From assembly GCA_014189435.1 (NCBI GenBank), contig CP050295.1, positions 1 through 64,000 on the forward strand: a stretch of DNA of 64,000 nt. The letters run 5' to 3'. The notes below the pieces were generated by a model. It searched no databases, had not been told where the DNA came from, and was given only the letters and a program-made list of their open reading frames with translations. The DNA comes from Mesorhizobium loti (lineage in GTDB: Bacteria > Pseudomonadota > Alphaproteobacteria > Rhizobiales > Rhizobiaceae). Position numbers and translations under genes: made by a program. Positions 1-64,000 of this stretch are shown here, one piece after another (the first letter of the stretch is position 1; the number at the start of each line of letters is the position of its first letter).

Positions 1-1198
1 CTGAGAACTTCGCCTCTTCGGCCGTGCTGGAAGCGACCGGCTCGATTTTCACGAACAAGTACGCCGAGGGATACCCCGGTGCGCGCTACTACGCGGGAAA
101 CGAGATCGTCGATGAGCTTGAGAACCTCGCCATTGAGCGCTTGAAAACACTATTTGGAAGCGAACACGCCAACGTCCAGCCTTATTCCGGCTCGCCGGCC
201 AATCAGGCTGTCTATGCGCGCTTTTGAGCCCGGGAGACAAGGTGATGGGCTTGTCTCTCCCCGGTGGGGGTCATCTGACACATGGATGGGCCGTCAACTT
301 CTCCGGCGCTGATTACAAACGCGTCCCCTATGGGCTGCACGAAAAGACGCAGCAGATTGACTATCACCGCTTGCGCGAGACCGCCAAGCGGGAACGGCCG
401 AAACTCATTTGGGTCGGCGGAACGGCTTATCCGCGTGTTTTTGACTATGCGGCAATGGCCGAAATCGCTTCGGAGGTGAACTCCTATCTGGTGGCCGACA
501 TCGCACACATCAGTGGCCTGATTGTCGCAGGAGCGCACCCGAACCCCGTCGGCCATTGCGACGTCGTCAGCAGCACGTCTCACAAGTCAATCCGCGGTCC
601 CCGCGGGGGCTTCATTTTGTCAAGGAATGAAGATCGCTACCAGGCGCTCTATCATCCGAAAAGCAAACACAATCTCGCCAAACGTATAGACCGTGCGGTG
701 TTCCCTCTCCTGCAGGGCGGACCGCATATGAATATCATCGCCGCTCTAGCTGTCACTTTGCAGGAAGCCGCGACCCCGTCCTTCCGTGTCTACGGTCAGC
801 AGATCGTCAAGAATGCCAAGGCGCTGGCCCAGGCGCTTCTGGAGCGAGGGTATGACCTGGTCACCGGGGGGACTGACAATCACATGCTGATCCTGGATAT
901 GCGCGATCGACCACTGTCAGGCAAAGCCTATGCGGAGCGATTGGCAAAGGCAGGCATCATTACGAATTTTAACATGGTGCCGGGCGACCCGCGCCATCCG
1001 GCGGTCACAAGCGGAATTCGCCTGGGGTCGCCAGCAGTGACGTCCATGGGCATGCGCGAGGCGGAAATGGTGCAGATTGCCGCCTTCATCGACCTGGTCT
1101 GCCGCCAGCCCAATGATCCGGATGTCCATGCCTGCGTGCGGAGAGAGGTCGCCGACTTCTGCGCTGCGTTCGAGGTCCCTGGCATCACCGACAGGTAA
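1..1198 (+). pseudogene. glyA: serine hydroxymethyltransferase, 5'-cut by window edge and frameshifted
   Basis: The enzyme converts serine and tetrahydrofolate to glycine and methylene-THF with PLP. The first frame reads [14 protein letters not shown] from base 3 and stops at 226-228. The next frame, open from 224, continues the family sequence with SPGDKVMGLSLPGGGHLTHG. The PLP-lysine region STSHKSIRGPRGG is present near base 575. One base appears lost around 215-225, so the product would be truncated unless this is a sequencing error. The true start lies left of the window. metK follows 55 bp downstream and adenosine kinase after that, forming a set that would feed one-carbon units and SAM metabolism. 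The family call is firm; pseudogene status depends on a single indel. Confidence 0.85.
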
Positions 1199-1253
1199 GG
1201 CGGGCAAATCGAAGGTTGCCACCTAACTCCAACATCTGAAGCGAGGACATTCA

Positions 1254-2428
1254 ATGACTAGGCAGTTCGTATTCTCTTCCGAATCCGTCGGCGCGGGACA
1301 CCCGGATAAGATGGCCGACAACATCTCGGATGCCATCCTGGATGCGATCCTCCGCGCCGATCCGAAGGCGCGCGTCGCGTGCGAAGCGTTGGTGAAAACA
1401 GGGATGGTCGTTCTGGCTGGCGAGATCACTAGCGATGCGCAGGTCGATTACAGCCAAGTTGCCCGCGAGACGATACTCGATATTGGATACGATGACGATG
1501 CCATCGGCTTTGATGGTCGCCGTTGCGCCGTCGTTCTGGCTCTCACCGAGCAGTCGCCCGACATTAGCCAGGGCGTTGACGAGGGACGAGGGCAGGATCT
1601 CGACCAGGGAGCGGGGGACCAGGGCCTCATGTTTGGCTTCGCATGCAGCGAGACCGATACACTCATGCCTTTGCCGATCCAACTCGCCCACAGTCTGACG
1701 AAAAGGCAGGCGGAGGTGCGGAAGGCGGGACAGCTTGGCTGGCTGCGCCCGGACGTAAAATCTCAAGTGTCCGTCCGCTATGAAGGTTTGCGCCCGGTGG
1801 CGCTGGATACCATAGTCCTGTCGACGCAGCATGCGGAGGAAGTCTCACAAGAAACGGTCCGCGAAGGCGTCATCGAGGAGATCATAAAGCCGGTCCTGCC
1901 TCCCAACTTGGATACGACGGGGATCAGGTTCCTGGTCAATCCAACCGGCCGGTTCGTGGTCGGTGGGCCACGCGGCGACTGCGGACTCACCGGACGCAAG
2001 ATCATCGTCGATTCCTACGGTGGGATGGGTCGTCACGGCGGCGGCGCCTTTTCGGGCAAGGACCCGTCCAAGGTTGACCGCTCGGCCGCCTATGCCGCGC
2101 GGTACGTCGCAAAGAATGTCGTTGCCAGCGGCCTTGCGGAGGTCTGCGAGGTTCAGCTTGCCTACGCAATCGGCGTGGCTGCCCCGGTGTCTATCCTCGT
2201 CAACACTTTCGGGACCGCAAAGATCGAGGAAAAAAGATCGAGCGCCTTATTCTCGATCTTTTCGATCTCCGACCGAAAGGCATCATCAAGATGCTTGATC
2301 TCTTGCGCCCGATTTACCGCAAGACCGCGACATACGGACACTTCGGCCGTGAAGAGCCTGAGTTCACATGGGAGAAGACGGACAGAGCTGACGACTTGCT
2401 GCGTGAGGCAGGACCGGCAGCTGCGTGA
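1254..2428 (+). pseudogene. metK: S-adenosylmethionine synthetase, frameshifted near the 3' end
   Basis: This would make SAM from methionine and ATP in the cytosol. The N-terminus has GAGHPDK, the middle has [17 protein letters not shown], and the region around base 2010 reads [25 protein letters not shown] in two overlapping pieces, all typical of MetK. At the run of six A at 2230-2235 the frame breaks. The ancestral frame continues as [20 protein letters not shown] and ends with a TGA at 2426-2428, whereas the ORF as written runs in a wrong frame to 2510. The lesion removes about the last 65 residues of the normal fold. As an accessory copy beside glyA and adenosine kinase, it may once have boosted methyl supply in symbiosis; that role is inference. 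Confidence 0.85.
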
Positions 2429-2533
2429 GGCGCCGATGTTGGATCCAGCTACATGCGGCAACCCATTCCAACTCCCGAGACCCGCGCCCCCCGGGATGGC
2501 AGAAGGCTAGCGGACCGTTGAGCGGAGACTTTC

Positions 2534-3595
2534 ATGCCGGATTATGACGTGCTTTGCATCGGCAATGCCATTGTCGACATCATCGCCCAGTGCGACGAGG
2601 AATTCCTCGAGACCAATGGCATCATCAAGGGCGCGATGAACCTCATCGATACCCAGCGCGCCGAATTGCTCTACAGCCGCATGGGCCCAGCGATCGAGGC
2701 GTCCGGCGGCAGCGCCGGCAACACGGCGGCCGGCGTCGCCAGCTTCGGCGGTCGTGCCGCCTTCTTCGGCAAGGTTTCCAACGATGCGCTCGGCGAAATC
2801 TACGCCCACGACATCCATGCGCAAGGCGTCGCCTTCGACACCAGGCCGCTCAAGGGCCTGCCGCCAACGGCGCGCTCGATGATCTTCGTCACCCCCGACG
2901 GCGAGCGCTCGATGAACACCTATCTCGGCGCCTGCGTCGAGCTCGGGCCGGAAGATGTCGAGGCCGACAAGGCCTCTGGCGCCAAGGTCACCTATTTCGA
3001 GGGCTATCTGTGGGATCCGCCACGCGCCAAGGAGGCGATCCGGCAGACAGAGAAGCTGGCGCACGCGGCGGGCCGCGAGGTGTCGATGACACTTTCGGAT
3101 TCGTTCTGCGTCGACCGCTACCGCGACGAATTTCTCGACCTGATGCGCTCGGGCACCGTCGATATCGTCTTTGCCAACAGCCACGAGATCAAGTCGCTCT
3201 ACCAGACATCGTCGTTCGACGAGGCGCTGGCGCAGATCCGCAAGGATTGCAAGATCGCCGCCGTCACCCGCTCGGAAAAGGGCTCGGTCATCGTGCGCGG
3301 CGACGAGACCGTGGTCATCCAGGCGACGGCGATCAAGGAACTGGTCGACACGACAGGCGCCGGCGACCTCTATGCCGCCGGTTTCCTGCATGGCTACACG
3401 CAAGGCCGCGACCTCAAGACCTGCGGCGATCTTGGCTCACTGGCGGCCGGATTGGTGATCCAGCAGATCGGCCCGCGCCCGCGCCAGAACCTGCGCCGCG
3501 AAGCCGAGCAGGCGGGACTCGTCCATCCGCACGTTCCAATCGCTGGCTCTCGCCTTCCCGTTGAGAAGGCTGTCCAGGGACCGCGGGTAAATTGA
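2534..3595 (+). CDS. adenosine kinase (PfkB/ribokinase family)
   Basis: The protein has 353 residues and phosphorylates adenosine to AMP, which removes the adenosine released from S-adenosylhomocysteine. The N-terminus DYDVLCIGNAIVDIIA, the glycine-rich SGGSAGNTAAGVASFGG at about residues 57-73 and the C-terminal PfkB signature DTTGAGDLYAAGF near residues 275-287, with catalytic Asp in GAGD, are all intact. The family normally ends shortly after PRPRQNLRREAEQAGLV, so the last roughly 25 residues look like an added tail, perhaps from a changed stop. It is the only unbroken member of the glyA-metK-adenosine kinase set. Expression as one operon is plausible from the shared strand and gaps of 55 and about 100 bp. 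Confidence 0.88.
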   Translation: MPDYDVLCIGNAIVDIIAQCDEEFLETNGIIKGAMNLIDTQRAELLYSRMGPAIEASGGSAGNTAAGVASFGGRAAFFGKVSNDALGEIYAHDIHAQGVAFDTRPLKGLPPTARSMIFVTPDGERSMNTYLGACVELGPEDVEADKASGAKVTYFEGYLWDPPRAKEAIRQTEKLAHAAGREVSMTLSDSFCVDRYRDEFLDLMRSGTVDIVFANSHEIKSLYQTSSFDEALAQIRKDCKIAAVTRSEKGSVIVRGDETVVIQATAIKELVDTTGAGDLYAAGFLHGYTQGRDLKTCGDLGSLAAGLVIQQIGPRPRQNLRREAEQAGLVHPHVPIAGSRLPVEKAVQGPRVN

Positions 3596-4714
3596 AACCC
3601 CACGATCCCCGATAGGCGGCGGCTTTCCGTCTGCGTCCAGATCAGCAGAGGGATAATATCTGGGTTCCATCTTGTCTTCGCGGCGGCAGAGCCAAGCCTC
3701 CTCTCAATCGGATTTAGCCAGAGAGTTGCTGCTGGGCAAAGCGAAACCTTTGCGCCGGAGCCGTGCTTCAGTTCTCCTTTGGCACCGCCGTGCCAGATTC
3801 TGGCCGGGCGGTTTAAAACACCCGCAGAAATCGCGCACCGATCCCTCGCGGTCGACCTGTTCTTCCTTTTTGAATAGTTAGGACCGACACATGGCAGTTC
3901 GCGAGATAGCTGCGTCTCGGCGCTACGCCCTTCAGCTAGCCCGCCTTAGCCCTTTGCGCCTTCTCGGCCGCGGGTCTCAAATGGGCAAGTGCTGCGCATG
4001 AATACCTCATAAGCGGATCGTACGAGACAGATCTCGGCGCCCCCTTCAAGAATTCGCCGCGCATGTCGACCGCAACGGCTGCCTATCATCGTCTCGTTGC
4101 TCCCTCCGCCGTCTTTTCCCGTCGAGGCCTCATCGATCGTATTGCCGTACCATCTGTGTTGATGCCGTAGCCTTGCCGAAAGCTCCATGCCATACGGATG
4201 TTGGCGCAGGCGTCCGCCAGGTCGGGCTTCAGCTCCAAGGAAGCACCTACCCCATCCGAATACCGCGTGGCAGGGACGCGCATGACGGCCGTGCCGATAT
4301 ACTGCCCGGACAAAGCGATGGCTTGATCAAGGTGTGGTTGTCCGGGGGGAACCAGCATGACCCGATTGCCGGATCAAAGGTAATGGCAAGCGGATCGGGC
4401 TCAATGAACTCGCGACGATCTCCGGCGCCAAACCTGGATCGCCGTGCGGCTGAATAGGGCAGCGCAGAGCATAGGTAGCTCATAATCAAGGTTTGAGACA
4501 GGAGCGGCAGCCGACGAGCCGCGCCAGGCGATCGTGCTGGAGTTCTGGATGGTACGCTGGCGGTGTCAGCGGTCCACCAGCCATGCCGGCGGGGATGACG
4601 GCGTGGGCAATGCAGTTGACGATGAGCCTTACTGCTTGAGTCGTCCGCAATGCCCAACGAGCTCGCGCACGAGACCGATCAGGCGTTACCCACTCGTTGT
4701 CGGATTTCCGACGA
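3596..4714. other. long stretch without a recognisable gene
   Basis: Short open frames occur on both strands, but none resembles a protein family I know. The best is a minus-strand frame around 4100-4360, which cannot be assigned. Codon patterns look degenerate, so this is probably decayed sequence between the methyl-cycle genes and the NifA-dependent promoter downstream. Confidence 0.5.
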
Positions 4715-4730
4715 TGTCGGACATGAGACA
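4715..4730 (+). promoter_or_regulatory. NifA upstream activator sequence
   Basis: The sequence TGTCGGACATGAGACA fits TGT-N10-ACA exactly. It lies 45 bp upstream of a -24/-12 element and in front of the prolyl oligopeptidase pseudogene. Confidence 0.8.
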
Positions 4731-4775
4731 CAACGCTATCAGCGTGATCGCTTGTTCTGAAACGATTTTCTCAGT

Positions 4776-4790
4776 TGGCACGACACATGC
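4776..4790 (+). promoter_or_regulatory. sigma54 -24/-12 promoter of the prolyl oligopeptidase gene
   Basis: TGGCACGACACATGC matches TGGCAC-N5-TTGC with one change (ATGC) and has the correct 12-base GG to GC spacing. The start codon at 4943 is about 150 bp downstream. With the NifA site at 4715-4730 this predicts NifA/RpoN-dependent expression in nodules. Confidence 0.8.
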
Positions 4791-4942
4791 GGTCCTATCC
4801 GCAATCGCACTGCCGCGCCGCACCGACTGAGAAGACCTCATCCCATGATCACCCTTTTCGAACATGCGGTCGCCCCCGCAAACACTGAGCTTTCCCAAGC
4901 CGACGGAAGCCATTGCGCTTTTCTTTCCTGGGTTGTGCGGAC

Positions 4943-7033
4943 ATGACCGCATTCGATTTCCGTCCAACGCTGAATGCTCCCGACGACGATCCCTACCTTT
5001 GGCTCGAAGATGTGGAAGGCGAACGGGCCCTTGACTGGACCGCCAGCCAGTCGGCAGGACGCTGAAGCACTGCGGGGGAACGCGGTTCGAGCGCGACCGC
5101 GCGGCTCTGACGATGATTTTCGACCGTTTCGACAGGATTCCCGCGATTACGCGCCGCGGTCAGTACCTCTACAATTTCTGGCGAGATGCCGGAAATCCGC
5201 GCGGATTGTGGCGCCGGACCACCCTTGCCGCCTACATGAAGGCGGATACCCAGTGGGAGCTACTGCTCGATCTGGATGCCCTCGCGGCTAGCGACGGAGA
5301 GGACTGGATTTGGAGTGGCGCGTCGACCGAGCCGCAGAGACGGGAAAAGGCCGTTCTGCGCCTATCGCGCGGTGGCAGCGACGCGGTCGTACATCGCGAA
5401 TTCGACCTGATGTCTCTGAGCATTGTCGCCGACGGTTTCAATCTCCCGGAGGCCAAGGGCTCCATTGATTGGCTCGACCCTGACACACTTCTGCTTTCCA
5501 GTGCGCTTGGAGATAGCATGGTCACCCGCTCCGGCTTCGCGCGTACCGTGCGGTTGTGGAAGCGTGGCGCGGATCCCCTCACCGCGCCGGCAATCTTCGA
5601 GGCCGGCTGTTCCGAATCCCTAGGCGTGTCTGGTCATGTGGACCGCACCGCCGAGAGCGAGCGCCTTTGGTTCATCGAGAATACTGGCTTCTTCGAGCAG
5701 ATAGTCCGAACCGGCGACAAGAGCGGGCCGAAGATTGAAATCGACTTTCCTCGGGACGCCTGGTGGGGTGTCTTCGGCGATTGGCTGGCGGTAAAGCCGG
5801 GCAAACCCTGGACGGTGGGAGGGACGACCTATGCCTCCGACGTACTGATCGGCATCTCGCTTTCCTCTTTCATCGCCGGCGAGCGCGGCTTTGTCACCCT
5901 GTTCGAACCTGGCGACAGGCGCTCTCTGCAGTCATTCTTCTGGAACGACGGGAAGCTCATCATCTCCTATCTGGCGGACCTCGTTCCGCGTTTCGAGACG
6001 TTCACTCCGGGCCGGCAGGAATGGACGCGCCGAGCCCTGGACACCGTGCCCGCCGAAGGGACTGTCCACCTGTGGTCCCTCGATGCGGAAGATCACGAGA
6101 CCAATGGAGAGATCCTCGTTTCGGCTCAGGACCCGATCACGCCACCGCAGCTGCTCCTATTGGACCTCGATACCGCGCCGCCTCTCAGCGCTTCGGTAAT
6201 CCTGAAGCGCAACCCGGAAAATTTCGACGCAGCCGGGCTCGTGGTCACGCGCCACGAGGCAGTCTCGATCGATGGTGAGATGATCCCCTATACGCAGGTC
6301 GGTCCGGCGGACGGGAACGGCGATGCCCCGGTTCATCTCACCGCCTATGGCGGGTTCGGCATATCGCTCCTGCCCTCCTACAACTCCGCGCTGGGCAAGC
6401 TGTGGCTCGAACGCGGCGGCACGTGCGTGGTGGCGAACATCCGTGGGGGGCGGCGAGTTCGGCACCCGTTGGCACGACGCCGGGCGCAGACAGGGCAAGC
6501 GTCTCGCCCATGACGATTTCGCCGCCGTTGCGGCCGACCTCGTGCGAAGGGGCATTACGCTGCCGAGGCGGATTGCCGCCGAGGGCGGCTCAAATGGCGG
6601 CCTGCTGATCGCCAACATGCTTACCCGCCACCCTGAGCGTTTCGGCGCGCTGTTCTGCACAGTCCCGCTTATCGACATGCGCCGCTACACCAGGCTTTTG
6701 GGCGCAAGCGGGATTGACGAATATGGCAATCCCGACAAGCCGGAGGATTGGACTTTCCTCAAGGAAATCTCCGCCTATCACGCCGCGGCGCCGGGACAGC
6801 CCTATCCGCCTATCCTGCTCGCCACCACGAAGCGGGACGACCGCGTCCACCCGGGCCACGCGCGTAAGATGGCCGCAAAGCTGCAGGCTCTTGGCTATCC
6901 CGCCTACTTCTACGAGCCCAGCGCGGGTGGGCACAGCCACGGCAAGGACAACCGGGAGCGGGCCGCATTCATTGCCCTGGGCAACAATTTCCTTCGCAGT
7001 GCCATCGGCTGGCACGGCGATGGCGTTCGATAG
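4943..7033 (+). pseudogene. prolyl oligopeptidase family (S9) serine peptidase, two frameshifts
   Basis: Intact homologues are cytosolic peptidases with a beta-propeller followed by an alpha/beta hydrolase domain that cuts short proline-containing peptides. The start is ATG 4943, and the first frame (DDDPYLWLEDVEGERALDW) stops at 5063-5065. The second frame runs from about 5050 to about 6450 through the propeller. The third runs to 7033 and holds the catalytic serine motif GGSNGG near 6595, the Asp region TKRDDRVHPGHA near 6835 and the histidine in GGHSHG near 6935. The second break is an extra G in the run before CGGCGAG at about 6449-6454. All catalytic residues survive, so decay is recent or the indels are errors. 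The upstream NifA/sigma54 promoter is intact. Confidence 0.87.
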
Positions 7034-7091
7034 GTGGGCGCGCAACCCGAACATGACAACGTGTCAAACAAAAGTGAGCATAGATCGGTGA

Positions 7092-7107
7092 TTGCGCGAA
7101 GGCGCAA
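7092..7107. repeat. perfect inverted repeat upstream of ompW
   Basis: TTGCGC-GAAG-GCGCAA has six-base arms. It sits 58 bp after the peptidase stop and about 115 bp before the ompW start. There is no T-run, so it is not a classical terminator, and the arm spacing does not fit an FNR/FixK box. A hairpin or regulator site is possible. Confidence 0.4.
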
Positions 7108-7223
7108 GTAATGTCGGCACAGTCTCGTGCAAGTTGGCATGAGATATTGCTTCAATGTACATTCGCCAGAGGAGATTCTTAGTAGTGCAGTTCATCATTT
7201 CTGAAGGTAAAGGAGAGAATATC

Positions 7224-7919
7224 ATGGCGAGAAAGCGAATGGGCGTGGCGCGGGGAGTAACAGCGGCCGTCGTCCTGATGATGGTGGGGCAGCAGGCCGT
7301 CGCGGCGGAGCCTCCGGTAGCCGCAAGCGTCCCGCAGGCAGGGGTCTTGGTCACGGAAGCGCCAAGCCCTTGGCAGATCCGCCTGCGTGGGTTGGGGGTC
7401 ATCACTAAGGATTCGGGCTACGTCAATGCGGTGCCCGGCTCCGGTCTTTCCTATTCGGACACCGTGATCCCGGAACTCGATATCACCTATTTCTTCACGG
7501 ACAACATCGCCGCCGAGCTTATCCTCGGCACCACCTATGCCAACATCGACGGCCAAGGAACGCTCGGCGGGCTGGGCAATATCGGCAAGGTTTGGCTGCT
7601 GCCGCCTACGCTCACAGTGCAGTATCATTTTACCGATTTCGGCGCCTTCAAGCCCTATGTCGGTGCCGGCGTGAACTACACGATCTTCTATAACCAGCAT
7701 GCCGGAAGCGCCGATGCTCTCAAGGTTAAGAACACGTTCGGCACCGCGCTGCAGGTCGGGTTCGACTACATGGTGGATCAGCACTGGGGCGTCAACTTCG
7801 ACGTGAAGAAGCTTTTCCTGAAGCCAGACTTCGACGTCACCGTGGCCGGGGCGAAACTGACGGGCAAGGCCGAGCTCGATCCATGGTTGATAGGCGCAGG
7901 TGTCACTTACCGCTTCTGA
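7224..7919 (+). CDS. OmpW-family outer membrane protein
   Basis: The protein has 231 residues and forms a small eight-stranded outer membrane barrel thought to pass small hydrophobic molecules. I chose ATG 7224 because AAAGGAGAG lies just upstream and the N-terminus then begins with MARKRMG and a signal peptide ending near VAAEPP; the longer frame from 7155 adds an unlikely leader. OmpW features include WQIRLRGLGVITKDSGYV after the signal, ELDITYFFTDNIAAELI, the loop GLGNIGKVWLLPPTLTVQYHF and the C-terminal strand LIGAGVTYRF with a terminal aromatic. A stem-loop terminator follows at once. Upstream, a TGGCAT...TTGC pair exists but with spacing one base too long for sigma54. Confidence 0.9.
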   Translation: MARKRMGVARGVTAAVVLMMVGQQAVAAEPPVAASVPQAGVLVTEAPSPWQIRLRGLGVITKDSGYVNAVPGSGLSYSDTVIPELDITYFFTDNIAAELILGTTYANIDGQGTLGGLGNIGKVWLLPPTLTVQYHFTDFGAFKPYVGAGVNYTIFYNQHAGSADALKVKNTFGTALQVGFDYMVDQHWGVNFDVKKLFLKPDFDVTVAGAKLTGKAELDPWLIGAGVTYRF

Positions 7920-7961
7920 TACGGAAGGCGAAGGTGGCTCTCCGACAGCCGATCTGACATT

Positions 7962-7984
7962 AAGGGCGCCTCGTGCGCCCTTTT
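7962..7984 (+). terminator. rho-independent terminator of ompW
   Basis: GGGCGC-CTCGT-GCGCCC followed by TTTT, 43 bp after the ompW stop codon. Confidence 0.8.
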
Positions 7985-8069
7985 GCCGTCGGCCCGCCGG
8001 TCCACTTTTGTCAACCAGCCGTCAACCCAGGTTGTCCGAGCTGTCGGATATGCGACCTATGCCTGCACC

Positions 8070-8890
8070 AGCACAACGTGGGATGTGGAGGCCCCGGACA
8101 CGAAGCTCAGCCATGACTACACGCCACCGGCTGAGAATAACCCCGACCAGAGGAGCGTCTCGCCCGACGGCAAATGGATCGCCTCTATCGATTGCAGGAT
8201 GTTGCGCTTAGCCGGGACGGATCCGAGGGCAATTACTACGTCTTTTCGACACTGAACTGGTCGCCGGACTCGCGCCACCTCGCGGCTTACCGCGTTCGCC
8301 CCGGCTACAAGCGGGAGATCCCCTACCTCAATTCGTCGACGGACCAGTTGCAGCGCGAATATTCAACGATGGTCTATCCCAAGCCGGGCATGTCCTTCCG
8401 CTCCGCTGCCCCAGCCGGACCTGTTCGACATTGCCAGCCGGCGCCAGGTCGCGATTGACAACGCCCTGTTCTCGAATCCCTTCGAACTTTCCTCTCTCCA
8501 ATGGTGGGAGGACGGGCCGCAGCTTCACTTTCGAATATAACCAGCGCGGGCATCAGCTCTATAGGCTCGTCGAGGTAGACGCCGCCACTGCCGCGCGCGC
8601 TGCCTGATCGATGAAACCAGTGAGACCTCCGTCGATTACCGGCCGCTGGCGGCGGGATCAGGAAGGTACCGGAAAAACCTTTCGTCACGATGTCGATGAC
8701 GGGAAGGAGATCATCTGGGTGTCCGAGCGCGACGGGCACGAGCACCTGTACCTGTTCGCCAGACGGACGGGCGCGCTCAAGAGCCAGATCACCCGAGGTG
8801 AGTACGTGGTCCGGGGGTAAACTATGTCGATTCGGTCAAGCGCCAGATCCGGTTCGAGGCGAGCGGGTTGAACCCGCGAGAAATACACCC
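8070..8890 (+). pseudogene. dipeptidyl-peptidase IV-like (S9B) N-terminal propeller relic
   Basis: No single frame is open, but the three forward frames together give a typical DPP-IV propeller: [10 protein letters not shown] near 8155, [20 protein letters not shown] near 8250-8310, [10 protein letters not shown] near 8360, DNALFSNPFELSSLQWWEDG near 8455-8520, and [16 protein letters not shown] near 8710-8755. At least four frameshifts separate these blocks. The catalytic hydrolase domain is absent. The relic ends near 8885, where a decayed minus-strand gene begins. It is a second S9 peptidase relic within 2 kb of the prolyl oligopeptidase, of a different subfamily, so it is not a duplicate. 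Confidence 0.72.
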
Positions 8891-9032
8891 TCCCGGAACA
8901 GTGCGATGCGCCGATGGGTCCAAGGCCTCGTTCCGTCACGGTCATTTTTGAGCAGGTGCCGGCCTTGGCCGCAACGGCGGCGGACATCATTCCTTGGATG
9001 CCACCGCCAATGACCAAGAGTCGACGCGTCAT
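8881..9032 (-). pseudogene. N-terminal stub of a nucleotide-binding oxidoreductase
   Basis: An ATG overlaps the stop of the monooxygenase gene (ATGA at 9029-9032), and the frame begins MTRRLLVIGGGIQGMMSAAV. GGGIQGMMSA is a dinucleotide-binding glycine motif like those at the start of FAD-dependent oxidoreductases. Only about 45 residues survive before the sequence runs into the dipeptidyl-peptidase relic. The overlap indicates a former operon with the upstream hydroxylase. The precise family cannot be told. Confidence 0.5.
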
Positions 9033-10390
9033 ATCCCGCTGCCCATTTCTTCGCCTGCTGTGTCGCACCAGCTCTCGAGGGAGGTACGGCTGATGAATCC
9101 AGGATGCTCGGGGTTCGCGTATGGCGAGCGCCCAAGAAGGCTGTTGAGGATGCGACGTGCGCGCCAGGCCAGCAGCCTAAGATTCGGATCGGCCAGCCCG
9201 CGCTGCCCGAGGTTCGCGTTCTGTACGAAGATGCGTCTGTCACGCGGTCCGTCCCAGGACACCGAAAAGTCCTCGCCAATAACCATCTCTTTGTCGATCT
9301 GTTCCAGCCGGTCCGCGATCGGTTCCAAGAAGCCTGGCACCGCGTTCTCGTAACCGGTGGCCAGGATGACGATGTCGGCCGTGACTTCTTCGATATCGTC
9401 AATGCCGCGCTGCAGGGTCAGCCTGTGACCCGCGCCGGCGTTGATGCAGCGCGAGACGTTGCAACCCGGCCACAGTGCGATGTCGCATTGGTTTGGCTCG
9501 AGAAATTCGTGGCGATACAGCGCCTGATACACAGCGCGCAGCGTGCTTTCCGAAATGCCGTCCGAGGCAAGCACAAAACGCCGAAGGAAGAGCTTGCGCT
9601 GCGACTCGCTCATCGCCGCGAAACGATCCGAAAAGCAGGGCATGAACAACTCGTTTGTGAACGGGCTGTTGTCGATGGGCAGGTAGTTTTCGCGCTGTGA
9701 GACCCAAGTGATCGAGGCAGGCCGCTGTTCGTTCGGTCGGCTGACAAGATGCAACAGCACCTCGGCTCCCGACTGTCCCCCGCCAACCACGCAGACATCC
9801 TTTTTCCGCACTTCTGGATGGATGTGCAGTACATCAGATGAGTGGAACAGGTTGGCCCCAGTCCAGCCCTGAAACTGAGGCGGAATTTGCGCCTGCTTGC
9901 CAATGCCGACCACCACGTTTCTGGCGCCAAGAACCGCGTCGTCCGTCCGCACCTGAAACTCGCCGTCAAAGCGGATTTCGCGCACCGTCTCTCCGCCGCG
10001 GACAAGCGGATTTTTTTGGAAAGCCCAGTTCAGGTACTGCTCGAACTCAGCTCTGAGCACGGCCTCGAACTGTGCGTTCAGGAAGTGGTACAGACGCCCG
10101 TTCTCGTCCAGGTAGTTTACGAAAGTGTAGGCCGATCGCGGATTCACCAGCGTGACCAGATCCTTGAAGTGGCTGACCTGGAGCTCCGAGGAATCGAATG
10201 CGCTGCCTGGATGCCAGCGGAAGTCGACTTGCCGATCCAGGAACAGTGCCCCTTGCCCGATTTCCTCGTGTAACTGACACGCAAGGCTCAAATTAGACGG
10301 GCCAGCACCGACCCCAATGCAAGAGTGCTCCACTTGTCTTGCTCCTATAGCGTTTCCCAATAAGGGATGTTCGCGGCAAGTATCGGCCAT
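9029..10390 (-). CDS. lysine/ornithine N-monooxygenase (IucD/PvdA family)
   Basis: The protein has 453 residues and would hydroxylate the side-chain amine of lysine or ornithine using FAD and NADPH, the first step of hydroxamate siderophore or related hydroxamate synthesis. CIGVGAGPSNLSLA near residues 24-37 is the FAD motif, followed by FRWHPGSAFDSSELQVSHFKD in two overlapping pieces. CVVGGGQSGAEVLLHL near residue 200 is the NADPH motif, and DIVILATGYENAVPGFL near residue 345 is the family ATGY box. Length is normal. The start at 10390 has GGAGGG upstream; a shorter GTG start just before EHSCIGVG is possible. The partner gene at its 3' end is reduced to a stub, so the pathway is probably incomplete here. 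A sigma54-like element lies 364 bp upstream. Confidence 0.88.
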   Translation of the reverse strand: MADTCREHPLLGNAIGARQVEHSCIGVGAGPSNLSLACQLHEEIGQGALFLDRQVDFRWHPGSAFDSSELQVSHFKDLVTLVNPRSAYTFVNYLDENGRLYHFLNAQFEAVLRAEFEQYLNWAFQKNPLVRGGETVREIRFDGEFQVRTDDAVLGARNVVVGIGKQAQIPPQFQGWTGANLFHSSDVLHIHPEVRKKDVCVVGGGQSGAEVLLHLVSRPNEQRPASITWVSQRENYLPIDNSPFTNELFMPCFSDRFAAMSESQRKLFLRRFVLASDGISESTLRAVYQALYRHEFLEPNQCDIALWPGCNVSRCINAGAGHRLTLQRGIDDIEEVTADIVILATGYENAVPGFLEPIADRLEQIDKEMVIGEDFSVSWDGPRDRRIFVQNANLGQRGLADPNLRLLAWRARRILNSLLGRSPYANPEHPGFISRTSLESWCDTAGEEMGSGI

Positions 10391-10683
10391 AGCTGTTGGG
10401 CTTACCCTCCAGCAGTGATTCTCGACCTTGGTGCCGCTGGATTTGCAGCAGTTTGTCCTCGCGTTCGTGTTGTCGGGTGTGAAGCCCGTGGATCCAGCCC
10501 AGTGATAAGATCAACAACTCATGCCGGCGACATGTGGCGATTGGGCGGATTGTCGTATGTCCGCCACGTCGCCGTCAGCGACATGCTTCCAAGCCTCCCG
10601 TATTTAATCGGCGCAGTCGCCCGCCTTGGCCATGATGCGCCGACCTTCGACCGGCTTGGTGACCGTCAAGGCTGCGGTGTTGA

Positions 10684-11091
10684 ATGCAGCGACAGTATTT
10701 TTCGATGAGGCTGATCAGAGGAGGACATCCGCTGGGGCGTTCTGAATGTCCCTGCATCGAACGTGCCAGAAGGAAATTATGTCAAACCAACGGGCAGCAG
10801 GTTTGTGATCGGGTCGGGTATCTGCTCACGGCAGACTCAGACCAAGTTGCAACGGCCAAAATGTTTAGAGAACGATTCCCCGATAAGCAGATCATTAGTG
10901 TTGCCCGCCGGGCCGATCTCACAGCAAAAGAGATTTTGCCTCACGTTCACGATATCCGGTCAATCGAGAAAGCGACTATTGAAGCCTGCCAGTTTGAGGG
11001 TGCGGTCATAATCGTGAACGGTGAAAGGGTGGCTAAACGACCAGCTGAATATGCGCCGCCCGAAACTGCCGCCATTCAAATTGCAAACTGA
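10684..11091 (+). CDS. hypothetical protein or C-terminal gene relic
   Basis: This frame has 135 codons. From about 10800 its composition looks protein-like (VATAKMFRERFPDKQIISVA, then EKATIEACQFEGAVIIVNGE), whereas the first 40 codons look random. No ribosome binding site fits the first start codon. I do not recognise the family. It may be the 3' end of a gene whose 5' part is lost, lying between the N-monooxygenase and the carbonic anhydrase. A sigma54-like element for the opposite strand lies inside it. Confidence 0.35.
   Translation: MQRQYFSMRLIRGGHPLGRSECPCIERARRKLCQTNGQQVCDRVGYLLTADSDQVATAKMFRERFPDKQIISVARRADLTAKEILPHVHDIRSIEKATIEACQFEGAVIIVNGERVAKRPAEYAPPETAAIQIAN
10754..10768 (-). 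promoter_or_regulatory. candidate sigma54 promoter facing the N-monooxygenase gene
   Basis: On the minus strand the sequence reads TGGCACGTTCGATGC, with correct GG/GC spacing. No TGT-N10-ACA site was found in the 200 bp further upstream, and the gap to the start codon is long, so function is uncertain. Confidence 0.45.
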
Positions 11092-11321
11092 GACAACCGC
11101 AGCGTTGTGCAGACTGTTGCGGATGGAATGCTGGACGAGACAATTAGAGCGTTACTGCATAGGACCAGTGACGCGTCAGACGCGATAAAAAGTTCCAAAG
11201 GGCAAGGCCGTTCTCCTGGTTGGAAGTGATGCGAGTCGGCAGCTCTCGCCGACTCGCACTTAAGTTTCAAAGCTCGTGCCATTTGCTGAGCTTTGCTGGA
11301 TGGAACCGCAACAGAGCCGAC

Positions 11322-12074
11322 TCAACCGAGGCCTAGAATGAAGCGCCGATTAGGTGAATGGATAGGCCGCGCGTTCAACGGGTAGAGTGAGGTAAATCGC
11401 TCGATGTCTGCGGGGTCGACGTCGACCGGCTCCATTGCCACCATCCACTCGACGTTTTCGGTGCATGGCGGTGTCGTCAATGACCCCTCGTAGGTCCAGT
11501 AGCCAAGCGACGCCGGCAGGAGCCCGTTGGGATCGACCTCGTCGACCGCGATCTCCTCGCCTGACTTTCCGGGAAAGGCCGCGGCAAGGCCGGCAAAGCT
11601 GACATTTGTCGCGCCCGGCCTCAAAAAGACGCCCAGCACACCCAGACCACCGCTCTGTGTGTCCTTATGAACGAAATGCGCTTCCATCGGGAAGGTCTTG
11701 CCCGCCACCTGGTGTTCGCTCGGCGCATGAAAATGGAACTGTACCAGTTCGTAGACACGATCCCCGCGAGTCAGCGTGCTGCCTTCCGGCATATTGATTT
11801 GGATGGTGTGACCGTTGTTCATCATGTTGCCGCCGCCTTTTCCCCAACCGATGGCGATATGTGGAATCTCGGCCTTGACTGCGCTCTTGATATTGATCGG
11901 TGATTGCTGCGTGCCTGCCGAGCAGGCGAAATTTTTCTTGTCCAAATCGGCCCAGTGCTCCGGTCCGTCCGGGCCTGTATATCCCCAATGAGTGCTGACC
12001 GCATGCGCGGCTTGAACGCAAACCGGGCATGCTCCGAGTGCGACGAACCCTTTAATCAGATTACGACGATGCAT
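11322..12074 (-). CDS. alpha-type carbonic anhydrase, exported
   Basis: The protein has 250 residues and catalyses CO2/bicarbonate interconversion in the periplasm. The N-terminus MHRRNLIKGFVALGACPVC resembles a twin-arginine signal (RRNLIK, then a short hydrophobic stretch ending near AHA). Mature enzyme features are HWGYTGPDGPEHW, SPINIKSAV, the zinc histidines in VQFHFHAPSEH and MEAHFVH, and LTTPPCTENVEW near residue 195. Length and order match the bacterial alpha class. Carbonic anhydrases of this class have been linked to nodule physiology in M. loti. No NifA site or -24/-12 element was found in 400 bp upstream, so its regulation is not visible. Confidence 0.92.
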   Translation of the reverse strand: MHRRNLIKGFVALGACPVCVQAAHAVSTHWGYTGPDGPEHWADLDKKNFACSAGTQQSPINIKSAVKAEIPHIAIGWGKGGGNMMNNGHTIQINMPEGSTLTRGDRVYELVQFHFHAPSEHQVAGKTFPMEAHFVHKDTQSGGLGVLGVFLRPGATNVSFAGLAAAFPGKSGEEIAVDEVDPNGLLPASLGYWTYEGSLTTPPCTENVEWMVAMEPVDVDPADIERFTSLYPLNARPIHSPNRRFILGLG

Positions 12075-12859
12075 ATTGTTTTTGCTCCTTAATGCGAACT
12101 GATGTTTCCGATTGCCGCTGTCCTAGCAGGCCCCTGATCGCCAATAGGGCGACGCATGTGGTCAAGTGCGGGGCGACGCCTGGCGCAAGCCTTGGCTTCC
12201 GTCCATGAAGCAGACTGGCGGCTTCGACTCCGCAACCGCGCTGATTTTAGGCTAACTGATTACAGGTTGACATTGAGCAGACCTGAACGTGGTGGCACAC
12301 CAATAACACTCGCGGCGGTACCCCATCTAGGGTTGCGTACAATCTTGCGAATTGTTCTCGCTATTCGCGGCGGCAGAGGCAAAAGTGCTTCGACATTCGA
12401 TCGTGGAACTGGAACACAGCGCCCACGGCAGCCGTCACCAGCGTAGGGGACTTTTTCGCCGGGATCGTAGAACTTCTCATTCTCCTCACAGAAACTACGC
12501 GGTTTGTCGCGGCCGTTGTCACGGGAGAGTGCGTCCCAGCCTTGTTCGCGACCGATTGATCCTTGCCCTCGCAAGCCAAGGTGGCGTCATCGCCTCGACT
12601 AACGTCGTTCCAGACATTGCCTTGAAATCCAAGAGCACGTCGTGACCCTCGCTGCCGAGGGTTTCGGGAACTTGAGCTACCCGAATACCCATTGTTATCC
12701 CAAATACTACTTGTGATACGGCCCACCAAAACCAAGCGCCTTCATATATTTCTCAGCGGAGCTTTGGAAAATCGATTGGTTGGATGGCGCACATTTACGG
12801 GATGGATATCTTGATGTCGCGTTCGCCTTTCTGCTTACCAATGCCGCGGCAGCGGCGGA
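12075..12859. other. long stretch without a recognisable gene
   Basis: No open frame of convincing composition occurs on either strand. An imperfect palindrome ACAAT-N7-ATTGT lies at 12339-12355. Nothing else is evident. Confidence 0.4.
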
Positions 12860-13141
12860 TGAGCAGCGAGGATCCGGCGGATGCGGAGGCGAAGATGGGT
12901 TTCGGTGTTCTGCAGCACCCCGCGCGGTCTCTTTGGAGCAAGTGATGATCTAGTCACCCCGACCATGGCGCGTGTTATCGCGTGTTATACGGCGAACAAA
13001 AAAGGCGACGGGCGGCGGCGGGCAGGGACGCCGGCGACCAGTTGCGTTCCTGCGCGTCTGTGGCATGCCGGGCGACATAAACAGGTTGGGGTCCATCGCT
13101 ACTTCGAACCCAACATGGTCTGAAACCGGTCTGGTCGCCAT
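12860..13141 (-). pseudogene. relic of the 5' end of a P450 gene like the intact one at 22-23 kb
   Basis: Read on the minus strand from an ATG at 13141, this segment aligns base by base with the first part of the intact P450 gene (start 23372). The relic has MATRPVSDHVG...LFMSPGMP where the intact gene has MAINWVPDHIP...LFKSPGML. Other shared blocks are the plus-strand GGCATGCCGGGCGACATAAA near 13062 and CTGCAGCACCC near 12910. Several indels break the frame and the similarity fades near 12860. Only about the first quarter of the gene remains. Its promoter region is also preserved in degenerate form (13348-13459). Confidence 0.75.
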
Positions 13142-13347
13142 CTGGTTTATCTCGGAGGTCAGTGTTCATGCACCGGATTGAGATCGCACTGCTGATCACA
13201 CAGTCGCGGTTACCAGTAGTTGTACAGTCCCGCCGGAGGCGGCTGTTGCGGGGGCAGTCCACCCGCCACGAGCGCGGATGAGATCGGTCGCGAATTCAAG
13301 CAGCTTGGGCCCTCCGCGACGCACGGCCGACAGGCAGAATTATCGAA

Positions 13348-13362
13348 GCAAGTTGCGTGCCG
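13348..13362 (-). promoter_or_regulatory. relic sigma54 promoter of the P450 pseudogene
   Basis: The minus strand reads CGGCACGCAACTTGC, identical over all 15 bases to the promoter of the intact P450 gene at 23541-23555. It would transcribe leftward into the relic. Confidence 0.7.
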
Positions 13363-13443
13363 GACTTGCGCCGATGATGCTGCACCACTTCTCCGTGCGC
13401 GCGGCCCGGCCAGGTCACGATTTCGTCGGGCTTTCGACATTCT

Positions 13444-13459
13444 CGTGCAGTCTCAGACA
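13444..13459 (-). promoter_or_regulatory. degenerate NifA activator site of the P450 pseudogene
   Basis: CGT-N10-ACA at the position that matches the perfect TGT-N10-ACA of the intact locus (23639-23654). One conserved base is lost. It lies 81 bp upstream of the relic promoter, against 83 bp in the intact copy. Confidence 0.6.
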
Positions 13460-13739
13460 CAACATGGTTTGCTGGTGGATACCTCACCTCACCCCACCTC
13501 AGTCGCGCAAACGGACCGACCTGCCCTGAACGAACGCGGCAGCCACCTGAGCCAGAGCGGAAGTTGTGACCGCCTGACAGTACGCGCCCGTAGTGCGACC
13601 TTCGGGGTGTGATTGGACGCCCACCGCAAACTGCCTGTCTTGCGAGCCCGCGGATTTCCGAGCTTTACGACATAGCCGATCGATACCACTTCGATCCAGG
13701 GAACGCTGATACGGTGACCTGGTCGAGCTCAGTACCTTT

Positions 13740-14025
13740 GCTGAGGGGCGAGTAAGCGACTAAAGGCGCGCCCCGCTCCTGCTCGCGCCGAACGGTTGCC
13801 TGCGAAGCAGTGAACCCCTGCTTCAAGTCAAATGGCATGGCGCTTGCGATGTAGTCCCTAGAACGCATCCAGCACATATGAAAGCCACGAACGAACATGG
13901 CCTACACGCGAAGCTGCATGCAAGCGCCTGAGGATACTATGCCCATTCCGGCTATACATCGACGTATTTCCAGACCTCCGTGCTCGGTAGCTGTCTTGCG
14001 CATGGCTGTTCTGGGACCGACGCGC
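13740..14025 (+). pseudogene. degenerate repeat, possibly an rpoN relic
   Basis: This stretch shares spaced blocks with 26.95-27.24 kb, such as CATGGC at 13895 followed by ACGCGAAGCT, and TTGCGCATGGC near 14000. In the other copy the sequence continues into a recognisable RpoN C-terminus. No open frame remains. Assignment to rpoN rests on that link only and is weak. Confidence 0.35.
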
Positions 14026-14445
14026 CAATTCATGGCGCTCCCCCAATTGCTGGCCGGTCCTGATCAATGTGTGAGTGTCAAAGAACTCCCAAAAAGGGAT
14101 GCCCAAGCTGACGTCGGCGCGTCACTGCCAACCACCTTCGGTACTCCGAAATCGGGGCTCTCTCGCAACCCAACAGTTGGCGCGTCACAGCCCTATTTCG
14201 AAACTGCCCCTTCTGATCACCACGCCTGTTTCCTCGATGACGAGCAGCGGGTCGTCGATGTCCCCTTCAGGCGATCGCCGCAAAAGGCTGTCGGCGCCGC
14301 CCGATGCCACCAAGATCACCTATGTCGACGTCGTTCGGGTGATGAAGACCAGAAGCCAAGATGCTCCCATCCCACAAGAATCAAAGCGGGTCGGGAACCG
14401 CAAGGCCTTATCTCGTGCCTGGGGCGCCGAGGCCGAAAAATGTCG

Positions 14446-14464
14446 GCACGCCCAGAAGGCGTGC
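14446..14464. repeat. perfect inverted repeat upstream of prxS
   Basis: GCACGCC-CAGAA-GGCGTGC, with seven-base arms, ends 28 bp before the prxS start codon. It would form a strong hairpin in the 5' leader or could be an operator. No -24/-12 element with correct spacing was found here. Confidence 0.5.
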
Positions 14465-14492
14465 ACAAGTTTTCATTTAAAGGAGCAAGCTG

Positions 14493-15026
14493 ATGACGGT
14501 CCACAAGAGGGTTCCCTTCGTCACCTTTCTCACGCGTGTGCGCGATGAGTCAGTTCAGGGGCCCAATCCATATCGCTGGGAAGAAAAGACATCCGACGAC
14601 TACTTTGCCGGCAAGCGCGTCATCCTGTTCTCGCTACCTGGCGCCTTCACGCCGACCTGCTCGACCTACCAACTGCCCAAATTCGAAGCCCTCTATGACG
14701 AGTTTGAGAAGGAGGGAATTGAAGCCATCTACTGCCTTTCCGTCAACGATGCCTTCGTCATGAATGCGTGGGGGAAATCCTTGGGCCTGCAGAAGGTGCG
14801 GCTCATCCCGGATGGATCGGGCGAGTTTACGCGCAAAATGGGCATGCTGGTTGCCAAGGACAATCTCGGCTTCGGTATGCGCTCTTGGCGCTACGCCGCC
14901 CTTATCAACAATGGCGTGGTGGAGCAGTGGTTTGAGGAGGATGGTTTCTCCGACAACTGCGAGGCCGACCCCTATGGCGTATCATCCCCGCAGAACGTTC
15001 TTGAAACCCTCAAGGCTGCCGCATGA
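14493..15026 (+). CDS. prxS: peroxiredoxin, Prx5-like (PrxS)
   Basis: The protein has 177 residues and reduces peroxides through a cysteine in GAFTPTCSTYQLPKFE (Cys near residue 55). It also has LSVNDAFVMNAWGK and the C-terminal region DNLGFGMRSWRYAALIN typical of the Prx5/AhpE-type thioredoxin fold. AAAGGAG lies just upstream of ATG 14493. rpoN2 starts 74 bp downstream on the same strand; in Rhizobium etli a prxS-rpoN2 operon is known and contributes to symbiotic nitrogen fixation, so the call follows from both sequence and order. The product likely protects the nodule bacterium against peroxide. A perfect hairpin precedes the ribosome binding site. Confidence 0.93.
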   Translation: MTVHKRVPFVTFLTRVRDESVQGPNPYRWEEKTSDDYFAGKRVILFSLPGAFTPTCSTYQLPKFEALYDEFEKEGIEAIYCLSVNDAFVMNAWGKSLGLQKVRLIPDGSGEFTRKMGMLVAKDNLGFGMRSWRYAALINNGVVEQWFEEDGFSDNCEADPYGVSSPQNVLETLKAAA

Positions 15027-15099
15027 CCTAGCGGCGTCAAAGCCTCGCAGATCCCATTGGCCACCGCCAGAGCCACGCTCGACAGGAGTCGCGCCCACC

Positions 15100-16563
15100 A
15101 TGCAATCCTCAGCAAGCCTGCTTCAGCGTCAGAAGCAATCTATGATTGCGTCGCCTCAACTGATTGAGTCGATCCGATTGCTGCAACTGGCGCATACCGA
15201 GCTGCATCAGTACGTGGGGCAGGAAATCGCAAAGAACCCGCTTTTGGAGTTGGCGCCAAGCGAGGAAGGGCCGTCTGGAGATGATTGGTCGATTCCGGGA
15301 GAGGATCCCGACATCGGCGCACGTGAAAAGGACTTTGACAAGCCGACCAGTGCCGAGGCCCCGGAAAGGTTCATGCAATCGAAATCGACCGGCAACACAG
15401 CCAACGCCCCGCCGGGCGCGGGCAATGCAGTCGACAATTTTTCCGTCTCCGCCGAAACATTGCACGACCACGTCGCGCGTCAGATCGCCCTCACTGCGTT
15501 CACATCGCAGGAGAGGCTGATTGCTGGCCAGCTTGCCGCTCACCTGGAAGATACTGGCTATCTTCAGGTAAGCCTTGTGGAACTGGCCAGCAGCCTAAAC
15601 GTCCGGGCGGACGATGTGGAACGGGTGCTCGGAATCTTGCAGCACTTTGATCCACCGGGACTTTTTGCGCGAACTCTCAGCGAATGCCTTGAGATCCAGT
15701 TGCGCCAACGAGACCGGTTCGACCCGGCGATGGCAGCGTTGGTTGCCAACCTTGAGATGCTTGCGCGACGCGATTTTCAGGCATTGAAGCAGCATTGCGG
15801 CGTCGATGAAGAAGACCTTCTCGACATGTTGCATGAAATCCGTGCTCTCGACCCCAAGCCTGGAAATCAGTTCCACACCGGAGGGCCGGAATGCGTCATG
15901 CCTGAAGTCTGGGTCATGCCCTCGCCTGGCGGTGGGTGGCAAATCGAACTTGATCCGAACACGCTACCCAAGCTGCTGATCAACCATACCTACTTCGCCG
16001 AAGTCTCGCGCGCGGCCGTCCAAAATTCGAAAGATCAAGCATTTCTCCACGAATGCTTGCAAAACGCGAACTGGTTAATCCGCAGCCTCGATCAGCGCGC
16101 CAACACGATTCTTAAGGTTGCGACTGAAATCGTGCGCCAGCAGGAGGCCTTTTTGGAACATGGCGTCTCCCACCTGAAGCCTCTCAATCTCAGGACTGTC
16201 GCTGAAGCGATCAACGTGCACGAGTCGACGGTAAGCCGGGTGACATCCAACAAGTACATGCTTACCCCACGCGGTGTTTTCGAGCTGAAGTACTTTTTCA
16301 CTGTCGCGATCGCCTCCTGCGAAGGGGGCGACGCGCACTCCGCCGAAGCTGTGCGCCATCGGATCAAAGCGATAATCGCCGGAGAATCGCTTGCTGACGT
16401 GCTTTCCGACGATGATATCGCTGTCCGGCTCAAAGAAACCGGCATCGATGTTGCACGCCGCACCGTCACAAAATATCGCGAAGCGATGAACATCCCCTCC
16501 TCTGTGCAACGGCGACGGGAAAAGCGCTTGTGGCTAGAGGGCGATCAAGGCTCCGCGGCCTAG
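15100..16563 (+). CDS. rpoN2: RNA polymerase sigma54 factor, symbiotic copy
   Basis: The protein has 487 residues and directs RNA polymerase to -24/-12 promoters. I chose ATG 15100 because the family N-terminus begins there with SLLQRQKQSMIASPQLIESI (the activator-responsive glutamine-rich region I); a much longer frame upstream overlaps prxS and is spurious. The DNA-binding helix-turn-helix LRTVAEAINVHESTVSRVTS lies near residues 365-384, and the RpoN box ARRTVTKYRE near residues 460-470. The gene would serve the NifA-type promoters found throughout this window. Its stop is 22 bp from the convergent nifQ stop. Confidence 0.95.
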   Translation: MQSSASLLQRQKQSMIASPQLIESIRLLQLAHTELHQYVGQEIAKNPLLELAPSEEGPSGDDWSIPGEDPDIGAREKDFDKPTSAEAPERFMQSKSTGNTANAPPGAGNAVDNFSVSAETLHDHVARQIALTAFTSQERLIAGQLAAHLEDTGYLQVSLVELASSLNVRADDVERVLGILQHFDPPGLFARTLSECLEIQLRQRDRFDPAMAALVANLEMLARRDFQALKQHCGVDEEDLLDMLHEIRALDPKPGNQFHTGGPECVMPEVWVMPSPGGGWQIELDPNTLPKLLINHTYFAEVSRAAVQNSKDQAFLHECLQNANWLIRSLDQRANTILKVATEIVRQQEAFLEHGVSHLKPLNLRTVAEAINVHESTVSRVTSNKYMLTPRGVFELKYFFTVAIASCEGGDAHSAEAVRHRIKAIIAGESLADVLSDDDIAVRLKETGIDVARRTVTKYREAMNIPSSVQRRREKRLWLEGDQGSAA

Positions 16564-16584
16564 CAGCGCTGACGAAAGCGGCGC

Positions 16585-17205
16585 TTAATCCAAAGCGATC
16601 CCGTTCTTGATGTGTGCGAGGCGGCTTTCGCCTTGCTCGGGGCCGAAGCAGCTTTCGAAATCATTGCATTCCCGGCAAGTGGGCGCGGTGCATAGCGAAA
16701 AACCTTCGGCCTCGCAGAGTTTGCGGTAGAAGTACTTCTTCCATTTCATGTTTTGGGTGTTGCCGGCTGCCAAGGTCGGAAAATGCGTGGCAAGCAGGCG
16801 GCTGAGCTCGGCCCGATTGAGAAGGCCAAGATCCTGCCAGAGATGGTTGTTGCGCATGGCACGCCGGGCGACGATCTTAGCGAAGCAGGCGCTCGCCGGA
16901 TCGCCCGGCCGGGCATGCGCCAGCAGCAGGCTGTGCAGAAGTTCTTCTTCCATTTCCGGCTTGGGGTCGCATAGCTCGTCCAAGGCGAAGGCGTTTATCG
17001 CGGTAGCGGGGAAACTGTGGGTCAGCACGTCGCGCAGCTCTGCGCGCGAAAGGCCGGTCGACTCCGTCGCCGTCGCCTCGCCGGCCTCGACCTCCTCGAG
17101 CGCACACGAAAGCACACAGGCAAGCACATGCTGATCGAACCCCCTCTTCAACTCGATCCGCGGCCATTGGCGGGCGCAGAGCCAACCATAGTGATGAGCG
17201 AACAT
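16585..17205 (-). CDS. nifQ: NifQ, molybdenum donor for FeMo-cofactor synthesis
   Basis: The protein has 206 residues from ATG 17205, which has CAGGAGAA upstream. NifQ is an iron-sulfur protein that supplies molybdenum for FeMo-co. The C-terminal cysteine cluster CTAPTCRECNDFESC (C-x4-C-x2-C-x5-C) near residues 175-190 is the family hallmark, and NMKWKKYFYRKLCE just before it is also conserved. The reading frame upstream is open without a stop into the decayed fdxB, so a fused product is formally possible. It is last in a leftward series that begins with the P450 gene, all on the minus strand, and is convergent with rpoN2. Confidence 0.9.
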   Translation of the reverse strand: MFAHHYGWLCARQWPRIELKRGFDQHVLACVLSCALEEVEAGEATATESTGLSRAELRDVLTHSFPATAINAFALDELCDPKPEMEEELLHSLLLAHARPGDPASACFAKIVARRAMRNNHLWQDLGLLNRAELSRLLATHFPTLAAGNTQNMKWKKYFYRKLCEAEGFSLCTAPTCRECNDFESCFGPEQGESRLAHIKNGIALD

Positions 17206-17523
17206 GGTGCCGTTCTCCTGGTCGTCTGCCGCGACCTTGTCGGCCGCAACATGCGTCTGGCAGTTCTTTGGGTAAATGCGGGCTCCGCAGCCAATGCAGC
17301 GGCCGGCCTGGTCGACGAGCATGATCATGCGGTTGAGCTCGGCGTCGAGGTGTTCGCCCTCGCCGGCGCCGAGGATTCACTCGCTGATCGACGCTATGGA
17401 GGTGCACCGCGCGCGCGAGCAGACCTTGAAGCAGCGGCCGAAGCCGATGCAGGTCGTGCCGTCGAGAGTGGTCAGATATCGCGGCACCCATCTGGAGGCG
17501 TCGCGGGTGACGAAAGCGCTCAT
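17206..17523 (-). pseudogene. fdxB: FdxB-type ferredoxin, degenerate
   Basis: The start ATG at 17523 gives SAFVTRDASRWVPRYLTTLDG, typical of nif-associated 2[4Fe-4S] ferredoxins. The first cluster reads CIGFGRCFKVC where CIGCGRCFKVC is expected, so one ligand is Phe. The frame then meets a stop at 17377-17379 after local indels. The second cluster reads CIGCGARIYPKNC where the family has CIGCGACxRxCPKNC, so two cysteines are missing. Both clusters are therefore damaged independently, which argues for real decay and not sequencing error. The remaining frame runs into nifQ with no stop. Confidence 0.8.
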
Positions 17524-17820
17524 CGGGAGTTCCCCAATGCATGGAGCTTTCTTGCAGCTGCTGAGCGCCCGGGGTACCGCGGACATGCGGAAGCTGCATC
17601 CTCACTATGCGAGCGGCATAGTGACACCGCTTCCGGGCCGCAGACCAGAGCCACAGCGATGGATAGCCTGGCAAGGCACTGGTTTGACTGATCCTCGACA
17701 TAGGTTACCCCCAACCCCATCGCGACAAGCGACCTGGAGATTCCGTCCTACCTTGTCCGCGCGCTTCTGCCCTTTCGAGACGACAAGCAGATGAGGTGGA
17801 AGCTCAAGCCGTTGCGGATT

Positions 17821-18873
17821 TCAAACCCTCGCCTCAGGGAGGGACTTGTTGACCGCCGGGATGATCTTGTCTCCCCAGAGCTCGATCTGGCGCAGCATTG
17901 TCTTTTGGTCGAAATCCCCCAATTGGGTCTGAATTGCGATCTGGTCCGGTTTCAGGATATCCATCTCTTCCAGTAGGCGATCAATCACGCGATTCACGCT
18001 GCCGATCGGCAGGTTCTCGCGCATAGTCTCCAATGACAGATCCTGCTGCGTCGGCGTTTCCTGCAGCAAATAGCCGTCCAGGCTCTGCTGGCGGCGCTGA
18101 TGCAGTGCTTCAGACAGCCGGCGCTGGAAGCGGGCATTGTCGAGATAGCTGTTTATCTCTGCCTGGTCGTCGCTGGCATAGCAGCAACGCAGCAGCGATA
18201 TCCTGGCGTCCGTGACATTCTTACCTTCGGAAGCCGCCGCCTCCTCGATCGATTCGCGCAGCGTGCTCAAAGTCTCTAAGCCGTTGTGGAATGCTGTGAC
18301 AAAGAAATTGTGTCCCTCGCGATAGGCCCGGCTCATGCGCAGGGGACCGCCGGCGATCCAGATCGGCGGGGTCGGCTTCTGGACGGTGGGCACCGAAATC
18401 GCCGTCGGGGGTATCTTCTCATACCGGCCATCGTGCTCGAAGATATTTTGGTTGAGGCCCTTCAGAAGGATGTCCAGATATTCCGAAAAGATGGCCGGCG
18501 CCTCATCGATGTTGACGCCGAAGCGTTCGAACTCGAATTGCTGGTATCCCACGCCGACTCCGAGCTCGAGACGGCCGTTCGCCACGACGTCGGCGAAGCC
18601 GATCTCGGAAAGCAGTCGCTGCGGGTGATAGAGCGGCAACACGCAGACGGCAGTGCCGAGGCGAATGGTGCTTGTCAGGCCGGCGCAGTGCGCCACCATC
18701 ATCAAGGGCGACGGAACAAGGCTGTAATTGTTGAAGTGGTGCTCGGCGAACCAGGCGGTGTTGAAGCCAGCCTGCTCCGAAAGAACGGCTTGTTCGATTG
18801 AGTTGCGGATGACGCTGTCGGAGGATTGATGATAGCCGCGCTGGGCGGCCAGGATGAAGGTTGCGAATTCCAT
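17821..18873 (-). CDS. LLM-class flavin-dependent oxidoreductase (bacterial luciferase-like)
   Basis: The protein has 350 residues and is a TIM-barrel flavin monooxygenase that would use reduced FMN and oxygen on an unknown substrate. The N-terminus MEFATFILAAQRGYHQSSDS, AWFAEHHFNNYSLVPSP near residues 40-57 (family EHHF), TIRLGTAVCVLPLYHPQRL near residue 70, ADVVANGRLELGVGVGYQ near residue 95 and PPIWIAGG near residue 170 are diagnostic. It corresponds by type and order to y4vJ of NGR234. It lies between the double SDR and fdxB-nifQ, all leftward, and may be co-transcribed with the P450 genes. A 315 bp gap separates it from the SDR gene. Confidence 0.88.
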   Translation of the reverse strand: MEFATFILAAQRGYHQSSDSVIRNSIEQAVLSEQAGFNTAWFAEHHFNNYSLVPSPLMMVAHCAGLTSTIRLGTAVCVLPLYHPQRLLSEIGFADVVANGRLELGVGVGYQQFEFERFGVNIDEAPAIFSEYLDILLKGLNQNIFEHDGRYEKIPPTAISVPTVQKPTPPIWIAGGPLRMSRAYREGHNFFVTAFHNGLETLSTLRESIEEAAASEGKNVTDARISLLRCCYASDDQAEINSYLDNARFQRRLSEALHQRRQQSLDGYLLQETPTQQDLSLETMRENLPIGSVNRVIDRLLEEMDILKPDQIAIQTQLGDFDQKTMLRQIELWGDKIIPAVNKSLPEARV

Positions 18874-19189
18874 GGTCTTTCATGTCTCCAGAGGGAATTG
18901 GTAGATCAGGGGATGCGATCGGCATGCGCGCAGAAGGCCTTGGCCACGGTGTGGATCCGATGCTTGGCGGCGGCATAGTCTTGCGGCAAACCGCTCGCAT
19001 TCTGCGGTTGCACGCGCGCCCGCGAGCGGTTGGAACTGCTTCGACCGCGATGGGGACGTGTTCGTCGCCGCCGAAAATCTTCGATCCTAGACAGCGCTGC
19101 GGGCGCGGCGCGGGCGGAGCTTGAAGCCTTGGATGTCGTCGGCTTCGACGAGCCGCAGCCGTCGCCTGGCGAATGGCGAATGGCGATAA
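18874..19189. other. gap between the SDR and monooxygenase genes, no gene recognised
   Basis: Minus-strand frames here contain no known motif. The sequence may be a decayed small gene, since neighbouring genes in the series are otherwise closer together. No terminator or -24/-12 promoter was seen. Confidence 0.35.
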
Positions 19190-20788
19190 TCAACCAGCGT
19201 CCTCCGCAAAATATTCGTCATAGAATTCGCTGGCGTTTCCCGCATCGCCGAACGAGGTCCAGCCGCCGTCCACATAGAGGATCGAGCCGTTGATGTATGA
19301 GGCGTCAGACGAAGCGAGGAAAAACGCCGCGTCTGCGACGTCTTCCGGCCGTCCCATCATGCCCATCGGAATTCGTCGTGCGATCGCTGTTGAGTCGATG
19401 CGGCCGGCCTTCAACTGAGCAAGTGCAGGCGTGCGGATGTAACCGGGAGCGACGGTGGCTGTCCGAATGCCGATCGGCCCGAGTTCGGCCGCCATGCATC
19501 GGGTCAGCATGTCCATCCCCGCTTTCGAGGCGCCGTAGGCATGGCGCGGCGCAAAGGGCAGAAAGCTGTTGATCGATCCGAGATTGAGGATCACGCCGCC
19601 GGGGCGCATCGCTTTGGCCGCCTCACGCGCGCAAGTGAAGGCGCCGGTGAGATTGACATCCAGGACCTGGTCGATTTCTGCCGGCATTTGTTCGATGCCC
19701 GCCACAAAGGTGTCGGCAATAGCAGCACCGTTGACGAGGATGTCGATGCGCCCGAAGCGTCCCCTCATCTCCTCGAACAGCGCCACCACCTCGCTCTCGA
19801 TGGCCACATCCACGAATTTCGCCAGGTTCTTTCCGCCGAGCGATCCAGCGAGTACAGTAGCGGCAGCGCGATCTTTATCAGCAATCACGACGGTATCGCC
19901 GGTCGCTGCAAAACGGCGAACTATGGCGGCGCCTATGCCGTTCGCGCCACCCGTGACGAGCACGATTCGCGCATCGGTTCGTTCGCTCTCAGAAGAGAGC
20001 TCGGCTCTGGGCGTCCCTTCCACCGCCGGGTGCGCGTCCCCCGGCTGGTTGAATGACGTCCAGCCGCCGTCGACCACCAGCACCGATCCGGTGATGTAGC
20101 GCGCCTCAACTCTGGTCAGAAAACGCACGGCCCGGGCGATCTCGTCGGGCCGCGCCATGCGCCCCATCGGCACGCGGCGGCGTACCGCCGCAAGGTCCAT
20201 TTTACCCGCGCGTTCCAGTTCTGCGACCATCGGCGTGCGCACATAGCCTGGCGCAACCGCCGTCACGCGTATGCCGCGCGAAGCCCATTCGCATGCAAGC
20301 GACTTCGTCAACGAGATCAGGCCCGCTTTCGAGGCTGCGTAGGCATTGCGCCTGGGACTGCCGACCATCCCCGCCAGCGAAGCGACGTTGACGATGGCGC
20401 CGTCCAGCTTCATCCGCCTCGCCGCTTCGCGGGCCATGACAAACGGCCCAATCAGGTTTACTGCCAAGCCGCGCCGGAAGGCATCGGCTGCCGTGTCGAC
20501 AGTCGCAGTCATGGTCGGTCCGATGGCCGCGTTGTTGATGAGAACGTCGATCTGAGCGAACTGCGCTTCGACCCGGCCATAAAGGGCGAGGACTTCCACG
20601 TCTCGCGAGACGTCGCATTCGAGGCCAAGATGCGGGTCGCCGAGGCCACGGGCCAGTTCAACCACGCCGCTGCCCGGAAGGTCCACCGCAACAACAGTGT
20701 CTCCACCCCCAGCAAGGATATCGACCAGGGCCCGGCCGATCCCGCCCGCGGCGCCTGTAATGATGACGATGCGTCCTTCCCGCTTCAT
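19190..20788 (-). CDS. double short-chain dehydrogenase/reductase (two SDR domains in one chain)
   Basis: The protein has 532 residues, twice the usual SDR size. Domain 1 (about 5-250) has the cofactor motif TGAAGGIG, NNAAIG and the catalytic AYAASKAG. Domain 2 (about 272-515) repeats these as TGGANGIG, NGAAIA and AYGASKAG. Each domain ends with VDGGWTSF, so both look catalytically complete. Such enzymes oxidise alcohols or reduce ketones with NAD(P). A protein of this double build is known in NGR234 as y4vI beside a P450, which matches the context here. Two sequential oxidations of the P450 product, or one pseudo-dimer active on a single substrate, are both possible. Confidence 0.9.
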   Translation of the reverse strand: MKREGRIVIITGAAGGIGRALVDILAGGGDTVVAVDLPGSGVVELARGLGDPHLGLECDVSRDVEVLALYGRVEAQFAQIDVLINNAAIGPTMTATVDTAADAFRRGLAVNLIGPFVMAREAARRMKLDGAIVNVASLAGMVGSPRRNAYAASKAGLISLTKSLACEWASRGIRVTAVAPGYVRTPMVAELERAGKMDLAAVRRRVPMGRMARPDEIARAVRFLTRVEARYITGSVLVVDGGWTSFNQPGDAHPAVEGTPRAELSSESERTDARIVLVTGGANGIGAAIVRRFAATGDTVVIADKDRAAATVLAGSLGGKNLAKFVDVAIESEVVALFEEMRGRFGRIDILVNGAAIADTFVAGIEQMPAEIDQVLDVNLTGAFTCAREAAKAMRPGGVILNLGSINSFLPFAPRHAYGASKAGMDMLTRCMAAELGPIGIRTATVAPGYIRTPALAQLKAGRIDSTAIARRIPMGMMGRPEDVADAAFFLASSDASYINGSILYVDGGWTSFGDAGNASEFYDEYFAEDAG

Positions 20789-21092
20789 AAGAACTTCTCC
20801 GCGCCGAGCCTCAGCGATGTCACCCCATCAATATTGGGCGGCCAAATGATCCGTTGCGGCAAAGCAGCACGTCCTGGTGATGGCCAGTTGGCCGGCGAAG
20901 CTGGCGACGGACCCTTTGATGAGAGCCGATCTGGATCCATGTAAGCCACTTGCCTCTGCGAACCGGTCCTCCGGTCTGAGCTTGGGGGTCGGAGACTGCC
21001 GCGCAACAGAGTCCCGTTCTTGCGTCAGCAAATTTATCAGCGACAGAGCAGACCGCTGTTGCGGTCACGCCCCTACGGGACAGGGCAGGCTC
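20789..21092. other. gap between SnoaL-like and SDR genes
   Basis: About 300 bp without a convincing frame, terminator or promoter. It lies inside the presumed P450 operon. Confidence 0.35.
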
Positions 21093-21698
21093 TCACCGGG
21101 ATCGCTGTGCCATTGCAAAATCATCATAGCTTTTGTCTCTGTTCGGAACCTCTGCAGGCCTGATGGCGAGGAGGATGCGATGCTTCTCAAGCGCGTAGAC
21201 TGGGTCATCCGGATGAGGTGCGCCGATAGGCTGCCGCGACCCGAACCGTTCTGCCTCAGGGATCGCTGCTGGGATCTGCTCCTCGAGCCAATCGTAGACC
21301 ACCGTCCGTTCGGCAATCCGCCACTCCCCTTCCCTTTTCTGAAACAGATCGCAGTAGCGCCCGCAGAGGAGCGTCTGGCGTACTTCTCCGTGTTTGTCCG
21401 GTCCGCGTTGCAGCGCGGTGAAATAGCTCTCGACCGCGGCTTCTGTCGGGCTGATGAATTCGATCAGGATGTTCGTGATCTGATGGATGTTGCGAGGCCC
21501 GGTCTGGAAGACCCCGAGCGCAAACCGGATGAAGCCCTCTGCCGAGCCGCAATAGGCGCCGTGATTGTCATGCGCATCGAGCCAGTACGCGCTGCGCAAC
21601 GCCGCCTCGTCCGCGCGATCTATCCCGCGGCAGTACCGATAGAGGCAGTCGCGGATCGCTTCACGGTCGAGTAGTTCGGTAATTTTTCCCTGGTCCAT
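21093..21698 (-). CDS. SnoaL-like / ring-hydroxylating dioxygenase beta-subunit-like protein (NTF2 fold)
   Basis: The protein has 201 residues from ATG 21698. It begins [20 protein letters not shown] and has [19 protein letters not shown], a pattern of NTF2-fold proteins that include SnoaL-type isomerases, dehydratases and dioxygenase beta subunits. [20 protein letters not shown] and [19 protein letters not shown] are further family blocks. Without an alpha-subunit Rieske gene nearby, an isomerase, cyclase or dehydratase role acting on the P450 product is more likely than a dioxygenase subunit. The start lacks a strong ribosome binding site, so an upstream start is possible. Confidence 0.75.
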
Positions 21699-21865
21699 CG
21701 TCTTTGTCGCAAATGCTGTGATCGGAAGAGGTTCGCTAAGCCGCCCAAGTTTTTTCACACCATGAGAGCACCTCGTTTCCGGAGATGCCCCTGCACCGTT
21801 GGCCCAGGACGGCGGCGCGCCGCATGCCGTTCTTTCCAGTGTTCGGCCACTTGGTCGACCCGCAA

Positions 21866-22111
21866 TCAAACCCGCCGGCCTCTCGGTTGAATGACATCCG
21901 ATTCAGCCCGCGCAGCGGGTGTAGCGTCGAGTTCCAGTGCACGTTCGGGGCAAGATCGCGTGCCTCGTGACGCAAGTAGGTGCTTCCCCTCCGCAACCTC
22001 AATGTCACCAGGCAGGATGTAGCCCTCGTCATCGAGCTTGAAGATATCGGGCGCTTGCGCCGAGCATCGCGCGTGACCCTGGCATTTGTGTTTATGGACG
22101 ATGATGCGCAT
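21866..22111 (-). CDS. [3Fe-4S] ferredoxin of the P450 partner type
   Basis: The protein has 81 residues. It begins [20 protein letters not shown] and ends its core with SCPERALEL. The spacing C-x5-C with a distant CP and only three cluster cysteines is typical of ferredoxins that pass electrons to bacterial cytochromes P450. [13 protein letters not shown] in the middle is also conserved in this group. It starts 43 bp after the P450 stop and is certainly its electron partner by position. The last 20 residues exceed the usual length and may be a read-through tail. Confidence 0.88.
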
Positions 22112-22154
22112 ACCGCTTCCTTCAATTTCCGTGCCCGCTCGGGGCTGGGCTTCA

Positions 22155-23372
22155 TCAGGACCAGTGCAGGATCAGATTTTTGATCCCGAATACATGGCCG
22201 CCAGAGGTGATGGGTGCCGTACCTTTCTTGATCCGGAAGGCCGGAATGCGCGCCAGCCACTCCTCCAGGCCAATGACAATCTCTCGCCGGGCAAGGTGTG
22301 AGCCAAGACAGCGGTGGGGACCATAGCCAAAGGCGGCGTGGCGGTTGTTCTCTCGCGCCAGATCGATCGTGTTGGGGCATTCGAATTCTGCCGGGTCACG
22401 ATTGGCAATCATCGTGGCGCAGGAAACGTAATCCCCCTTACGGATCGGCACTCCTTCGAAGTCGATGTCCTTGGTTGCCACTCGGATCATCTGAACGGTC
22501 GGATAGGCGCGCAGCAATTCTTCAACTGCGAGCGCGATCCGGTCCGGTTCGCTCCGCAGCAGTTCCTGATCTTTGAGGTTGCGGGCGAGATACGCCAAGT
22601 CAAAGCCTATGGCAGCTGCCACCGTGTCGAGCCCCGCGACGAACACAAGCACGCCGATGCCACGGACTTCCACGTCGCTTAGCTGGCGGCCCTCAACCTG
22701 TGCCTGCAGGATGAAGGTCATAAAATCGTCGACCGGGTCCTTACGGCGCTTGGTCGCAAGTTCGTCGATAAAGGCAACAATTGTCTGGGCAGCGGCCGGT
22801 CGTTTCAGATGGTCGCCGTGGATGAGATCTTTCGCCCAGCCGACAAATGTATCGAGCCGGTGATCCGGCAACCCTAGAAAGCGAAGGAAGATGTTGACCG
22901 TGAAAGGAAAGGCGAACTCCTTCATGACGTCGCAGCTTGTGCCCGCTGCGGCAATCCTATCGATCAGCGTGACCGCTCGCTCGCGGATAGCCGGCTCCAA
23001 TACCATGGCCCGCTTTGGCGAAAGCAGCGGATTGAGCAGTGAGCGAAAAACGCCATGGGCCGGTGGGTCAAGTTCGAGCGGGATCATCGGCCAGTTTTCG
23101 CCCAGCGCGGATGCGAAGATGCTGCGATGGCTCGAAAAGGTTTCAGCGTCCTGCAGCACCCGGCGCTGGTCGCTGGCGCGAGTGATGACCCAGGTGCCGC
23201 GGCCATCGCGCGTGTTGTAGGGAGAATAGAAGATCGGCGGCCCGGCATGGACGCAAGCGACCGCTGCGTGCGGGTCCCCGTTGGGCGCCGGCAGCATGCC
23301 TGGCGACTTAAACAGGCTGAAGTCCCTCACCATTTCGGGCGGGATGTGATCTGGAACCCAGTTAATCGCCAT
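22155..23372 (-). CDS. cytochrome P450 (CYP127-like)
   Basis: The protein has 405 residues from ATG 23372, preceded by GAGGAG; a 15-bp longer frame exists but is less well placed. Heme-thiolate motif FGYGPHRCLGSHLARRE lies near residue 345, the I-helix AGLDTVAAAI near residue 240 and the K-helix EELLR near residue 280. It is a soluble bacterial monooxygenase of unknown substrate. The gene set of P450, small ferredoxin, double SDR and luciferase-like enzyme next to nifQ matches the region of NGR234 that includes CYP127A1 (y4vG), which is why I suggest that family. It heads a leftward series behind a NifA/sigma54 promoter 169 bp upstream. It is not the gibberellin operon, which needs CYP112/114/117 and diterpene cyclases. 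Confidence 0.92.
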   Translation of the reverse strand: MAINWVPDHIPPEMVRDFSLFKSPGMLPAPNGDPHAAVACVHAGPPIFYSPYNTRDGRGTWVITRASDQRRVLQDAETFSSHRSIFASALGENWPMIPLELDPPAHGVFRSLLNPLLSPKRAMVLEPAIRERAVTLIDRIAAAGTSCDVMKEFAFPFTVNIFLRFLGLPDHRLDTFVGWAKDLIHGDHLKRPAAAQTIVAFIDELATKRRKDPVDDFMTFILQAQVEGRQLSDVEVRGIGVLVFVAGLDTVAAAIGFDLAYLARNLKDQELLRSEPDRIALAVEELLRAYPTVQMIRVATKDIDFEGVPIRKGDYVSCATMIANRDPAEFECPNTIDLARENNRHAAFGYGPHRCLGSHLARREIVIGLEEWLARIPAFRIKKGTAPITSGGHVFGIKNLILHWS

Positions 23373-23540
23373 TTGGCTTCTCCTCAATGTCAGGCGTGCT
23401 GGCGCTCGATCGGGATCCCACGGCTGGTCACACGTCGATTGCCAGCGTTCGGCACGTCCTGGCTCAGGCGCCGTAAAGATTGGCCGTCACCGCTGAACTC
23501 CATCAAGCAGTGCTGACGTCCCCTGACTAAACTTGTCGGG

Positions 23541-23555
23541 GCAAGTTGCGTGCCG
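23541..23555 (-). promoter_or_regulatory. sigma54 -24/-12 promoter of the P450 operon
   Basis: The minus strand reads CGGCACGCAACTTGC, matching TGGCAC-N5-TTGC at all but the first base with the correct 12-base spacing. The P450 start codon is about 170 bp downstream. Confidence 0.88.
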
Positions 23556-23638
23556 ATTAGCGCACCGTTTGCGTTGCACCAGTTGGCCCGAACCGGTGGC
23601 CCGGTCTTGGCGGCCTTTTGGTCGGATGGCGACATTCT

Positions 23639-23654
23639 TGTTCAGCTTCGGACA
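23639..23654 (-). promoter_or_regulatory. NifA upstream activator sequence of the P450 operon
   Basis: TGTTCAGCTTCGGACA fits TGT-N10-ACA. It is 84 bp upstream of the -24 element, a normal distance for NifA. Confidence 0.82.
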
Positions 23655-23873
23655 CACGAAGGAGCAAATGAAAGGACCCTCAAGCATGCGAACGCCGCGA
23701 CCCGAGCCGAATTTGGTCCTCTCCACTTCCCGAGTGGCGCGCTTGCTGAGAGCTGGAGGATGTCAAAGCCCCCTCGACAGAGCGGGTATAGCAACAGTGC
23801 GCGTCGTGGATGCTGCCACAGCGTGTATTCGCAGACCGCCGTGACTGCGCACGCAAGAACGCGCTGGATCTAG

Positions 23874-25489
23874 CCCGTCCTATTCACGAGCGGCCTGGTT
23901 CCTTGCCGCTTGGCGTTCGGTCATGAAGGTGTGAGGCGTCTTTTTCACCGCAGCTGAGACTGGACTTTGGAACGCGCTGGAGGGTCAAGGTATCGGGTTC
24001 GGTGGGGCTTTGATGCCCCGGCGCTCATGGCCCTGCGGGCTGCAGCGTGATGGCGATCGTTCGGAACAGACTTGCTTCGGGACAGGCGGCGGCGAAGGCC
24101 AGACGGATGCGCGAGACGGTTTCGGTGACGCGGGCGCCGAGCTTGAGAAGCCTGAGCCGCAGTGTAGAGAACTCGGCGTTGCACAGATGATGGGTCGTGG
24201 GCACTGCCTCGCGCAGGGTGAGCATCAACCAGTATGCGGCGGTGTGCAGGACGAGACGGACCTGGTTGGCAATCGGTGAGCGGCAGCTGGTGCGGTCGGA
24301 GGCGAGCTGGCTCTTGTGCATCTTGATCAGGTTTTCGGCCTGGCCGCGGGCGCAGTAGATCACATCGTAGACATGCTCGGCGGAGCCTTTGTCGAGATTG
24401 GTGACGACGAAGCGGATGTCGAGGCCGAGGGTGGTTGCCTCGATGCGGGCGCAGGCGCGGCGTTCCGTCCTCCAGGATTTCGCCTTGTATCGGGTCTCGG
24501 CATAGCCGCGCAGCACCGGCTTCTGCTCGAGCGCGCGGCGGGTGCGGATATCGTCGGCGGCTTCATCAACGAGACGCTGGAGAACCTTGTTGCCGGGCAA
24601 TCCGAAGAGGTAGTCGACCGCATTGTCCTCGCACCATGCCATGACTTGCGCCCGGCCATAGTGGCCATCGCCGCGGATCAGAATGCGGGTGGTCGGCCAG
24701 CGGGCGCGGATGCGCCGGACAAGCCGGCGCAGATGGCCGCGGATCTCCTTGCCCGCCGGGGTCCTGCCAGGACGCAGGATCATGGCGACCGGGCGTCCTG
24801 TCGCGGCGTCGTAGATGTGGATCGGCAGGAAGCAACGCTCGTCGTAATGGGCGTTGAACAGCGAGAGCTGCTGATGGCCGTGAACGACATCCACCGTGTC
24901 GTCGATGTCGAGCGTGACGCTTTTGGGCGGCGCGGCATAGCTCGACAGCCACAGATCGACCAGCACCCAGCCGAGCCGGATGACGGTGCGCAGGTCGGGC
25001 AGGTTCTCGAGGCGCGAGCATGTCGGCTGCGAGCACAGATCAATCCCGCTGTCGGGCAGCCGCCCGCAGGCGAGCTTGAAGGCCGGGTCGGTGCGCAGCC
25101 GGTCGAGATCGTTGGCATCCTCGTAGCCGCATGCGATCGCAAAGATGCGGGCGCGCACAATGTCGGCCATGGCGTGCGTCACCCGCGCTGGATCGCGCGG
25201 ATCGTGGATCGCGGCGGCCAGCCTGTCGGCCAGTTGCAGGCGTCGCTCGGCCGCTGCCAAAAGCATGACGCCACCATCCGAGGTGATGCGTCCGCCGTCA
25301 AACGCAGCTGTGATCTTCTTGCGTCCAACGGCTGGAAATGAGAGCGGCAGCAACGTATCATCGGTCATGGCGGGTGTGGCTCGCGAGAGGCGGTGGCAGG
25401 GTTGGCTTAGACAACCGAATCCTACGCTAAATCAATCGCTTAGGCTACATCCGCCAACCTCTCAGACGCAACGTCGTGCATAAGACGGG
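23874..25489. mobile_element. IS1380-family insertion sequence, complete, 1616 bp
   Basis: The left end reads CCCGTCCTATTCACGAGC and the right end, in reverse complement, reads CCCGTCTTATGCACGACG, so the terminal repeats match imperfectly over about 18 bases. The element is flanked by the direct repeat CTAG at 23870-23873 and 25490-25493, a four-base target duplication as expected for IS1380. It holds one transposase gene on the minus strand. It inserted upstream of the P450 operon promoter region without breaking a recognised gene. Confidence 0.9.
24025..25368 (-). CDS. IS1380-family transposase
   Basis: The protein has 447 residues with a DDE-type catalytic core. SDGGVMLLAAAERRL near the N-terminus, TLDIDDTVDVVHGHQQLSLF with its catalytic Asp near residue 152, ILIRGDGHYGR with a second Asp near residue 230, and YCARGQAENLIKMHK with the Glu near residue 343 are typical. 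The length and unbroken frame suggest an active enzyme. The long opposite-strand frame over the same bases is a shadow of high-GC coding. Confidence 0.93.
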   Translation of the reverse strand: MTDDTLLPLSFPAVGRKKITAAFDGGRITSDGGVMLLAAAERRLQLADRLAAAIHDPRDPARVTHAMADIVRARIFAIACGYEDANDLDRLRTDPAFKLACGRLPDSGIDLCSQPTCSRLENLPDLRTVIRLGWVLVDLWLSSYAAPPKSVTLDIDDTVDVVHGHQQLSLFNAHYDERCFLPIHIYDAATGRPVAMILRPGRTPAGKEIRGHLRRLVRRIRARWPTTRILIRGDGHYGRAQVMAWCEDNAVDYLFGLPGNKVLQRLVDEAADDIRTRRALEQKPVLRGYAETRYKAKSWRTERRACARIEATTLGLDIRFVVTNLDKGSAEHVYDVIYCARGQAENLIKMHKSQLASDRTSCRSPIANQVRLVLHTAAYWLMLTLREAVPTTHHLCNAEFSTLRLRLLKLGARVTETVSRIRLAFAAACPEASLFRTIAITLQPAGP

Positions 25490-25493
25490 CTAG

Positions 25494-25900
25494 AGACAGC
25501 GCTCCTTACGCGGTCGACACACAGTGCCAGCCAGTGTGCGACAATGCATCGGCCGGCCCGTCCGGAACGGCTTACCTCTTTCCCGAGCCGGTGCGGAAGT
25601 GCAGATTTAGCCTAACCATACAGCACCATTGCTCGGTCCGGGTGACCAAGCGAATGTGCGGCATGAGGTAGCAAAAGCCACCGATCATTATTCAACCCGT
25701 TGATAGCGAGTGACTATTTTCAACGTCTCCGAGGGTGGCGGACGGAGGCTTGACGCAGCCGTGCGGAACAGCTGCGGCATGTCTGAACCGTCGCCACCGA
25801 CCGATTTTGGTGCTGTCTAAGACGTGCTTCCCGACGTGCAGATTGTTTTGATAGGCATGTCGGTGTCAAAGAATAAACCTTCCTCCTATTGAGAGTGGCG
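25494..25900. other. stretch without a recognised gene
   Basis: About 400 bp between the IS1380 target site and the toxin gene. No convincing frame, promoter or repeat was seen on either strand. Confidence 0.35.
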
Positions 25901-26461
25901 CTACCTGTAGAAAAGCACTTTGCCCCCAGGAATGAGTTGTCGGCAGAAGTCGTAGTCGGCGATGTTCCGAGTCAACAGGACAAGCCCCGATTTCGATGCC
26001 TGCAGATACAGAGTGCAGTCATGCAGGCAGCGCAGCTTCTGGTCATCCTGGTAGCCCTGCAGGCGACAGAGCACGCCGTTCAGAACAGCAGCGCGGCCGA
26101 GGACGTCGGCATCGGGCGTTAGGATCCGGTGTCCGGGCATGGATCGGATTACCTCGGACACAGCCTTATGCACGCCCCCGGTGCGGGGATCGTCGGGCTT
26201 CAGGACACCAAGCGTGTGGGCCAACTCCTGGATGCAGATGGCTGAATGGTTGTTGTGCCGACCGTCCATAATCTGCTTCACCAACGCAGGCGCTTTGCCT
26301 TGGAGCCTGTCGATGTACACACAGGTGTCGAGCAATAGCGCTTGCCCGCCGAGCTCGCCCTCGTTCACGAAGGGCAGCTGATCATCAGGTCGGCGAGCAA
26401 GTGTTTTGGTTGGAAAGCCACGAAGCGAGCGAAGGGCTGCTTCAACATCAAATTCTGACAC
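25901..26461 (-). CDS. PIN-domain toxin, VapC-like
   Basis: The protein has 186 residues. From about residue 42 it shows LLLDTCVYIDRLQGK, the first acidic motif of PIN ribonucleases, then AICIQELAHTLGVL with the conserved Glu, and LVLLTRNIADYDFCRQL near the end with the last acidic motif. The first 40 residues are an extension outside the PIN fold. It starts 11 bp after the stop of a basic protein gene, the arrangement of a toxin-antitoxin pair. The product would cleave RNA when free. Such pairs often stabilise islands; that role is inference. Confidence 0.75.
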   Translation of the reverse strand: MSEFDVEAALRSLRGFPTKTLARRPDDQLPFVNEGELGGQALLLDTCVYIDRLQGKAPALVKQIMDGRHNNHSAICIQELAHTLGVLKPDDPRTGGVHKAVSEVIRSMPGHRILTPDADVLGRAAVLNGVLCRLQGYQDDQKLRCLHDCTLYLQASKSGLVLLTRNIADYDFCRQLIPGGKVLFYR

Positions 26462-26472
26462 TCAAACCTCAA

Positions 26473-26841
26473 TCAGAAGCCGAGCTTGATGTCTGGATCG
26501 ATGGTTCCCGCAAGCTTGTCCATGGTCGCGGGGAAATTGTCCTCGAGCGCGACATTCGCAAGAGCGAATTCAAGCAGCTCGGTGTCACCCTTAATGCCCG
26601 TCTGGCGCTTAGCCTGCTCAATGAGGGCATGGCTCAAACGTGCTGTGATCCGCTCGTCTTTAGAGCCGATCAGGCCTTTGCGAATGGCAGCACGAAGCGT
26701 CTGCCGAACGACAAACTTCTGCTCGCCCGGCATGTCCTTGTTGGCGTCCTTACGGATCAGACTCCGCTTGCGCTTCTTTTTCGCAACGAGGCGCTGTTGC
26801 GGAGCAGTCGATAACGACCGCATTCCCAGCGTCTTCGTCAT
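26473..26841 (-). CDS. putative antitoxin partner of the PIN protein
   Basis: The protein has 122 residues from ATG 26841, chosen because GGAG lies nine bases upstream; a frame from 26913 adds 24 residues without a good ribosome site. The N-terminal third is very basic (KKKRKRSLIRK). The C-terminal part has ITARLSHALIEQAKRQTGIK and ELLEFALANVAL, which resembles a short DNA-binding and helical antitoxin build, but I cannot name the family. Its place before the PIN gene supports the role. Confidence 0.55.
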   Translation of the reverse strand: MTKTLGMRSLSTAPQQRLVAKKKRKRSLIRKDANKDMPGEQKFVVRQTLRAAIRKGLIGSKDERITARLSHALIEQAKRQTGIKGDTELLEFALANVALEDNFPATMDKLAGTIDPDIKLGF

Positions 26842-26999
26842 ATCGCCATCTCCGATGCTGTTAGCCAAGGCGTGTGTTTTGTCGAACATAACAAGTGGGA
26901 GCTGCTTTGTCACTCGGAAGCTCGCTCAGATTACTGAGCAGTCATTCGTTCCGGCAAATGTGCGGCGTGCTCGGTCTCGGCGAAGGGCTCCAGCTAAGG

Positions 27000-27355
27000 C
27001 TGCAAAAAATCGATCGGGTGCCTCCAAGTAAAACGGTATGGCGCTTGCTCTCATCGTTAAAGCCCATCATGGCACGAAGAAAGCTACAAGCAGAACCATG
27101 GCCGAGACGCGAAGCTCTGTAGGAGCGCTGAGGAGAGCGTGCCCCCCGTTCCCGCCGCGGGACATCGTTTCCTTCAGACTTCCGTCCTCGCTAGCTGCTT
27201 TGCGCATGGCCGGCCCGAGACCGAAGGTGATGGTCGCCATAGAATCGCCCGATGGGGTGCCTTCCGACAATGACACCCTCGTCCAGCTCAGAGAAGCCGG
27301 CACCGATATTGCACGCGGCACTATCAAAACATGTCCGGCAGCGATGAACATCTTC
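27000..27355 (+). pseudogene. relic of the 3' end of an rpoN gene
   Basis: Around 27235-27350 the plus strand reads SDNDTLVQLREAGTDIARGT...AAMNI, which aligns with SDDDIAVRLKETGIDVARRT...EAMNI of the intact RpoN2 ending at 16563. The RpoN box is damaged. Upstream, blocks shared with 13.74-14.02 kb suggest that both are decayed copies of the same region. No full frame survives and there is no 5' part of rpoN. Confidence 0.6.
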
Positions 27356-27444
27356 CGTGAAACGCCGGGAACAGCGGCGCTTCTGGCTTTAATGCGTCAA
27401 CGCAGCCAATCCATTTTGCAGCATCCAAACTGGCGAGCTTATCG

Positions 27445-28662
27445 ATGACCGAATCCGCGACAGGCTTCCTGGAGGCTGTTCCGCACGACCCAAAAAAGCC
27501 ACATGAACGGTCGCGTCCCGCATGGGGTGCGGTCATTTCGCTTGCCTTGGGCACCTTCGGGCTGGTGACGGCAGAGTTTCTGCCGGCCAGCGTGCTGACG
27601 CTGCTCGCGCACGATCTCGGTATCACCGAGGGTGCGGCTGGACAGACGATGACAGCGACCGCGATTGCTGGGGCGATCTCGGCGCCGACGATGGCCATCA
27701 TCACAAAGCGCCTGGACCGCAGGATCGTACTGTGGGCGATGACGCTGCTGCAGATCCTGTCCAACGTTCTAGCGGAAGTCGCGTGGTCGCTGCCGGTTTT
27801 CCTGGCGGCGCGCGTCGTGCTCGGCATCGCGCTCGGAGGCTTCTGGTCGATTTCGGCATCGGTGGCAATGCGGCTCGTTCCAAATCACCTCCTGCCGCGT
27901 GCCATGTCAATCATCCTCACCGGCGTTTCCGTCGCTATTGTTTGCGCGCCTCCAATGGGCGCCTATGTCGGCGACATCTGGGGATGGCGAGCCGCCTTCA
28001 CGATCGCGGCAGTCGTTAATGCCGTTACACTGCTGGTGCAATTCGTAACGATCCCGATGCTGCCTCCGGTGGAAATAGCTGGATTCCGCAGTTTGCTGGA
28101 TTTGGCCAATAAGCCGATGATCAAGATGGCGCTTTTGGTCGTCCTGCTGGTCGCTTCTGGGCACTTCGCCAGCTTCACCTACATCCGCGCCTTCCTTGAG
28201 AGGATTCCCGCGCTCGATAGCAAGACAATCCCGCTGGTATTGCTCGCTTCCGGCATAGGCGGCTTCTTCGGGAATTTAACCGGCGCATTCCTGGCCAAAC
28301 ATAGCCTCAAGGCAGTCGCGGCCCTGCCACCCTTGCTCATATCAATAGCCGCTACCTCGCTGCTGATGGTGGGAGCATCGGCCTCCGCCTCGGTGGTAGC
28401 AATTGCCGTATGGAGCTTTGCCTTCGGTGCGGTGCCGGTGGGATTACAGACGTGGATGGTGCTGCGCGCCGTTCCCGGGCAGGCCGAAAGCGCTGGTGTG
28501 CTGATGGCCGCAACGTTCCAAGTGGCCATCGCGGCCGGCGCGATTTTCGGCGGACTACTGGTGAAATATGCCGGCGTTCACAGTGTCTTTGCCTACAGCG
28601 CGGTTGCCACGTTCCTCGCCGCCCTCACAGTTTTCCTGCTTGGCCCGAAGCGCGCAACCTAG
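27445..28662 (+). CDS. MFS transporter, DHA1 type (drug/arabinose efflux-like)
   Basis: The protein has 405 residues and about 12 membrane segments, so it is a proton-coupled exporter of the inner membrane. Near the N-terminus LALGTFGLVTAEFLPASVL and then GITEGAAGQTMTATAI are typical of the AraJ/YdhP branch of the DHA1 family, and RLDRRIVLWAMTLLQIL forms the loop after segment 2. MGAYVGDIWGWRAAFTIAAV marks segment 5 (antiporter motif C region). The substrate cannot be told. It stands alone between an rpoN relic and decayed sequence, so context gives no help. Confidence 0.88.
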   Translation: MTESATGFLEAVPHDPKKPHERSRPAWGAVISLALGTFGLVTAEFLPASVLTLLAHDLGITEGAAGQTMTATAIAGAISAPTMAIITKRLDRRIVLWAMTLLQILSNVLAEVAWSLPVFLAARVVLGIALGGFWSISASVAMRLVPNHLLPRAMSIILTGVSVAIVCAPPMGAYVGDIWGWRAAFTIAAVVNAVTLLVQFVTIPMLPPVEIAGFRSLLDLANKPMIKMALLVVLLVASGHFASFTYIRAFLERIPALDSKTIPLVLLASGIGGFFGNLTGAFLAKHSLKAVAALPPLLISIAATSLLMVGASASASVVAIAVWSFAFGAVPVGLQTWMVLRAVPGQAESAGVLMAATFQVAIAAGAIFGGLLVKYAGVHSVFAYSAVATFLAALTVFLLGPKRAT

Positions 28663-29149
28663 ACCGCCCGACAGGCAATGCCTTCAGCTCAGCGCGCTGA
28701 GAGATGCAATCGCATCAGCCGCCTGGATCGCGGCTACTGTCACTTCAACGTCGGCTTCAGATCGGGCATGGACAAGCGCCAGCGCCCTCACCGGCCCACC
28801 TCCGCGCCTACGGGGAGCGGTCAGCGTTCGCCCGGGCGGAGTTGGTCAGGGTTACGCAGCCCGGGCGAGCGCGGATCGCGCTTGGCAGCTGATGGTGACC
28901 AGGCGCGGTTCTAGAAGCGTCGACTCGTTTCCGGTCTCTCGCAATGGCGGCGACACGCTCGAGGAGCGACGTCTCCCCGGATCGCGTTATTCTGGTTGCC
29001 AGTTTCGGACGGCTTGATCGCCTCCAGCTCATCTGGTCCCGCCAACCCCGGGCCTCTATCCGGCAACTGGCCCGGCCGTCCAAGGCATGCCGACCTGCTG
29101 TACATCCAGCACTACCATCAATGCTGAAAACACTGGATTTTGTCCGTAG
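28663..29149. other. stretch without a recognised gene
   Basis: Nearly 500 bp after the MFS gene with no frame of convincing composition on either strand; probably decayed sequence. Confidence 0.35.
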
Positions 29150-29715
29150 CTAGCTGTTGCGCCTCCAGAGGTTGTACAGGTCACAAGCAAGGAATGGCGC
29201 AATGAATACCTTGCGTGCGGCTGCATAGACCAAGCGTTCGCGGCCTTTCCGCGTCCTTTGATCGAGGCCATCTGCTTTTCGGCCTATGCCCTGTCGGCAC
29301 CGGACTTCCTGGCCCTGGCGTCGACCGCGCCTTGCCGGCGACGCGGATCTTTCGAGTATGCCTTTGTGGAGGCCGTGCTCTGGCACAGTGATAATGGGAC
29401 CAATCGATTTCACGTCCATCACTTGCCCTCCGTCGAGCAAGGCCAGAATGTTGGACCCTGGAGCGACAGACCCCCCTGCGCGGGGCAGCTGAGCCATAGC
29501 TTCAGCGCGGCGTTCGGGTCGTCGAAACGGGAGCTATGATGACCATACTCTCCAACGGCATAGGCAATCTCGGCGATGGAACCTCCAATCGAGGCGATCC
29601 GCGGCGGATCCGAAAAGACAGCTGCGCCCTCGGTGGCAGCGGCAGGCAGAGCGGTAGCCAGCAGAACCCACATTACCGGCGCGGGCACCGAGCGAAAACG
29701 GAAATCACCATGCAT
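29150..29715 (-). pseudogene. hmuT: heme ABC transporter substrate-binding protein, broken
   Basis: The start ATG at 29715 gives a signal peptide (VMWVLLATALPAAATEGAA) followed by PPRIASIGGSIAEIAYAVGE, the typical N-terminus of HmuT. The frame then shifts. A second frame around 29420-29480 continues as NILALLDGGQVMDVKSIGP and TVPEHGLHKGILE, matching the HmuT region that normally reads LILALEG...TVPEHYD. The rest is unrecognisable. It begins 6 bp after hmuS and on the same strand, so the pair was an operon. Permease and ATPase genes are absent, so heme import by this locus is not expected. Confidence 0.7.
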
Positions 29716-29720
29716 CGGTC

Positions 29721-30788
29721 TTACCTCACGCGGTCCGTCGGGGTTGGAATACGCGGCAGGGTCTCGGCCAGGAGCCGCCAGTCGCCGCGCTCGCATTCGC
29801 CTTCGGGGCGTTCGCCGAAGAACTGGATGATCATTCTGCCGTCGGCGCCATAGGCTTCGAGTGAGGTGAGGTGACCGTCCCTGGTCGGCTTGCGCACGGC
29901 CCAAACCTCGCGGATGTGGTGGGTTGTGAGATGCAGGCGGAAGGTTTCGTCCAGCACATTGATCCGCGGCCCGATGGGCTTGACCGACTTGATCGGGCCG
30001 GAATGGATCTGGATGCAGCCACGATTGCCGACGAAGCACATGATCGGCATCTCGTCTTCGCTCGCGCATTGGAACATGGCGCCAACGGCGGCATTGTCGA
30101 GTTGCCAGGCGTAATCCTGGCCAACCATGCGCAGCGCCCGGCAGCGACTGAGCTTCAGCGTCTTCAGCATGTCGAAGAACTGATGCACGTCGGTCAGCCG
30201 GCTCCAGTGCTCGCGCAGCTCCGTGACCATGGCGGCTTGGTCCGGAATCTCTGCGTCAGAGTCGGCTCCGTTTGCCTTGACCCACAAGATCGGCTCCTGG
30301 TTCGAGGATGCGAGCTCCGCCACCAGCTTTTGATAGGCGTAGAGGTTGGAGGCCGGCCTGACATCCACCTGATGCACTGCTGCGCCGGCAGCGTCGAAGA
30401 ATTGCAGGCTGCGGCGGATGTTGCCGTCGTCGCGCTTTTCAACGGCAAAGCCATGCGCCCAACCCTTCGGGAAGATGCGCAGGTTGATGGCGTCGCCGAG
30501 AACCATGGCATGGTGGTTGCCGGTTACGACCTTGTTGTACAAGCCAATCTTCTCGTGCACGGCACTTTGATTTCGGGTCACCGCCCTCACCTCGCCCACG
30601 GCTTCGAGGCCTATCAGCAGATCATTGACGCGCGGCTCGATGCGCGCCGCGCCGGAACCGCAATGCGCCGCGACCAGCTCCGCTTCCGAAATGCTCAATT
30701 TGGCGGCGAGATCATGCTCGCGGATTTTCGGACTGTCTTCCTGTGCCCGCCGGATTTGGTCCGGAGAGGGTTTCTCGCGCTGGTCCAT
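29721..30788 (-). CDS. hmuS: heme-degrading/heme-trafficking protein HmuS
   Basis: The protein has 355 residues and two homologous halves, as in the HemS/HmuS family that accepts heme in the cytosol and releases iron. LSISEAELVAAHCG near residue 30, VTRNQSAVHEKIGLYNK near residue 73, LRIFPKGWAHGFAVEK, and in the second half QDYAWQLDNAA, CFVGNRGCIQIHSGPIK and DETFRLHLTTHHIREVW are conserved. The full length is kept, although the transporter partner hmuT is broken. An opposite-strand frame over the same bases is a shadow. No Fur or RirA-type site could be named upstream. Confidence 0.92.
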   Translation of the reverse strand: MDQREKPSPDQIRRAQEDSPKIREHDLAAKLSISEAELVAAHCGSGAARIEPRVNDLLIGLEAVGEVRAVTRNQSAVHEKIGLYNKVVTGNHHAMVLGDAINLRIFPKGWAHGFAVEKRDDGNIRRSLQFFDAAGAAVHQVDVRPASNLYAYQKLVAELASSNQEPILWVKANGADSDAEIPDQAAMVTELREHWSRLTDVHQFFDMLKTLKLSRCRALRMVGQDYAWQLDNAAVGAMFQCASEDEMPIMCFVGNRGCIQIHSGPIKSVKPIGPRINVLDETFRLHLTTHHIREVWAVRKPTRDGHLTSLEAYGADGRMIIQFFGERPEGECERGDWRLLAETLPRIPTPTDRVR

Positions 30789-31370
30789 GTCTTACCCTGC
30801 TTCCACATAATTGTTGAGGATCAGCGGTCCTGTTCCAATCGAGCCCGCCCGTGTGCTCGATGCCGATCTCTTGCTCGGCCAGGACCACCGGCTCGAAAGG
30901 CGCTGGCTGCTCTACGACGGCACAACGAGACTGACAGTGAGATGTCGGTCTCCCATCAAGCGGTCGCCGGCGACTGGCCGGTAGCGAGCGATTGTAGAGG
31001 TCGACGCCAACCGACCGATCCCGCGTTTGGGGGTGGACGGGCGGGGCTGCTTTCCTTCAGAAAGCGGATCTGGTCAAAACCTGACATCTTGCTTCCCTTA
31101 CATCGTTCCACTGATCGCGAGGCCACCCGCGAATCAGTGTCGGTCGGCAGTTGTGCCGCCTTCCAAAGCGGGGCTTCAAAAGTCGTGCCAATTGCGCAGA
31201 AGCGACCTCGGAAAGACGTTCGCATACGGGTCAAGGGTTTAGGCAGGAGTGGCACGACCCACGCCGAGACCACTGTGTCGCGGGTTGTGTCGCCCAGCCG
31301 TCTTCCAGGAACGAGGACGGGATTGCTACGGCGCAATTCACGTGACGAGCGACGTGCGCACTTCCGACAA
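30789..31370. other. intergenic stretch upstream of hmuS and the iscA promoter
   Basis: About 580 bp. No known gene was recognised; short frames have poor composition. The right end leads into the NifA site. Confidence 0.35.
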
Positions 31371-31386
31371 TGTCGCACATCCGACA
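31371..31386 (+). promoter_or_regulatory. NifA upstream activator sequence before the IscA-like gene
   Basis: TGTCGCACATCCGACA fits TGT-N10-ACA and lies 43 bp upstream of the -24 element. Confidence 0.85.
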
Positions 31387-31429
31387 CAGGGCTGAAGGGC
31401 CAAGCTTTTGTTTTAAAACCGGTTTACTT

Positions 31430-31444
31430 TGGCATGGCACGTGC
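31430..31444 (+). promoter_or_regulatory. sigma54 -24/-12 promoter of the iscA-nifU-nifS-nifV-nifW genes
   Basis: TGGCATGGCACGTGC has the GG and GC elements at the correct spacing. The IscA-like gene starts 46 bp downstream. Confidence 0.85.
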
Positions 31445-31489
31445 ACTGTCGTCCGCAAATGCGTAACGGATTGAGGAGAAATTCGAGCC

Positions 31490-31810
31490 ATGATTACGCT
31501 CACCCACACCGCAGTTGCTGCCGTCAAGACCGTCCTTTCCCGCGCCAGCGAGCCGGCGGAAGGCTTTCGTATCATGGTCCAGACCGGCGGCTGCGCCGGC
31601 TTCAAATACTCGATGGGCCCCGAGAGCGTCTTGCGCGAGGGCGATGCGATCATTGAGGCAGATGGGGTCAAGGTATTCGTGGACGTAGGGTCTCAGCCCC
31701 ATGTAGCAGGCATGACCGTCGACTTTGTCACGGGGTTGGAGTCCTCCGGCTTCGTCTTCGATAATCCCAACGCGCGGGAGAAGTGCGCTTGCGGCAAGTC
31801 CTTCGGCTGA
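31490..31810 (+). CDS. IscA/HesB-like iron-sulfur assembly protein of the nif region
   Basis: The protein has 106 residues. The three ligand cysteines are in GGCAGFKYSM (near residue 35) and CACGKSFG at the C-terminus, as in A-type carriers that hand Fe-S clusters to apo-proteins. GAGGAG-type sequence (TTGAGGAGAAATTCG) precedes ATG 31490. The order IscA-like, nifU, nifS behind a NifA promoter is the same as in NGR234 (y4vC) and other rhizobia, so it probably serves nitrogenase maturation. With nifU broken just downstream, this carrier may bear more of the load. Confidence 0.92.
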   Translation: MITLTHTAVAAVKTVLSRASEPAEGFRIMVQTGGCAGFKYSMGPESVLREGDAIIEADGVKVFVDVGSQPHVAGMTVDFVTGLESSGFVFDNPNAREKCACGKSFG

Positions 31811-31826
31811 TCGCCCGAGAAGCCGC

Positions 31827-32550
31827 ATGTGGAACTTTAGCGGGAAGGCCAAGGAACACTTCAGCCGGACGCATGCCGACGTTCTGGAAACAGCCAATTC
31901 AGGAGGTAAGCTCGGGACCATCCGCTACGGCGACATGTTTGAATCTCTCATCGGCATCGACCGGGGGACGTCAAGGATCACTGCCGCCGAGCGCCGGACC
32001 TTCAGCGGCCGCGCCGCGGTCGCCTCATTGTCGGCGGCTATCGAACTCACCATCGGCAAACCGCCATGGAGCAGATCAGTTGCTACACAAAGGCTGCCCG
32101 CGACTGCCTCGCAGCCATCGTGGAAGTGCTTGTACTGGTCCAGGGAGAAATGCCCGCGGCGGGGTCTATTGCGGCAGAGCAGGTCTAGACGCCCGCCAAA
32201 ACAGACGCCCGCGCCCTCAATAAGGAGGCAAGGTCGAAGCCCGTCTCGGGACCGGCGATCGCTTCAGGTGGGATGCGCGGAACGTCCCCGCCCGAAACAG
32301 TTCAGCTCCTGGAGGGCCCGAAGTTGCCGGCCGCCCAGTGACGGCGCTGCAGCAAACTCGACTGATAGTAGACGCTGTCGGGCGTTAACCGGAGGCCCTC
32401 GCCGGGGAGGCGAACTTGACGATATCGACGGCGACCATGTCGACGTCAGACTTTCGGACGCCTGCACCGGCCGCCAGTCTCCACCACCCACCAAGGGCCT
32501 GCGCCAGAGCTCCATGCGACCGATCTCCCGCGTCGCTTCGTTCTGGTCAA
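31827..32550 (+). pseudogene. nifU: NifU scaffold, degenerate
   Basis: ATG 31827 gives MWNFSGKAKEHFSRTHADVL, close to the NifU N-terminus ([20 protein letters not shown]). The block at 31950-32050 keeps the family pattern but with SGRAAVASLSA where an assembly cysteine is expected (GCGSAIASSSA). The middle has stops in every frame. Near 32420-32545 another frame shows ELDDIDGDHVDVRLSDACTG, the C-terminal Nfu-like domain, again with one cysteine lost (CTGRQS for CTGCQ). Cluster-ligand losses plus frameshifts show genuine decay. nifS follows 15 bp later and is intact. Confidence 0.8.
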
Positions 32551-32565
32551 CTGACGGATCACAGC

Positions 32566-33783
32566 ATGAGACCTGTCTATCTCGACAACAACGCCACGAC
32601 ACGGGTCGATCCTGAGGTCGTTCAAACGATGTTGCCGTTCTTTAGGGATCGATTCGGCAACCCTTCGTCGACGCATGATTTCGGCGCCTCGGCCTTTGCG
32701 GCGGTGAAAAAGGCGCGCCTGCAGCTGCAAGCGCTGATCGGCGCCGAGCTCGACCATGAGATCATCTTCACATCGGGCGGGACGGAAAGCGACAATGCAG
32801 CGATTCTTTCGGCGCTGGAGGTGTTGCCCAGCCGGACAGAGATCCTGATTTCGGCGGTCGAGCATCCTGCGGTGCTGACACTCTGCACGCATCTTGAGAA
32901 GACGCGGGCCGTCACGGTGCACAGGATCCCGGTGGATCGCCAGGGCCGGCTCGACCTCGACGCCTACAGGGCCGCCCTGAGCCCACGCGTGGCAATCGTC
33001 TCGATCATGTGGGCAAACAACGAGACCGGCACGATCTTCCCTGTTGGCGAGCTTGCTGAGTTGGCCAAGGAAGCCGGCGCCCTCTTCCATACTGATGCTG
33101 TGCAGGCGGTCGGCAAAGTTCCGATGGACCTGAAATCGACCGCAATCGACATGCTGTCGCTGTCCGGCCACAAGCTGCATGGCCCGAAAGGGATTGGAGC
33201 GCTTTTTGTAAAACGTGGCGTGCCCTTCCGCTCGATGATCAAAGGCGGGCACCAAGAGCACGATCGGCGTGGGGGCACCGAGAATACGCCTGGCATAGCC
33301 GGGCTGGGCATGGCGGCCCAACTCGCCTTGAAATTCGTGGACGACGCGACCACACGGGTAAAGTCGCTGCGCGACCGCCTTGAAGACGGGATACTCGAGC
33401 GCGTCCCAAACACCTTCGTCAATGGCGATCCGCTGGAGCGGTTGCCAAACACCGCAAACATTGGCTTTGCACATGTCGAAGGCGATGGAATCCCACTTCT
33501 CCTCAGCCGCGCCGGAATTGCGTGTTCCTCCGGCTCCGCATGCACCTCCGGCTCATTGGAATCGAGCCACGTTCTGAGGGCGATGAAAACGCCGCACGGC
33601 GCAGTCCGCTTCTCCCTCGCGCGCGACAACGGCGAAGCGGACATCGACCGAGTGCTCGAGGTCTTGCCGCCGATCGTGGAGAAGGTGCGTGGCTTACCCA
33701 GTCCTGGTCCGGCGAGGCGAGGTAATGAAGATCATCAATCGGGTCTAGGCCAGAGCGGCAGCAGAATAGACTTCCTTTCATGA
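32566..33783 (+). CDS. nifS: cysteine desulfurase NifS
   Basis: The protein has 405 residues and releases sulfur from cysteine with PLP for nitrogenase clusters. I chose ATG 32566 because the conserved start MRPVYLDNNATTRVDPEV begins there; the longer frame overlaps nifU. The PLP lysine is in LSLSGHKLHGPKGIGAL near residue 205, the histidine in ISAVEHPAVL near residue 100, and the active cysteine in ACSSGSACTSGSLESSHVL near residue 327. The last 30 residues are less conserved. The stop overlaps the nifV start (ATGA), so the two are translationally coupled. Confidence 0.95.
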   Translation: MRPVYLDNNATTRVDPEVVQTMLPFFRDRFGNPSSTHDFGASAFAAVKKARLQLQALIGAELDHEIIFTSGGTESDNAAILSALEVLPSRTEILISAVEHPAVLTLCTHLEKTRAVTVHRIPVDRQGRLDLDAYRAALSPRVAIVSIMWANNETGTIFPVGELAELAKEAGALFHTDAVQAVGKVPMDLKSTAIDMLSLSGHKLHGPKGIGALFVKRGVPFRSMIKGGHQEHDRRGGTENTPGIAGLGMAAQLALKFVDDATTRVKSLRDRLEDGILERVPNTFVNGDPLERLPNTANIGFAHVEGDGIPLLLSRAGIACSSGSACTSGSLESSHVLRAMKTPHGAVRFSLARDNGEADIDRVLEVLPPIVEKVRGLPSPGPARRGNEDHQSGLGQSGSRIDFLS

Positions 33784-34931
33784 ACCGTGGTGTCTTCCTC
33801 AACGATACCACCTTGCGCGATGGCGAGCAGGCACCCGGCGTTTCCTTCACCATTGCGGAAAAGCTGGAGCTCGCCGAGTCTCTCGCTGCAGCCGGCATCC
33901 CAGAGATCGAGATCGGCACGCCGAGCATGGGCGGCGACGAGATCGAAACAATTCGCGCCGCGGTCGCCAGGAGTCTCCCGGTGCGGCTCACGGCCTGGTG
34001 CCGGATGACGTCGCGGGATCTCGAGGCGGCGATCGAGAGCGGCGTCACCGCCGTCAATCTGTCGCTGCCTGCATCGGACATCCAATTGGCCGCCAAACTC
34101 GGCCTCGATCAGGGGGCAGCGCTCCAGATCATCGCGCAGATGGTCGGGCGCGCAGCCGCCCACGGCTTTTTCGTTGCCGTCGGCTGCGAGGATGCCTCGC
34201 GAGCCGATCGGGATCATCTGGCCCGCGTCATTGAGACGGCCGCGCGAGCCGGCGCAAGCCGCGTCAGGCTGGCCGATACGGTCGGCGTTCTCGACCCTTT
34301 TTCGACCTTCGAGATTGTCGCTCAGCTCGCGGCGCTGTCTCCCATCGACCTCGAATTCCATGCACACAACGATCTCGGCCTTGCGGTCGCCAACACGCTG
34401 GCAGCAATCCGCGCCGGCGCCCGCCATGCCTCCGTCACCGTCCTGGGGCTCGGAGAGCGGGCGGGCAATGCCGCGCTGGAAGAGGTGGCCACCGCGATGG
34501 CCGTTCTCGACGGCGCGGATACAGGCATCGAGCTGACCGCATTGCCGGACCTCGCGGCCCAGGTGGCTTGGGCCGCCTGCCGGCAGACCGCGGCCATGAA
34601 GCCGATCGTCGGCGCCGATGTTTTCAGCCACGAGTCCGGCATTCACGTCGCGGGGCTGCTGAAGGACCCGCGTACCTATCAGGGGCTCGATCCGGCTCTC
34701 GTGGGCCGTTGCCGGCGAATCGTCATTGGCAAGCATTCCGGTGCGACCGCGATCGCCTATGTGCTGGGCGATAGTGGCCGCGATCTCGACCCGGATCTGG
34801 CAGCCGCGATGGTTGCCCGCGTCCGCCGCAAGGCGACCGAGACCAAATCCACCGTCACCGCAACTCAACTGGTCGAGCTCTACGACACACTGCGCAGCGA
34901 GGCAGCCGGCCGAGACCTTGGAAAGGAGTAG
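33780..34931 (+). CDS. nifV: homocitrate synthase NifV
   Basis: The protein has 383 residues and condenses acetyl-CoA with 2-oxoglutarate to homocitrate, the organic ligand of FeMo-co. It starts with GVFLNDTTLRDGEQAPGVSF (metal-binding Asp and Arg), and has EFHAHNDLGLAVANT near residue 195 with the metal histidines, VLGLGERAGNAALEEV near residue 220, and DVFSHESGIHVAGLLKDPRT near residue 283. This NifV-type tail plus the nif operon position separate it from isopropylmalate synthase. Many rhizobia lack nifV and depend on plant homocitrate, so a full copy is notable. Confidence 0.93.
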   Translation: MNRGVFLNDTTLRDGEQAPGVSFTIAEKLELAESLAAAGIPEIEIGTPSMGGDEIETIRAAVARSLPVRLTAWCRMTSRDLEAAIESGVTAVNLSLPASDIQLAAKLGLDQGAALQIIAQMVGRAAAHGFFVAVGCEDASRADRDHLARVIETAARAGASRVRLADTVGVLDPFSTFEIVAQLAALSPIDLEFHAHNDLGLAVANTLAAIRAGARHASVTVLGLGERAGNAALEEVATAMAVLDGADTGIELTALPDLAAQVAWAACRQTAAMKPIVGADVFSHESGIHVAGLLKDPRTYQGLDPALVGRCRRIVIGKHSGATAIAYVLGDSGRDLDPDLAAAMVARVRRKATETKSTVTATQLVELYDTLRSEAAGRDLGKE

Positions 34932-34937
34932 GTGGCG

Positions 34938-35213
34938 ATGTCATTTATCCTCGACCATTTCCTCCGGATTGGTAGCCGAGCGGGGCGGCGTAAAGCCGCT
35001 CGGCTAGCCCTGATGGTCCATAAGGTCATTGCCGATGTGAAGGCGCGCGACCGCCGGGTCGGCGCCCATGCGCTGATGGAGAACGTCCCGCCTCGCGTGA
35101 CGCTGGTCGGCGTTGCCGCGTTCCTGAATGGCCGCTTCGATCTCGACGTCACCTGCCCGATGACGGCATCCCATTCGCGACTGCAGATTAGCCGGTGCGA
35201 CGAACGCACCTGA
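34938..35213 (+). CDS. small protein of unknown family between nifV and nifW
   Basis: The frame gives 91 residues (MSFILDHFLRIGSRAGRRKA at the start). AAAGGAG lies nine bases before ATG 34938, and the nifV stop is only 6 bp upstream, which supports translation. The N-terminal third is very basic, and the C-terminal part has VTLVGVAAFLNGRFDLDVTC. I do not recognise a family. A decayed cysE-like or other nif accessory gene is possible, since cysE sits between nifV and nifW in some diazotrophs, but no hexapeptide repeats are visible. Confidence 0.45.
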   Translation: MSFILDHFLRIGSRAGRRKAARLALMVHKVIADVKARDRRVGAHALMENVPPRVTLVGVAAFLNGRFDLDVTCPMTASHSRLQISRCDERT

Positions 35214-35244
35214 CACCACGGTTTCCGACCCAAGGGAGAGTGCA

Positions 35245-35625
35245 ATGACTTGTTCTGCTGATGGCCATACCGTCGACGTGACGGACATTCTCGCGCGACT
35301 GAAGGGCCTTTCGGCTGCGGAGGAGTTCTTCGCGGTCCTTGGCGCTTCCTATGACCCGAAGGTGCTCGACGTCTCACGGCTCCATATTATGAAGCGCGTG
35401 GGGGAATACCTTGCCGAAGAAGATTTCTCCGGTCTGCCTGACCGGGTGATCGCCGCGCGGGTGCGCACCAAGCTGGAACGCGCCTACGAGGACTTCGCTG
35501 CTTCCTCGCCGCTCACGCACCGTGTCTTTAAGGTGCTTAAGGACCACGATCCGAACAAACCTGCCATGCCGGGCCGCACCTTCGTCCCGTTCGACGCCGC
35601 ATTGAAGCGGTTCGAAAAGGAATGA
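35245..35625 (+). CDS. nifW: nitrogenase-protective protein NifW
   Basis: The protein has 126 residues. NifW protects the MoFe protein against oxygen. ILARLKGLSAAEEFFAVLG near residue 15, YDPKVLDVSRLHIMKRVGEY near residue 37, and the C-terminal HRVFKVLKDHDPNK and RTFVPFDAAL are family hallmarks. AAGGGAGAG precedes the ATG. It ends the nifS-nifV segment; a new NifA/sigma54 promoter for fixA starts just after it. Confidence 0.94.
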   Translation: MTCSADGHTVDVTDILARLKGLSAAEEFFAVLGASYDPKVLDVSRLHIMKRVGEYLAEEDFSGLPDRVIAARVRTKLERAYEDFAASSPLTHRVFKVLKDHDPNKPAMPGRTFVPFDAALKRFEKE

Positions 35626-35650
35626 GCGCGACACGATTGCGACGCGACAT

Positions 35651-35666
35651 TGTCGAGAAGCCGACA
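35651..35666 (+). promoter_or_regulatory. NifA upstream activator sequence before fixA
   Basis: TGTCGAGAAGCCGACA fits TGT-N10-ACA, 71 bp upstream of the -24 element. Confidence 0.88.
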
Positions 35667-35737
35667 AATCCGGTCATCACGACGCCGCCCTCAGCGCAAC
35701 CAACCGAACTTCCAGGAATATAGGCACGCAAAACAAT

Positions 35738-35752
35738 TGGCACGAATGATGC
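35738..35752 (+). promoter_or_regulatory. sigma54 -24/-12 promoter of fixABCX
   Basis: TGGCACGAATGATGC matches TGGCAC-N5-TTGC with one change and correct spacing; fixA starts 57 bp downstream. Confidence 0.9.
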
Positions 35753-35809
35753 GGGGGAGAAGATGAACTGCCAAGTCCGTATCCCGATAGGAGCCTAGAG
35801 AAACCGCCA

Positions 35810-36661
35810 ATGCACATCGTAATCTGCATCAAGCAGGTGCCGGACTCGGCACAAATACGGGTCCATCCGGTGACGAACACGATCATGCGCCAGGGTGTTC
35901 CGACCATCATCAACCCTTATGACTTGTTTGCCCTGGAAGAAGCACTCAGACTGCGCGACGCTTATGGTGGCGAGGTCACCGTGCTCAGCATGGGTCCGCC
36001 CATGGCAGAGGACTCGCTACGCAAGGCGCTCGGTTACGGAGCCGATCGGGCGGTGCTCTTGACCGACCGTTATTTTGCCGGCTCGGACACGCTGGCGACC
36101 TCCTTCGCTCTTTCCCAAGCAATAGCGAAAGTTGGCGAAACGTTTGGCCCGCCCGACATCGTGTTCACCGGCAAGCAGACGATCGATGGCGACACCGCCC
36201 AGGTCGGGCCTGGCATAGCCAAGCGCCTCGACCTCCAACAACTCACCTACGTCGCGAAAATCGGCTCCATTGATCTTGGTGCCCGCGAGATCGAGGTCGA
36301 GCGCCGCTGCGAAGGCGGCACGCAGATGCTGAAGAGCAGGCTGCCTTGCCTCATCACCGTGCTGGAAGGCACAAACGAGATCCGGCGGGGCTCGTTCGAG
36401 GACGCGCTGTGCGCCGCGCGCAGTCAGATCGTCAAGTGGACTGCGGTCGCCGCTGGCATTGAGGACCTTACCAGATGTGGGCTGCGCGGCTCGCCGACGG
36501 TCGTCAAGCGCGTTTTTGCCCCGACTGCGCGGGCGGAAAAAGCGGAGCAAATCGAGACCGCGGAGAAGACCTTGCGCGATGCCGCTGACGAACTCATCGC
36601 CGCAATCTTCACCCGTCAGCCGCCGCTGGAACATGAACTCGCCTTCAACAACGGCGCGTGA
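35810..36661 (+). CDS. fixA: electron transfer flavoprotein beta-type subunit FixA
   Basis: The protein has 283 residues and forms with FixB the flavin part of the FixABCX complex, which bifurcates electrons from NADH to quinone and to a low-potential ferredoxin or flavodoxin for nitrogenase. The start MHIVICIKQVPDSAQIRVHP, INPYDLFALEEALRLRD near residue 40, TVLSMGPPMAEDSLRKAL near residue 63 and the adenine-binding FTGKQTIDGDTAQVGPGI near residue 118 are typical. The four fix genes follow with short gaps of 16, 10 and 11 bp. Confidence 0.96.
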   Translation: MHIVICIKQVPDSAQIRVHPVTNTIMRQGVPTIINPYDLFALEEALRLRDAYGGEVTVLSMGPPMAEDSLRKALGYGADRAVLLTDRYFAGSDTLATSFALSQAIAKVGETFGPPDIVFTGKQTIDGDTAQVGPGIAKRLDLQQLTYVAKIGSIDLGAREIEVERRCEGGTQMLKSRLPCLITVLEGTNEIRRGSFEDALCAARSQIVKWTAVAAGIEDLTRCGLRGSPTVVKRVFAPTARAEKAEQIETAEKTLRDAADELIAAIFTRQPPLEHELAFNNGA

Positions 36662-36677
36662 CGGCCAGGAGTAGACA

Positions 36678-37787
36678 ATGTCGACAGCGAATCGAGAACC
36701 CGCTCGCCCTGCCGCCGGCCGTGCCGGCATAAAGAAAGAACTGCCTGACCGTTTCAAGGACTACCGGCACGTCTGGGTCTTCATCGAACTCGAACGTGGC
36801 CAAGTCCATCCCGTGTCTTTCGAACTGCTCGGCGAAGGCCGCAAGCTGGCCGACAAGCTTGGCGTCCAGCTTGCGGGCGTCGTGCTCGGACCGCCAGGAG
36901 AAGCCACCTGGTATGCCGTTGCCGAGGCGTTCGCTTATGGCGCCGACCTTGTCTACATCGCCGAGGCACCGCTGCTCGCCGATTATCGAAATGAGCCGTT
37001 TACCAAGGTGATGACGGATCTGGTCGATACCCACAAACCCGAGATCCTTCTTCTCGGAGCGACCACGCTCGGCAGGGATCTTGCCGGGTCCGTGGCGACG
37101 ACCTTGCAGACCGGGCTCACGGCCGACTGCACCGAACTTGACGTGGATACCGACGGTTCGCTCGCGGCTACCCGTCCGACTTTCGGCGGTTCCTTGTTAT
37201 GCACGATCTACACGCTCAACTACCGGCCGCAGATGGCGACAGTGCGAGCGAGGGTCATGCCCATGCCGCAGCGCACGGATAAGCCCGTCGGGCGTATCAT
37301 CCAGCACAAGGTATCTCTGGCCGAGGACGAGATCGTGACCAAAGTCCTCGGCTTCCTGCCTGATAGCCAGTCGGCAAAGGCAAATCTCGCCTATGCCGAC
37401 GTCGTGGTTGCGGGAGGCCTTGGCCTCGGCGCGGCGGAGAACCTGCAGCTTGTGAAGAATCTCGCTCGAGCAATTGGCGCCGAACATGGCTGTTCGCGCC
37501 CGCTGGTCCAGAAAGGCTGGATGCCGGCTGATCGACAGATCGGCCAAACTGGCAAGACCATCCGGCCGAAGCTTTACATTGCGGCGGGGATTTCCGGCGC
37601 CATTCAGCACCGGGTTGGAGTTGAGGGCGCCGATCTCATCGTGGCCATCAACACCGACCCGACCGCGCCGATTTTCGATTTTGCCCACCTCGGGATCGTG
37701 ACCGATGCCATCCGCTTCCTGCCCGCACTTACGGAAGCCTTTACCCGGCGGCTGTCTCCGCACAGTCGCGACAAGCTTGCAAGCTAA
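36678..37787 (+). CDS. fixB: electron transfer flavoprotein alpha-type subunit FixB
   Basis: The protein has 369 residues. The N-terminal domain has [20 protein letters not shown] near residue 34 and [19 protein letters not shown] near residue 122. The FAD-binding C-terminal domain has [18 protein letters not shown] near residue 243, [19 protein letters not shown] near residue 290, and [16 protein letters not shown] near residue 328. It binds the second flavin of the FixAB pair. AGGAGTAG precedes ATG 36678. The first 20 residues are variable between species. Confidence 0.96.
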
Positions 37788-37797
37788 GGAAGAGGAT

Positions 37798-39105
37798 ATG
37801 ATCGAGGAGAAATTCGACGCCATCGTCGTCGGGGCCGGCATGTCCGGGAACGCAGCTGCTTACATCATGGCAAGCAACGGCCTGAACGTGCTGCAATTGG
37901 AGCGCGGTGAATATCCGGGCTCCAAGAACGTTCAGGGCGCCATCATGTACGCGAACATGCTGGAGAAGATCATCCCCGATTTCCGGGATGATGCGCCTCT
38001 TGAGCGGCATCTGGTTGAACAGCGGCTTTGGGTGATGGACGAGACCTCCCACACCGGGATTCACTATCGGTCGGATGACTTCAACGAGGTAAAGCCCAAC
38101 CGCTACACGATCATACGCGCCCAGTTCGACAAATGGTTTTCGCGCAAGGTGCGCGAGGCCGGGGCGACGGTTCTGTGCGAGACGACCGTAACGGAACTCG
38201 TCCGTGATGCCCAGGACAAGGTGGTCGGCGTCCGCACGGACCGGGCCGGCGGGCCGATCTTCGCGGACGTGGTCGTTCTCGCAGAAGGTGTCTCGGGACT
38301 GCTTGGCACGCGCGCCGGCCTGCGCAAGATGCCGAAACCAGAAACCGTGGCGCTCGCCGTAAAGGAAATGCATTTCCTGCCCGAAGAGGTCATTGAGCAG
38401 CGGTTCGGCGTCAAGGGCGATGAAGGCTGTGTCATCGAGGCGGTGGGGACGATCTCCCGCAGCATGGCTGGGCTCGGCTTCCTCTACACCAACAAGGAGT
38501 CAATCTCATTGGGCATAGGCTGCCTCGTCTCCGATTTCGCCGCGACGATGGAGAGCCCTTACGTCCTTCTCGATGCGTTCAAAAACCACCCATCGATCCG
38601 GCCGCTGATCGCCGGCTCTGAGGTGAAGGAATATGCCGCGCATCTCATTCCCGAAGGCGGCCACAAGGCGATTCCGCAGCTCTTTGGCGACGGCTGGGTC
38701 GTGGTCGGTGATGCCGCCCAATTAAACAACGCGATTCACCGCGAAGGTTCGAACCTCGCCATGACCTCCGGCCGGATCGCGGCTGAGGCAATCGTCGGGG
38801 TCAAGCGCCGCAACAATCCGATGACCAGACGAAACCTCACCATCTACAAGACCATGCTGGACAACTCCTTCGTGGTCAAAGACCTTCGGAAATACAAAGA
38901 CATGCCGGCCTTGATCCACACGAATTCCAGCAACTTCTTCACGACCTATCCGCGCTTGATATCCCTGGCCGCGCAGAACTTGATGCGTGTCGACGGCACA
39001 CCGAAGATTGAAAAGGAAAAGGCCACCACGCGCGCCTTTATCAACGTGCGTTCTCGCTGGGGGCTGGTCAGCGACGCGGTCCGCCTGGCATTGGCCTGGC
39101 GCTGA
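37798..39105 (+). CDS. fixC: flavoprotein-ubiquinone oxidoreductase FixC
   Basis: The protein has 435 residues from ATG 37798, preceded by AGGAAGAGG; an upstream frame overlaps fixB and is spurious. It begins [20 protein letters not shown] with the FAD motif, has [20 protein letters not shown] near residue 37, and [20 protein letters not shown] near residue 300 as the second FAD motif. It corresponds to the ETF:quinone oxidoreductase part of FixABCX and receives the high-potential electron for quinone reduction. Length is standard. Confidence 0.96.
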
Positions 39106-39116
39106 AGGAAGACAGG

Positions 39117-39416
39117 ATGACGATCGCAGTGACGAATTTACGCGTCGAGGACAAGCTTTACCAGAACCGCTATCTGGTCGATCCTGGCCGGCCGCATATC
39201 AAAGTGCGACCGCACGAGAGCCCGAGCGCGAACTTGCGCGCGCTTACCCACATCTGCCCGGCGAAATGCTATGAGTTGAACGACAAGGGTCAAGTGGAGA
39301 TCACCGCCGACGGCTGCATGGAGTGCGGCACTTGCCGGATATTGTGCGAGAGCAATGGCGAGATCGAGTGGAACTACCCGCGCGGCGGCTTCGGTGTCCT
39401 CTTCAAATTCGGGTGA
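39117..39416 (+). CDS. fixX: ferredoxin-like protein FixX
   Basis: The protein has 99 residues. The cluster cysteines lie in [11 protein letters not shown] near residue 47 and [15 protein letters not shown] near residue 66, as in FixX, which forms the Fe-S part of the FixC subunit. It ends with [15 protein letters not shown], the conserved C-terminus. It starts 11 bp after fixC. Confidence 0.95.
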
Positions 39417-39583
39417 TCGGCGATCGCACCGTTTCGGCTGCACCTGAAATGCAAGCAAACGCCAAACCATTTTTTAGACCGATCTCGCAGTTTGAGAGGA
39501 GCTCATGAATTCTGTGCTTTCGAATTTCAGAATCCAAAATGGCGCATGGAAGGAGCACTCTGGAAGACCCCTGAGGTGTTTCC

Positions 39584-41323
39584 ATGGCTCTCATGCCGAG
39601 CGATAGGCTCGAAGAAGAAGGACCTTCGAACACCCTGCCTGAACCACGGATCAACTCCATCCACGAACCGGACATCTCCCCCAGGGGATTCTACGAAATA
39701 TCGCAGGTCCTGACTGCCCCCACCCGGCTTGAGATTACGATCGCCAATGTCGTGAATACCCTTTCTTCATTTGTGCAATTGCGCCATGGAGCCATCGTCG
39801 TCCTGGACGCCGAAGCAGCGCCGGGGATTACCGCAATCGTCGGCAGTTCCCACCCATCTCAATCAGAAATTGGCCGCGTCATACCGCAAGCCGCGATAGA
39901 CCGGATCGTCGCTACGGAGGCGCCGCTCATAATACAGGACGTTGGCAAGTCCGAACTATTTCAGGCTGAGGTTCAGCCGTCTTCGAGTGGCGGCACGATC
40001 CCAATTACCTTCATCGGAATCCCGCTAGTAGCTGAGCACGAGATCCTTGGAACATTGTCGATCGACCGCGTCGGTGAGGGCGAGAGCATCTCTTCCGGCG
40101 ACGAGGACGTACGGTTCCTGACCATGGTGGCCAACCTTGTCGGCCGCACCATTCGTCTCCATCGTATGCTGAGTATGGATGGTCAGCGATACATTGAGGA
40201 GCAAGGGCGACCGGAGAAGTCGTTCGACGAGAACAGGGCCGACGCAGCCCGGCATCGGCATATCAAAATCGACGGGATCATCGGGGAAAGTCTCGCACTC
40301 AAGCGGGTACTCGAAACCGTCTCGGTCGTGGCGAGAACCAATTCCACAGTGCTTCTGCGGGGCGAAAGCGGCACTGGCAAGGAATTCTTTGCCCAAGCCA
40401 TCCACAAGCTTTCAGCCCGGGGGAAGAAGGCTTTCGTCAAATTAAACTGCGCAGCACTGTCTGAAAGCGTTCTGGAATCAGAGTTATTTGGGCACGAAAA
40501 GGGCTCCTTCACCGGGGCTATCTCGCAGCGCGCCGGCCGCTTCGAACTGGCAAATGGCGGAACGCTGCTACTTGATGAAATCGGCGAGATTTCGCCTGCC
40601 TTTCAAGCCAAGCTGTTGCGCGTCCTGCAGGAAGGCGAACTAGAGCGAGTCGGCGGCACGAGAACGCTTCAGGTCGATGTCCGGCTCATATGCGCCACCA
40701 ACAAGGATCTTGAGACGGCTGTCTTAAATGGGGAGTTCAGGGCCGACCTTTATTACCGCATCAATGTCGTGCCAATCATTCTACCCCCGCTCAGAGAGCG
40801 CGCCGGCGATATTCCACGCCTTGCGAACGCGTTCCTCGAGCGGTTCAACAAGGAAAACCATCGCGAGCTCGCCTTCGCGCCGCTGGCGCTTGACCTGATC
40901 TCGCAATGCTATTTCCCTGGCAATGTCCGCGAGTTGGAAAACTGCGTTCAAAGGACAGCTACACTTGCGCGTTCGACGACGATCACTCCATCGGATTTCG
41001 CTTGCCAGAACAACCAATGCCTTTCTTCGCTTCTCTGGAAAGGTGCCGGCCCTTCGCATGGCGGCAATGCCACGGACGAGCTCTCGAAGATGCCGATCCG
41101 GCGCATCGAGGCCCCGGAAGGGTTCTCGCCCGTGAAGGCCTGCGATCCCAATGATCCCGCTTGCCCAGCAAAGGGCCGGCACCTGACGGAACGCGAGCGG
41201 CTGACCGACGCGATGCAGAAGGCCGGTTGGGTTCAGGCCAAGGCGGCTCGTGTCCTGGGCCTCACGCCGCGGCAGGTCGGCTACGCTCTGCGCCGGTATG
41301 GTATCGAGGTGAAGAAATTCTAG
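39584..41323 (+). CDS. nifA: nitrogen fixation regulator NifA (first copy)
   Basis: The protein has 579 residues: an N-terminal GAF domain (about 35-205), an AAA+ domain (about 230-465) and a C-terminal helix-turn-helix. Walker A is GESGTGKE and Walker B is LLLDEIGE; the sigma54-contact loop reads GSFTGA in place of GAFTGA. The oxygen-sensing cysteines are complete with C-x11-C-x19-C-x4-C (from SQCYFPGN to CQNNQC). The DNA-binding end is [20 protein letters not shown]. It lies 167 bp after fixX, so read-through from the fixA promoter is likely. A second, more divergent NifA lies at 48.8-50.6 kb. Confidence 0.95.
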   Translation: MALMPSDRLEEEGPSNTLPEPRINSIHEPDISPRGFYEISQVLTAPTRLEITIANVVNTLSSFVQLRHGAIVVLDAEAAPGITAIVGSSHPSQSEIGRVIPQAAIDRIVATEAPLIIQDVGKSELFQAEVQPSSSGGTIPITFIGIPLVAEHEILGTLSIDRVGEGESISSGDEDVRFLTMVANLVGRTIRLHRMLSMDGQRYIEEQGRPEKSFDENRADAARHRHIKIDGIIGESLALKRVLETVSVVARTNSTVLLRGESGTGKEFFAQAIHKLSARGKKAFVKLNCAALSESVLESELFGHEKGSFTGAISQRAGRFELANGGTLLLDEIGEISPAFQAKLLRVLQEGELERVGGTRTLQVDVRLICATNKDLETAVLNGEFRADLYYRINVVPIILPPLRERAGDIPRLANAFLERFNKENHRELAFAPLALDLISQCYFPGNVRELENCVQRTATLARSTTITPSDFACQNNQCLSSLLWKGAGPSHGGNATDELSKMPIRRIEAPEGFSPVKACDPNDPACPAKGRHLTERERLTDAMQKAGWVQAKAARVLGLTPRQVGYALRRYGIEVKKF

Positions 41324-41422
41324 CCAGGCGTGCTGGCGACTTCAAACGTCAGTTCGGAGTGTCTTCCTCACGCTGTGCGTGCCCAGGACGCGGTGCCTCC
41401 TCGACCCGATTGGCTTGTGCAC

Positions 41423-41438
41423 TGTCACAAGCCGGACA
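41423..41438 (+). promoter_or_regulatory. NifA upstream activator sequence before nifB
   Basis: TGTCACAAGCCGGACA fits TGT-N10-ACA, 71 bp before the -24 element. Confidence 0.88.
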
Positions 41439-41509
41439 AAATTGTGCCGGAGCAAACCGACAGAATGCGACACTCAGAGCCAATCGGGAACTAGAACCGC
41501 TCTTTGAGC

Positions 41510-41524
41510 CGGCATAACTCTTGC
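41510..41524 (+). promoter_or_regulatory. sigma54 -24/-12 promoter of nifB
   Basis: CGGCATAACTCTTGC has the correct spacing and a perfect TTGC. It excludes any nifB start before about 41535 and supports ATG 41563. Confidence 0.87.
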
Positions 41525-41562
41525 GCCTTGAACTGCGACGTTACCAGCAACGGAGCCGTTTG

Positions 41563-43044
41563 ATGTCCGCACCGACAATTTCGCTTGAGGGCCTGACCAG
41601 CGCGACAGGCTTCGACGAGTTGCTGGCGACCGCGAGATCCGGTGGCTGCGCATCTTCAACCTGCGGCGTGGCGGGAAAGCCGGAGGACATGGATCCGGCT
41701 GTCTGGGACAAGATCAAGGATCACCCGTGCTTTTCGGAAGAAGCGCATCACTTTTTCGCGCGCATGCACGTCGCGGTCGCACCGGCCTGCAATGTCCAGT
41801 GCAACTACTGCAATCGCAAATATGACTGCGCCAACGAAAGTCGGCCTGGCGTCGTTTCGGAAAAACTGACACCCGACCAGGCGCTGCGCAAGGTGATCGC
41901 GGTCGCCAACGAGGTGCCGCAGCTTTCCGTACTCGGGATCGCCGGACCGGGCGATGCCTGTTACGACTGGAAAAAGACAAGGGCAACCTTCGAAAGCGTC
42001 GCCAGAGAGATCCCCGACATCAAGCTTTGCGTCTCAACCAATGGGCTCGCGCTGCCTGACCATGTCGCCGAGCTCGCCGACATGAACGTCGATCACGTGA
42101 CTATCACCATCAACATGGTCGACCCGGAAGTCGGCGCAAAGATCTATCCTTGGATCTTTTACGATCATCGGCGCTACGGCGGCATCGAGGCCGCCCGAAT
42201 CCTGCACGAGCGGCAGATGTTGGGCCTGGAGATGCTCACCGCGCGCGGCATCCTCACGAAAATCAATTCGGTGATGATTCCCGGCGTCAACGACGAGCAT
42301 CTGATCGACGTGAACAAATTGGTCAAGGAGCGTGGCGCGTTCCTGCATAACGTCATGCCGCTGATTTCCGACCCGGCGCACGGTACGCACTACGGCCTAA
42401 CTGGGCAGCGCGGTCCAAATGCAACAGAGTTGAAGGCGCTTCAGGATCGTCTCGACGGCGGCGCCAAGTTGATGCGCCACTGCCGGCAGTGCCGGGCCGA
42501 TGCCGTCGGCCTGCTCGGCGGGGATCGTGGCCAGGAATTCACGCTCGACCGGATTGCCGGCAAGGACACCTACGACTCCAGCAAGCGCGAGGCCTATCGA
42601 CAGGTGGTCGCGCACGAGCGCCGTGATCATGTGGCGGCCAGGAGCGCGGCGATCGGAATGGTCAAGGCAGCAGGCTCCGGCAAGTCCCTTCTCGTCGCGG
42701 TGGCGACTAAGGGGGGTGGCCGTGTCAATGAACACTTCGGCCATGCAAGGGAATTCCAACTTTTTGAAGCCTCGCCGAAAGGGATCAGAATTGTTGGGCA
42801 TCGCAAGGTCGAGCAGTATTGCGTCGGCGGCTGGGGCGAAAAAGCCACCCTCGACGGCGTCATCGCTGCGCTGGAAGGCATAGACATCGTGCTCTGCGCC
42901 AAGATCGGAAATTGCCCGAAGGATCAGCTCGCGGAAGCGGGAATCCGAGCAACGGACGCTTATGGTCATGACTACATCGAAACCGCAATTAGCGCAGTTT
43001 ACGCCACCGCGTTTGCGATCGGACCACTGGCTGCAACGGCCTAG
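41563..43044 (+). CDS. nifB: FeMo-cofactor precursor synthase NifB
   Basis: The protein has 493 residues. The radical-SAM motif CNVQCNYCNRKYDC lies near residue 82, and the C-terminal NifX/NafY-like domain starts near residue 370 with LLVAVATKGGGRVNEHFGHA. NifB makes NifB-co, the 8Fe-9S-C core of FeMo-co. I chose ATG 41563 over the frame start at 41521 because the latter lies inside the -12 element. fdxN, nifZ and fixU follow with short gaps or overlaps, in the usual rhizobial order. Confidence 0.96.
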   Translation: MSAPTISLEGLTSATGFDELLATARSGGCASSTCGVAGKPEDMDPAVWDKIKDHPCFSEEAHHFFARMHVAVAPACNVQCNYCNRKYDCANESRPGVVSEKLTPDQALRKVIAVANEVPQLSVLGIAGPGDACYDWKKTRATFESVAREIPDIKLCVSTNGLALPDHVAELADMNVDHVTITINMVDPEVGAKIYPWIFYDHRRYGGIEAARILHERQMLGLEMLTARGILTKINSVMIPGVNDEHLIDVNKLVKERGAFLHNVMPLISDPAHGTHYGLTGQRGPNATELKALQDRLDGGAKLMRHCRQCRADAVGLLGGDRGQEFTLDRIAGKDTYDSSKREAYRQVVAHERRDHVAARSAAIGMVKAAGSGKSLLVAVATKGGGRVNEHFGHAREFQLFEASPKGIRIVGHRKVEQYCVGGWGEKATLDGVIAALEGIDIVLCAKIGNCPKDQLAEAGIRATDAYGHDYIETAISAVYATAFAIGPLAATA

Positions 43045-43074
43045 CCGTCTCATTCCAATCCACCAGGAGATAAA

Positions 43075-43269
43075 ATGGCTTTCAAGATCATCGCGTCCCA
43101 ATGCACCCAATGCGGCGCCTGCGAGTTCGAATGTCCCTCTGTAGCGATCAAATTCAAGGGCGAGGCCTATGTGATCGATCCCAACAAGTGCACCGAATGC
43201 AAGGAGGCCGCCGACACGCAGCAATGCGTATCGGTATGTCCGGTGCCGAAGACCTGCGTTCCTGCTTGA
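43075..43269 (+). CDS. fdxN: 2[4Fe-4S] ferredoxin FdxN
   Basis: The protein has 64 residues. The first cluster motif is [13 protein letters not shown] and the second [18 protein letters not shown], with the insert typical of nitrogen fixation ferredoxins. AGGAGA precedes the ATG. It probably feeds electrons to NifB or nitrogenase; position just after nifB is standard in rhizobia. Confidence 0.95.
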
Positions 43270-43334
43270 CTCCGTTTCGGCTTCGCCGCGACCGCGTCGC
43301 CTCAGAAGGCTCTAACTCGAAAGGAATGAATCGC

Positions 43335-43655
43335 ATGTGGCTCGGACGCGAACAGGACATCGAAATCCGCAAGCCGCCGCGATTTACGCCGGGTGAGCGG
43401 GTGCGTGCCACACGACACATAAAGAATGACGGCACCTATCCTGGCAGGGAGATCGGCGAAAACCTCGTGCGGAAGGGCGACGAAGGTTATGTGCGCGACA
43501 TTGGCACCTTTCTCCAGCAGTTCTTCATCTATGCGGTCGAATGGATCGATCGCGGCACGGTGGTCGGCATGCGAGCGCGTGAACTGATGAGCCTCGACAA
43601 AGCGGAGGCTCCTTGCAGTGCCGAAAGCAGTGCCCGTGAAGGAACGGCTCGATGA
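43335..43655 (+). CDS. nifZ: nitrogenase maturation protein NifZ
   Basis: The protein has 106 residues. PRFTPGERVRATRHIKNDGT near residue 16, YPGREIGENLVRKGDEGYV, and DIGTFLQQFFIYAVEW near residue 56 are typical of NifZ, which helps assemble the second P-cluster of the MoFe protein. I chose ATG 43335 because AAGGA at 43321-43325 is well spaced for it, and not for the ATG at 43326. The stop overlaps the fixU start (ATGA at 43652). Confidence 0.92.
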   Translation: MWLGREQDIEIRKPPRFTPGERVRATRHIKNDGTYPGREIGENLVRKGDEGYVRDIGTFLQQFFIYAVEWIDRGTVVGMRARELMSLDKAEAPCSAESSAREGTAR

Positions 43656-43864
43656 AAGTCATGATCCGCAGGACCGGTGCTGGCTTGTCGGCGTATCTCC
43701 CAAAGAAGGATTGCGAAGAGGCCATCATCAAGCTGGAGAACGAACATTTGTGGGGCGGGGCCATAACACTCAGGAACGGCTGGCAGTTCGTCCTACCCGA
43801 CCTTCCGCCCGATACGCGTTTGCCGATCACCGTCGAGGCAAGAAAGATCTCCGACGAGGACTGA
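43652..43864 (+). CDS. fixU: NifT/FixU family protein
   Basis: The protein has 70 residues. MKVMIRRTGAGLSAYLPKKD, LENEHLWGGAITLRNGWQF and LPDLPPDTRLPITVEARKI cover nearly the whole family profile. Its function is unknown; it is regularly found next to nifZ. The start overlaps nifZ and the stop overlaps the next gene by one base. Confidence 0.93.
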   Translation: MKVMIRRTGAGLSAYLPKKDCEEAIIKLENEHLWGGAITLRNGWQFVLPDLPPDTRLPITVEARKISDED

Positions 43865-44811
43865 TGTTGCGGGTGGAAGAGGGTGCGAGAGGAATGAGCA
43901 TGAACACGATCCTGAACTTGGGCCACCTCGTCGTCATCCAGGGCAGTTTTGCCGAAAAGCTGCTTGACCTAGCGCGCAACGCGCTCGGGGCCGATGAGAT
44001 GATCCCATATCTCGGTCCGGGCCTTCTCCGCCTCAGTTCCGCTGAACCGTCGGTACCGTGCACGCCGGAAGCCGTCGCCGCGGCGCTAAATAGCCGGGCG
44101 CCAGCCCCTTCAAAGATTCGCACCAATATGTGGTCCGTCGCGCAGTTCATCGAACAGCGCCGGCATCGCCGGACGCTTCAGGCATGGATGGCCGAGATAT
44201 TCGCAGCGCCGGCGGCGCCGACTGTTCTCCACACCTGGCTCGCGAGGCTGCCGCTCTCCCTGATCATCGATAGCTGGTACGACAGTGCCATGCGCACGAC
44301 CCTCGCAGAGGCCGGCCGAACGGACGTCGTTGAGATACAAGGCGTCACGCGGGCGAACGAATTCGGTGACATTTGGACGAAAGCCTACGACTTGTCTGGG
44401 ACCGAACTCGAACCCGGATCAGCCGCAAAGACGGTTCTCTATACGCCTCACGGCAGCATTAGGCCGGCCGCAAACTTTCTGGTCGCGGATTCCGATTATG
44501 TCGAAGTGCTCACCGAGATCGATCTCCAGACGCCGATTCCTGATGTGGTGAAGGAACGGCGCACCTATCGAGGCCTTTTCTTCGTCGGTTGCCGTTTCAA
44601 CGATCAGATGCTGCGCACCTTCGCCCGACAGATAATGAAGCGCTCCAAAGGTCCACACTATGCGGTGATGGACGCGGCAATACTGACCAAGAACGAACGC
44701 CGTTTCCTTGCTGCAAGCGCAATTACGGTCATCGATATGCCCTTAGGTGAAGCCGCTGCTCGCCTCGTCGGATCGGGCACTGCTGTAGATGGTGGCCAAG
44801 ATTTTCGTTAA
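43864..44811 (+). CDS. SIR2-like domain protein attached to the nif operon
   Basis: The frame gives 315 residues from an ATG that overlaps the fixU stop; ATG 43900 with GAGAGGA upstream is an equally good start. DEMIPYLGPGLLRLSSAEP near residue 40 resembles the nucleotide-binding start of SIR2_2-type proteins, and TWLARLPLSLIIDSWYDSAM near residue 120, KTVLYTPHGSIRPAANFLVA near residue 190 and GLFFVGCRFNDQMLRTFARQ near residue 235 fit that family. Related genes occur after fixU in other rhizobial nif clusters. The role is unknown; NAD binding or hydrolysis is possible from family knowledge. Confidence 0.6.
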   Translation: MLRVEEGARGMSMNTILNLGHLVVIQGSFAEKLLDLARNALGADEMIPYLGPGLLRLSSAEPSVPCTPEAVAAALNSRAPAPSKIRTNMWSVAQFIEQRRHRRTLQAWMAEIFAAPAAPTVLHTWLARLPLSLIIDSWYDSAMRTTLAEAGRTDVVEIQGVTRANEFGDIWTKAYDLSGTELEPGSAAKTVLYTPHGSIRPAANFLVADSDYVEVLTEIDLQTPIPDVVKERRTYRGLFFVGCRFNDQMLRTFARQIMKRSKGPHYAVMDAAILTKNERRFLAASAITVIDMPLGEAAARLVGSGTAVDGGQDFR

Positions 44812-44879
44812 CGGGCGTCGTTAGTTGTGGGTCTCTCGCTTGCCTCAGGAAGCGTCGGAATTCAGTCTGGAACATACAC

Positions 44880-46748
44880 GTGGGTACTGATGCAATTGGC
44901 GGCGCGACGAAGCCTCTGAATTCGTCCAAGCATGAGCAAGCGGCCGGGTGGGGCCGTGGCTTCAGCACGCTGCTGCGCATTACCCGCATGAATTTGCGGA
45001 ACCGGTGGCAGGTCGCCTTCGCTTTCGGATCGACGATCGTAGCGGCAATCCTCCAGCTGCTCATTCCCCAGCTTCTCGGCCGGGCTGTCGACCTGACTCA
45101 GATAGCGATTGGGGGCGGTATTGCGGCGATCGCCGCACAACAAGCGCTCTGGACTTCGGCTCTCCTGCTGCTCGCCGCGAGTACGCTACGCGGCCTGTTC
45201 ACGATGGCGCAGAACTATTTTGCGGAGGCCGTCGGGCATCACGTCGCGTACGAACTGCGACTTGCTTGCTACGACAAGATCCAACGTCTCAGCTTTTCTT
45301 TCCACGACCGGGTTCATTCAGGCGATCTAATCACCCTCGGCATGCTCGATCTCGACGGCGTGCGGATGTATTTTTCCACCGCCCTGGTTCGTATGCTTCT
45401 GCTCACCATGCTGATGGGCATCGGCGCCTACACGATGATATCAACCGACCCGATGCTCGGGGTGATCGCGCTGAGTTTCGTCCCTTTCGTAGCCTGGCGC
45501 TCGTCGGTCACACAGCTAAAGCTACGCGCCACCTGGCTCGACCTGCAGGAGCGGCTTTCGGTTCTAGGCCGCGTGATGGAGGAGAATCTCGCAGGCATCC
45601 GCGTTGTCCGCGCGTTTTCGGCACAGGCCTATGAGATGGTGAAGTTCGACCGCGCCTCGAAGAACGCGCTCGCCCTCGCCCACGAGCAGGTTGACGTCTA
45701 CGTGCCCAACACGTCGGCGATGACGCTGTCATTCTTTTTGGCCATGGGGTTGGTCCTCTGGATCGGTTGCAACAAGCTCATCGCGGGCCAAATCAGCGTC
45801 GGAACGCTCGCCACGTTCCTTGCGTTTATGACCATTCTGCAAATGCCCGTCCGGCAGATCGGCCTAATGGTCAATGGCTTCGCCCGCGCTTACACTTGCG
45901 GCTCGCGCCTCTTCGGTCTGCTCGACCAGGACATCACGATAAGGGATGCTTCCGGCGCCAAACCGCTCGAGATCAGTGAAGGCACTCTGAGCTTCCATAA
46001 TGTCTCGTTTGTATATCCCGGCACCGGAAACCGCCCCATTCTGAAGAATATCAGCTTTTGCGCCCGTAGAGGCGAAACGATCGCTATCGTCGGTCCGCCG
46101 GGTTCGGGCAAATCGACAATCGCTCACCTGATCGCCCGCTTTTATGACGTCACCGGGGGCACCATCACGCTTGACGGGCAGGACATCCGCGCGGTCACCC
46201 TTGCCACACTTCGCAAGGAAGTCGCAGTCGTACAGCAGGATGCATTCCTGTTCACTACCACGATCGAGAACAACATCGCCTATGGCGATCCCTGGGCGAA
46301 AGAACAGCGAATCAAGCGCGCCAGCGAATCCGCCCAGTTGCACGATTACATCCTCAGCCTCCCCGCAGGCTACAAGACGGTCGTTGGCGAACGCGGCGCC
46401 TCCCTCTCGGGCGGCCAGCGCCAGCGTCTCACGATAGCTCGCACAATGATGCTGCGCCCATCAATCGTCATTTTCGACGACTCAACGGCCGCGATCGACG
46501 CCGCCACTGAGCAGCGCATCCGCGCGGCGATACGGCGATTCGCCAAGGATAGGGTGACGATCATCATTGCCCACCGGCTGAGTTCGCTCAGGCACGCCGA
46601 CCGGATCCTGTTTATTGACAATGGCGAGATCGTGGAACGCGGCACCCATCAAGAGCTGTTGGCTAAGCGAGGACGCTATAAGGCCCTTTATGATCTCCAG
46701 TTGCGCCCGGAAGATGACAGTGCGATCACGCACAGAGGCGCGCCCTGA
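44880..46748 (+). CDS. ABC exporter half-transporter, first subunit of a heterodimer
   Basis: The protein has 622 residues with six membrane segments (about 45-330) followed by an ATPase domain. Walker A is GPPGSGKST, the signature LSGGQRQRL is perfect, but Walker B reads IVIFDDSTAAID, so the catalytic Glu is Asp. That change marks the degenerate ATP site of asymmetric exporters. The start is GTG 44880; no strong ribosome site is visible. The next gene overlaps by one base. It lies 68 bp after the SIR2-like gene and may be transcribed from the nifB promoter. The exported substrate is unknown. Confidence 0.9.
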   Translation: MGTDAIGGATKPLNSSKHEQAAGWGRGFSTLLRITRMNLRNRWQVAFAFGSTIVAAILQLLIPQLLGRAVDLTQIAIGGGIAAIAAQQALWTSALLLLAASTLRGLFTMAQNYFAEAVGHHVAYELRLACYDKIQRLSFSFHDRVHSGDLITLGMLDLDGVRMYFSTALVRMLLLTMLMGIGAYTMISTDPMLGVIALSFVPFVAWRSSVTQLKLRATWLDLQERLSVLGRVMEENLAGIRVVRAFSAQAYEMVKFDRASKNALALAHEQVDVYVPNTSAMTLSFFLAMGLVLWIGCNKLIAGQISVGTLATFLAFMTILQMPVRQIGLMVNGFARAYTCGSRLFGLLDQDITIRDASGAKPLEISEGTLSFHNVSFVYPGTGNRPILKNISFCARRGETIAIVGPPGSGKSTIAHLIARFYDVTGGTITLDGQDIRAVTLATLRKEVAVVQQDAFLFTTTIENNIAYGDPWAKEQRIKRASESAQLHDYILSLPAGYKTVVGERGASLSGGQRQRLTIARTMMLRPSIVIFDDSTAAIDAATEQRIRAAIRRFAKDRVTIIIAHRLSSLRHADRILFIDNGEIVERGTHQELLAKRGRYKALYDLQLRPEDDSAITHRGAP

Positions 46749-48652
46749 TGACCAAGGGGCACGCCGCCGAACTTGAAATCGAACCTAATGACGGCGGCGG
46801 ACGCCCCCCGCACGCGGTGGTCGGCTCCCACCGCATCAAGGAGGAGATGTTCGGCAGGGCTTTCGACAAGAGCATCGTTCGACGCATCTGGGCTTTCGTT
46901 CGTCCCTACCGTGCTAGGGTAGTCATCTCGAGTGCCGCATTGCTGATCTTCGTCGGCACGCAGCTTCTCATCCCCCTGATCATCCGCCGCGCGATCGATC
47001 ACGCCATAACTCCGGCAGGCGTTGATCGCTCCGCCCTGCTCAGGGCCGCCGGCGCGTTTGCGCTCGCTATTCTGGTTAATTTCGGCGCCGCCTACGCGCA
47101 GGAAACCGTAGTCGGAAAAATGGCTGACAACGTCCTCTTCGATATCCGCCGCGCAATGTTTGCCCATCTGCAGAAAGTTTCGCTCTCCTTCATGGACAAG
47201 ACCGAGGTGGGACGCCTGATGTCCCGCCTTCAAGGCGACGTTAGCTCGATCCACGAATTCGTCGAGACCTCAGTCTATTCCGTAGGAGACATTGCTCTTC
47301 TCTTCGGCATCGTTTTCGTGATGCTGTGCCTCGACTTCCGCCTCGGCTTCCTGACACTCTCGGTCTTGCCGGCCCTGTTGATCATCCGCATCGTATGGCT
47401 GCCGCGTGCCCGCGAAGCCTTCATGGCGGCACACGAAACCAATTCGGTCGTCAATGGCGCGCTGGCGGAAGCCATTCACGGCGTGCGCACCGTCCAGTGC
47501 ATGGACCGCCAGCAGATAAATTTCATGCTTTATGACGACAAGGCGCATGCCGACCTCAGTGCTCACCTGACCGCTGCCAAGTATGCACAGGTGATGGTGC
47601 CGATCGTCGATGGCCTCACCGGGCTCGCCATGGCTATCGTCATCGTGGCCGGCGGCTCCATGATCATGAATGGTCGCATCGACGTGGGCGTTTTGGTCGC
47701 CTACCTATTCTATATCCAGCGCTTCTTTGACCCAATTCGCTCCCTTACCCTCCAGTATTCGGTCATGCAGCGCGCCATGGCATCCGGCAAGCGGCTGACC
47801 GATGTGCTGGACGTTAGGATCGAGGTTCAGGACAAACCGAATGCCAGAGTGCTTTCGCCGGAAATGGATGGCTCGGTCGAGTTCAGGAACGTCACGTTCG
47901 GCTACAAATCCGGCCATCCGGTGCTGAAAAACGTTTCCTTCAGGGTCATGCCTAGCGAGACGGTCGCTTTGGTCGGGCCGACCGGTTCTGGTAAATCGAG
48001 CGCGATGGCCCTCGTCCACCGCTTCTATGATGTTCAGCAGGGCCAAGTGCTGGTCGGCGGATACGATGTGCGAGATCTCACCCAGGAATCGCTCGGCCGA
48101 GAGGTCGCCATGGTGCTGCAGGAGCCGTTCCTGTTCACCGGGACGGTCTTCGAAAACATTCGCTACCACAAGAAGGAGGCCACGTGGCACAACGTGATCG
48201 AGGCCGCCAAGGCAGTCGGCGCCCATGACTTCATTATGAGCCTTGCAGACGGATACGATACCCAGCTCGGCGAACGCGGCGGCAACCTTTCTCTCGGCCA
48301 GCGCCAGCTCGTCAGTTTCGCGCGTGCTCTCGTTGCGGACGCCAAGATTCTCGTTCTTGACGAGGCCACCGCCAATATCGACAGCTACACGGAAATGCTG
48401 ATCCAGAAGGCTCTTTCAAAACTGCTTAAAGGCCGCACTGGCCTCATCATCGCCCACCGGCTCGCCACGATCCGCAGTGCCGATCGCATCATCGTGCTTC
48501 AGAACGGCCAAGTCCTTGAGACCGGAAACCACGACCAACTAACGGCCCTGGGTGGGCTCTATTCCAAGCTATACAATCTCAACTACTCATCCTTCGACGA
48601 CATTCCCGAAAAGAAATCCGATACGGGGGTGCAAGCCTCCTCTTCGACCTAA
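46748..48652 (+). CDS. ABC exporter half-transporter, second subunit
   Basis: The protein has 634 residues with the same fold as its neighbour. Walker A is GPTGSGKSS, Walker B ILVLDEATANID has the catalytic Glu, and the signature is altered to LSLGQRQLV. The altered signature would pair with the Asp-type Walker B of the first subunit to form the inactive site, while the other pair forms the active one. This complementarity strongly supports a heterodimer. Start and previous stop overlap as ATGA. A peptide, lipid or drug-like substrate is possible; nothing in the sequence tells which. Confidence 0.9.
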   Translation: MTKGHAAELEIEPNDGGGRPPHAVVGSHRIKEEMFGRAFDKSIVRRIWAFVRPYRARVVISSAALLIFVGTQLLIPLIIRRAIDHAITPAGVDRSALLRAAGAFALAILVNFGAAYAQETVVGKMADNVLFDIRRAMFAHLQKVSLSFMDKTEVGRLMSRLQGDVSSIHEFVETSVYSVGDIALLFGIVFVMLCLDFRLGFLTLSVLPALLIIRIVWLPRAREAFMAAHETNSVVNGALAEAIHGVRTVQCMDRQQINFMLYDDKAHADLSAHLTAAKYAQVMVPIVDGLTGLAMAIVIVAGGSMIMNGRIDVGVLVAYLFYIQRFFDPIRSLTLQYSVMQRAMASGKRLTDVLDVRIEVQDKPNARVLSPEMDGSVEFRNVTFGYKSGHPVLKNVSFRVMPSETVALVGPTGSGKSSAMALVHRFYDVQQGQVLVGGYDVRDLTQESLGREVAMVLQEPFLFTGTVFENIRYHKKEATWHNVIEAAKAVGAHDFIMSLADGYDTQLGERGGNLSLGQRQLVSFARALVADAKILVLDEATANIDSYTEMLIQKALSKLLKGRTGLIIAHRLATIRSADRIIVLQNGQVLETGNHDQLTALGGLYSKLYNLNYSSFDDIPEKKSDTGVQASSST

Positions 48653-48793
48653 TGCAAACTTCTGCGCTGTGACGCCAATTGATCTCCAAGCGAATTTCCT
48701 GGTCTAGTTGGCGCCTGCCTCTTCCATTTGGCGCATGGCCCCCACTGAAACACCAGCGCATGAATTGTCTTGGCTATTGGCTTAGCCGTCCTT

Positions 48794-50614
48794 TCACAGA
48801 CGCTTGATCTCGATGCCGTATTTCCTCAGCACGTAGCCGATCTGGCGTGGCGACAGTCCAAGCAGGCGTGCCGCCTTTGCCTGGACCCAGCCACATGTTT
48901 CCATGGCCGCAATGACACGCTCGGCATCGGTCATTGTCGTACCATTGAAGTGGACTGCGCCGGCAGGCCCTCGCAGCGGCTGCCCTATGGTTTCAGGTGG
49001 GACTGCGACGGCGGCAGAACTAGCGGCCGCAGCCGGCGGTATCGCCGGAATCACCGGCAGCGGCACGATCGGCCCGGGTTGCATCGCGACGTTGCCAGAT
49101 CTGGATTTACGCAGCGCCGCAGCGAAGCATTGGCCCTGGCGGCAGGCAAAGTCGTCTCTTCCGATTGATGGTCCCGCCGCCAGGACCGCTGTCCGATACA
49201 CGCAGTTTTCGAGCTCGCGAATGTTGCCGGGAAAATCGCAGTTTATCAGTACCTCTATCGCACTCGGATCGAAGGTCAGCATGCGGCCGTTCTCATCGTT
49301 AAAATTCTTGAGAAACTCAGCCGCAAGGAGCGGAATATCACTGCGCCTTTCGCGTAGCGCCGGCACCAGTAAGGGAACCACACTGAGGCGGTAATAGAGG
49401 TCGGCGCGGAACTCGTTTCTTGCAACTGCCTCTTCCAGGTCCTTGTTCGTGGCTGCAATCACGCGAACATCAACTTTAATGGTCTGGTTGCCGCCGACGC
49501 GCTCAAATTCCTGCTCCTGCAGCACGCGCAAGAGCTTTGCCTGGAACGAGGCCGAGATCTCGCCGATCTCGTCCAGGAACAACGTCCCCTTGTCGGCGAG
49601 CTCAAAACGCCCCTTGCGCGAATTGAAAGCGCTTGTGAATGCACCCTTCTCATGACCGAACAATTCGGACTCCAGGACTGTCTCGGACAGCGCCGCGCAA
49701 TTGAGCTTGATGAAGGGCCGCTTGGCACGCGGCGACAACTCGTGAATGGCCTTGGCGACCAGCTCCTTCCCGGTACCGGTTTCGCCCCGCAACAGAACCG
49801 TAATCTTTGCCTTGGCTACGACCGTGACCTTCTGACGCAGACCGCGCAGCGCCGAACTGTCGCCAATCATCCCCTTGACGTGAATCTGGTTAGGCTCCCG
49901 CGCCGGGTGCTGGAGCTCGGAGAACCCCTTTTGCTGCCGGTCCTTCTCTGAGATCGGATGCACGCGGTCGCCCAAGTAGGAGCGATGCAACTTCACTGCT
50001 TGTCCCACTAGGTTGGCGATTAGGGGGAGCAGATGGAGGTTGTAATCGAGCCAAAATCTTGAGCCACTGTCCACTACGCGGTCAATGGTCAGCGTACCCA
50101 CGACATTTGCATCGACGCGAATGGGAACGCCGATGAACGACACTGGTATATTGTCCGAGACCCCGAGCGCATCCAAGTCGGCGGTGGTGAAGGCCGAATG
50201 AACCGCAATGTTCTCGGCCATCAGGGGCATAGCCGTCGTCAGAATCTCGTCGATTGCCTTCCGCGGCATGTACATCCGGCCGCGCTCATTGCAGCTCTCG
50301 TTGCAGCTGGCGCCAACGGTGGTTTCCAGTTCGCCATCACCGTCGAAGAGAGAGATCATGCCGTGCCGCATCTGCACAAACGACCGCAGGAGACCTACGA
50401 CCTTGGCCAACGCGACTTCGAGCCGAGAGTCGGCGGTGAGTGCTTGCGATATTTCGGAGATGCCCGAAAGCGCGCTCTCTTGCGACGGCACCACAGCGAC
50501 CGCGTTGATCGTCGCGGATTTGGAGTCGTCCGTTTTCGCGCCCAGCGATGTGCAGCATATCGGCGTCTGCTCAGCAGTCGGTTCGGATTCCCGATTATTT
50601 TTCAGGTCTAGCAT
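48794..50614 (-). CDS. nifA2: nitrogen fixation regulator NifA (second copy)
   Basis: The protein has 606 residues from ATG 50614, chosen because GAGGATG lies upstream and residues before it look like leader. It has a GAF domain (about 60-215), AAA+ domain with Walker A GETGTGKE and Walker B LFLDEIGE, the cysteine set C-x11-C-x19-C-x4-C (NCDFPGN to CRQGQC), a long Pro/Ala-rich linker near residues 510-545, and a helix-turn-helix [20 protein letters not shown]. The sigma54-contact loop reads GAFTSA, a Gly to Ser change at a highly conserved position. In M. loti R7A the second NifA is the main activator and is itself switched on by FixV. The upstream region shares an element with the gene next to the FixV-like regulator here. 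Confidence 0.94.
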
Positions 50615-51208
50615 GTCATCCTCGATCTCGGGCGGCGAAAGCAACACTCGCGCAATATGAGCCTGCAACGCCGCAGCGCGTAGACGCTCCCGTCAAGTGG
50701 CGTGGCGCGTTTCAGGCTCCTCCCGAGCGCAACCATACTTTGGTCTACAGACGGGAAGGAGGGAGGCTAGTCAACCGAGCTTTCTTTTATTTGTGAAAGC
50801 AAACTCGACGCCCATGAGGGAATCCCATCATGTAATTTTCGGGCAGGTGGATGTAACGGCCGTGCTCGTCGCTGCCAAGGCTACGGACCTGCGGCCTCGC
50901 GCGGGCCCACTACGGCCGCTTCGAATGGCTTCGTAGAAGGCGCAGGCTGACGATAAGCACAACGTCCACCGCACTCCCTGCGCATGGAAAGACCTCGTAA
51001 CTTTTCGTATTTCCTTGAGTAGGCGCCTAAGCACACATCGAGCTGACGCGATGTAGCTTGCGCAGATCAGCGAGGGGCTTAGCAGGAACCGACGTGCGAC
51101 CCGGCTGTTCGGCCTAAACCGGAAGGCATACGTCAGATAAATGTGCTCGCAGCCAACGCAGACATCAAGTTTTGTTTAGGGCGCTTTTGAAAGTTGCGCT
51201 TGCGACGT
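50615..51208. other. nifA2-nodD1 intergenic region
   Basis: Apart from the candidate operator and the nod box at its right end, no gene or -24/-12 promoter was recognised in about 590 bp. A divergent nodA-like gene, expected beside nodD, is absent. Confidence 0.45.
50769..50799 (-). promoter_or_regulatory. candidate operator upstream of nifA2 (FixV-like LacI regulator)
   Basis: AGTCAACCGAGC followed by TTTC...GAAAG. The same block, with AGTCAATCGAGC and GTTCC...GAAAG, lies upstream of the TIM-barrel gene at 54585-54616. The CAA-YCGAGC-KTT core has the central CG and flanking AA/TT of LacI-family operators. It is 155 bp before the nifA2 start codon. Confidence 0.55.
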
Positions 51209-51255
51209 TCTGCAAAACTGTGATTGTTTCGCCGAAATATATCCGCCATGTGGAT
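51209..51255 (-). promoter_or_regulatory. nod box, leftward, upstream of the first nodD
   Basis: Read on the minus strand it begins ATCCACATGGCGGAT and has GAAACAATC with the first A of AAACAATC at position 27, the exact spacing of the 47-bp nod box. It ends 10 bp before the nodD start, as expected for a NodD-bound divergent promoter. The downstream (leftward) nod gene is missing. Confidence 0.75.
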
Positions 51256-51265
51256 AACGGAAGAC

Positions 51266-52183
51266 ATGCGTTTCAAAGGGCTTGACCTAAATCTCCTCGT
51301 TGTGCTCGACGCGCTGCTGGCGGAGCGCGGCCTCACGGCGGCGGCCCGCCGCATCAACCTCAGTCAGCCGGCCATGAGTGCGGCCGTCGCCCGGCTCCGC
51401 GATTATTTCGGCGATGAACTGTTTACGACAAGCGGCCGCGAACGTTTTCTGACCCCGCGTGCGACAGCACTTGCCCCCGCCGTCCGCGACGCTCTCCTGC
51501 ACATCCATTGCTCGATTATCTCCTCGGATCCGTTTAACCCAGCTCAATCCGATCGCCGCTTCAGGATCATTATTTCCGATTTCGCCACGCTCGTGTTTTT
51601 AGAAAAAGTCGTGGAGCGTGTTGCACGCGAAGCCCCCGCCGTCAGCTTCGAATTGCTACCTCTCGACGACAACCCCGACGAGCTTCTCCAGCGCGGTGAC
51701 GTGGACTTTCTAATTCTTCCGGATTTCTTCATGTCGAGCCCCCATCCAAGCGTGGCGCTGTTCGATGAGACACTCGTATGCGTAGGCTGTCCCACCAACA
51801 AGCAGTTGCCACGGCAGCTTACATTCGAGAGATACATGTCGATGAGGCACGTCTCGGTCAGGTTCGGGCGTATGCTGAAGCCGGCTTTTGAGGAATGGTT
51901 TTTGCTTGAGCATGGTATTAAAAGACGTGTCGAGATCGTCGTGCATGGCTTCAGCATGATCCCGCCGATGGTGTCCGGCACGGCCCGTATCGCGACCATG
52001 CCCTTGCGGCTGGTCAGGCATTTCAAAAAAACGTTCCCCTTGCGGATCGTCGAACTTCCGCTGCCGCTTCCCGCGTTCACCGAAGCCGTCCAATGGCCGG
52101 CTCACCACAGCAGCGATCCGGCAAGCATCTGGATGCGGGAGATCATGATGCAGGAGGCATCTCGGATGGCTGCTCCGCTGTGA
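51266..52183 (+). CDS. nodD1: LysR-type flavonoid-responsive regulator NodD (first copy)
   Basis: The protein has 305 residues from the canonical start [20 protein letters not shown]. The helix-turn-helix includes [20 protein letters not shown] near residues 22-41, and the effector domain starts near residue 95. It binds nod boxes and activates nod genes with plant flavonoids. It is nearly identical to the second copy 500 bp downstream, including flanking DNA. It ends at TGA 52181-52183, where the second copy has TCA and continues, so this copy is about 18 residues shorter by one base change. Confidence 0.95.
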
Positions 52184-52654
52184 AACCAAGGGAGGCTCCA
52201 GGCGCTCCTGGATTTACTCAGCGTCACGCCACCCACTCTCACGTCGTTGTCAGGAGTGAAGAGACGACGGACTCTGATCCGCGGGTCGGAGCGCCCCTTT
52301 CCTGAAGACCGTCGCGTCGCGAGAATTCGCCTCAAGCTTGTCCGACGGACCGAGCCCAGCAATCGTAGAAGCCGCAGTGAGTTCCGGCCGGGCTACGGCG
52401 GAGGCTCCGATGATGAGGGACGTGAGTCGCTGCCAATTGCGTGAACCTCCGCGCTCGCGCTGCGCAGGCTTTTTGGAAAAGGGCGGATTCGACATGCTTA
52501 GCCAGTTGCAAGCCATTCTCCCCGCACAACCCCACCCCACTTCGCAGTAAATAGAAAAATTGTTCTCTTTCGAGCTGGTCATAAGGCACAGGTCACGCGA
52601 TAGAGCAGCGGGTGATCGGTGCGTCAGGTGTTTTGTCCATGCGAGATTTCGGAA
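52184..52654. other. nodD1-nodD2 spacer
   Basis: About 470 bp. The first bases repeat the 3' flank of the second nodD (AAACCA-GGGAGGCT-CCAGGCG pattern), which marks a tandem duplication. No other gene was recognised. Confidence 0.5.
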
Positions 52655-52701
52655 AAGTGATAAAATGGTTTGTTTCGATCAACGGCATCCACGCTATGGA
52701 T
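52655..52701 (-). promoter_or_regulatory. nod box, leftward, upstream of the second nodD
   Basis: On the minus strand it begins ATCCATAGCGTGGATG, then has GATCGAAACAA at the right spacing and an ATTTTA near the end. It is closer to consensus than the first nod box. It ends 10 bp before the nodD2 start. Confidence 0.85.
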
Positions 52702-52711
52702 AGCTAAAGAC

Positions 52712-53683
52712 ATGCGTTTCAAAGGGCTTGACCTAAATCTCCTCGTTGTGCTCGACGCGCTGCTGGGGGAGCGCAATCTCTCGGCGGCGGCCCGCCGCAT
52801 CAACCTCAGCCAGCCGGCCATGAGTGCGGCCGTCGCCCGGCTGCGCGATTATTTCGGCGATGAACTGTTTACGACGAGCGGCCGCGAACGTTTTCTGACC
52901 CCGCGTGCGGCAGCACTTGCCCCCGCGGTTCGCGACGCTCTCCTGCAGATCCAGTGCTCGATTATTTCCTCGGATACGTTTCACCCAGCTCAATCCGACC
53001 GCCGTTTCAGGATCATTCTTTCCGATTTCGCCACGCTCGTGTTTTTTGAGAAAGTCGTTGAGCGTGTTGCGCGCGAAGCCCCCGGCGTCAGCTTCGAATT
53101 GCTGCCTGTCGACGACGGCCCCGATGAGCTTCTCCAGCGCGGTGACGTCGATTTTCTAATTCTTCCGGATTTGTTCACGTCGAGCGCGCACTCAAGCGTG
53201 GCACTGTTTGAGGAGAGACTCGTGTGCGTAGGCTGTCGCACCAACAAGCAGTTGCCACGGCAGCTTACGTTCGAGAGATACATGTCGATGAGGCACGTCT
53301 CGGTCAGGTTCGGGCGTCTAATGAAGCCCTCCATCGAGGAATGGTTCTTGCTTGAACATGGCCTCAAGAGACGTGTCGAGGTCGCCGTGCAGGGCTTCAG
53401 CATGGTCCCGCCGATGGTGTCCGGCACGGCCCGTATCGCGACCATCCCCTCCCGGCTGGTCAGGCATTTCGAAAAATCGTTCCCCCTGCAGATCGTCGAA
53501 CTTCCGCTGCCGCTTCCCGCATTCACCGAGACCCTCTGTTGGCCGTCACTCCACAACAGCGATCCGGCAAGCATCTGGCTGCGGGAGATTATGATGCAGG
53601 AGGCATCTCGGATGGCTCCTCCGCTGTCAAACCACGGGAGGCTTCCAGGCGAACTTACATTTGGTACCCCTGCCACTCCTTAA
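52712..53683 (+). CDS. nodD2: LysR-type flavonoid-responsive regulator NodD (second copy)
   Basis: The protein has 323 residues, the usual NodD size, from [20 protein letters not shown]. It differs from the first copy at scattered positions in the effector domain, for example VQGFSMVPP against VHGFSMIPP near residue 230, which might change inducer range. Helix-turn-helix residues are the same apart from LSAAAR against LTAAAR. Its stop overlaps the convergent TIM-barrel gene by 4 bp. The two nodD genes and their nod boxes form a tandem repeat. Confidence 0.95.
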
Positions 53684-54483
53684 TCTGGCGTCAATAGCCG
53701 GCGCTGAATGAAGTCAATGCTGGCAGCAAGTGCGCCTGCAAGATCGTCCAGCGTGCGGACCACCTCGATCAGCTCGAACGAGAAGGGTCCCTCATAGCCG
53801 CCATCAAGCAGCGCCTGGATCTGGCTGCCATTGTCGGAACCTCCAAGGAAGCGATCCGGGTAAATCCAGAACGTCGGGTCATTCACACCTGAAATGTGCA
53901 CCAGGCCGGTAAGCTCGGAGAACAAGAACGTCTCCCCGGCCAGGGTGTGGTGGAACGTGTCGTGCACGAGGCGGAACACTGACTGGCCGTCAACCGCGGC
54001 AATGGCCTCGGCCGCTTGCTTCTTTGATCGAAGCGAGCAGGTGCGAAAGCCCAGCGGCTCGATGAGACCTATCAGACCGCGCGGCTGGAGGATCGGCTTG
54101 AGCGCGTTGAGAGCGACGCGCAGACTGTCATGGCGCTCGCCATTGCACGCCCACGAGCCGTCGTTGACCGGTTCCAGCACGACCGTCTTGGCCCCGCACG
54201 CCGCCGCATAGTCGGCGAGCTTGATCGCCGCCGACTGACGCGTGGGAGTCCAGTCGTTGAAGCGCTGCAAGGCGTTGACCGAGATTATGGTTACGCCAGC
54301 TTCGGTGGCGGCAGACCGGACGTCCGCAGCAGGAATGGCGCATGCAACAGGATTGCTGAAATGAAGGTCACGGATTTGAACATCGGTTAGGCCCTGGTCA
54401 CGCGCAAGCGCGAAAAATGCACTGACGTCAAGAGGGGGCGCTGCCATGTGGTTGACCGCAAAGCGGGGAGATACCTGGCGCAT
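53680..54483 (-). CDS. sugar/inositol-type isomerase, TIM barrel (AP-endonuclease 2 superfamily)
   Basis: The protein has 267 residues. The start [30 protein letters not shown] near residue 35, [12 protein letters not shown] near residue 100, IGLIEPLGF near residue 138, RLVHDTFHH near residue 172 and FSFELIEV near residue 240 carry the metal-binding Glu, Asp, His pattern of the xylose isomerase-like family that includes IolE, IolI and the rhizopine protein MocC. A role in handling an inositol derivative fits the neighbouring LacI-type gene. An operator-like element lies 102 bp upstream. Confidence 0.82.
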
Positions 54484-54584
54484 GGCTTGGCTTTCCTTTC
54501 AGAAGTGCGGCCGCCAGTTTGCCTGTCTGGCTTATGCCGCGCCCCCCAGCGCAGGCCGATGCACAAGCCTGATTGAAGCAAGCC

Positions 54585-54616
54585 AGTCAATCGAGCGTTC
54601 CTTGCATTTATGAAAG
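54585..54616 (-). promoter_or_regulatory. candidate operator upstream of the TIM-barrel gene
   Basis: AGTCAATCGAGCGTTCC...GAAAG, the same block as at 50769-50799 before nifA2. Here it also overlaps a perfect inverted repeat GATTGA-N10-TCAATC at 54571-54592 and a longer TTCCTT...AAGGAA repeat. Confidence 0.55.
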
Positions 54617-54649
54617 GAATTTGGGCTCCGTGATAGAAACACATCAATG

Positions 54650-55687
54650 TCAGATGTTTTCCGGGACATAGATGTCGAACGGCAGAAATGTCTCGCCCGG
54701 CATTTCCGCGGTGCCGGTCTTGATGCCTCGGTCTATGAGTAACATCAGCTCCTGGCAAAGCCGACGCAGTGGAGTGGCGACGGCCATGGTGACGATTTCA
54801 TCTGCGAGCGCTGCCCGCGACTCGGGCGTGATTTCATTCACGATCGCGACAAGATCCACACCTTTGCCCTCTTCGCGCAGCGCGGAGATAGCGCCCTCCA
54901 TGCCCCCGCCGGCCATATAGAAGCCCACGAGCTCAGGTTCCCGCTGAATGAGATCCAGCATGGCTTCGTAAGTGATCTGCCGCTCTTCCAGGTTCACGAG
55001 CGTATCGAGCACTTCGAAGGTAGGTGCGTTCTCACGGAAATAGGAACGAAAGGCGACCTCCCGGAGCTCATGCCCCTGGAAACGGTGGCTGCCAACAAAC
55101 ACGGCCACCTTCCCAGGCCGTTTGGCGGCCTTGGAAAACATCCAAGCGGCCGTCCGCCCGACTTTGCGATTATTAAGACCGATGTAACCCTCGCGCACCC
55201 CGCAGGCGAAGTCAGAAAGCAGCGAGAACACCGGGATGCCTTTCGCCTTGAGCTCCTCGACCGCTGCCGTGATCTTCGGGTGGTCCGGCGCCACCATGGC
55301 GATCGCATCGCAGCGGTTCCCAAGGCTCTTAAGGAGCGGGATCAGATCCCCGGGCAAATGTGACGGAGCAAATTCGATGAGCGGAATGCCGAGGAAGGAT
55401 TGGGACAAACTTACCGAGGCCTCGACCTCGCGCGCGAACTCTTGGTAGAAATGCTGGGCCGGTTTTCTCAAGATGAAGCCCAGCCGGTAGTGCGGCAGGT
55501 GCCGCTTCAAGCGGTGCTTGATGAGACCGGCATTATGATAGCCGATCGCGTGGGCTGCTTCGTGGACGCGCCGCGCAGTCTCCTCGCGCACAGGAAGGCG
55601 GGCGTTCAGAACCCGATCGACCGTTGCAACACTGACCCCGGCTTCGCGGGCAAGATCGACAATTGTGGGACGTTTGGCCATTATCAA
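54650..55687 (-). CDS. fixV: LacI/GalR-family regulator, FixV-like
   Basis: The protein has 345 residues. The N-terminal helix-turn-helix PTIVDLAREAGVSVATVDRV (residues 6-25) and hinge region are typical of LacI/GalR, followed by a periplasmic-binding-type sensor domain. In M. loti R7A a regulator of this family named FixV activates nifA2, and it was proposed to respond to an inositol derivative; I recall this from the literature on the NifA-RpoN regulon. The location close to nifA2, nodD and an inositol-type isomerase gene, and the operator block shared with nifA2, make the same role likely here. The name is by context and family, not by alignment. Confidence 0.75.
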   Translation of the reverse strand: MIMAKRPTIVDLAREAGVSVATVDRVLNARLPVREETARRVHEAAHAIGYHNAGLIKHRLKRHLPHYRLGFILRKPAQHFYQEFAREVEASVSLSQSFLGIPLIEFAPSHLPGDLIPLLKSLGNRCDAIAMVAPDHPKITAAVEELKAKGIPVFSLLSDFACGVREGYIGLNNRKVGRTAAWMFSKAAKRPGKVAVFVGSHRFQGHELREVAFRSYFRENAPTFEVLDTLVNLEERQITYEAMLDLIQREPELVGFYMAGGGMEGAISALREEGKGVDLVAIVNEITPESRAALADEIVTMAVATPLRRLCQELMLLIDRGIKTGTAEMPGETFLPFDIYVPENI

Positions 55688-55811
55688 ATCTGAGTGGTTA
55701 TGAGCGGCGTGGCTCTATGATCGAGCAGCCTGGGCGGTGATCCCAGACTGCAAGTGGAGGCATTTCTCCATGTGGCTGACGCTGGGCCGCCGTTTCCGTG
55801 GCTCCACGGCT

Positions 55812-56768
55812 TTAGAAGGTCAGCTTGAAGCTGGCCGACAGGGTAAGGGCATAGAAGTCGATGCCGGCGACAAACTCTTCGGTTCCTCGTTTGCCGGTCG
55901 CTATATCGTACACCGCCCTATCGCCTTTCTCGTGGAAATACTTATCGAAATTGCCGGCCAGGAAGAAGCTGGCGCGATCGGTCATCTGATAACCGGTCTT
56001 GGCGCCGACCGAGATGAACGGCACCGTGTCGAGGTCTGCCTCAAATCGCAGGCCACGGACCCAGTGATGGTCAACATCGCTTGCATCAACGGTGAAGCCG
56101 CTGCGGAGCAGGCCCGAGAGCGTCCAGTTGCCGAGCGTCGTGGCCGCTTCCGCGCCAAGGAAAAGGCCAGGATAGCGCTGCTCGTAGCTGCTGCCGAGTT
56201 GGCGATCGGGGAAGTTGCCGACACTGTCCCGGAAGGCATACTTACTATAAGTGTACGGGCCACCAAAGGCGTTCCACTTCACGTTGGTGTATTTGAAGCC
56301 ACCATGAAGGTTGATGGTCGTGGCATCGTTGATCGCGAAGTCTCGGCCTGCTGCGATATCAAAATTGATGTAGTGGACAAGGTCGGTGTCGGGGTGGATC
56401 GAGCGATGCGACCAATCCCCTTCAGCAAAGCTCGGCGCAAGGTCGGACCAATCATAGTCTTCCATATGGCTGTTGCCGGAGAAACCGAAGACGGCGTTAG
56501 CTGAAATTGTCCAGTTGTTCCAGACCTCCGCCTTGAGGCTGGTGGTCAGAACCGGCGCGTCGGTTTCCCAGATCAATTTGCTGACAACATTGCCCTCGTC
56601 ATCGTAGAAAAGCTCGTTACCTTTTAGCCAGGTGTAGCCGACGCCACCAACAAACACGACGCTCCTGTCTGGCGCAGCATAGATGGTTTGATCCGCCGCC
56701 GTGGCGACGGCCGACGTGGCGCAGAAAGCGCCAAAAGTCAAAATTGGGAATGAAGTGCAGCGATTCAC
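55812..56768 (-). CDS. omptin-family outer membrane aspartyl protease
   Basis: The protein has 318 residues with a signal peptide (MNRCTSFPILTFGAFCATSA, cut near AVATAAD). GNSHMEDYDWSDLAP near residue 100 holds the first catalytic acidic pair, and DASDVDHHWVRGL near residue 230 holds the Asp-His pair of omptins such as OmpT. The C-terminus TLSASFKLTF is a final beta strand with terminal Phe. Such enzymes cut surface peptides between basic residues, so degradation of plant antimicrobial peptides is a reasonable guess. No partner gene is visible. Confidence 0.87.
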   Translation of the reverse strand: MNRCTSFPILTFGAFCATSAVATAADQTIYAAPDRSVVFVGGVGYTWLKGNELFYDDEGNVVSKLIWETDAPVLTTSLKAEVWNNWTISANAVFGFSGNSHMEDYDWSDLAPSFAEGDWSHRSIHPDTDLVHYINFDIAAGRDFAINDATTINLHGGFKYTNVKWNAFGGPYTYSKYAFRDSVGNFPDRQLGSSYEQRYPGLFLGAEAATTLGNWTLSGLLRSGFTVDASDVDHHWVRGLRFEADLDTVPFISVGAKTGYQMTDRASFFLAGNFDKYFHEKGDRAVYDIATGKRGTEEFVAGIDFYALTLSASFKLTF

Positions 56769-56771
56769 GAA

Positions 56772-56975
56772 TTACCCCTCCTTCGAGCCGACGGCATAAG
56801 CCGTGTGGCAGCCGTCTTCCTGATCCTTGATCGAACGGATCTGCCGTCCGTCAGCTTCAGGCTTGGTCTGCAGCGCTTCGCGCGATTGCGATTTGGCGAT
56901 CGGCACGTCCCATTTCCCGCCGGCCAGTGCGGGGCCGACGGCGGTCACGTTCAGAAAAAGTGCTGAGATCTCCAT
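56772..56975 (-). CDS. small hypothetical protein upstream of the omptin
   Basis: The frame gives 67 residues from ATG 56975 with GAAGGGACC upstream, and ends 3 bp before the omptin start. Residues look soluble and charged (IAKSQSREALQTKPEADGRQ). I recognise no family. The close spacing suggests co-transcription with the omptin gene, if it is real. Confidence 0.4.
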   Translation of the reverse strand: MEISALFLNVTAVGPALAGGKWDVPIAKSQSREALQTKPEADGRQIRSIKDQEDGCHTAYAVGSKEG

Positions 56976-57080
56976 CTGGGGTCCCTTCTTTGGTTGTTCA
57001 GATTACAACCTTCTGGCAGCCGTAGCTGACAGCAACCTGAAAGCTTCGGCGATGTTTGCGCGACGTCGGTTCACCCTGCG

Positions 57081-57638
57081 TCAGGTTGTGCGCTCCGGGC
57101 ACCGGTTGAAGCCGATCCGAATACGCTGCTTGGACCGGGCAACCCGATCGAGAGCATCGAATGCGGCAGCAACAGCGCGAATTACAAAGCGATGCTCCTG
57201 CGGCACGCGGATGAAACCGCTTTCGATGTCCACGATCCCGTCCTCGGCCAGCATCGCCAAGCGTTCAGCTGGAAAGAGAAGACGCATCGGATCAAATCCG
57301 TGGGCGGCACAGATTGCCGGCACATCGACCGCGAGATTGCACATCAGCCGCTCGATGATTGCGGCTCGCACGCGGTCTTCGTCAGCGAGACGGTAGCCCT
57401 TCGACGTCGCCAGACGGCCAGCTGCGATGTGGTGGGTGTACGAATCGCGTGTAACATCGTTTTGGACGTAACCCTCGCCGACACGCCCGATAGCCGACGC
57501 GCCGAAACCGATCAGGGTTTTGCAGGTGTCGGCCGAGTAACCCAGCGATTACGCCGCAGGCGCCCGGCAGTCTGCGCTAGGGTGACTTCGTCGTCTGGCA
57601 AGGCGAAATGGTCGAGCCCTATCTCTCGGACGCGCCGG
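57081..57638 (-). pseudogene. hemN: oxygen-independent coproporphyrinogen III oxidase, C-terminal relic
   Basis: From the right, one frame gives GLDHFALPDDEVTLAQTAGR and LRRN, the HemN pattern GLDHFA-x-PDD. After a frameshift near 57540 the next frame continues as KTLIGFGASAIGRVGEGYVQ and ends with HemN-type helices (IIERLMCNLAVDV, VIRAVAAAFDAL). The radical-SAM N-terminal half is absent. An IS630 transposase relic joins at about 57640 and probably removed it. Confidence 0.8.
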
Positions 57639-57639
57639 C

Positions 57640-57830
57640 GCCTGAAACACGGCGTCTTCCACCCCGTCGTCGATCTCCAGGCCGCCATCAACCGCTTCAT
57701 CACGGAGCACAACCAAGAGCCGAGGCCCTTCATCTGGAAGGCCGATCCCGACGAAATCATCGCCGCCGTCAGGCGCGCGAACTTCGCGCCAAAACGATCG
57801 CCTCAAGCCGCGTCCTGTCCGATGCCGTAA
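57640..57830 (+). mobile_element. IS630-family transposase C-terminal relic
   Basis: One forward frame reads HPVVDLQAAINRFITEHNQE followed by PFIWKADPDEIIAAVRRA, the typical C-terminus of IS630 transposases. No ends or N-terminal part remain. It abuts the hemN relic. Confidence 0.75.
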
Positions 57831-57959
57831 CGTCGATGCCGATACCTGTGCGCATCCCGGCAGCCTCGCATGCCACGCTCCAGGATGGAATCCCCGCCGG
57901 ACTCTTTTGTCTCGATCAATCCACTCTCATGATTGCTGACAATGGCCTTTGATAAGCTG

Positions 57960-58730
57960 CGGCCAGCCGATCCGATCGGCGGTCGAGGCCCATGTACGGC
58001 GGATATGAGGTGCAAGAGGCGGGACTTGAACGTCGGTCAACAATCTCTCATCCGCGGGTCGGGCCCCATGACCTGGTTTCGTTTGGGGCTGCCTCTGTCT
58101 AGGTGGCGAGCGTCGAGGCTCATAGTGGAGACGAGGGCTCCCCGGCATTGTCCCACCTCCAGCGCCGCATATCGCGCCGAGGCTGATCTTGGGGTTTGCA
58201 TCTCCTCTGCTGGCTGTCTGTCAAATAGCGGTCACGCCGCCTTTGGCGCGGCTTGAACCGTGCAGGCGATCGACCAGATGAAGCCCACCATCTCGCGTGC
58301 GATGGCGACGGTGACGACGTTGGCGTTCTGCCGCGCGCACTCAGCCGACGGTATCGGGTGCACAGCCGAACCTGCGCTTTCCATCCGATGTCGCGAACGA
58401 CTTTTGGCAACGCCTCGATCCGGTCGACCTTGTGCCGGCCGATGCGTGCCCTCATCCGGTAAGCCCAGGCGCCTTCGACCAGCGCGCGCCGGGCATGGGT
58501 GTTGCCGGTCTTGGTGATGCCGCCGCGCCAGACGGTCTCGCCACTCAATTGCTCACCAGGGACCAGGCCGAAATAGGCCATGAGCTGGCGTGGGCTTGAG
58601 AAGCGTGTGAAGTCGCCGACCTCCGCGACCAGCACCACGGCATTGATCAGCGCGATGCCGCATTGCCTGCAAGGCATCAACGACCGGGCGCTGGTCCCAT
58701 TCTGGGAGCAGGCTGAGTATCTGTTCCTCG
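57960..58730 (-). mobile_element. IS110-family transposase relic, cut by IS6
   Basis: On the minus strand TPEEQILSLLPEW near 58720-58690, then GDFTRFSSPRQLMAYFGLVP near 58610 and GGITKTGNTHARRALVEGAW near 58530 are the C-terminal (Transposase_20) part of an IS110 transposase. Frameshifts occur near 58690 and 58330. The right end is cut exactly where the IS6 terminal repeat begins (58731). The DEDD N-terminal domain is missing. Confidence 0.8.
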
Positions 58731-59255
58731 GGCGTTGTCACGTTGTTTGAAATGTGGCCGCGTGAGGCCGACACCGCGCTTTTCAGGCAGGCCGTGCACT
58801 CACGGCCTCCCACGCGGCCATTGCCTGGCGTCGATGGATTCGAATTGTGCTGCGGAGCGGTTGGTCTGGGATGGGACGAAGAGATTTCGGACGGCGGAGA
58901 AGATCGACACGAAATGCTGCAATGAGCCGACCGACCGGAAACCCTGTCGCGTTCGTTCCCGTTTTCGGAACGGCAGATGAGAATTCTCCGCCCGGTTGTT
59001 CAAGCCTTTATGCGAGCGGTGTTCCAGGTTCGGCATGAGCTGGCGTTGGGCCGCCCCGTAGGAGCGCAGTTTGTCGGTGATCATACGCTTTGGCGGCAGA
59101 CCCTGGTTCTTCAGAAGTCGCGTCAGCAGGCGCCTGGCGCCCTTGGTGTTGCGGCGCGTCTGGACAATCTCGTCGAGCACATATCCGTCCTGATCAACCG
59201 CTCTCCACAACCAGCATTTCTGACCGTTGATGCGCACCGCGACTTCATCGCCAAA
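58731..59255 (-). mobile_element. partial IS6-family element, inverted relative to the full copy
   Basis: From the terminal repeat GGCGTTGTCACGTTGTTTGA at 58731 to about 59255 the sequence is the reverse complement of the 3' two thirds of the IS6 copy at 60346-61153, with a few changes. The transposase fragment reads RINGQKCWLWRAVDQDGYVL and has the DDE-type MITDKLRSYGAA. The 5' third is missing, so this copy cannot move alone. It is followed 30 bp later by the start of a truncated flavoprotein gene. Confidence 0.88.
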
Positions 59256-59284
59256 TCGCCGATTCTGAGGCTTGAGGAACGAGA

Positions 59285-60323
59285 ATGGATAATTTTGTCG
59301 AAGGGCTGTCGGAAGTCACCTGCGATGTGCTGGTGATCGGCGGCGGCACAGCCGGACCGATGGCGGCGCTCAAGGCAAAGCAGAAAAATCCCGCTCTGAG
59401 TGTCGTCCTGCTCGAAAGGCCAATGTGAAGCGTTCGGGAGCTATCTGCATGGGCATGGACGGGCTGAACAGCGCCGTCGTCCCGGGATATGCGACGCCCG
59501 AGCAATACACCAAGGAGATCACCATCGCCAATGACGGCATCGTCGATCAGGCGCCGGTCTTCAAATATGCCTCGCGCTGCTATGACATCGTCCAGGAACT
59601 TGACCGTTTCGGCATCCGTTTCCAGAAGAACGCCAATGGCGATTTCGACCTGAAGAAGGTCCACCATCTGGGAACCTATGTGCTGCCTATGCCGAATGGC
59701 GATACCGTCAAGAAGGCGCTCTACCGGCAGATCAAGCGCGAAAGGATATTGGTCTCCAACCGCTTCATGGCAACGCGCCTGTTGACCGCCAACGACGGCA
59801 GGATCGCGGGCGCCACTGCTGTGAACACGCGCACGGCTGAATTCCTCGTGCTGCGTGCCAAGACCGTGATCCTGTGCATGGGCGCGGCGGGCCGGCTCGG
59901 ATTGCCGCATTCCGGCTATCTCTTCGGAACCTATGAGAATCCGACCAATTCCGGGGACGGCTATGCCATGGCCTACCATGCGGGTGCCGCGCTCGTCTCG
60001 AATGCTATCAGATCAATCCGCTGATCAAGGACTATAACGGCCCGGCTTGCGCTTACGTGGCCGGTCCGTTCGGAGCCTATACCGCCAACAGTGAAGGCAA
60101 TCGCTTCATCGAAAGCGACTACTGGTCGGGACAGATGATGCAGGAATTCTACAACGAACTACAGTCCGGCAAGGGGCCAGTGTTCCTGAAGCTCAACCAC
60201 CTTCATGCCGACACGGTCGGCGAGATCGAAGAGATCCTGCACAAGGTCGAGCGCCCGTCGCGCGGCGGGGCTCTGTCGCAATTCCGGGATGTGGACGGGA
60301 AGAGCGTCGCCTGGGAGCATTGA
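59285..60323 (+). pseudogene. fumarate reductase/adenylylsulfate reductase-like flavoprotein, truncated and frameshifted
   Basis: ATG 59285 begins MDNFVEGLSEVTCDVLVIGG with an FAD motif GGGTAGPMAA. The frame stops at 59426-59428 by loss of one A (CGAAAGG for CGAAAAGG). The second frame, from 59425, has KRSGAICMGMDGLNSAVVPG and GAAGRLGLPHSGYLFGTYEN. Near 60005 it shifts again, and a third frame holds YQINPLIKDYNGPACAYVAG up to 60323. The IS6 copy at 60346 removes the rest. The family pairs with a small ferredoxin-like subunit that is not present. It was probably an oxidoreductase of sulfur or dicarboxylate metabolism. Confidence 0.75.
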
Positions 60324-60345
60324 TCAGGCGGTGAGCATTTCGAAT

Positions 60346-61153
60346 GGTGGTGTCACATTGATTGAGCGGTAAGGAAATTGAGGTAGCAGCGGGCCCATGA
60401 CCGTGAGTGCACCGACCTACAAGAACCACCGCTATCCGATCGAAATCGTGGCCCGTGCTGTCTGGCTCTACTTCCGCTTCAATCTGAGCCTGCGCGATGT
60501 CGAGGAAATGCTGCTCGATCGCGGGATCGTCGTTTCCTACGAGACCATCCGCCGATGGTGCCGAAAGCACGGCCCTGATTATGCGCGCCGCATACGCCGC
60601 AAGGCACCAACGAAAGACGATGTCTGGCATCTGGATGAAGTCGTGGTGCGCATCAACGGTCAGAAGTGCTGGTTGTGGAGAGCGGTTGATCAGGACGGAT
60701 ATGTGCTCGACGAGATTGTCCAGACGCGTCGCAACACCAAGGCCGCCAGGCGCCTGCTGACGCGACTTCTGAAGAAGCAGGGTCTGCCGCCAAAGCGTAT
60801 GATCACCGACAAATTGCGCTCCTACGGGGCGGCCAAACGCCAGCTCATGCCGAACGTGGAACACCGCTCGCATAAAGGCTTGAACAACCGGGCGGAGAAT
60901 TCTCACCTGCCGTTCCGAAAACGGGAACGAACGCGACAGGGTTTCCGGTCGGTCGGCTCATTGCAGCATTTCGTGTCGATCTTCTCCGCCGTCCGAAATC
61001 TCTTCGTCCCCTCCCAGACCAACCGCTCGGCAGCACAAATTCGAACCCATCGACGCCAAGCCATGGCCGCGTGGGAAGCCGTGAGTGCACGGCCTGCCTG
61101 AAAAGCGCGGTGTCGGCCTCACGCGGCCACATTTCAAACAACGTGACAACGCC
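60346..61153 (+). mobile_element. IS6-family insertion sequence, complete, 808 bp
   Basis: The left end GGTGGTGTCACATTGATTGA matches the right end in reverse complement, GGCGTTGTCACGTTGTTTGA, at most positions. The length and single transposase fit IS6. No 8-bp target duplication is visible, as is common when IS6 copies recombine. With the inverted partial copy at 58731-59255 it brackets the flavoprotein pseudogene. Confidence 0.85.
60397..61101 (+). CDS. IS6-family transposase
   Basis: The protein has 234 residues. FRFNLSLRDVEEMLLDRGI and VSYETIRRWCRKHG in the N-terminal part, VWHLDEVVVRINGQKCWLWR with the first catalytic Asp, ITDKLRSYGAAKRQLM with the second, and NNRAENSHLPFRKRERTRQG with the Glu are the IS6 DDE core. 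The frame is intact, so this copy may be active. Confidence 0.93.
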   Translation: MTVSAPTYKNHRYPIEIVARAVWLYFRFNLSLRDVEEMLLDRGIVVSYETIRRWCRKHGPDYARRIRRKAPTKDDVWHLDEVVVRINGQKCWLWRAVDQDGYVLDEIVQTRRNTKAARRLLTRLLKKQGLPPKRMITDKLRSYGAAKRQLMPNVEHRSHKGLNNRAENSHLPFRKRERTRQGFRSVGSLQHFVSIFSAVRNLFVPSQTNRSAAQIRTHRRQAMAAWEAVSARPA

Positions 61154-61326
61154 CTCGGCATGCCCGTGGTCGACATCATTATCGTGGACAGCACTGCGAG
61201 CGCGTATCAGAATACGATTCGGTTTGCTTAGGCCACTTATAATATGCACTCACCGCTTTTAACGCTCCTGATGGCATTTAGCGGCCAAGCGCTTTTTCAG
61301 GCCAGCGAGGCGATCGTTAGATCTAG
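61154..61326. other. spacer between IS6 and dctA
   Basis: Short AT-richer stretch with no recognised gene. Confidence 0.35.
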
Positions 61327-62685
61327 TCACGGGCCCGGCCACTTAGCAGGCGCGCTGGGCGCACGATCGATCGGCCGGTTTAATGTCTCCGCAAGCTGAT
61401 GACCGGAGAAGGCGGCTTCCAACTGCGCTTTGTCCAATTCGCCCTCCCAGCGGGCGATGACGAGCGCTGCCACCGCGTTGCCGACCAAGTTCGTCAGCGC
61501 TCGGCACTCCGACATAAAGCGGTCGACGCCAAGGATAAGAGCGAGGCCAGCGACGGGGACACTGGGTACTACGGCGAGCGTAGCAGCAAGCGTGATGAAG
61601 CCCGCACCTGTTACGCCTGCAGAACCCTTTGAGGAAAGCATCGCAACGAGCAGCAGGAGCACCTGATCGACGATCGACAGATCCGTGTTCGTCGCTTGTG
61701 CTATGAAGAGGGCGGCCAGCGTCATATAAATATTGGTGCCGTCCAAATTGAATGAATATCCTGCCGGGATGACGAGACCCACGACAGAACGTTTGGCGCC
61801 AGCCCGCTCAATCTTCTCCATGAGCGAGGGGAGCGCGGCCTCCGAAGAGGACGTTGCCAGAACAAGCAGCAGCTCTTCCTTGATGTAGCGAATGAGAGAA
61901 AAGATGGAGAAGCCGTTGTAACGGCAGACCGCGCCGAGCACCCCGAACACGAATAGGAACGCGGTGAGATAGAACGTCGCCACCAGCATGGCGAGGTTGA
62001 CCATCGAACCGATTCCATATTTGCCGATGGTGAAGGCCATCGCGCCGAAAGCCCCGATCGGTGCGGCCTTCATCAGAATGCCGACCAGCTTGAACACCGG
62101 CGCGATGAGCGCCTGGAGCAGAGAAAGCACAGGCTTCCCCGTCTCTCCACCCTTTGCCAGGGCGATGCCGAACAGAACCGAGAAGAACAGGACCTGCAGG
62201 ATGTCGCCCTCCGCGAAGGCACCGACGACCGTTGACGGGATGATGTTCATCAGGAAGCCGATCACCGACTGCTGGTGCGCCTTTGCGGCATAGGTGCTCA
62301 CCGCCTGGGCATCGAGCGAGGCCGGATCGATGTTGAGGCCGGCCCCGGGTTGAACGACATTGGCAACTATGAGGCCGACGATCAGTGCCAGCGTCGAGAA
62401 GGTTAGGAAATAGAACATCGCCTTCCCGGCGACCCGGCCCAACTTCTGAAGATCGTTCATGCCGGCGATGCCGGTCGCAATTGTCAGGAAGATGACAGGC
62501 GCGATGACCATCTTGACGAGCTTGATGAATGCATCTCCGAGCGGCTTCACGCTTTCGCCGATCTCCGGATAGAAATAGCCAAGTGCGACGCCAAGCGCGA
62601 TTGCGGCAAGCACCTGCACGTAAAGCCGCGCAAAATGGGGTTTATGAGGGCCTGCGTTCGCGCTGCGGATCTCTGGAGCTAACAC
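61327..62685 (-). CDS. dctA: C4-dicarboxylate transporter DctA
   Basis: The protein has 452 residues from GTG 62685, chosen because GGGAGAGAGACA lies upstream and homologues start near [11 protein letters not shown]; a longer frame to 62796 includes the promoter. It imports succinate, fumarate and malate with sodium or protons, the main carbon supply of bacteroids. [20 protein letters not shown] forms the first membrane segment, and [40 protein letters not shown] and [20 protein letters not shown] are the hairpin and ligand-binding motifs of the family. A sigma54 promoter lies about 100 bp upstream, and no dctBD is adjacent, as with NGR234 dctA1 in its nif region. Confidence 0.94.
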
Positions 62686-62780
62686 TGTCTCTCTCCCTGA
62701 CCGGGTCGGGGCGGGCGCTTCCTCCCTTCCCAGGCTTCTCCCACGCGGCGCCCCGGTCCAGCGCTGCTGCCATCTCGGTC

Positions 62781-62795
62781 GCAAGTGCCGTGCCA
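62781..62795 (-). promoter_or_regulatory. sigma54 -24/-12 promoter of dctA
   Basis: The minus strand reads TGGCACGGCACTTGC, a perfect match to TGGCAC-N5-TTGC. No TGT-N10-ACA site was found in the 250 bp further upstream, so the activator could be DctD or a weak NifA site. Confidence 0.88.
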
Positions 62796-63052
62796 AATGA
62801 AAACCTTCGCCAGACGCCCCTCAGGCTTGCGGTTTTGCCAGCAGTTGGATGTGTGATCGTCGTCGATCTTGCTGAGAGCCGGTCAAGAGATCGGGAGCGC
62901 GGGCCCGGGCGCCGGCGGTGACCCGCTTGAGTCGTGGCTTGGACGGCGGAAACGTCTCCGAAACCGTTGGAAAATGCGTGGCGGCGGGTGGACAAGGGCG
63001 TAGCGATCGGCCTAGACGACGTTCGCAACTCCCTGAAATCCGCGAGAACACT

Positions 63053-63478
63053 ATGAGGCAGCAGAAGCGACCCTTTGTCGTCGAGATCAAACAGAAGCGT
63101 GGGCTCGTGAAGCGGCCACAGTCGATCTGGGGCGGCATCGACCTGGCCACCATCTCGAGCGAAGTCGCGGAAGCGAAGACGGAAGATGCGATCGCTGAAC
63201 CGACGCCGCAGCCGATTTTCCCTGGTGAAGATGTTCGTTCTGAGCCCATGCTCGCCATCGGTGAAGCAGAAAGCGACGTTAAGCACGTGATCACGCCCGA
63301 CGCGGCGCTTCCCGAGCCGCCAACGGTTGAGGAAGCGCCGGTTCCAGAGGCATCGAATGCACCGGGTGGAGACAGACAGACCCGCAGGAAGAAGCGGTGG
63401 CAGGACGATGTGCCTTTGCCGCGAGGTGAACGATGGAAGCGGCGCCTACCATGGGTGCTACGCCAGCGCCGGCGTTAG
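63053..63478 (+). CDS. hypothetical protein, proline/glutamate-rich
   Basis: The protein has 141 residues from ATG 63053; an earlier start adds poorly conserved-looking residues. It begins MRQQKRPFVVEIKQKRGLVK and then PQSIWGGIDLATISSEV, which looks like a real conserved N-terminus. The middle is acidic with many Pro and Glu, and the C-terminus is very basic (RKKRW, RWKRRLPWVLRQRRR). Proteins of this layout are scattered on rhizobial symbiosis islands, often near IS elements, but I know no function. It is divergent from dctA. Confidence 0.6.
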   Translation: MRQQKRPFVVEIKQKRGLVKRPQSIWGGIDLATISSEVAEAKTEDAIAEPTPQPIFPGEDVRSEPMLAIGEAESDVKHVITPDAALPEPPTVEEAPVPEASNAPGGDRQTRRKKRWQDDVPLPRGERWKRRLPWVLRQRRR

Positions 63479-64000
63479 CGCCAGGATCGACTGCGTCAGG
63501 ATTGAAGCTGCCTTTATCGAACTGCCTATGACAGGCCGCGAGTGCTACAATGAAATAAGGAAGGGCTTGAAGGGTACGGAAGGGGTTTGCCTATCAGCCG
63601 CTCTGGGATTTTGGTGCGAGAATGAAATCGAAAACTGGCTCAGGCTGGCCAAGGCATCGACTCCCGCAAAACAGCCGGGGAAGTTATGGCCGCTTCGGCA
63701 TATACTGCAAGCGCGGCAGGTTTCATTCTGAGTGCGGCCTCAAAGTCCCGGTTCGGCAAATCAATCACCTGGCGAAAAAGCGCTGCAGCCCTTGCCGCAT
63801 GGCGCGCGGCAGCGACCCGCTTTGCCTCGCGGATTTTCACCCCGGCCGCGCTAACAGAATCAATCCCTTAAGAGCAGGCGATGCTGAGCGCTTTTTTTCG
63901 CAGCGTGCCAAATGGGCTCCCAAGCCTCGTGAGCTTCCCAGTAATACCGTCGTTGAAAAGGTCGATACCCCATCGAAACTCGTTTGAGCTGAGTGCTTCT
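63479..64000. other. window end, no gene assigned
   Basis: Overlapping short frames on both strands reach the window end. A minus-strand frame near 63640-63840 (AARHAARAAALFRQVIDLPN) and plus-strand frames over the same bases compete, and none can be assigned to a family. A gene extending past the edge cannot be excluded. Confidence 0.3.

Follow-up and report, generated by a model that had tools for sequence, protein, structure and literature searches.

A putative NifA-type cytochrome P450 operon of Mesorhizobium loti and its relation to a catabolic operon of non-symbiotic Rhizobiaceae

We analyzed a 64,000-nt stretch of the Mesorhizobium loti contig CP050295.1 (hereafter the window), in which a putative cytochrome P450 operon ends in nifQ. 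On sequence grounds, the module formed by its SnoaL, double SDR (SDR-SDR) and LLM genes traces back to a degradative operon that non-symbiotic relatives carry. The origin of this half of the locus from a catabolic operon is the new result here; operons of this type, and their control by NifA, were already known from y4vGHIJ of NGR234 and msi332 of M. loti R7A. Our preferred reading, to which we give a probability of about 0.45, is that the locus represents a catabolic pathway in truncated form, which was captured by the nif regulon and acts on a cyclic isoprenoid-like compound.

Gene content and promoter of the locus

As the original prediction had stated, genes for a P450, a ferredoxin, a SnoaL-like protein, an SDR-SDR and an LLM flavin monooxygenase are present together with a decayed fdxB and nifQ, all in the same direction (Table 1). 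P450cam gave the best PDB matches of the P450. TGxxxGxG and Ser-Tyr-Lys motifs could be read in each of the two SDR domains, and no PDB chain matched this protein at E 1e-50. In fdxB, which we take its front part to be from the ferredoxin motif, the first cluster motif reads CIGFGRC with a cluster Cys replaced, and an in-frame stop follows at 17377-17379. The tail of fdxB runs into the beginning of the nifQ ORF, whose residues 1-27 match NCBIfam TIGR02936, and the true nifQ start probably lies near 17205. The Mo-site Cys motif of nifQ, C-x4-C-x2-C-x5-C, is retained. The dN/dS values of all five open enzyme genes indicated purifying selection at a level like that of nifQ. A decayed 5′ end was also noted for a second P450.

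Table 1. Features of the P450-nifQ locus in the window
Feature	Position	Strand	Basis
NifA upstream activator site TGT-N10-ACA, perfect	23639..23654		Same site type 5′ of P450 in related loci
Sigma54 -24/-12 box CGGCACG-CAAC-TTGCC	23540..23555	-	10/12 consensus positions
Cytochrome P450, CYP127-type; haem motif FGYGPHRCLG intact	22155..23372	-	Pfam PF00067; 74.7% to NGR234 P450
Single-cluster ferredoxin, CxxHxxC...CP type	21866..22111	-	Pfam PF13459; motif read from sequence
SnoaL_4 / LinA-scytalone-dehydratase-like protein, predicted dehydratase	21093..21698	-	D27, H72, R131 kept
Decayed flavin reductase of ancestral operon, pieces in more than one frame	20823..21080	-	tblastn
Double-domain SDR dehydrogenase	19190..20788	-	Pfam/NCBIfam PRK06484; motifs read from sequence
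Decayed 97-aa orphan gene (F10) of ancestral operon, start and end pieces	18909..19197	-	Match score
LLM (bacterial-luciferase family) flavin monooxygenase	17821..18873	-	PF00296
Broken fdxB	17248..17586	-	TIGR02936 on tail; translation
nifQ, probable start 17205; ORF opens at 17328	16585..17205	-	PF04891

The near-consensus sigma54 box and perfect NifA site that had been predicted before the P450 were both found. With its first base at minus-strand position 23555, the box (CGGCACGCAACTTGCC) lies 84 bp from the NifA site upstream of it. We counted pairs of a box scoring at least 10 and a site 30-200 bp apart. The window contained five such pairs, compared with a mean of 0.17 per 64 kb in 30 model sequences built on the dinucleotide transitions of the window. 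Between 23638 and 16585 there was no further TGT-N10-ACA site, which fits NifA-dependent transcription reaching nifQ. Among 61 related loci, two were too short to be scanned; of the other 59, 27 had the pair 5′ of the P450, six had the box only and 26 had neither, the last figure being an overcount because the scan accepts only GC at -12 and overlooks boxes of the R7A type. CGGCACG-N4-TTGC was present 5′ of the P450 in 28 of the 59.

Two known systems are close to this locus. The likeness to NGR234 (Sinorhizobium fredii) was borne out: the P450, SnoaL/NTF2, SDR and LLM genes all have orthologues in nifQ-dctA1-y4vGHIJ, where they follow the same order next to nifQ, with identities of 75, 72, 65 and 84%, respectively. 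The window shares with this CYP127 operon type the single direction of the orthologues beside nif genes and a putative sigma54 box and NifA site upstream. In NGR234, nifQ and a dicarboxylate symporter gene come first and no ferredoxin is annotated between the P450 and NTF2 genes, whereas in the window the P450 is first, a ferredoxin is present and nifQ is last. In M. loti R7A, msi332-msi331 consist of a NifA2-dependent P450 and a possible ferredoxin gene, and mutation of nifA2 cut the activity of a msi332 P450::lacZ fusion from 446.6 to 14.6 Miller units (available passages of PMC3538637). Unlike in the window, the R7A promoter is separated from the P450 by a nifQ fragment; the box sequence given for R7A is TTGGCACGACTTTTGAA (PMC3538637, same passages). 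The sites in the window, those at related loci and the R7A fusion all point to NifA/RpoN-type control, in agreement with the original prediction.

Two modules and their catabolic relatives

All five enzyme genes were found uninterrupted in 27 of the 61 related loci, so the set is conserved outside this strain. The P450 occurred in six of 397 genomes of an order sample (own genome included) and the LLM in one of 385 of a class-wide sample (own genome only). The P450-ferredoxin and SnoaL-SDR-LLM modules have been lost separately in different symbionts, with many partial losses. S. meliloti, R. leguminosarum and also non-symbiotic genomes retain the SnoaL-LLM module; no sigma54/NifA pair precedes it within the scanned stretch of S. 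meliloti, and a weak pair stands in front of it in R. leguminosarum. In sphingomonad clusters (L054, L066 and L053), the P450 is 78-79% identical and accompanied by a ferredoxin, and SnoaL-SDR-LLM was not found there. The neighbors in L054 are CoA transferases, a thiolase, acyl-CoA dehydrogenases, an aldehyde dehydrogenase and a TonB receptor. One coherent five-gene pathway, as proposed originally, was not supported: P450-ferredoxin is found alone in these sphingomonads and in R. tropici-type symbionts, and SnoaL-SDR-LLM also sits in a non-symbiotic catabolic operon without the P450.

This catabolic operon kept SnoaL, SDR-SDR and LLM in the window's order and direction in 11 of 12 stretches from non-symbiotic Rhizobiaceae (e.g. 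L121, L117 and L123); the exception, L114, had SnoaL and LLM only. Three remoter LLM stretches (L126, L127 and L132; about 63%) sit in other clusters. Pseudomonas sp. CCC3.1 also carries the LLM. The ancestral operon comprises a second LLM, an SDR, a periplasmic binding protein, a lactonase, a CoA ligase, SnoaL, a flavin reductase, SDR-SDR, a 97-aa orphan and LLM, and adjoins an ABC transporter. Unlike the window, it has no CYP127 and includes the binding protein, lactonase, CoA ligase and orphan as well as the adjoining transporter; a flavin reductase that would partner the LLM accompanies it only in this operon. CYP127 and nifQ were present in the same six of 18 tested LLM-bearing genomes and neither was present in the other 12. 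These 18, the ones with stretches available among 32 genomes with an LLM match, served as an independent test of the symbiont label. In the LLM tree, L115, which carries CYP127 and a gene resembling dctA, was reassigned to the symbionts and L089 was left unassigned; the long row L080 and L111 were omitted, and L132, a copy of L111, was kept.

The gaps between SnoaL and SDR (~300 bp) and between SDR and LLM (~315 bp) contain gene remnants and are not plain spacers. The flavin reductase remnant reached 38.5 bits in tblastn, against 25.4 for the best of 200 shuffles, and the F10 remnant 31.6 bits, against 21.2. Flavin reductase remnants lay at the SnoaL/SDR gap in seven of 11 related loci with a match; of the other four, three lay directly after SnoaL (Microvirga loci without SDR) and one, in L063, was at another place. 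F10 was in the SDR/LLM gap in all nine related loci with a match. The best matches in the strain's own genome to the ancestral lactonase, CoA ligase and flavin reductase were at 43%, 32% and 39%. Orthologues of these three were not found in this genome, and the ancestral operon is not a complete pathway there.

Predicted chemistry and competing readings

The SnoaL protein has the lyase fold of LinA and scytalone dehydratase. Its D27 and H72, which do not vary among 33 sequences, align to the catalytic Asp-His of LinA (D25 and H73), and the position of LinA Lys20 is Tyr. The fold and this alignment favor a dehydratase, and the isomerisation or cyclisation first suggested for the SnoaL protein is less likely. 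The LLM has the bacterial-luciferase fold, its model being nearest to 2i7g, RslO1 and LuxA, and is a predicted type II Baeyer-Villiger monooxygenase with FMNH2-dependent ketone-to-lactone activity. The camphor pathway of Pseudomonas putida runs in the same way, from a P450cam-type hydroxylase through a dehydrogenase to a luciferase-family type II Baeyer-Villiger monooxygenase. The window differs from it in the type of ferredoxin, in having a LinA-like enzyme in addition and in the double form of its SDR, and its LLM shares no more than ~19% identity with 3,6-diketocamphane monooxygenase.

In bacteroids, the ferredoxin would supply CYP127 for the hydroxylation of a cyclic isoprenoid-like compound, from which the SnoaL protein would take off water through its Asp-His-Arg lyase site. 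The double SDR would then turn hydroxyl groups into ketones with NAD, and the LLM, supplied with FMNH2 by a general flavin reductase, may insert oxygen beside a ketone, a type II Baeyer-Villiger reaction giving a lactone or ester. In symbionts, the module lacks the genes for lactonase, CoA ligase and flavin reductase, has CYP127 and ferredoxin attached to it, and stands behind a NifA/sigma54-type promoter. The ancestral route for opening and degrading the product would be closed in this strain, since neither the lactonase nor the CoA ligase is closely matched here. It is even conceivable, if rather doubtful, that a breakdown pathway, through loss of lactonase and CoA ligase and gain of CYP127, became a production line confined to bacteroids and yields, while nitrogen is being fixed, an isoprenoid derivative of the lactone type for or from the host. 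Hosts would then differ in the step they supply themselves, so that the P450 module alone is kept in some symbionts and SnoaL-SDR-LLM alone in others.

A literature search found no report of the operon's gene combination; titles and abstracts on abscisic or jasmonic acid, two substrates that we considered, contained no matching cluster, and the available passages on the NifA-controlled CYP127 cluster state no function. As the catabolic operon is still complete in non-symbiotic relatives, the question of function becomes a practical one, namely that of its inducer or the compound it consumes. If the product were active on the host, it would join gibberellin as a rhizobial small molecule made in nitrogen-fixing nodules.

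It is possible, though we would not bet on it, that the locus serves removal and not production: bacteroids would oxidise a host-derived defence terpenoid, steroid or hormone, and general chromosomal enzymes would finish the work. Both modules come from, or lie within, catabolic clusters, general lactonase and flavin-reductase paralogues are available in the genome, and a host-dependent substrate would suit the patchy loss. However, the ancestral lactonase and CoA ligase are gone while the oxygenases remain under purifying selection, and control by NifA instead of the substrate would be odd for clearance. Modification of gibberellin or another diterpenoid of the bacteroid's own making is extremely unlikely. 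We rejected this link for the strain, whose genome has seven scattered P450 genes and no adjacent trio of the CYP112/114/117 type, as expected from the difference from the gibberellin operon already pointed out in the original prediction. Moreover, S. meliloti and R. leguminosarum, which are not known to carry the gibberellin operon, share the SnoaL-LLM module with non-symbiotic genomes. On the other side stand the co-occurrence of CYP127 with CYP112/114/117 in 10 species (PMC8197338, in part) and the NifA-type promoters on both R7A operons (PMC3538637, in the passages available).

The P450 and the flavin oxygenase both require O2, and they might mainly use up oxygen or reductant and so aid the microoxic bacteroid. 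This is very unlikely: such oxygenases are slow oxygen sinks, and the SnoaL and SDR genes, with their descent from a catabolic operon, would be left unexplained, although a NifA-controlled cytochrome P450 (cpx) is grouped with microoxic adaptation in the accessible part of PMC4999443. That the operon is a relic, carried along beside nifQ and decaying without function, is improbable. The two remnants in the window, the broken fdxB, the decayed 5′ end of the second P450 and the many partial losses would all suit it. So would the dispensability for fixation of most NifA2-regulated R7A genes (PMC3538637, in part), a result that, in those passages, does not cover the P450 because the P450 fusion strain retained an intact gene. 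Against decay, the five genes are open and under nifQ-like purifying selection, and the promoter box is nearly invariant across many loci.

Promoter, gene content and known relatives

Re-examination of the window confirmed both the gene positions and the gene identities given in the original prediction. All genes of the operon are on the minus strand. The sigma54 box upstream of the P450 matched 10 of 12 consensus positions, and a NifA site (TGT-N10-ACA) was found 84 bp further upstream. By chance, a mean of 0.17 such pairs per 64 kb was expected, as estimated from 30 model sequences built with the dinucleotide transitions of the window. From the promoter to the 3' end of nifQ, no second TGT-N10-ACA site was found. 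Judged from the sequence, the haem motif of the P450, the CxxHxxC...CP motif of the ferredoxin, both active sites of the SDR-SDR protein and the C-x4-C-x2-C-x5-C motif of NifQ were intact. The fdxB gene was disrupted by an in-frame stop, with one cluster cysteine substituted. Its tail was joined to the nifQ ORF; nifQ therefore probably starts near 17205, and automatic annotation would give it a false N-terminus.

Coordinates of features in the window
Feature	Position	Strand	Remark
Sigma54 box CGGCACGCAACTTGCC	23555 (start)	minus	ahead of P450
NifA site	23639-23654		
nifQ ORF opened at 17328	17205-17328		begins within broken fdxB tail
Transposase-like ORF	24025-25368		about 370 bp upstream of NifA site; presumably IS1380-type
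Decayed second copy of P450 5' region	12898-13362		66% over 320 bp
Sigma54 box CGGCACGCAACTTGCT	13362	minus	precedes decayed P450 copy; near-identical to P450 box
Sigma54 box TGGCACGACACATGCG	4776		NifA site upstream
Sigma54 box TGGCACGTTCGATGCA	10768		
Sigma54 box	35738		NifA site upstream
Sigma54 boxes, the first and last stretch including those at 4776 and 35738	4715-4791, 13833, 35651-35753		

The similar arrangement mentioned for NGR234 was borne out by orthologues of the P450 (75% identity to the window gene; we take it to be CYP127A1), SnoaL (72%), SDR (65%) and LLM (84%). In the P450-seeded scan of genome contigs, which gave 61 loci, the gene-neighbourhood search proposed earlier found all five enzymes complete in 27 (each best match near full length, stop-free, nearby and in one direction). 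Seven loci had only P450 and ferredoxin, three of them sphingomonad and four presumably R. tropici-type; the others had partial gene sets. Among 59 scannable loci, 27 had a sigma54 box and NifA site ahead of the P450, six had the box alone and 26 had neither, including four non-symbionts (L053, L054, L066 and L068); the box cut-off was a score of at least 10, and the scan required GC at -12 and so missed the R7A-type box. Computed against up to 15 chosen relatives, dN/dS was mostly 0.1-0.3 for all five enzyme genes, similar to nifQ.

The operon is real, conserved, of NifA type and of a known kind, and the regulation of such operons has already been described. According to Sullivan et al. 2013 (PMC3538637), which has Fumeaux et al. 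in its reference list, M. loti R7A carries P450 msi332 and a possible ferredoxin, msi331, behind a NifA-type promoter. Expression of an msi332::lacZ fusion was 446.6 Miller units in the wild type versus 14.6 in the nifA2 mutant. Because the fusion strain retained an intact msi332, the R7A P450 itself was not knocked out. Another paper places a cytochrome P450 (cpx) in the NifA regulon (PMC4999443); a third (PMC8197338) lists CYP127A3 as a testosterone hydroxylase and finds CYP127 together with CYP112/114/117 in 10 species. The catabolic descent described below, its supporting remnants and the two-module loss pattern were not found in the literature passages on such operons. The function of the operon is now directly testable.

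Descent from a catabolic operon

Outside symbiotic loci, LLM relatives had 71-84% identity. The LLM was present in 32 of 394 genomes of the family sample (E up to 1e-80, symbionts counted in) and in one of 385 genomes of the class-wide sample, its own. The analysis covered 20 stretches of up to 20 kb, plus 10 of the upstream side; 12 stretches were non-symbiotic and had an LLM at least 70% identical. CoA ligase, SnoaL, SDR-SDR and LLM were consecutive in 11 of these 12, and the order and direction of the last three were identical to those in the window. Other genes called were a binding protein (10), SDR (9), a second LLM (8), SMP-30 lactonase (7), flavin reductase (7) and a 97-aa orphan (5), counts that rest on ORF picking that can miss genes. 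The fullest operon (L121, L122 and L123) reads second LLM, SDR, binding protein, lactonase, CoA ligase, SnoaL, flavin reductase, SDR-SDR, orphan, LLM. Adjoining it, as annotated in L134, are a branched-chain-type ABC transporter, an IclR regulator, an AMP ligase, two acyl-CoA dehydrogenases and an enoyl-CoA hydratase. A more divergent form, with an LLM at about 61%, occurs on Roseobacter plasmids.

The orphan family comprises proteins of 97-98 aa (L121:10594-10887 and relatives). Its L121 member had no Pfam or NCBIfam match. All five called copies of the orphan lay between SDR-SDR and LLM, and M. albiziae (L064) had a 96-aa match at 58%.

In the window, the gap between SnoaL and SDR held flavin reductase pieces in at least two frames (best 38.5 bits vs 25.4 for the best of 200 shuffles). 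The gap between SDR and LLM held the start and end of the orphan (31.6 vs 21.2 bits). Among the P450-seeded loci with a match, the orphan remnant lay in the same gap in all nine, and the flavin reductase remnant lay in the expected gap in seven of 11. The other four were directly after SnoaL in three SDR-less loci and elsewhere in one (L063). These remnants indicate that the catabolic operon is the ancestor from which the symbiotic operon descends.

In the strain's own genome, close counterparts of the ancestral enzymes were absent (best CoA ligase 32%, lactonase 43%, flavin reductase 39%); paralogues could still be recruited for the missing steps. Three LLM loci were present in one symbiont genome, G836: the symbiotic operon, a cluster of ancestral type and a third, more distant one.

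Two separable modules

Eighteen of the 32 LLM-bearing genomes were tested for NifQ and CYP127. NifQ was present in six, CYP127 (E up to 1e-60) in the same six, and both were absent from the other 12. In the LLM tree, one branch (96/90) split 45 symbiont rows from 18 free-living rows, which fits a single recruitment; in that tree L115 was labelled symbiont, L089 was unassigned, L080 and L111 were dropped, and L132, a copy of L111, was kept.

Sphingomonad clusters carried P450 and ferredoxin at 78-80% identity; neighbours in one of them (L054) were CoA transferases, thiolase, acyl-CoA dehydrogenases, aldehyde dehydrogenase and a TonB receptor. The four sphingomonad rows nested among symbionts in the P450 tree, with support too weak (82/84) to give the P450 transfer a direction. 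Plasmids of S. meliloti and R. leguminosarum retained SnoaL and LLM, those of R. leguminosarum also SDR (e.g. L082), and their P450 matches, among those listed, were partial or degraded. Of 72 plasmid records matching the S. meliloti SnoaL-LLM stretch, 65 were 95-100% identical to it over its full length or a portion of it. For L081, L082 and the plasmids of both species, this near-identity together with the partial or degraded P450 matches listed suggests that the second module alone spread via plasmids. Since each module was kept without the other, P450-ferredoxin and SnoaL-SDR-LLM are separable, which argues against the single five-gene pathway proposed originally, at least as a strictly linear five-enzyme route.

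Other sigma54 boxes

No TGT-N10-ACA site was found within 250 bp of the box preceding the decayed P450 copy. The box at 4776 matched that of the R7A porin msi158, and the box at 10768 matched that of msi280 (PMC3538637).
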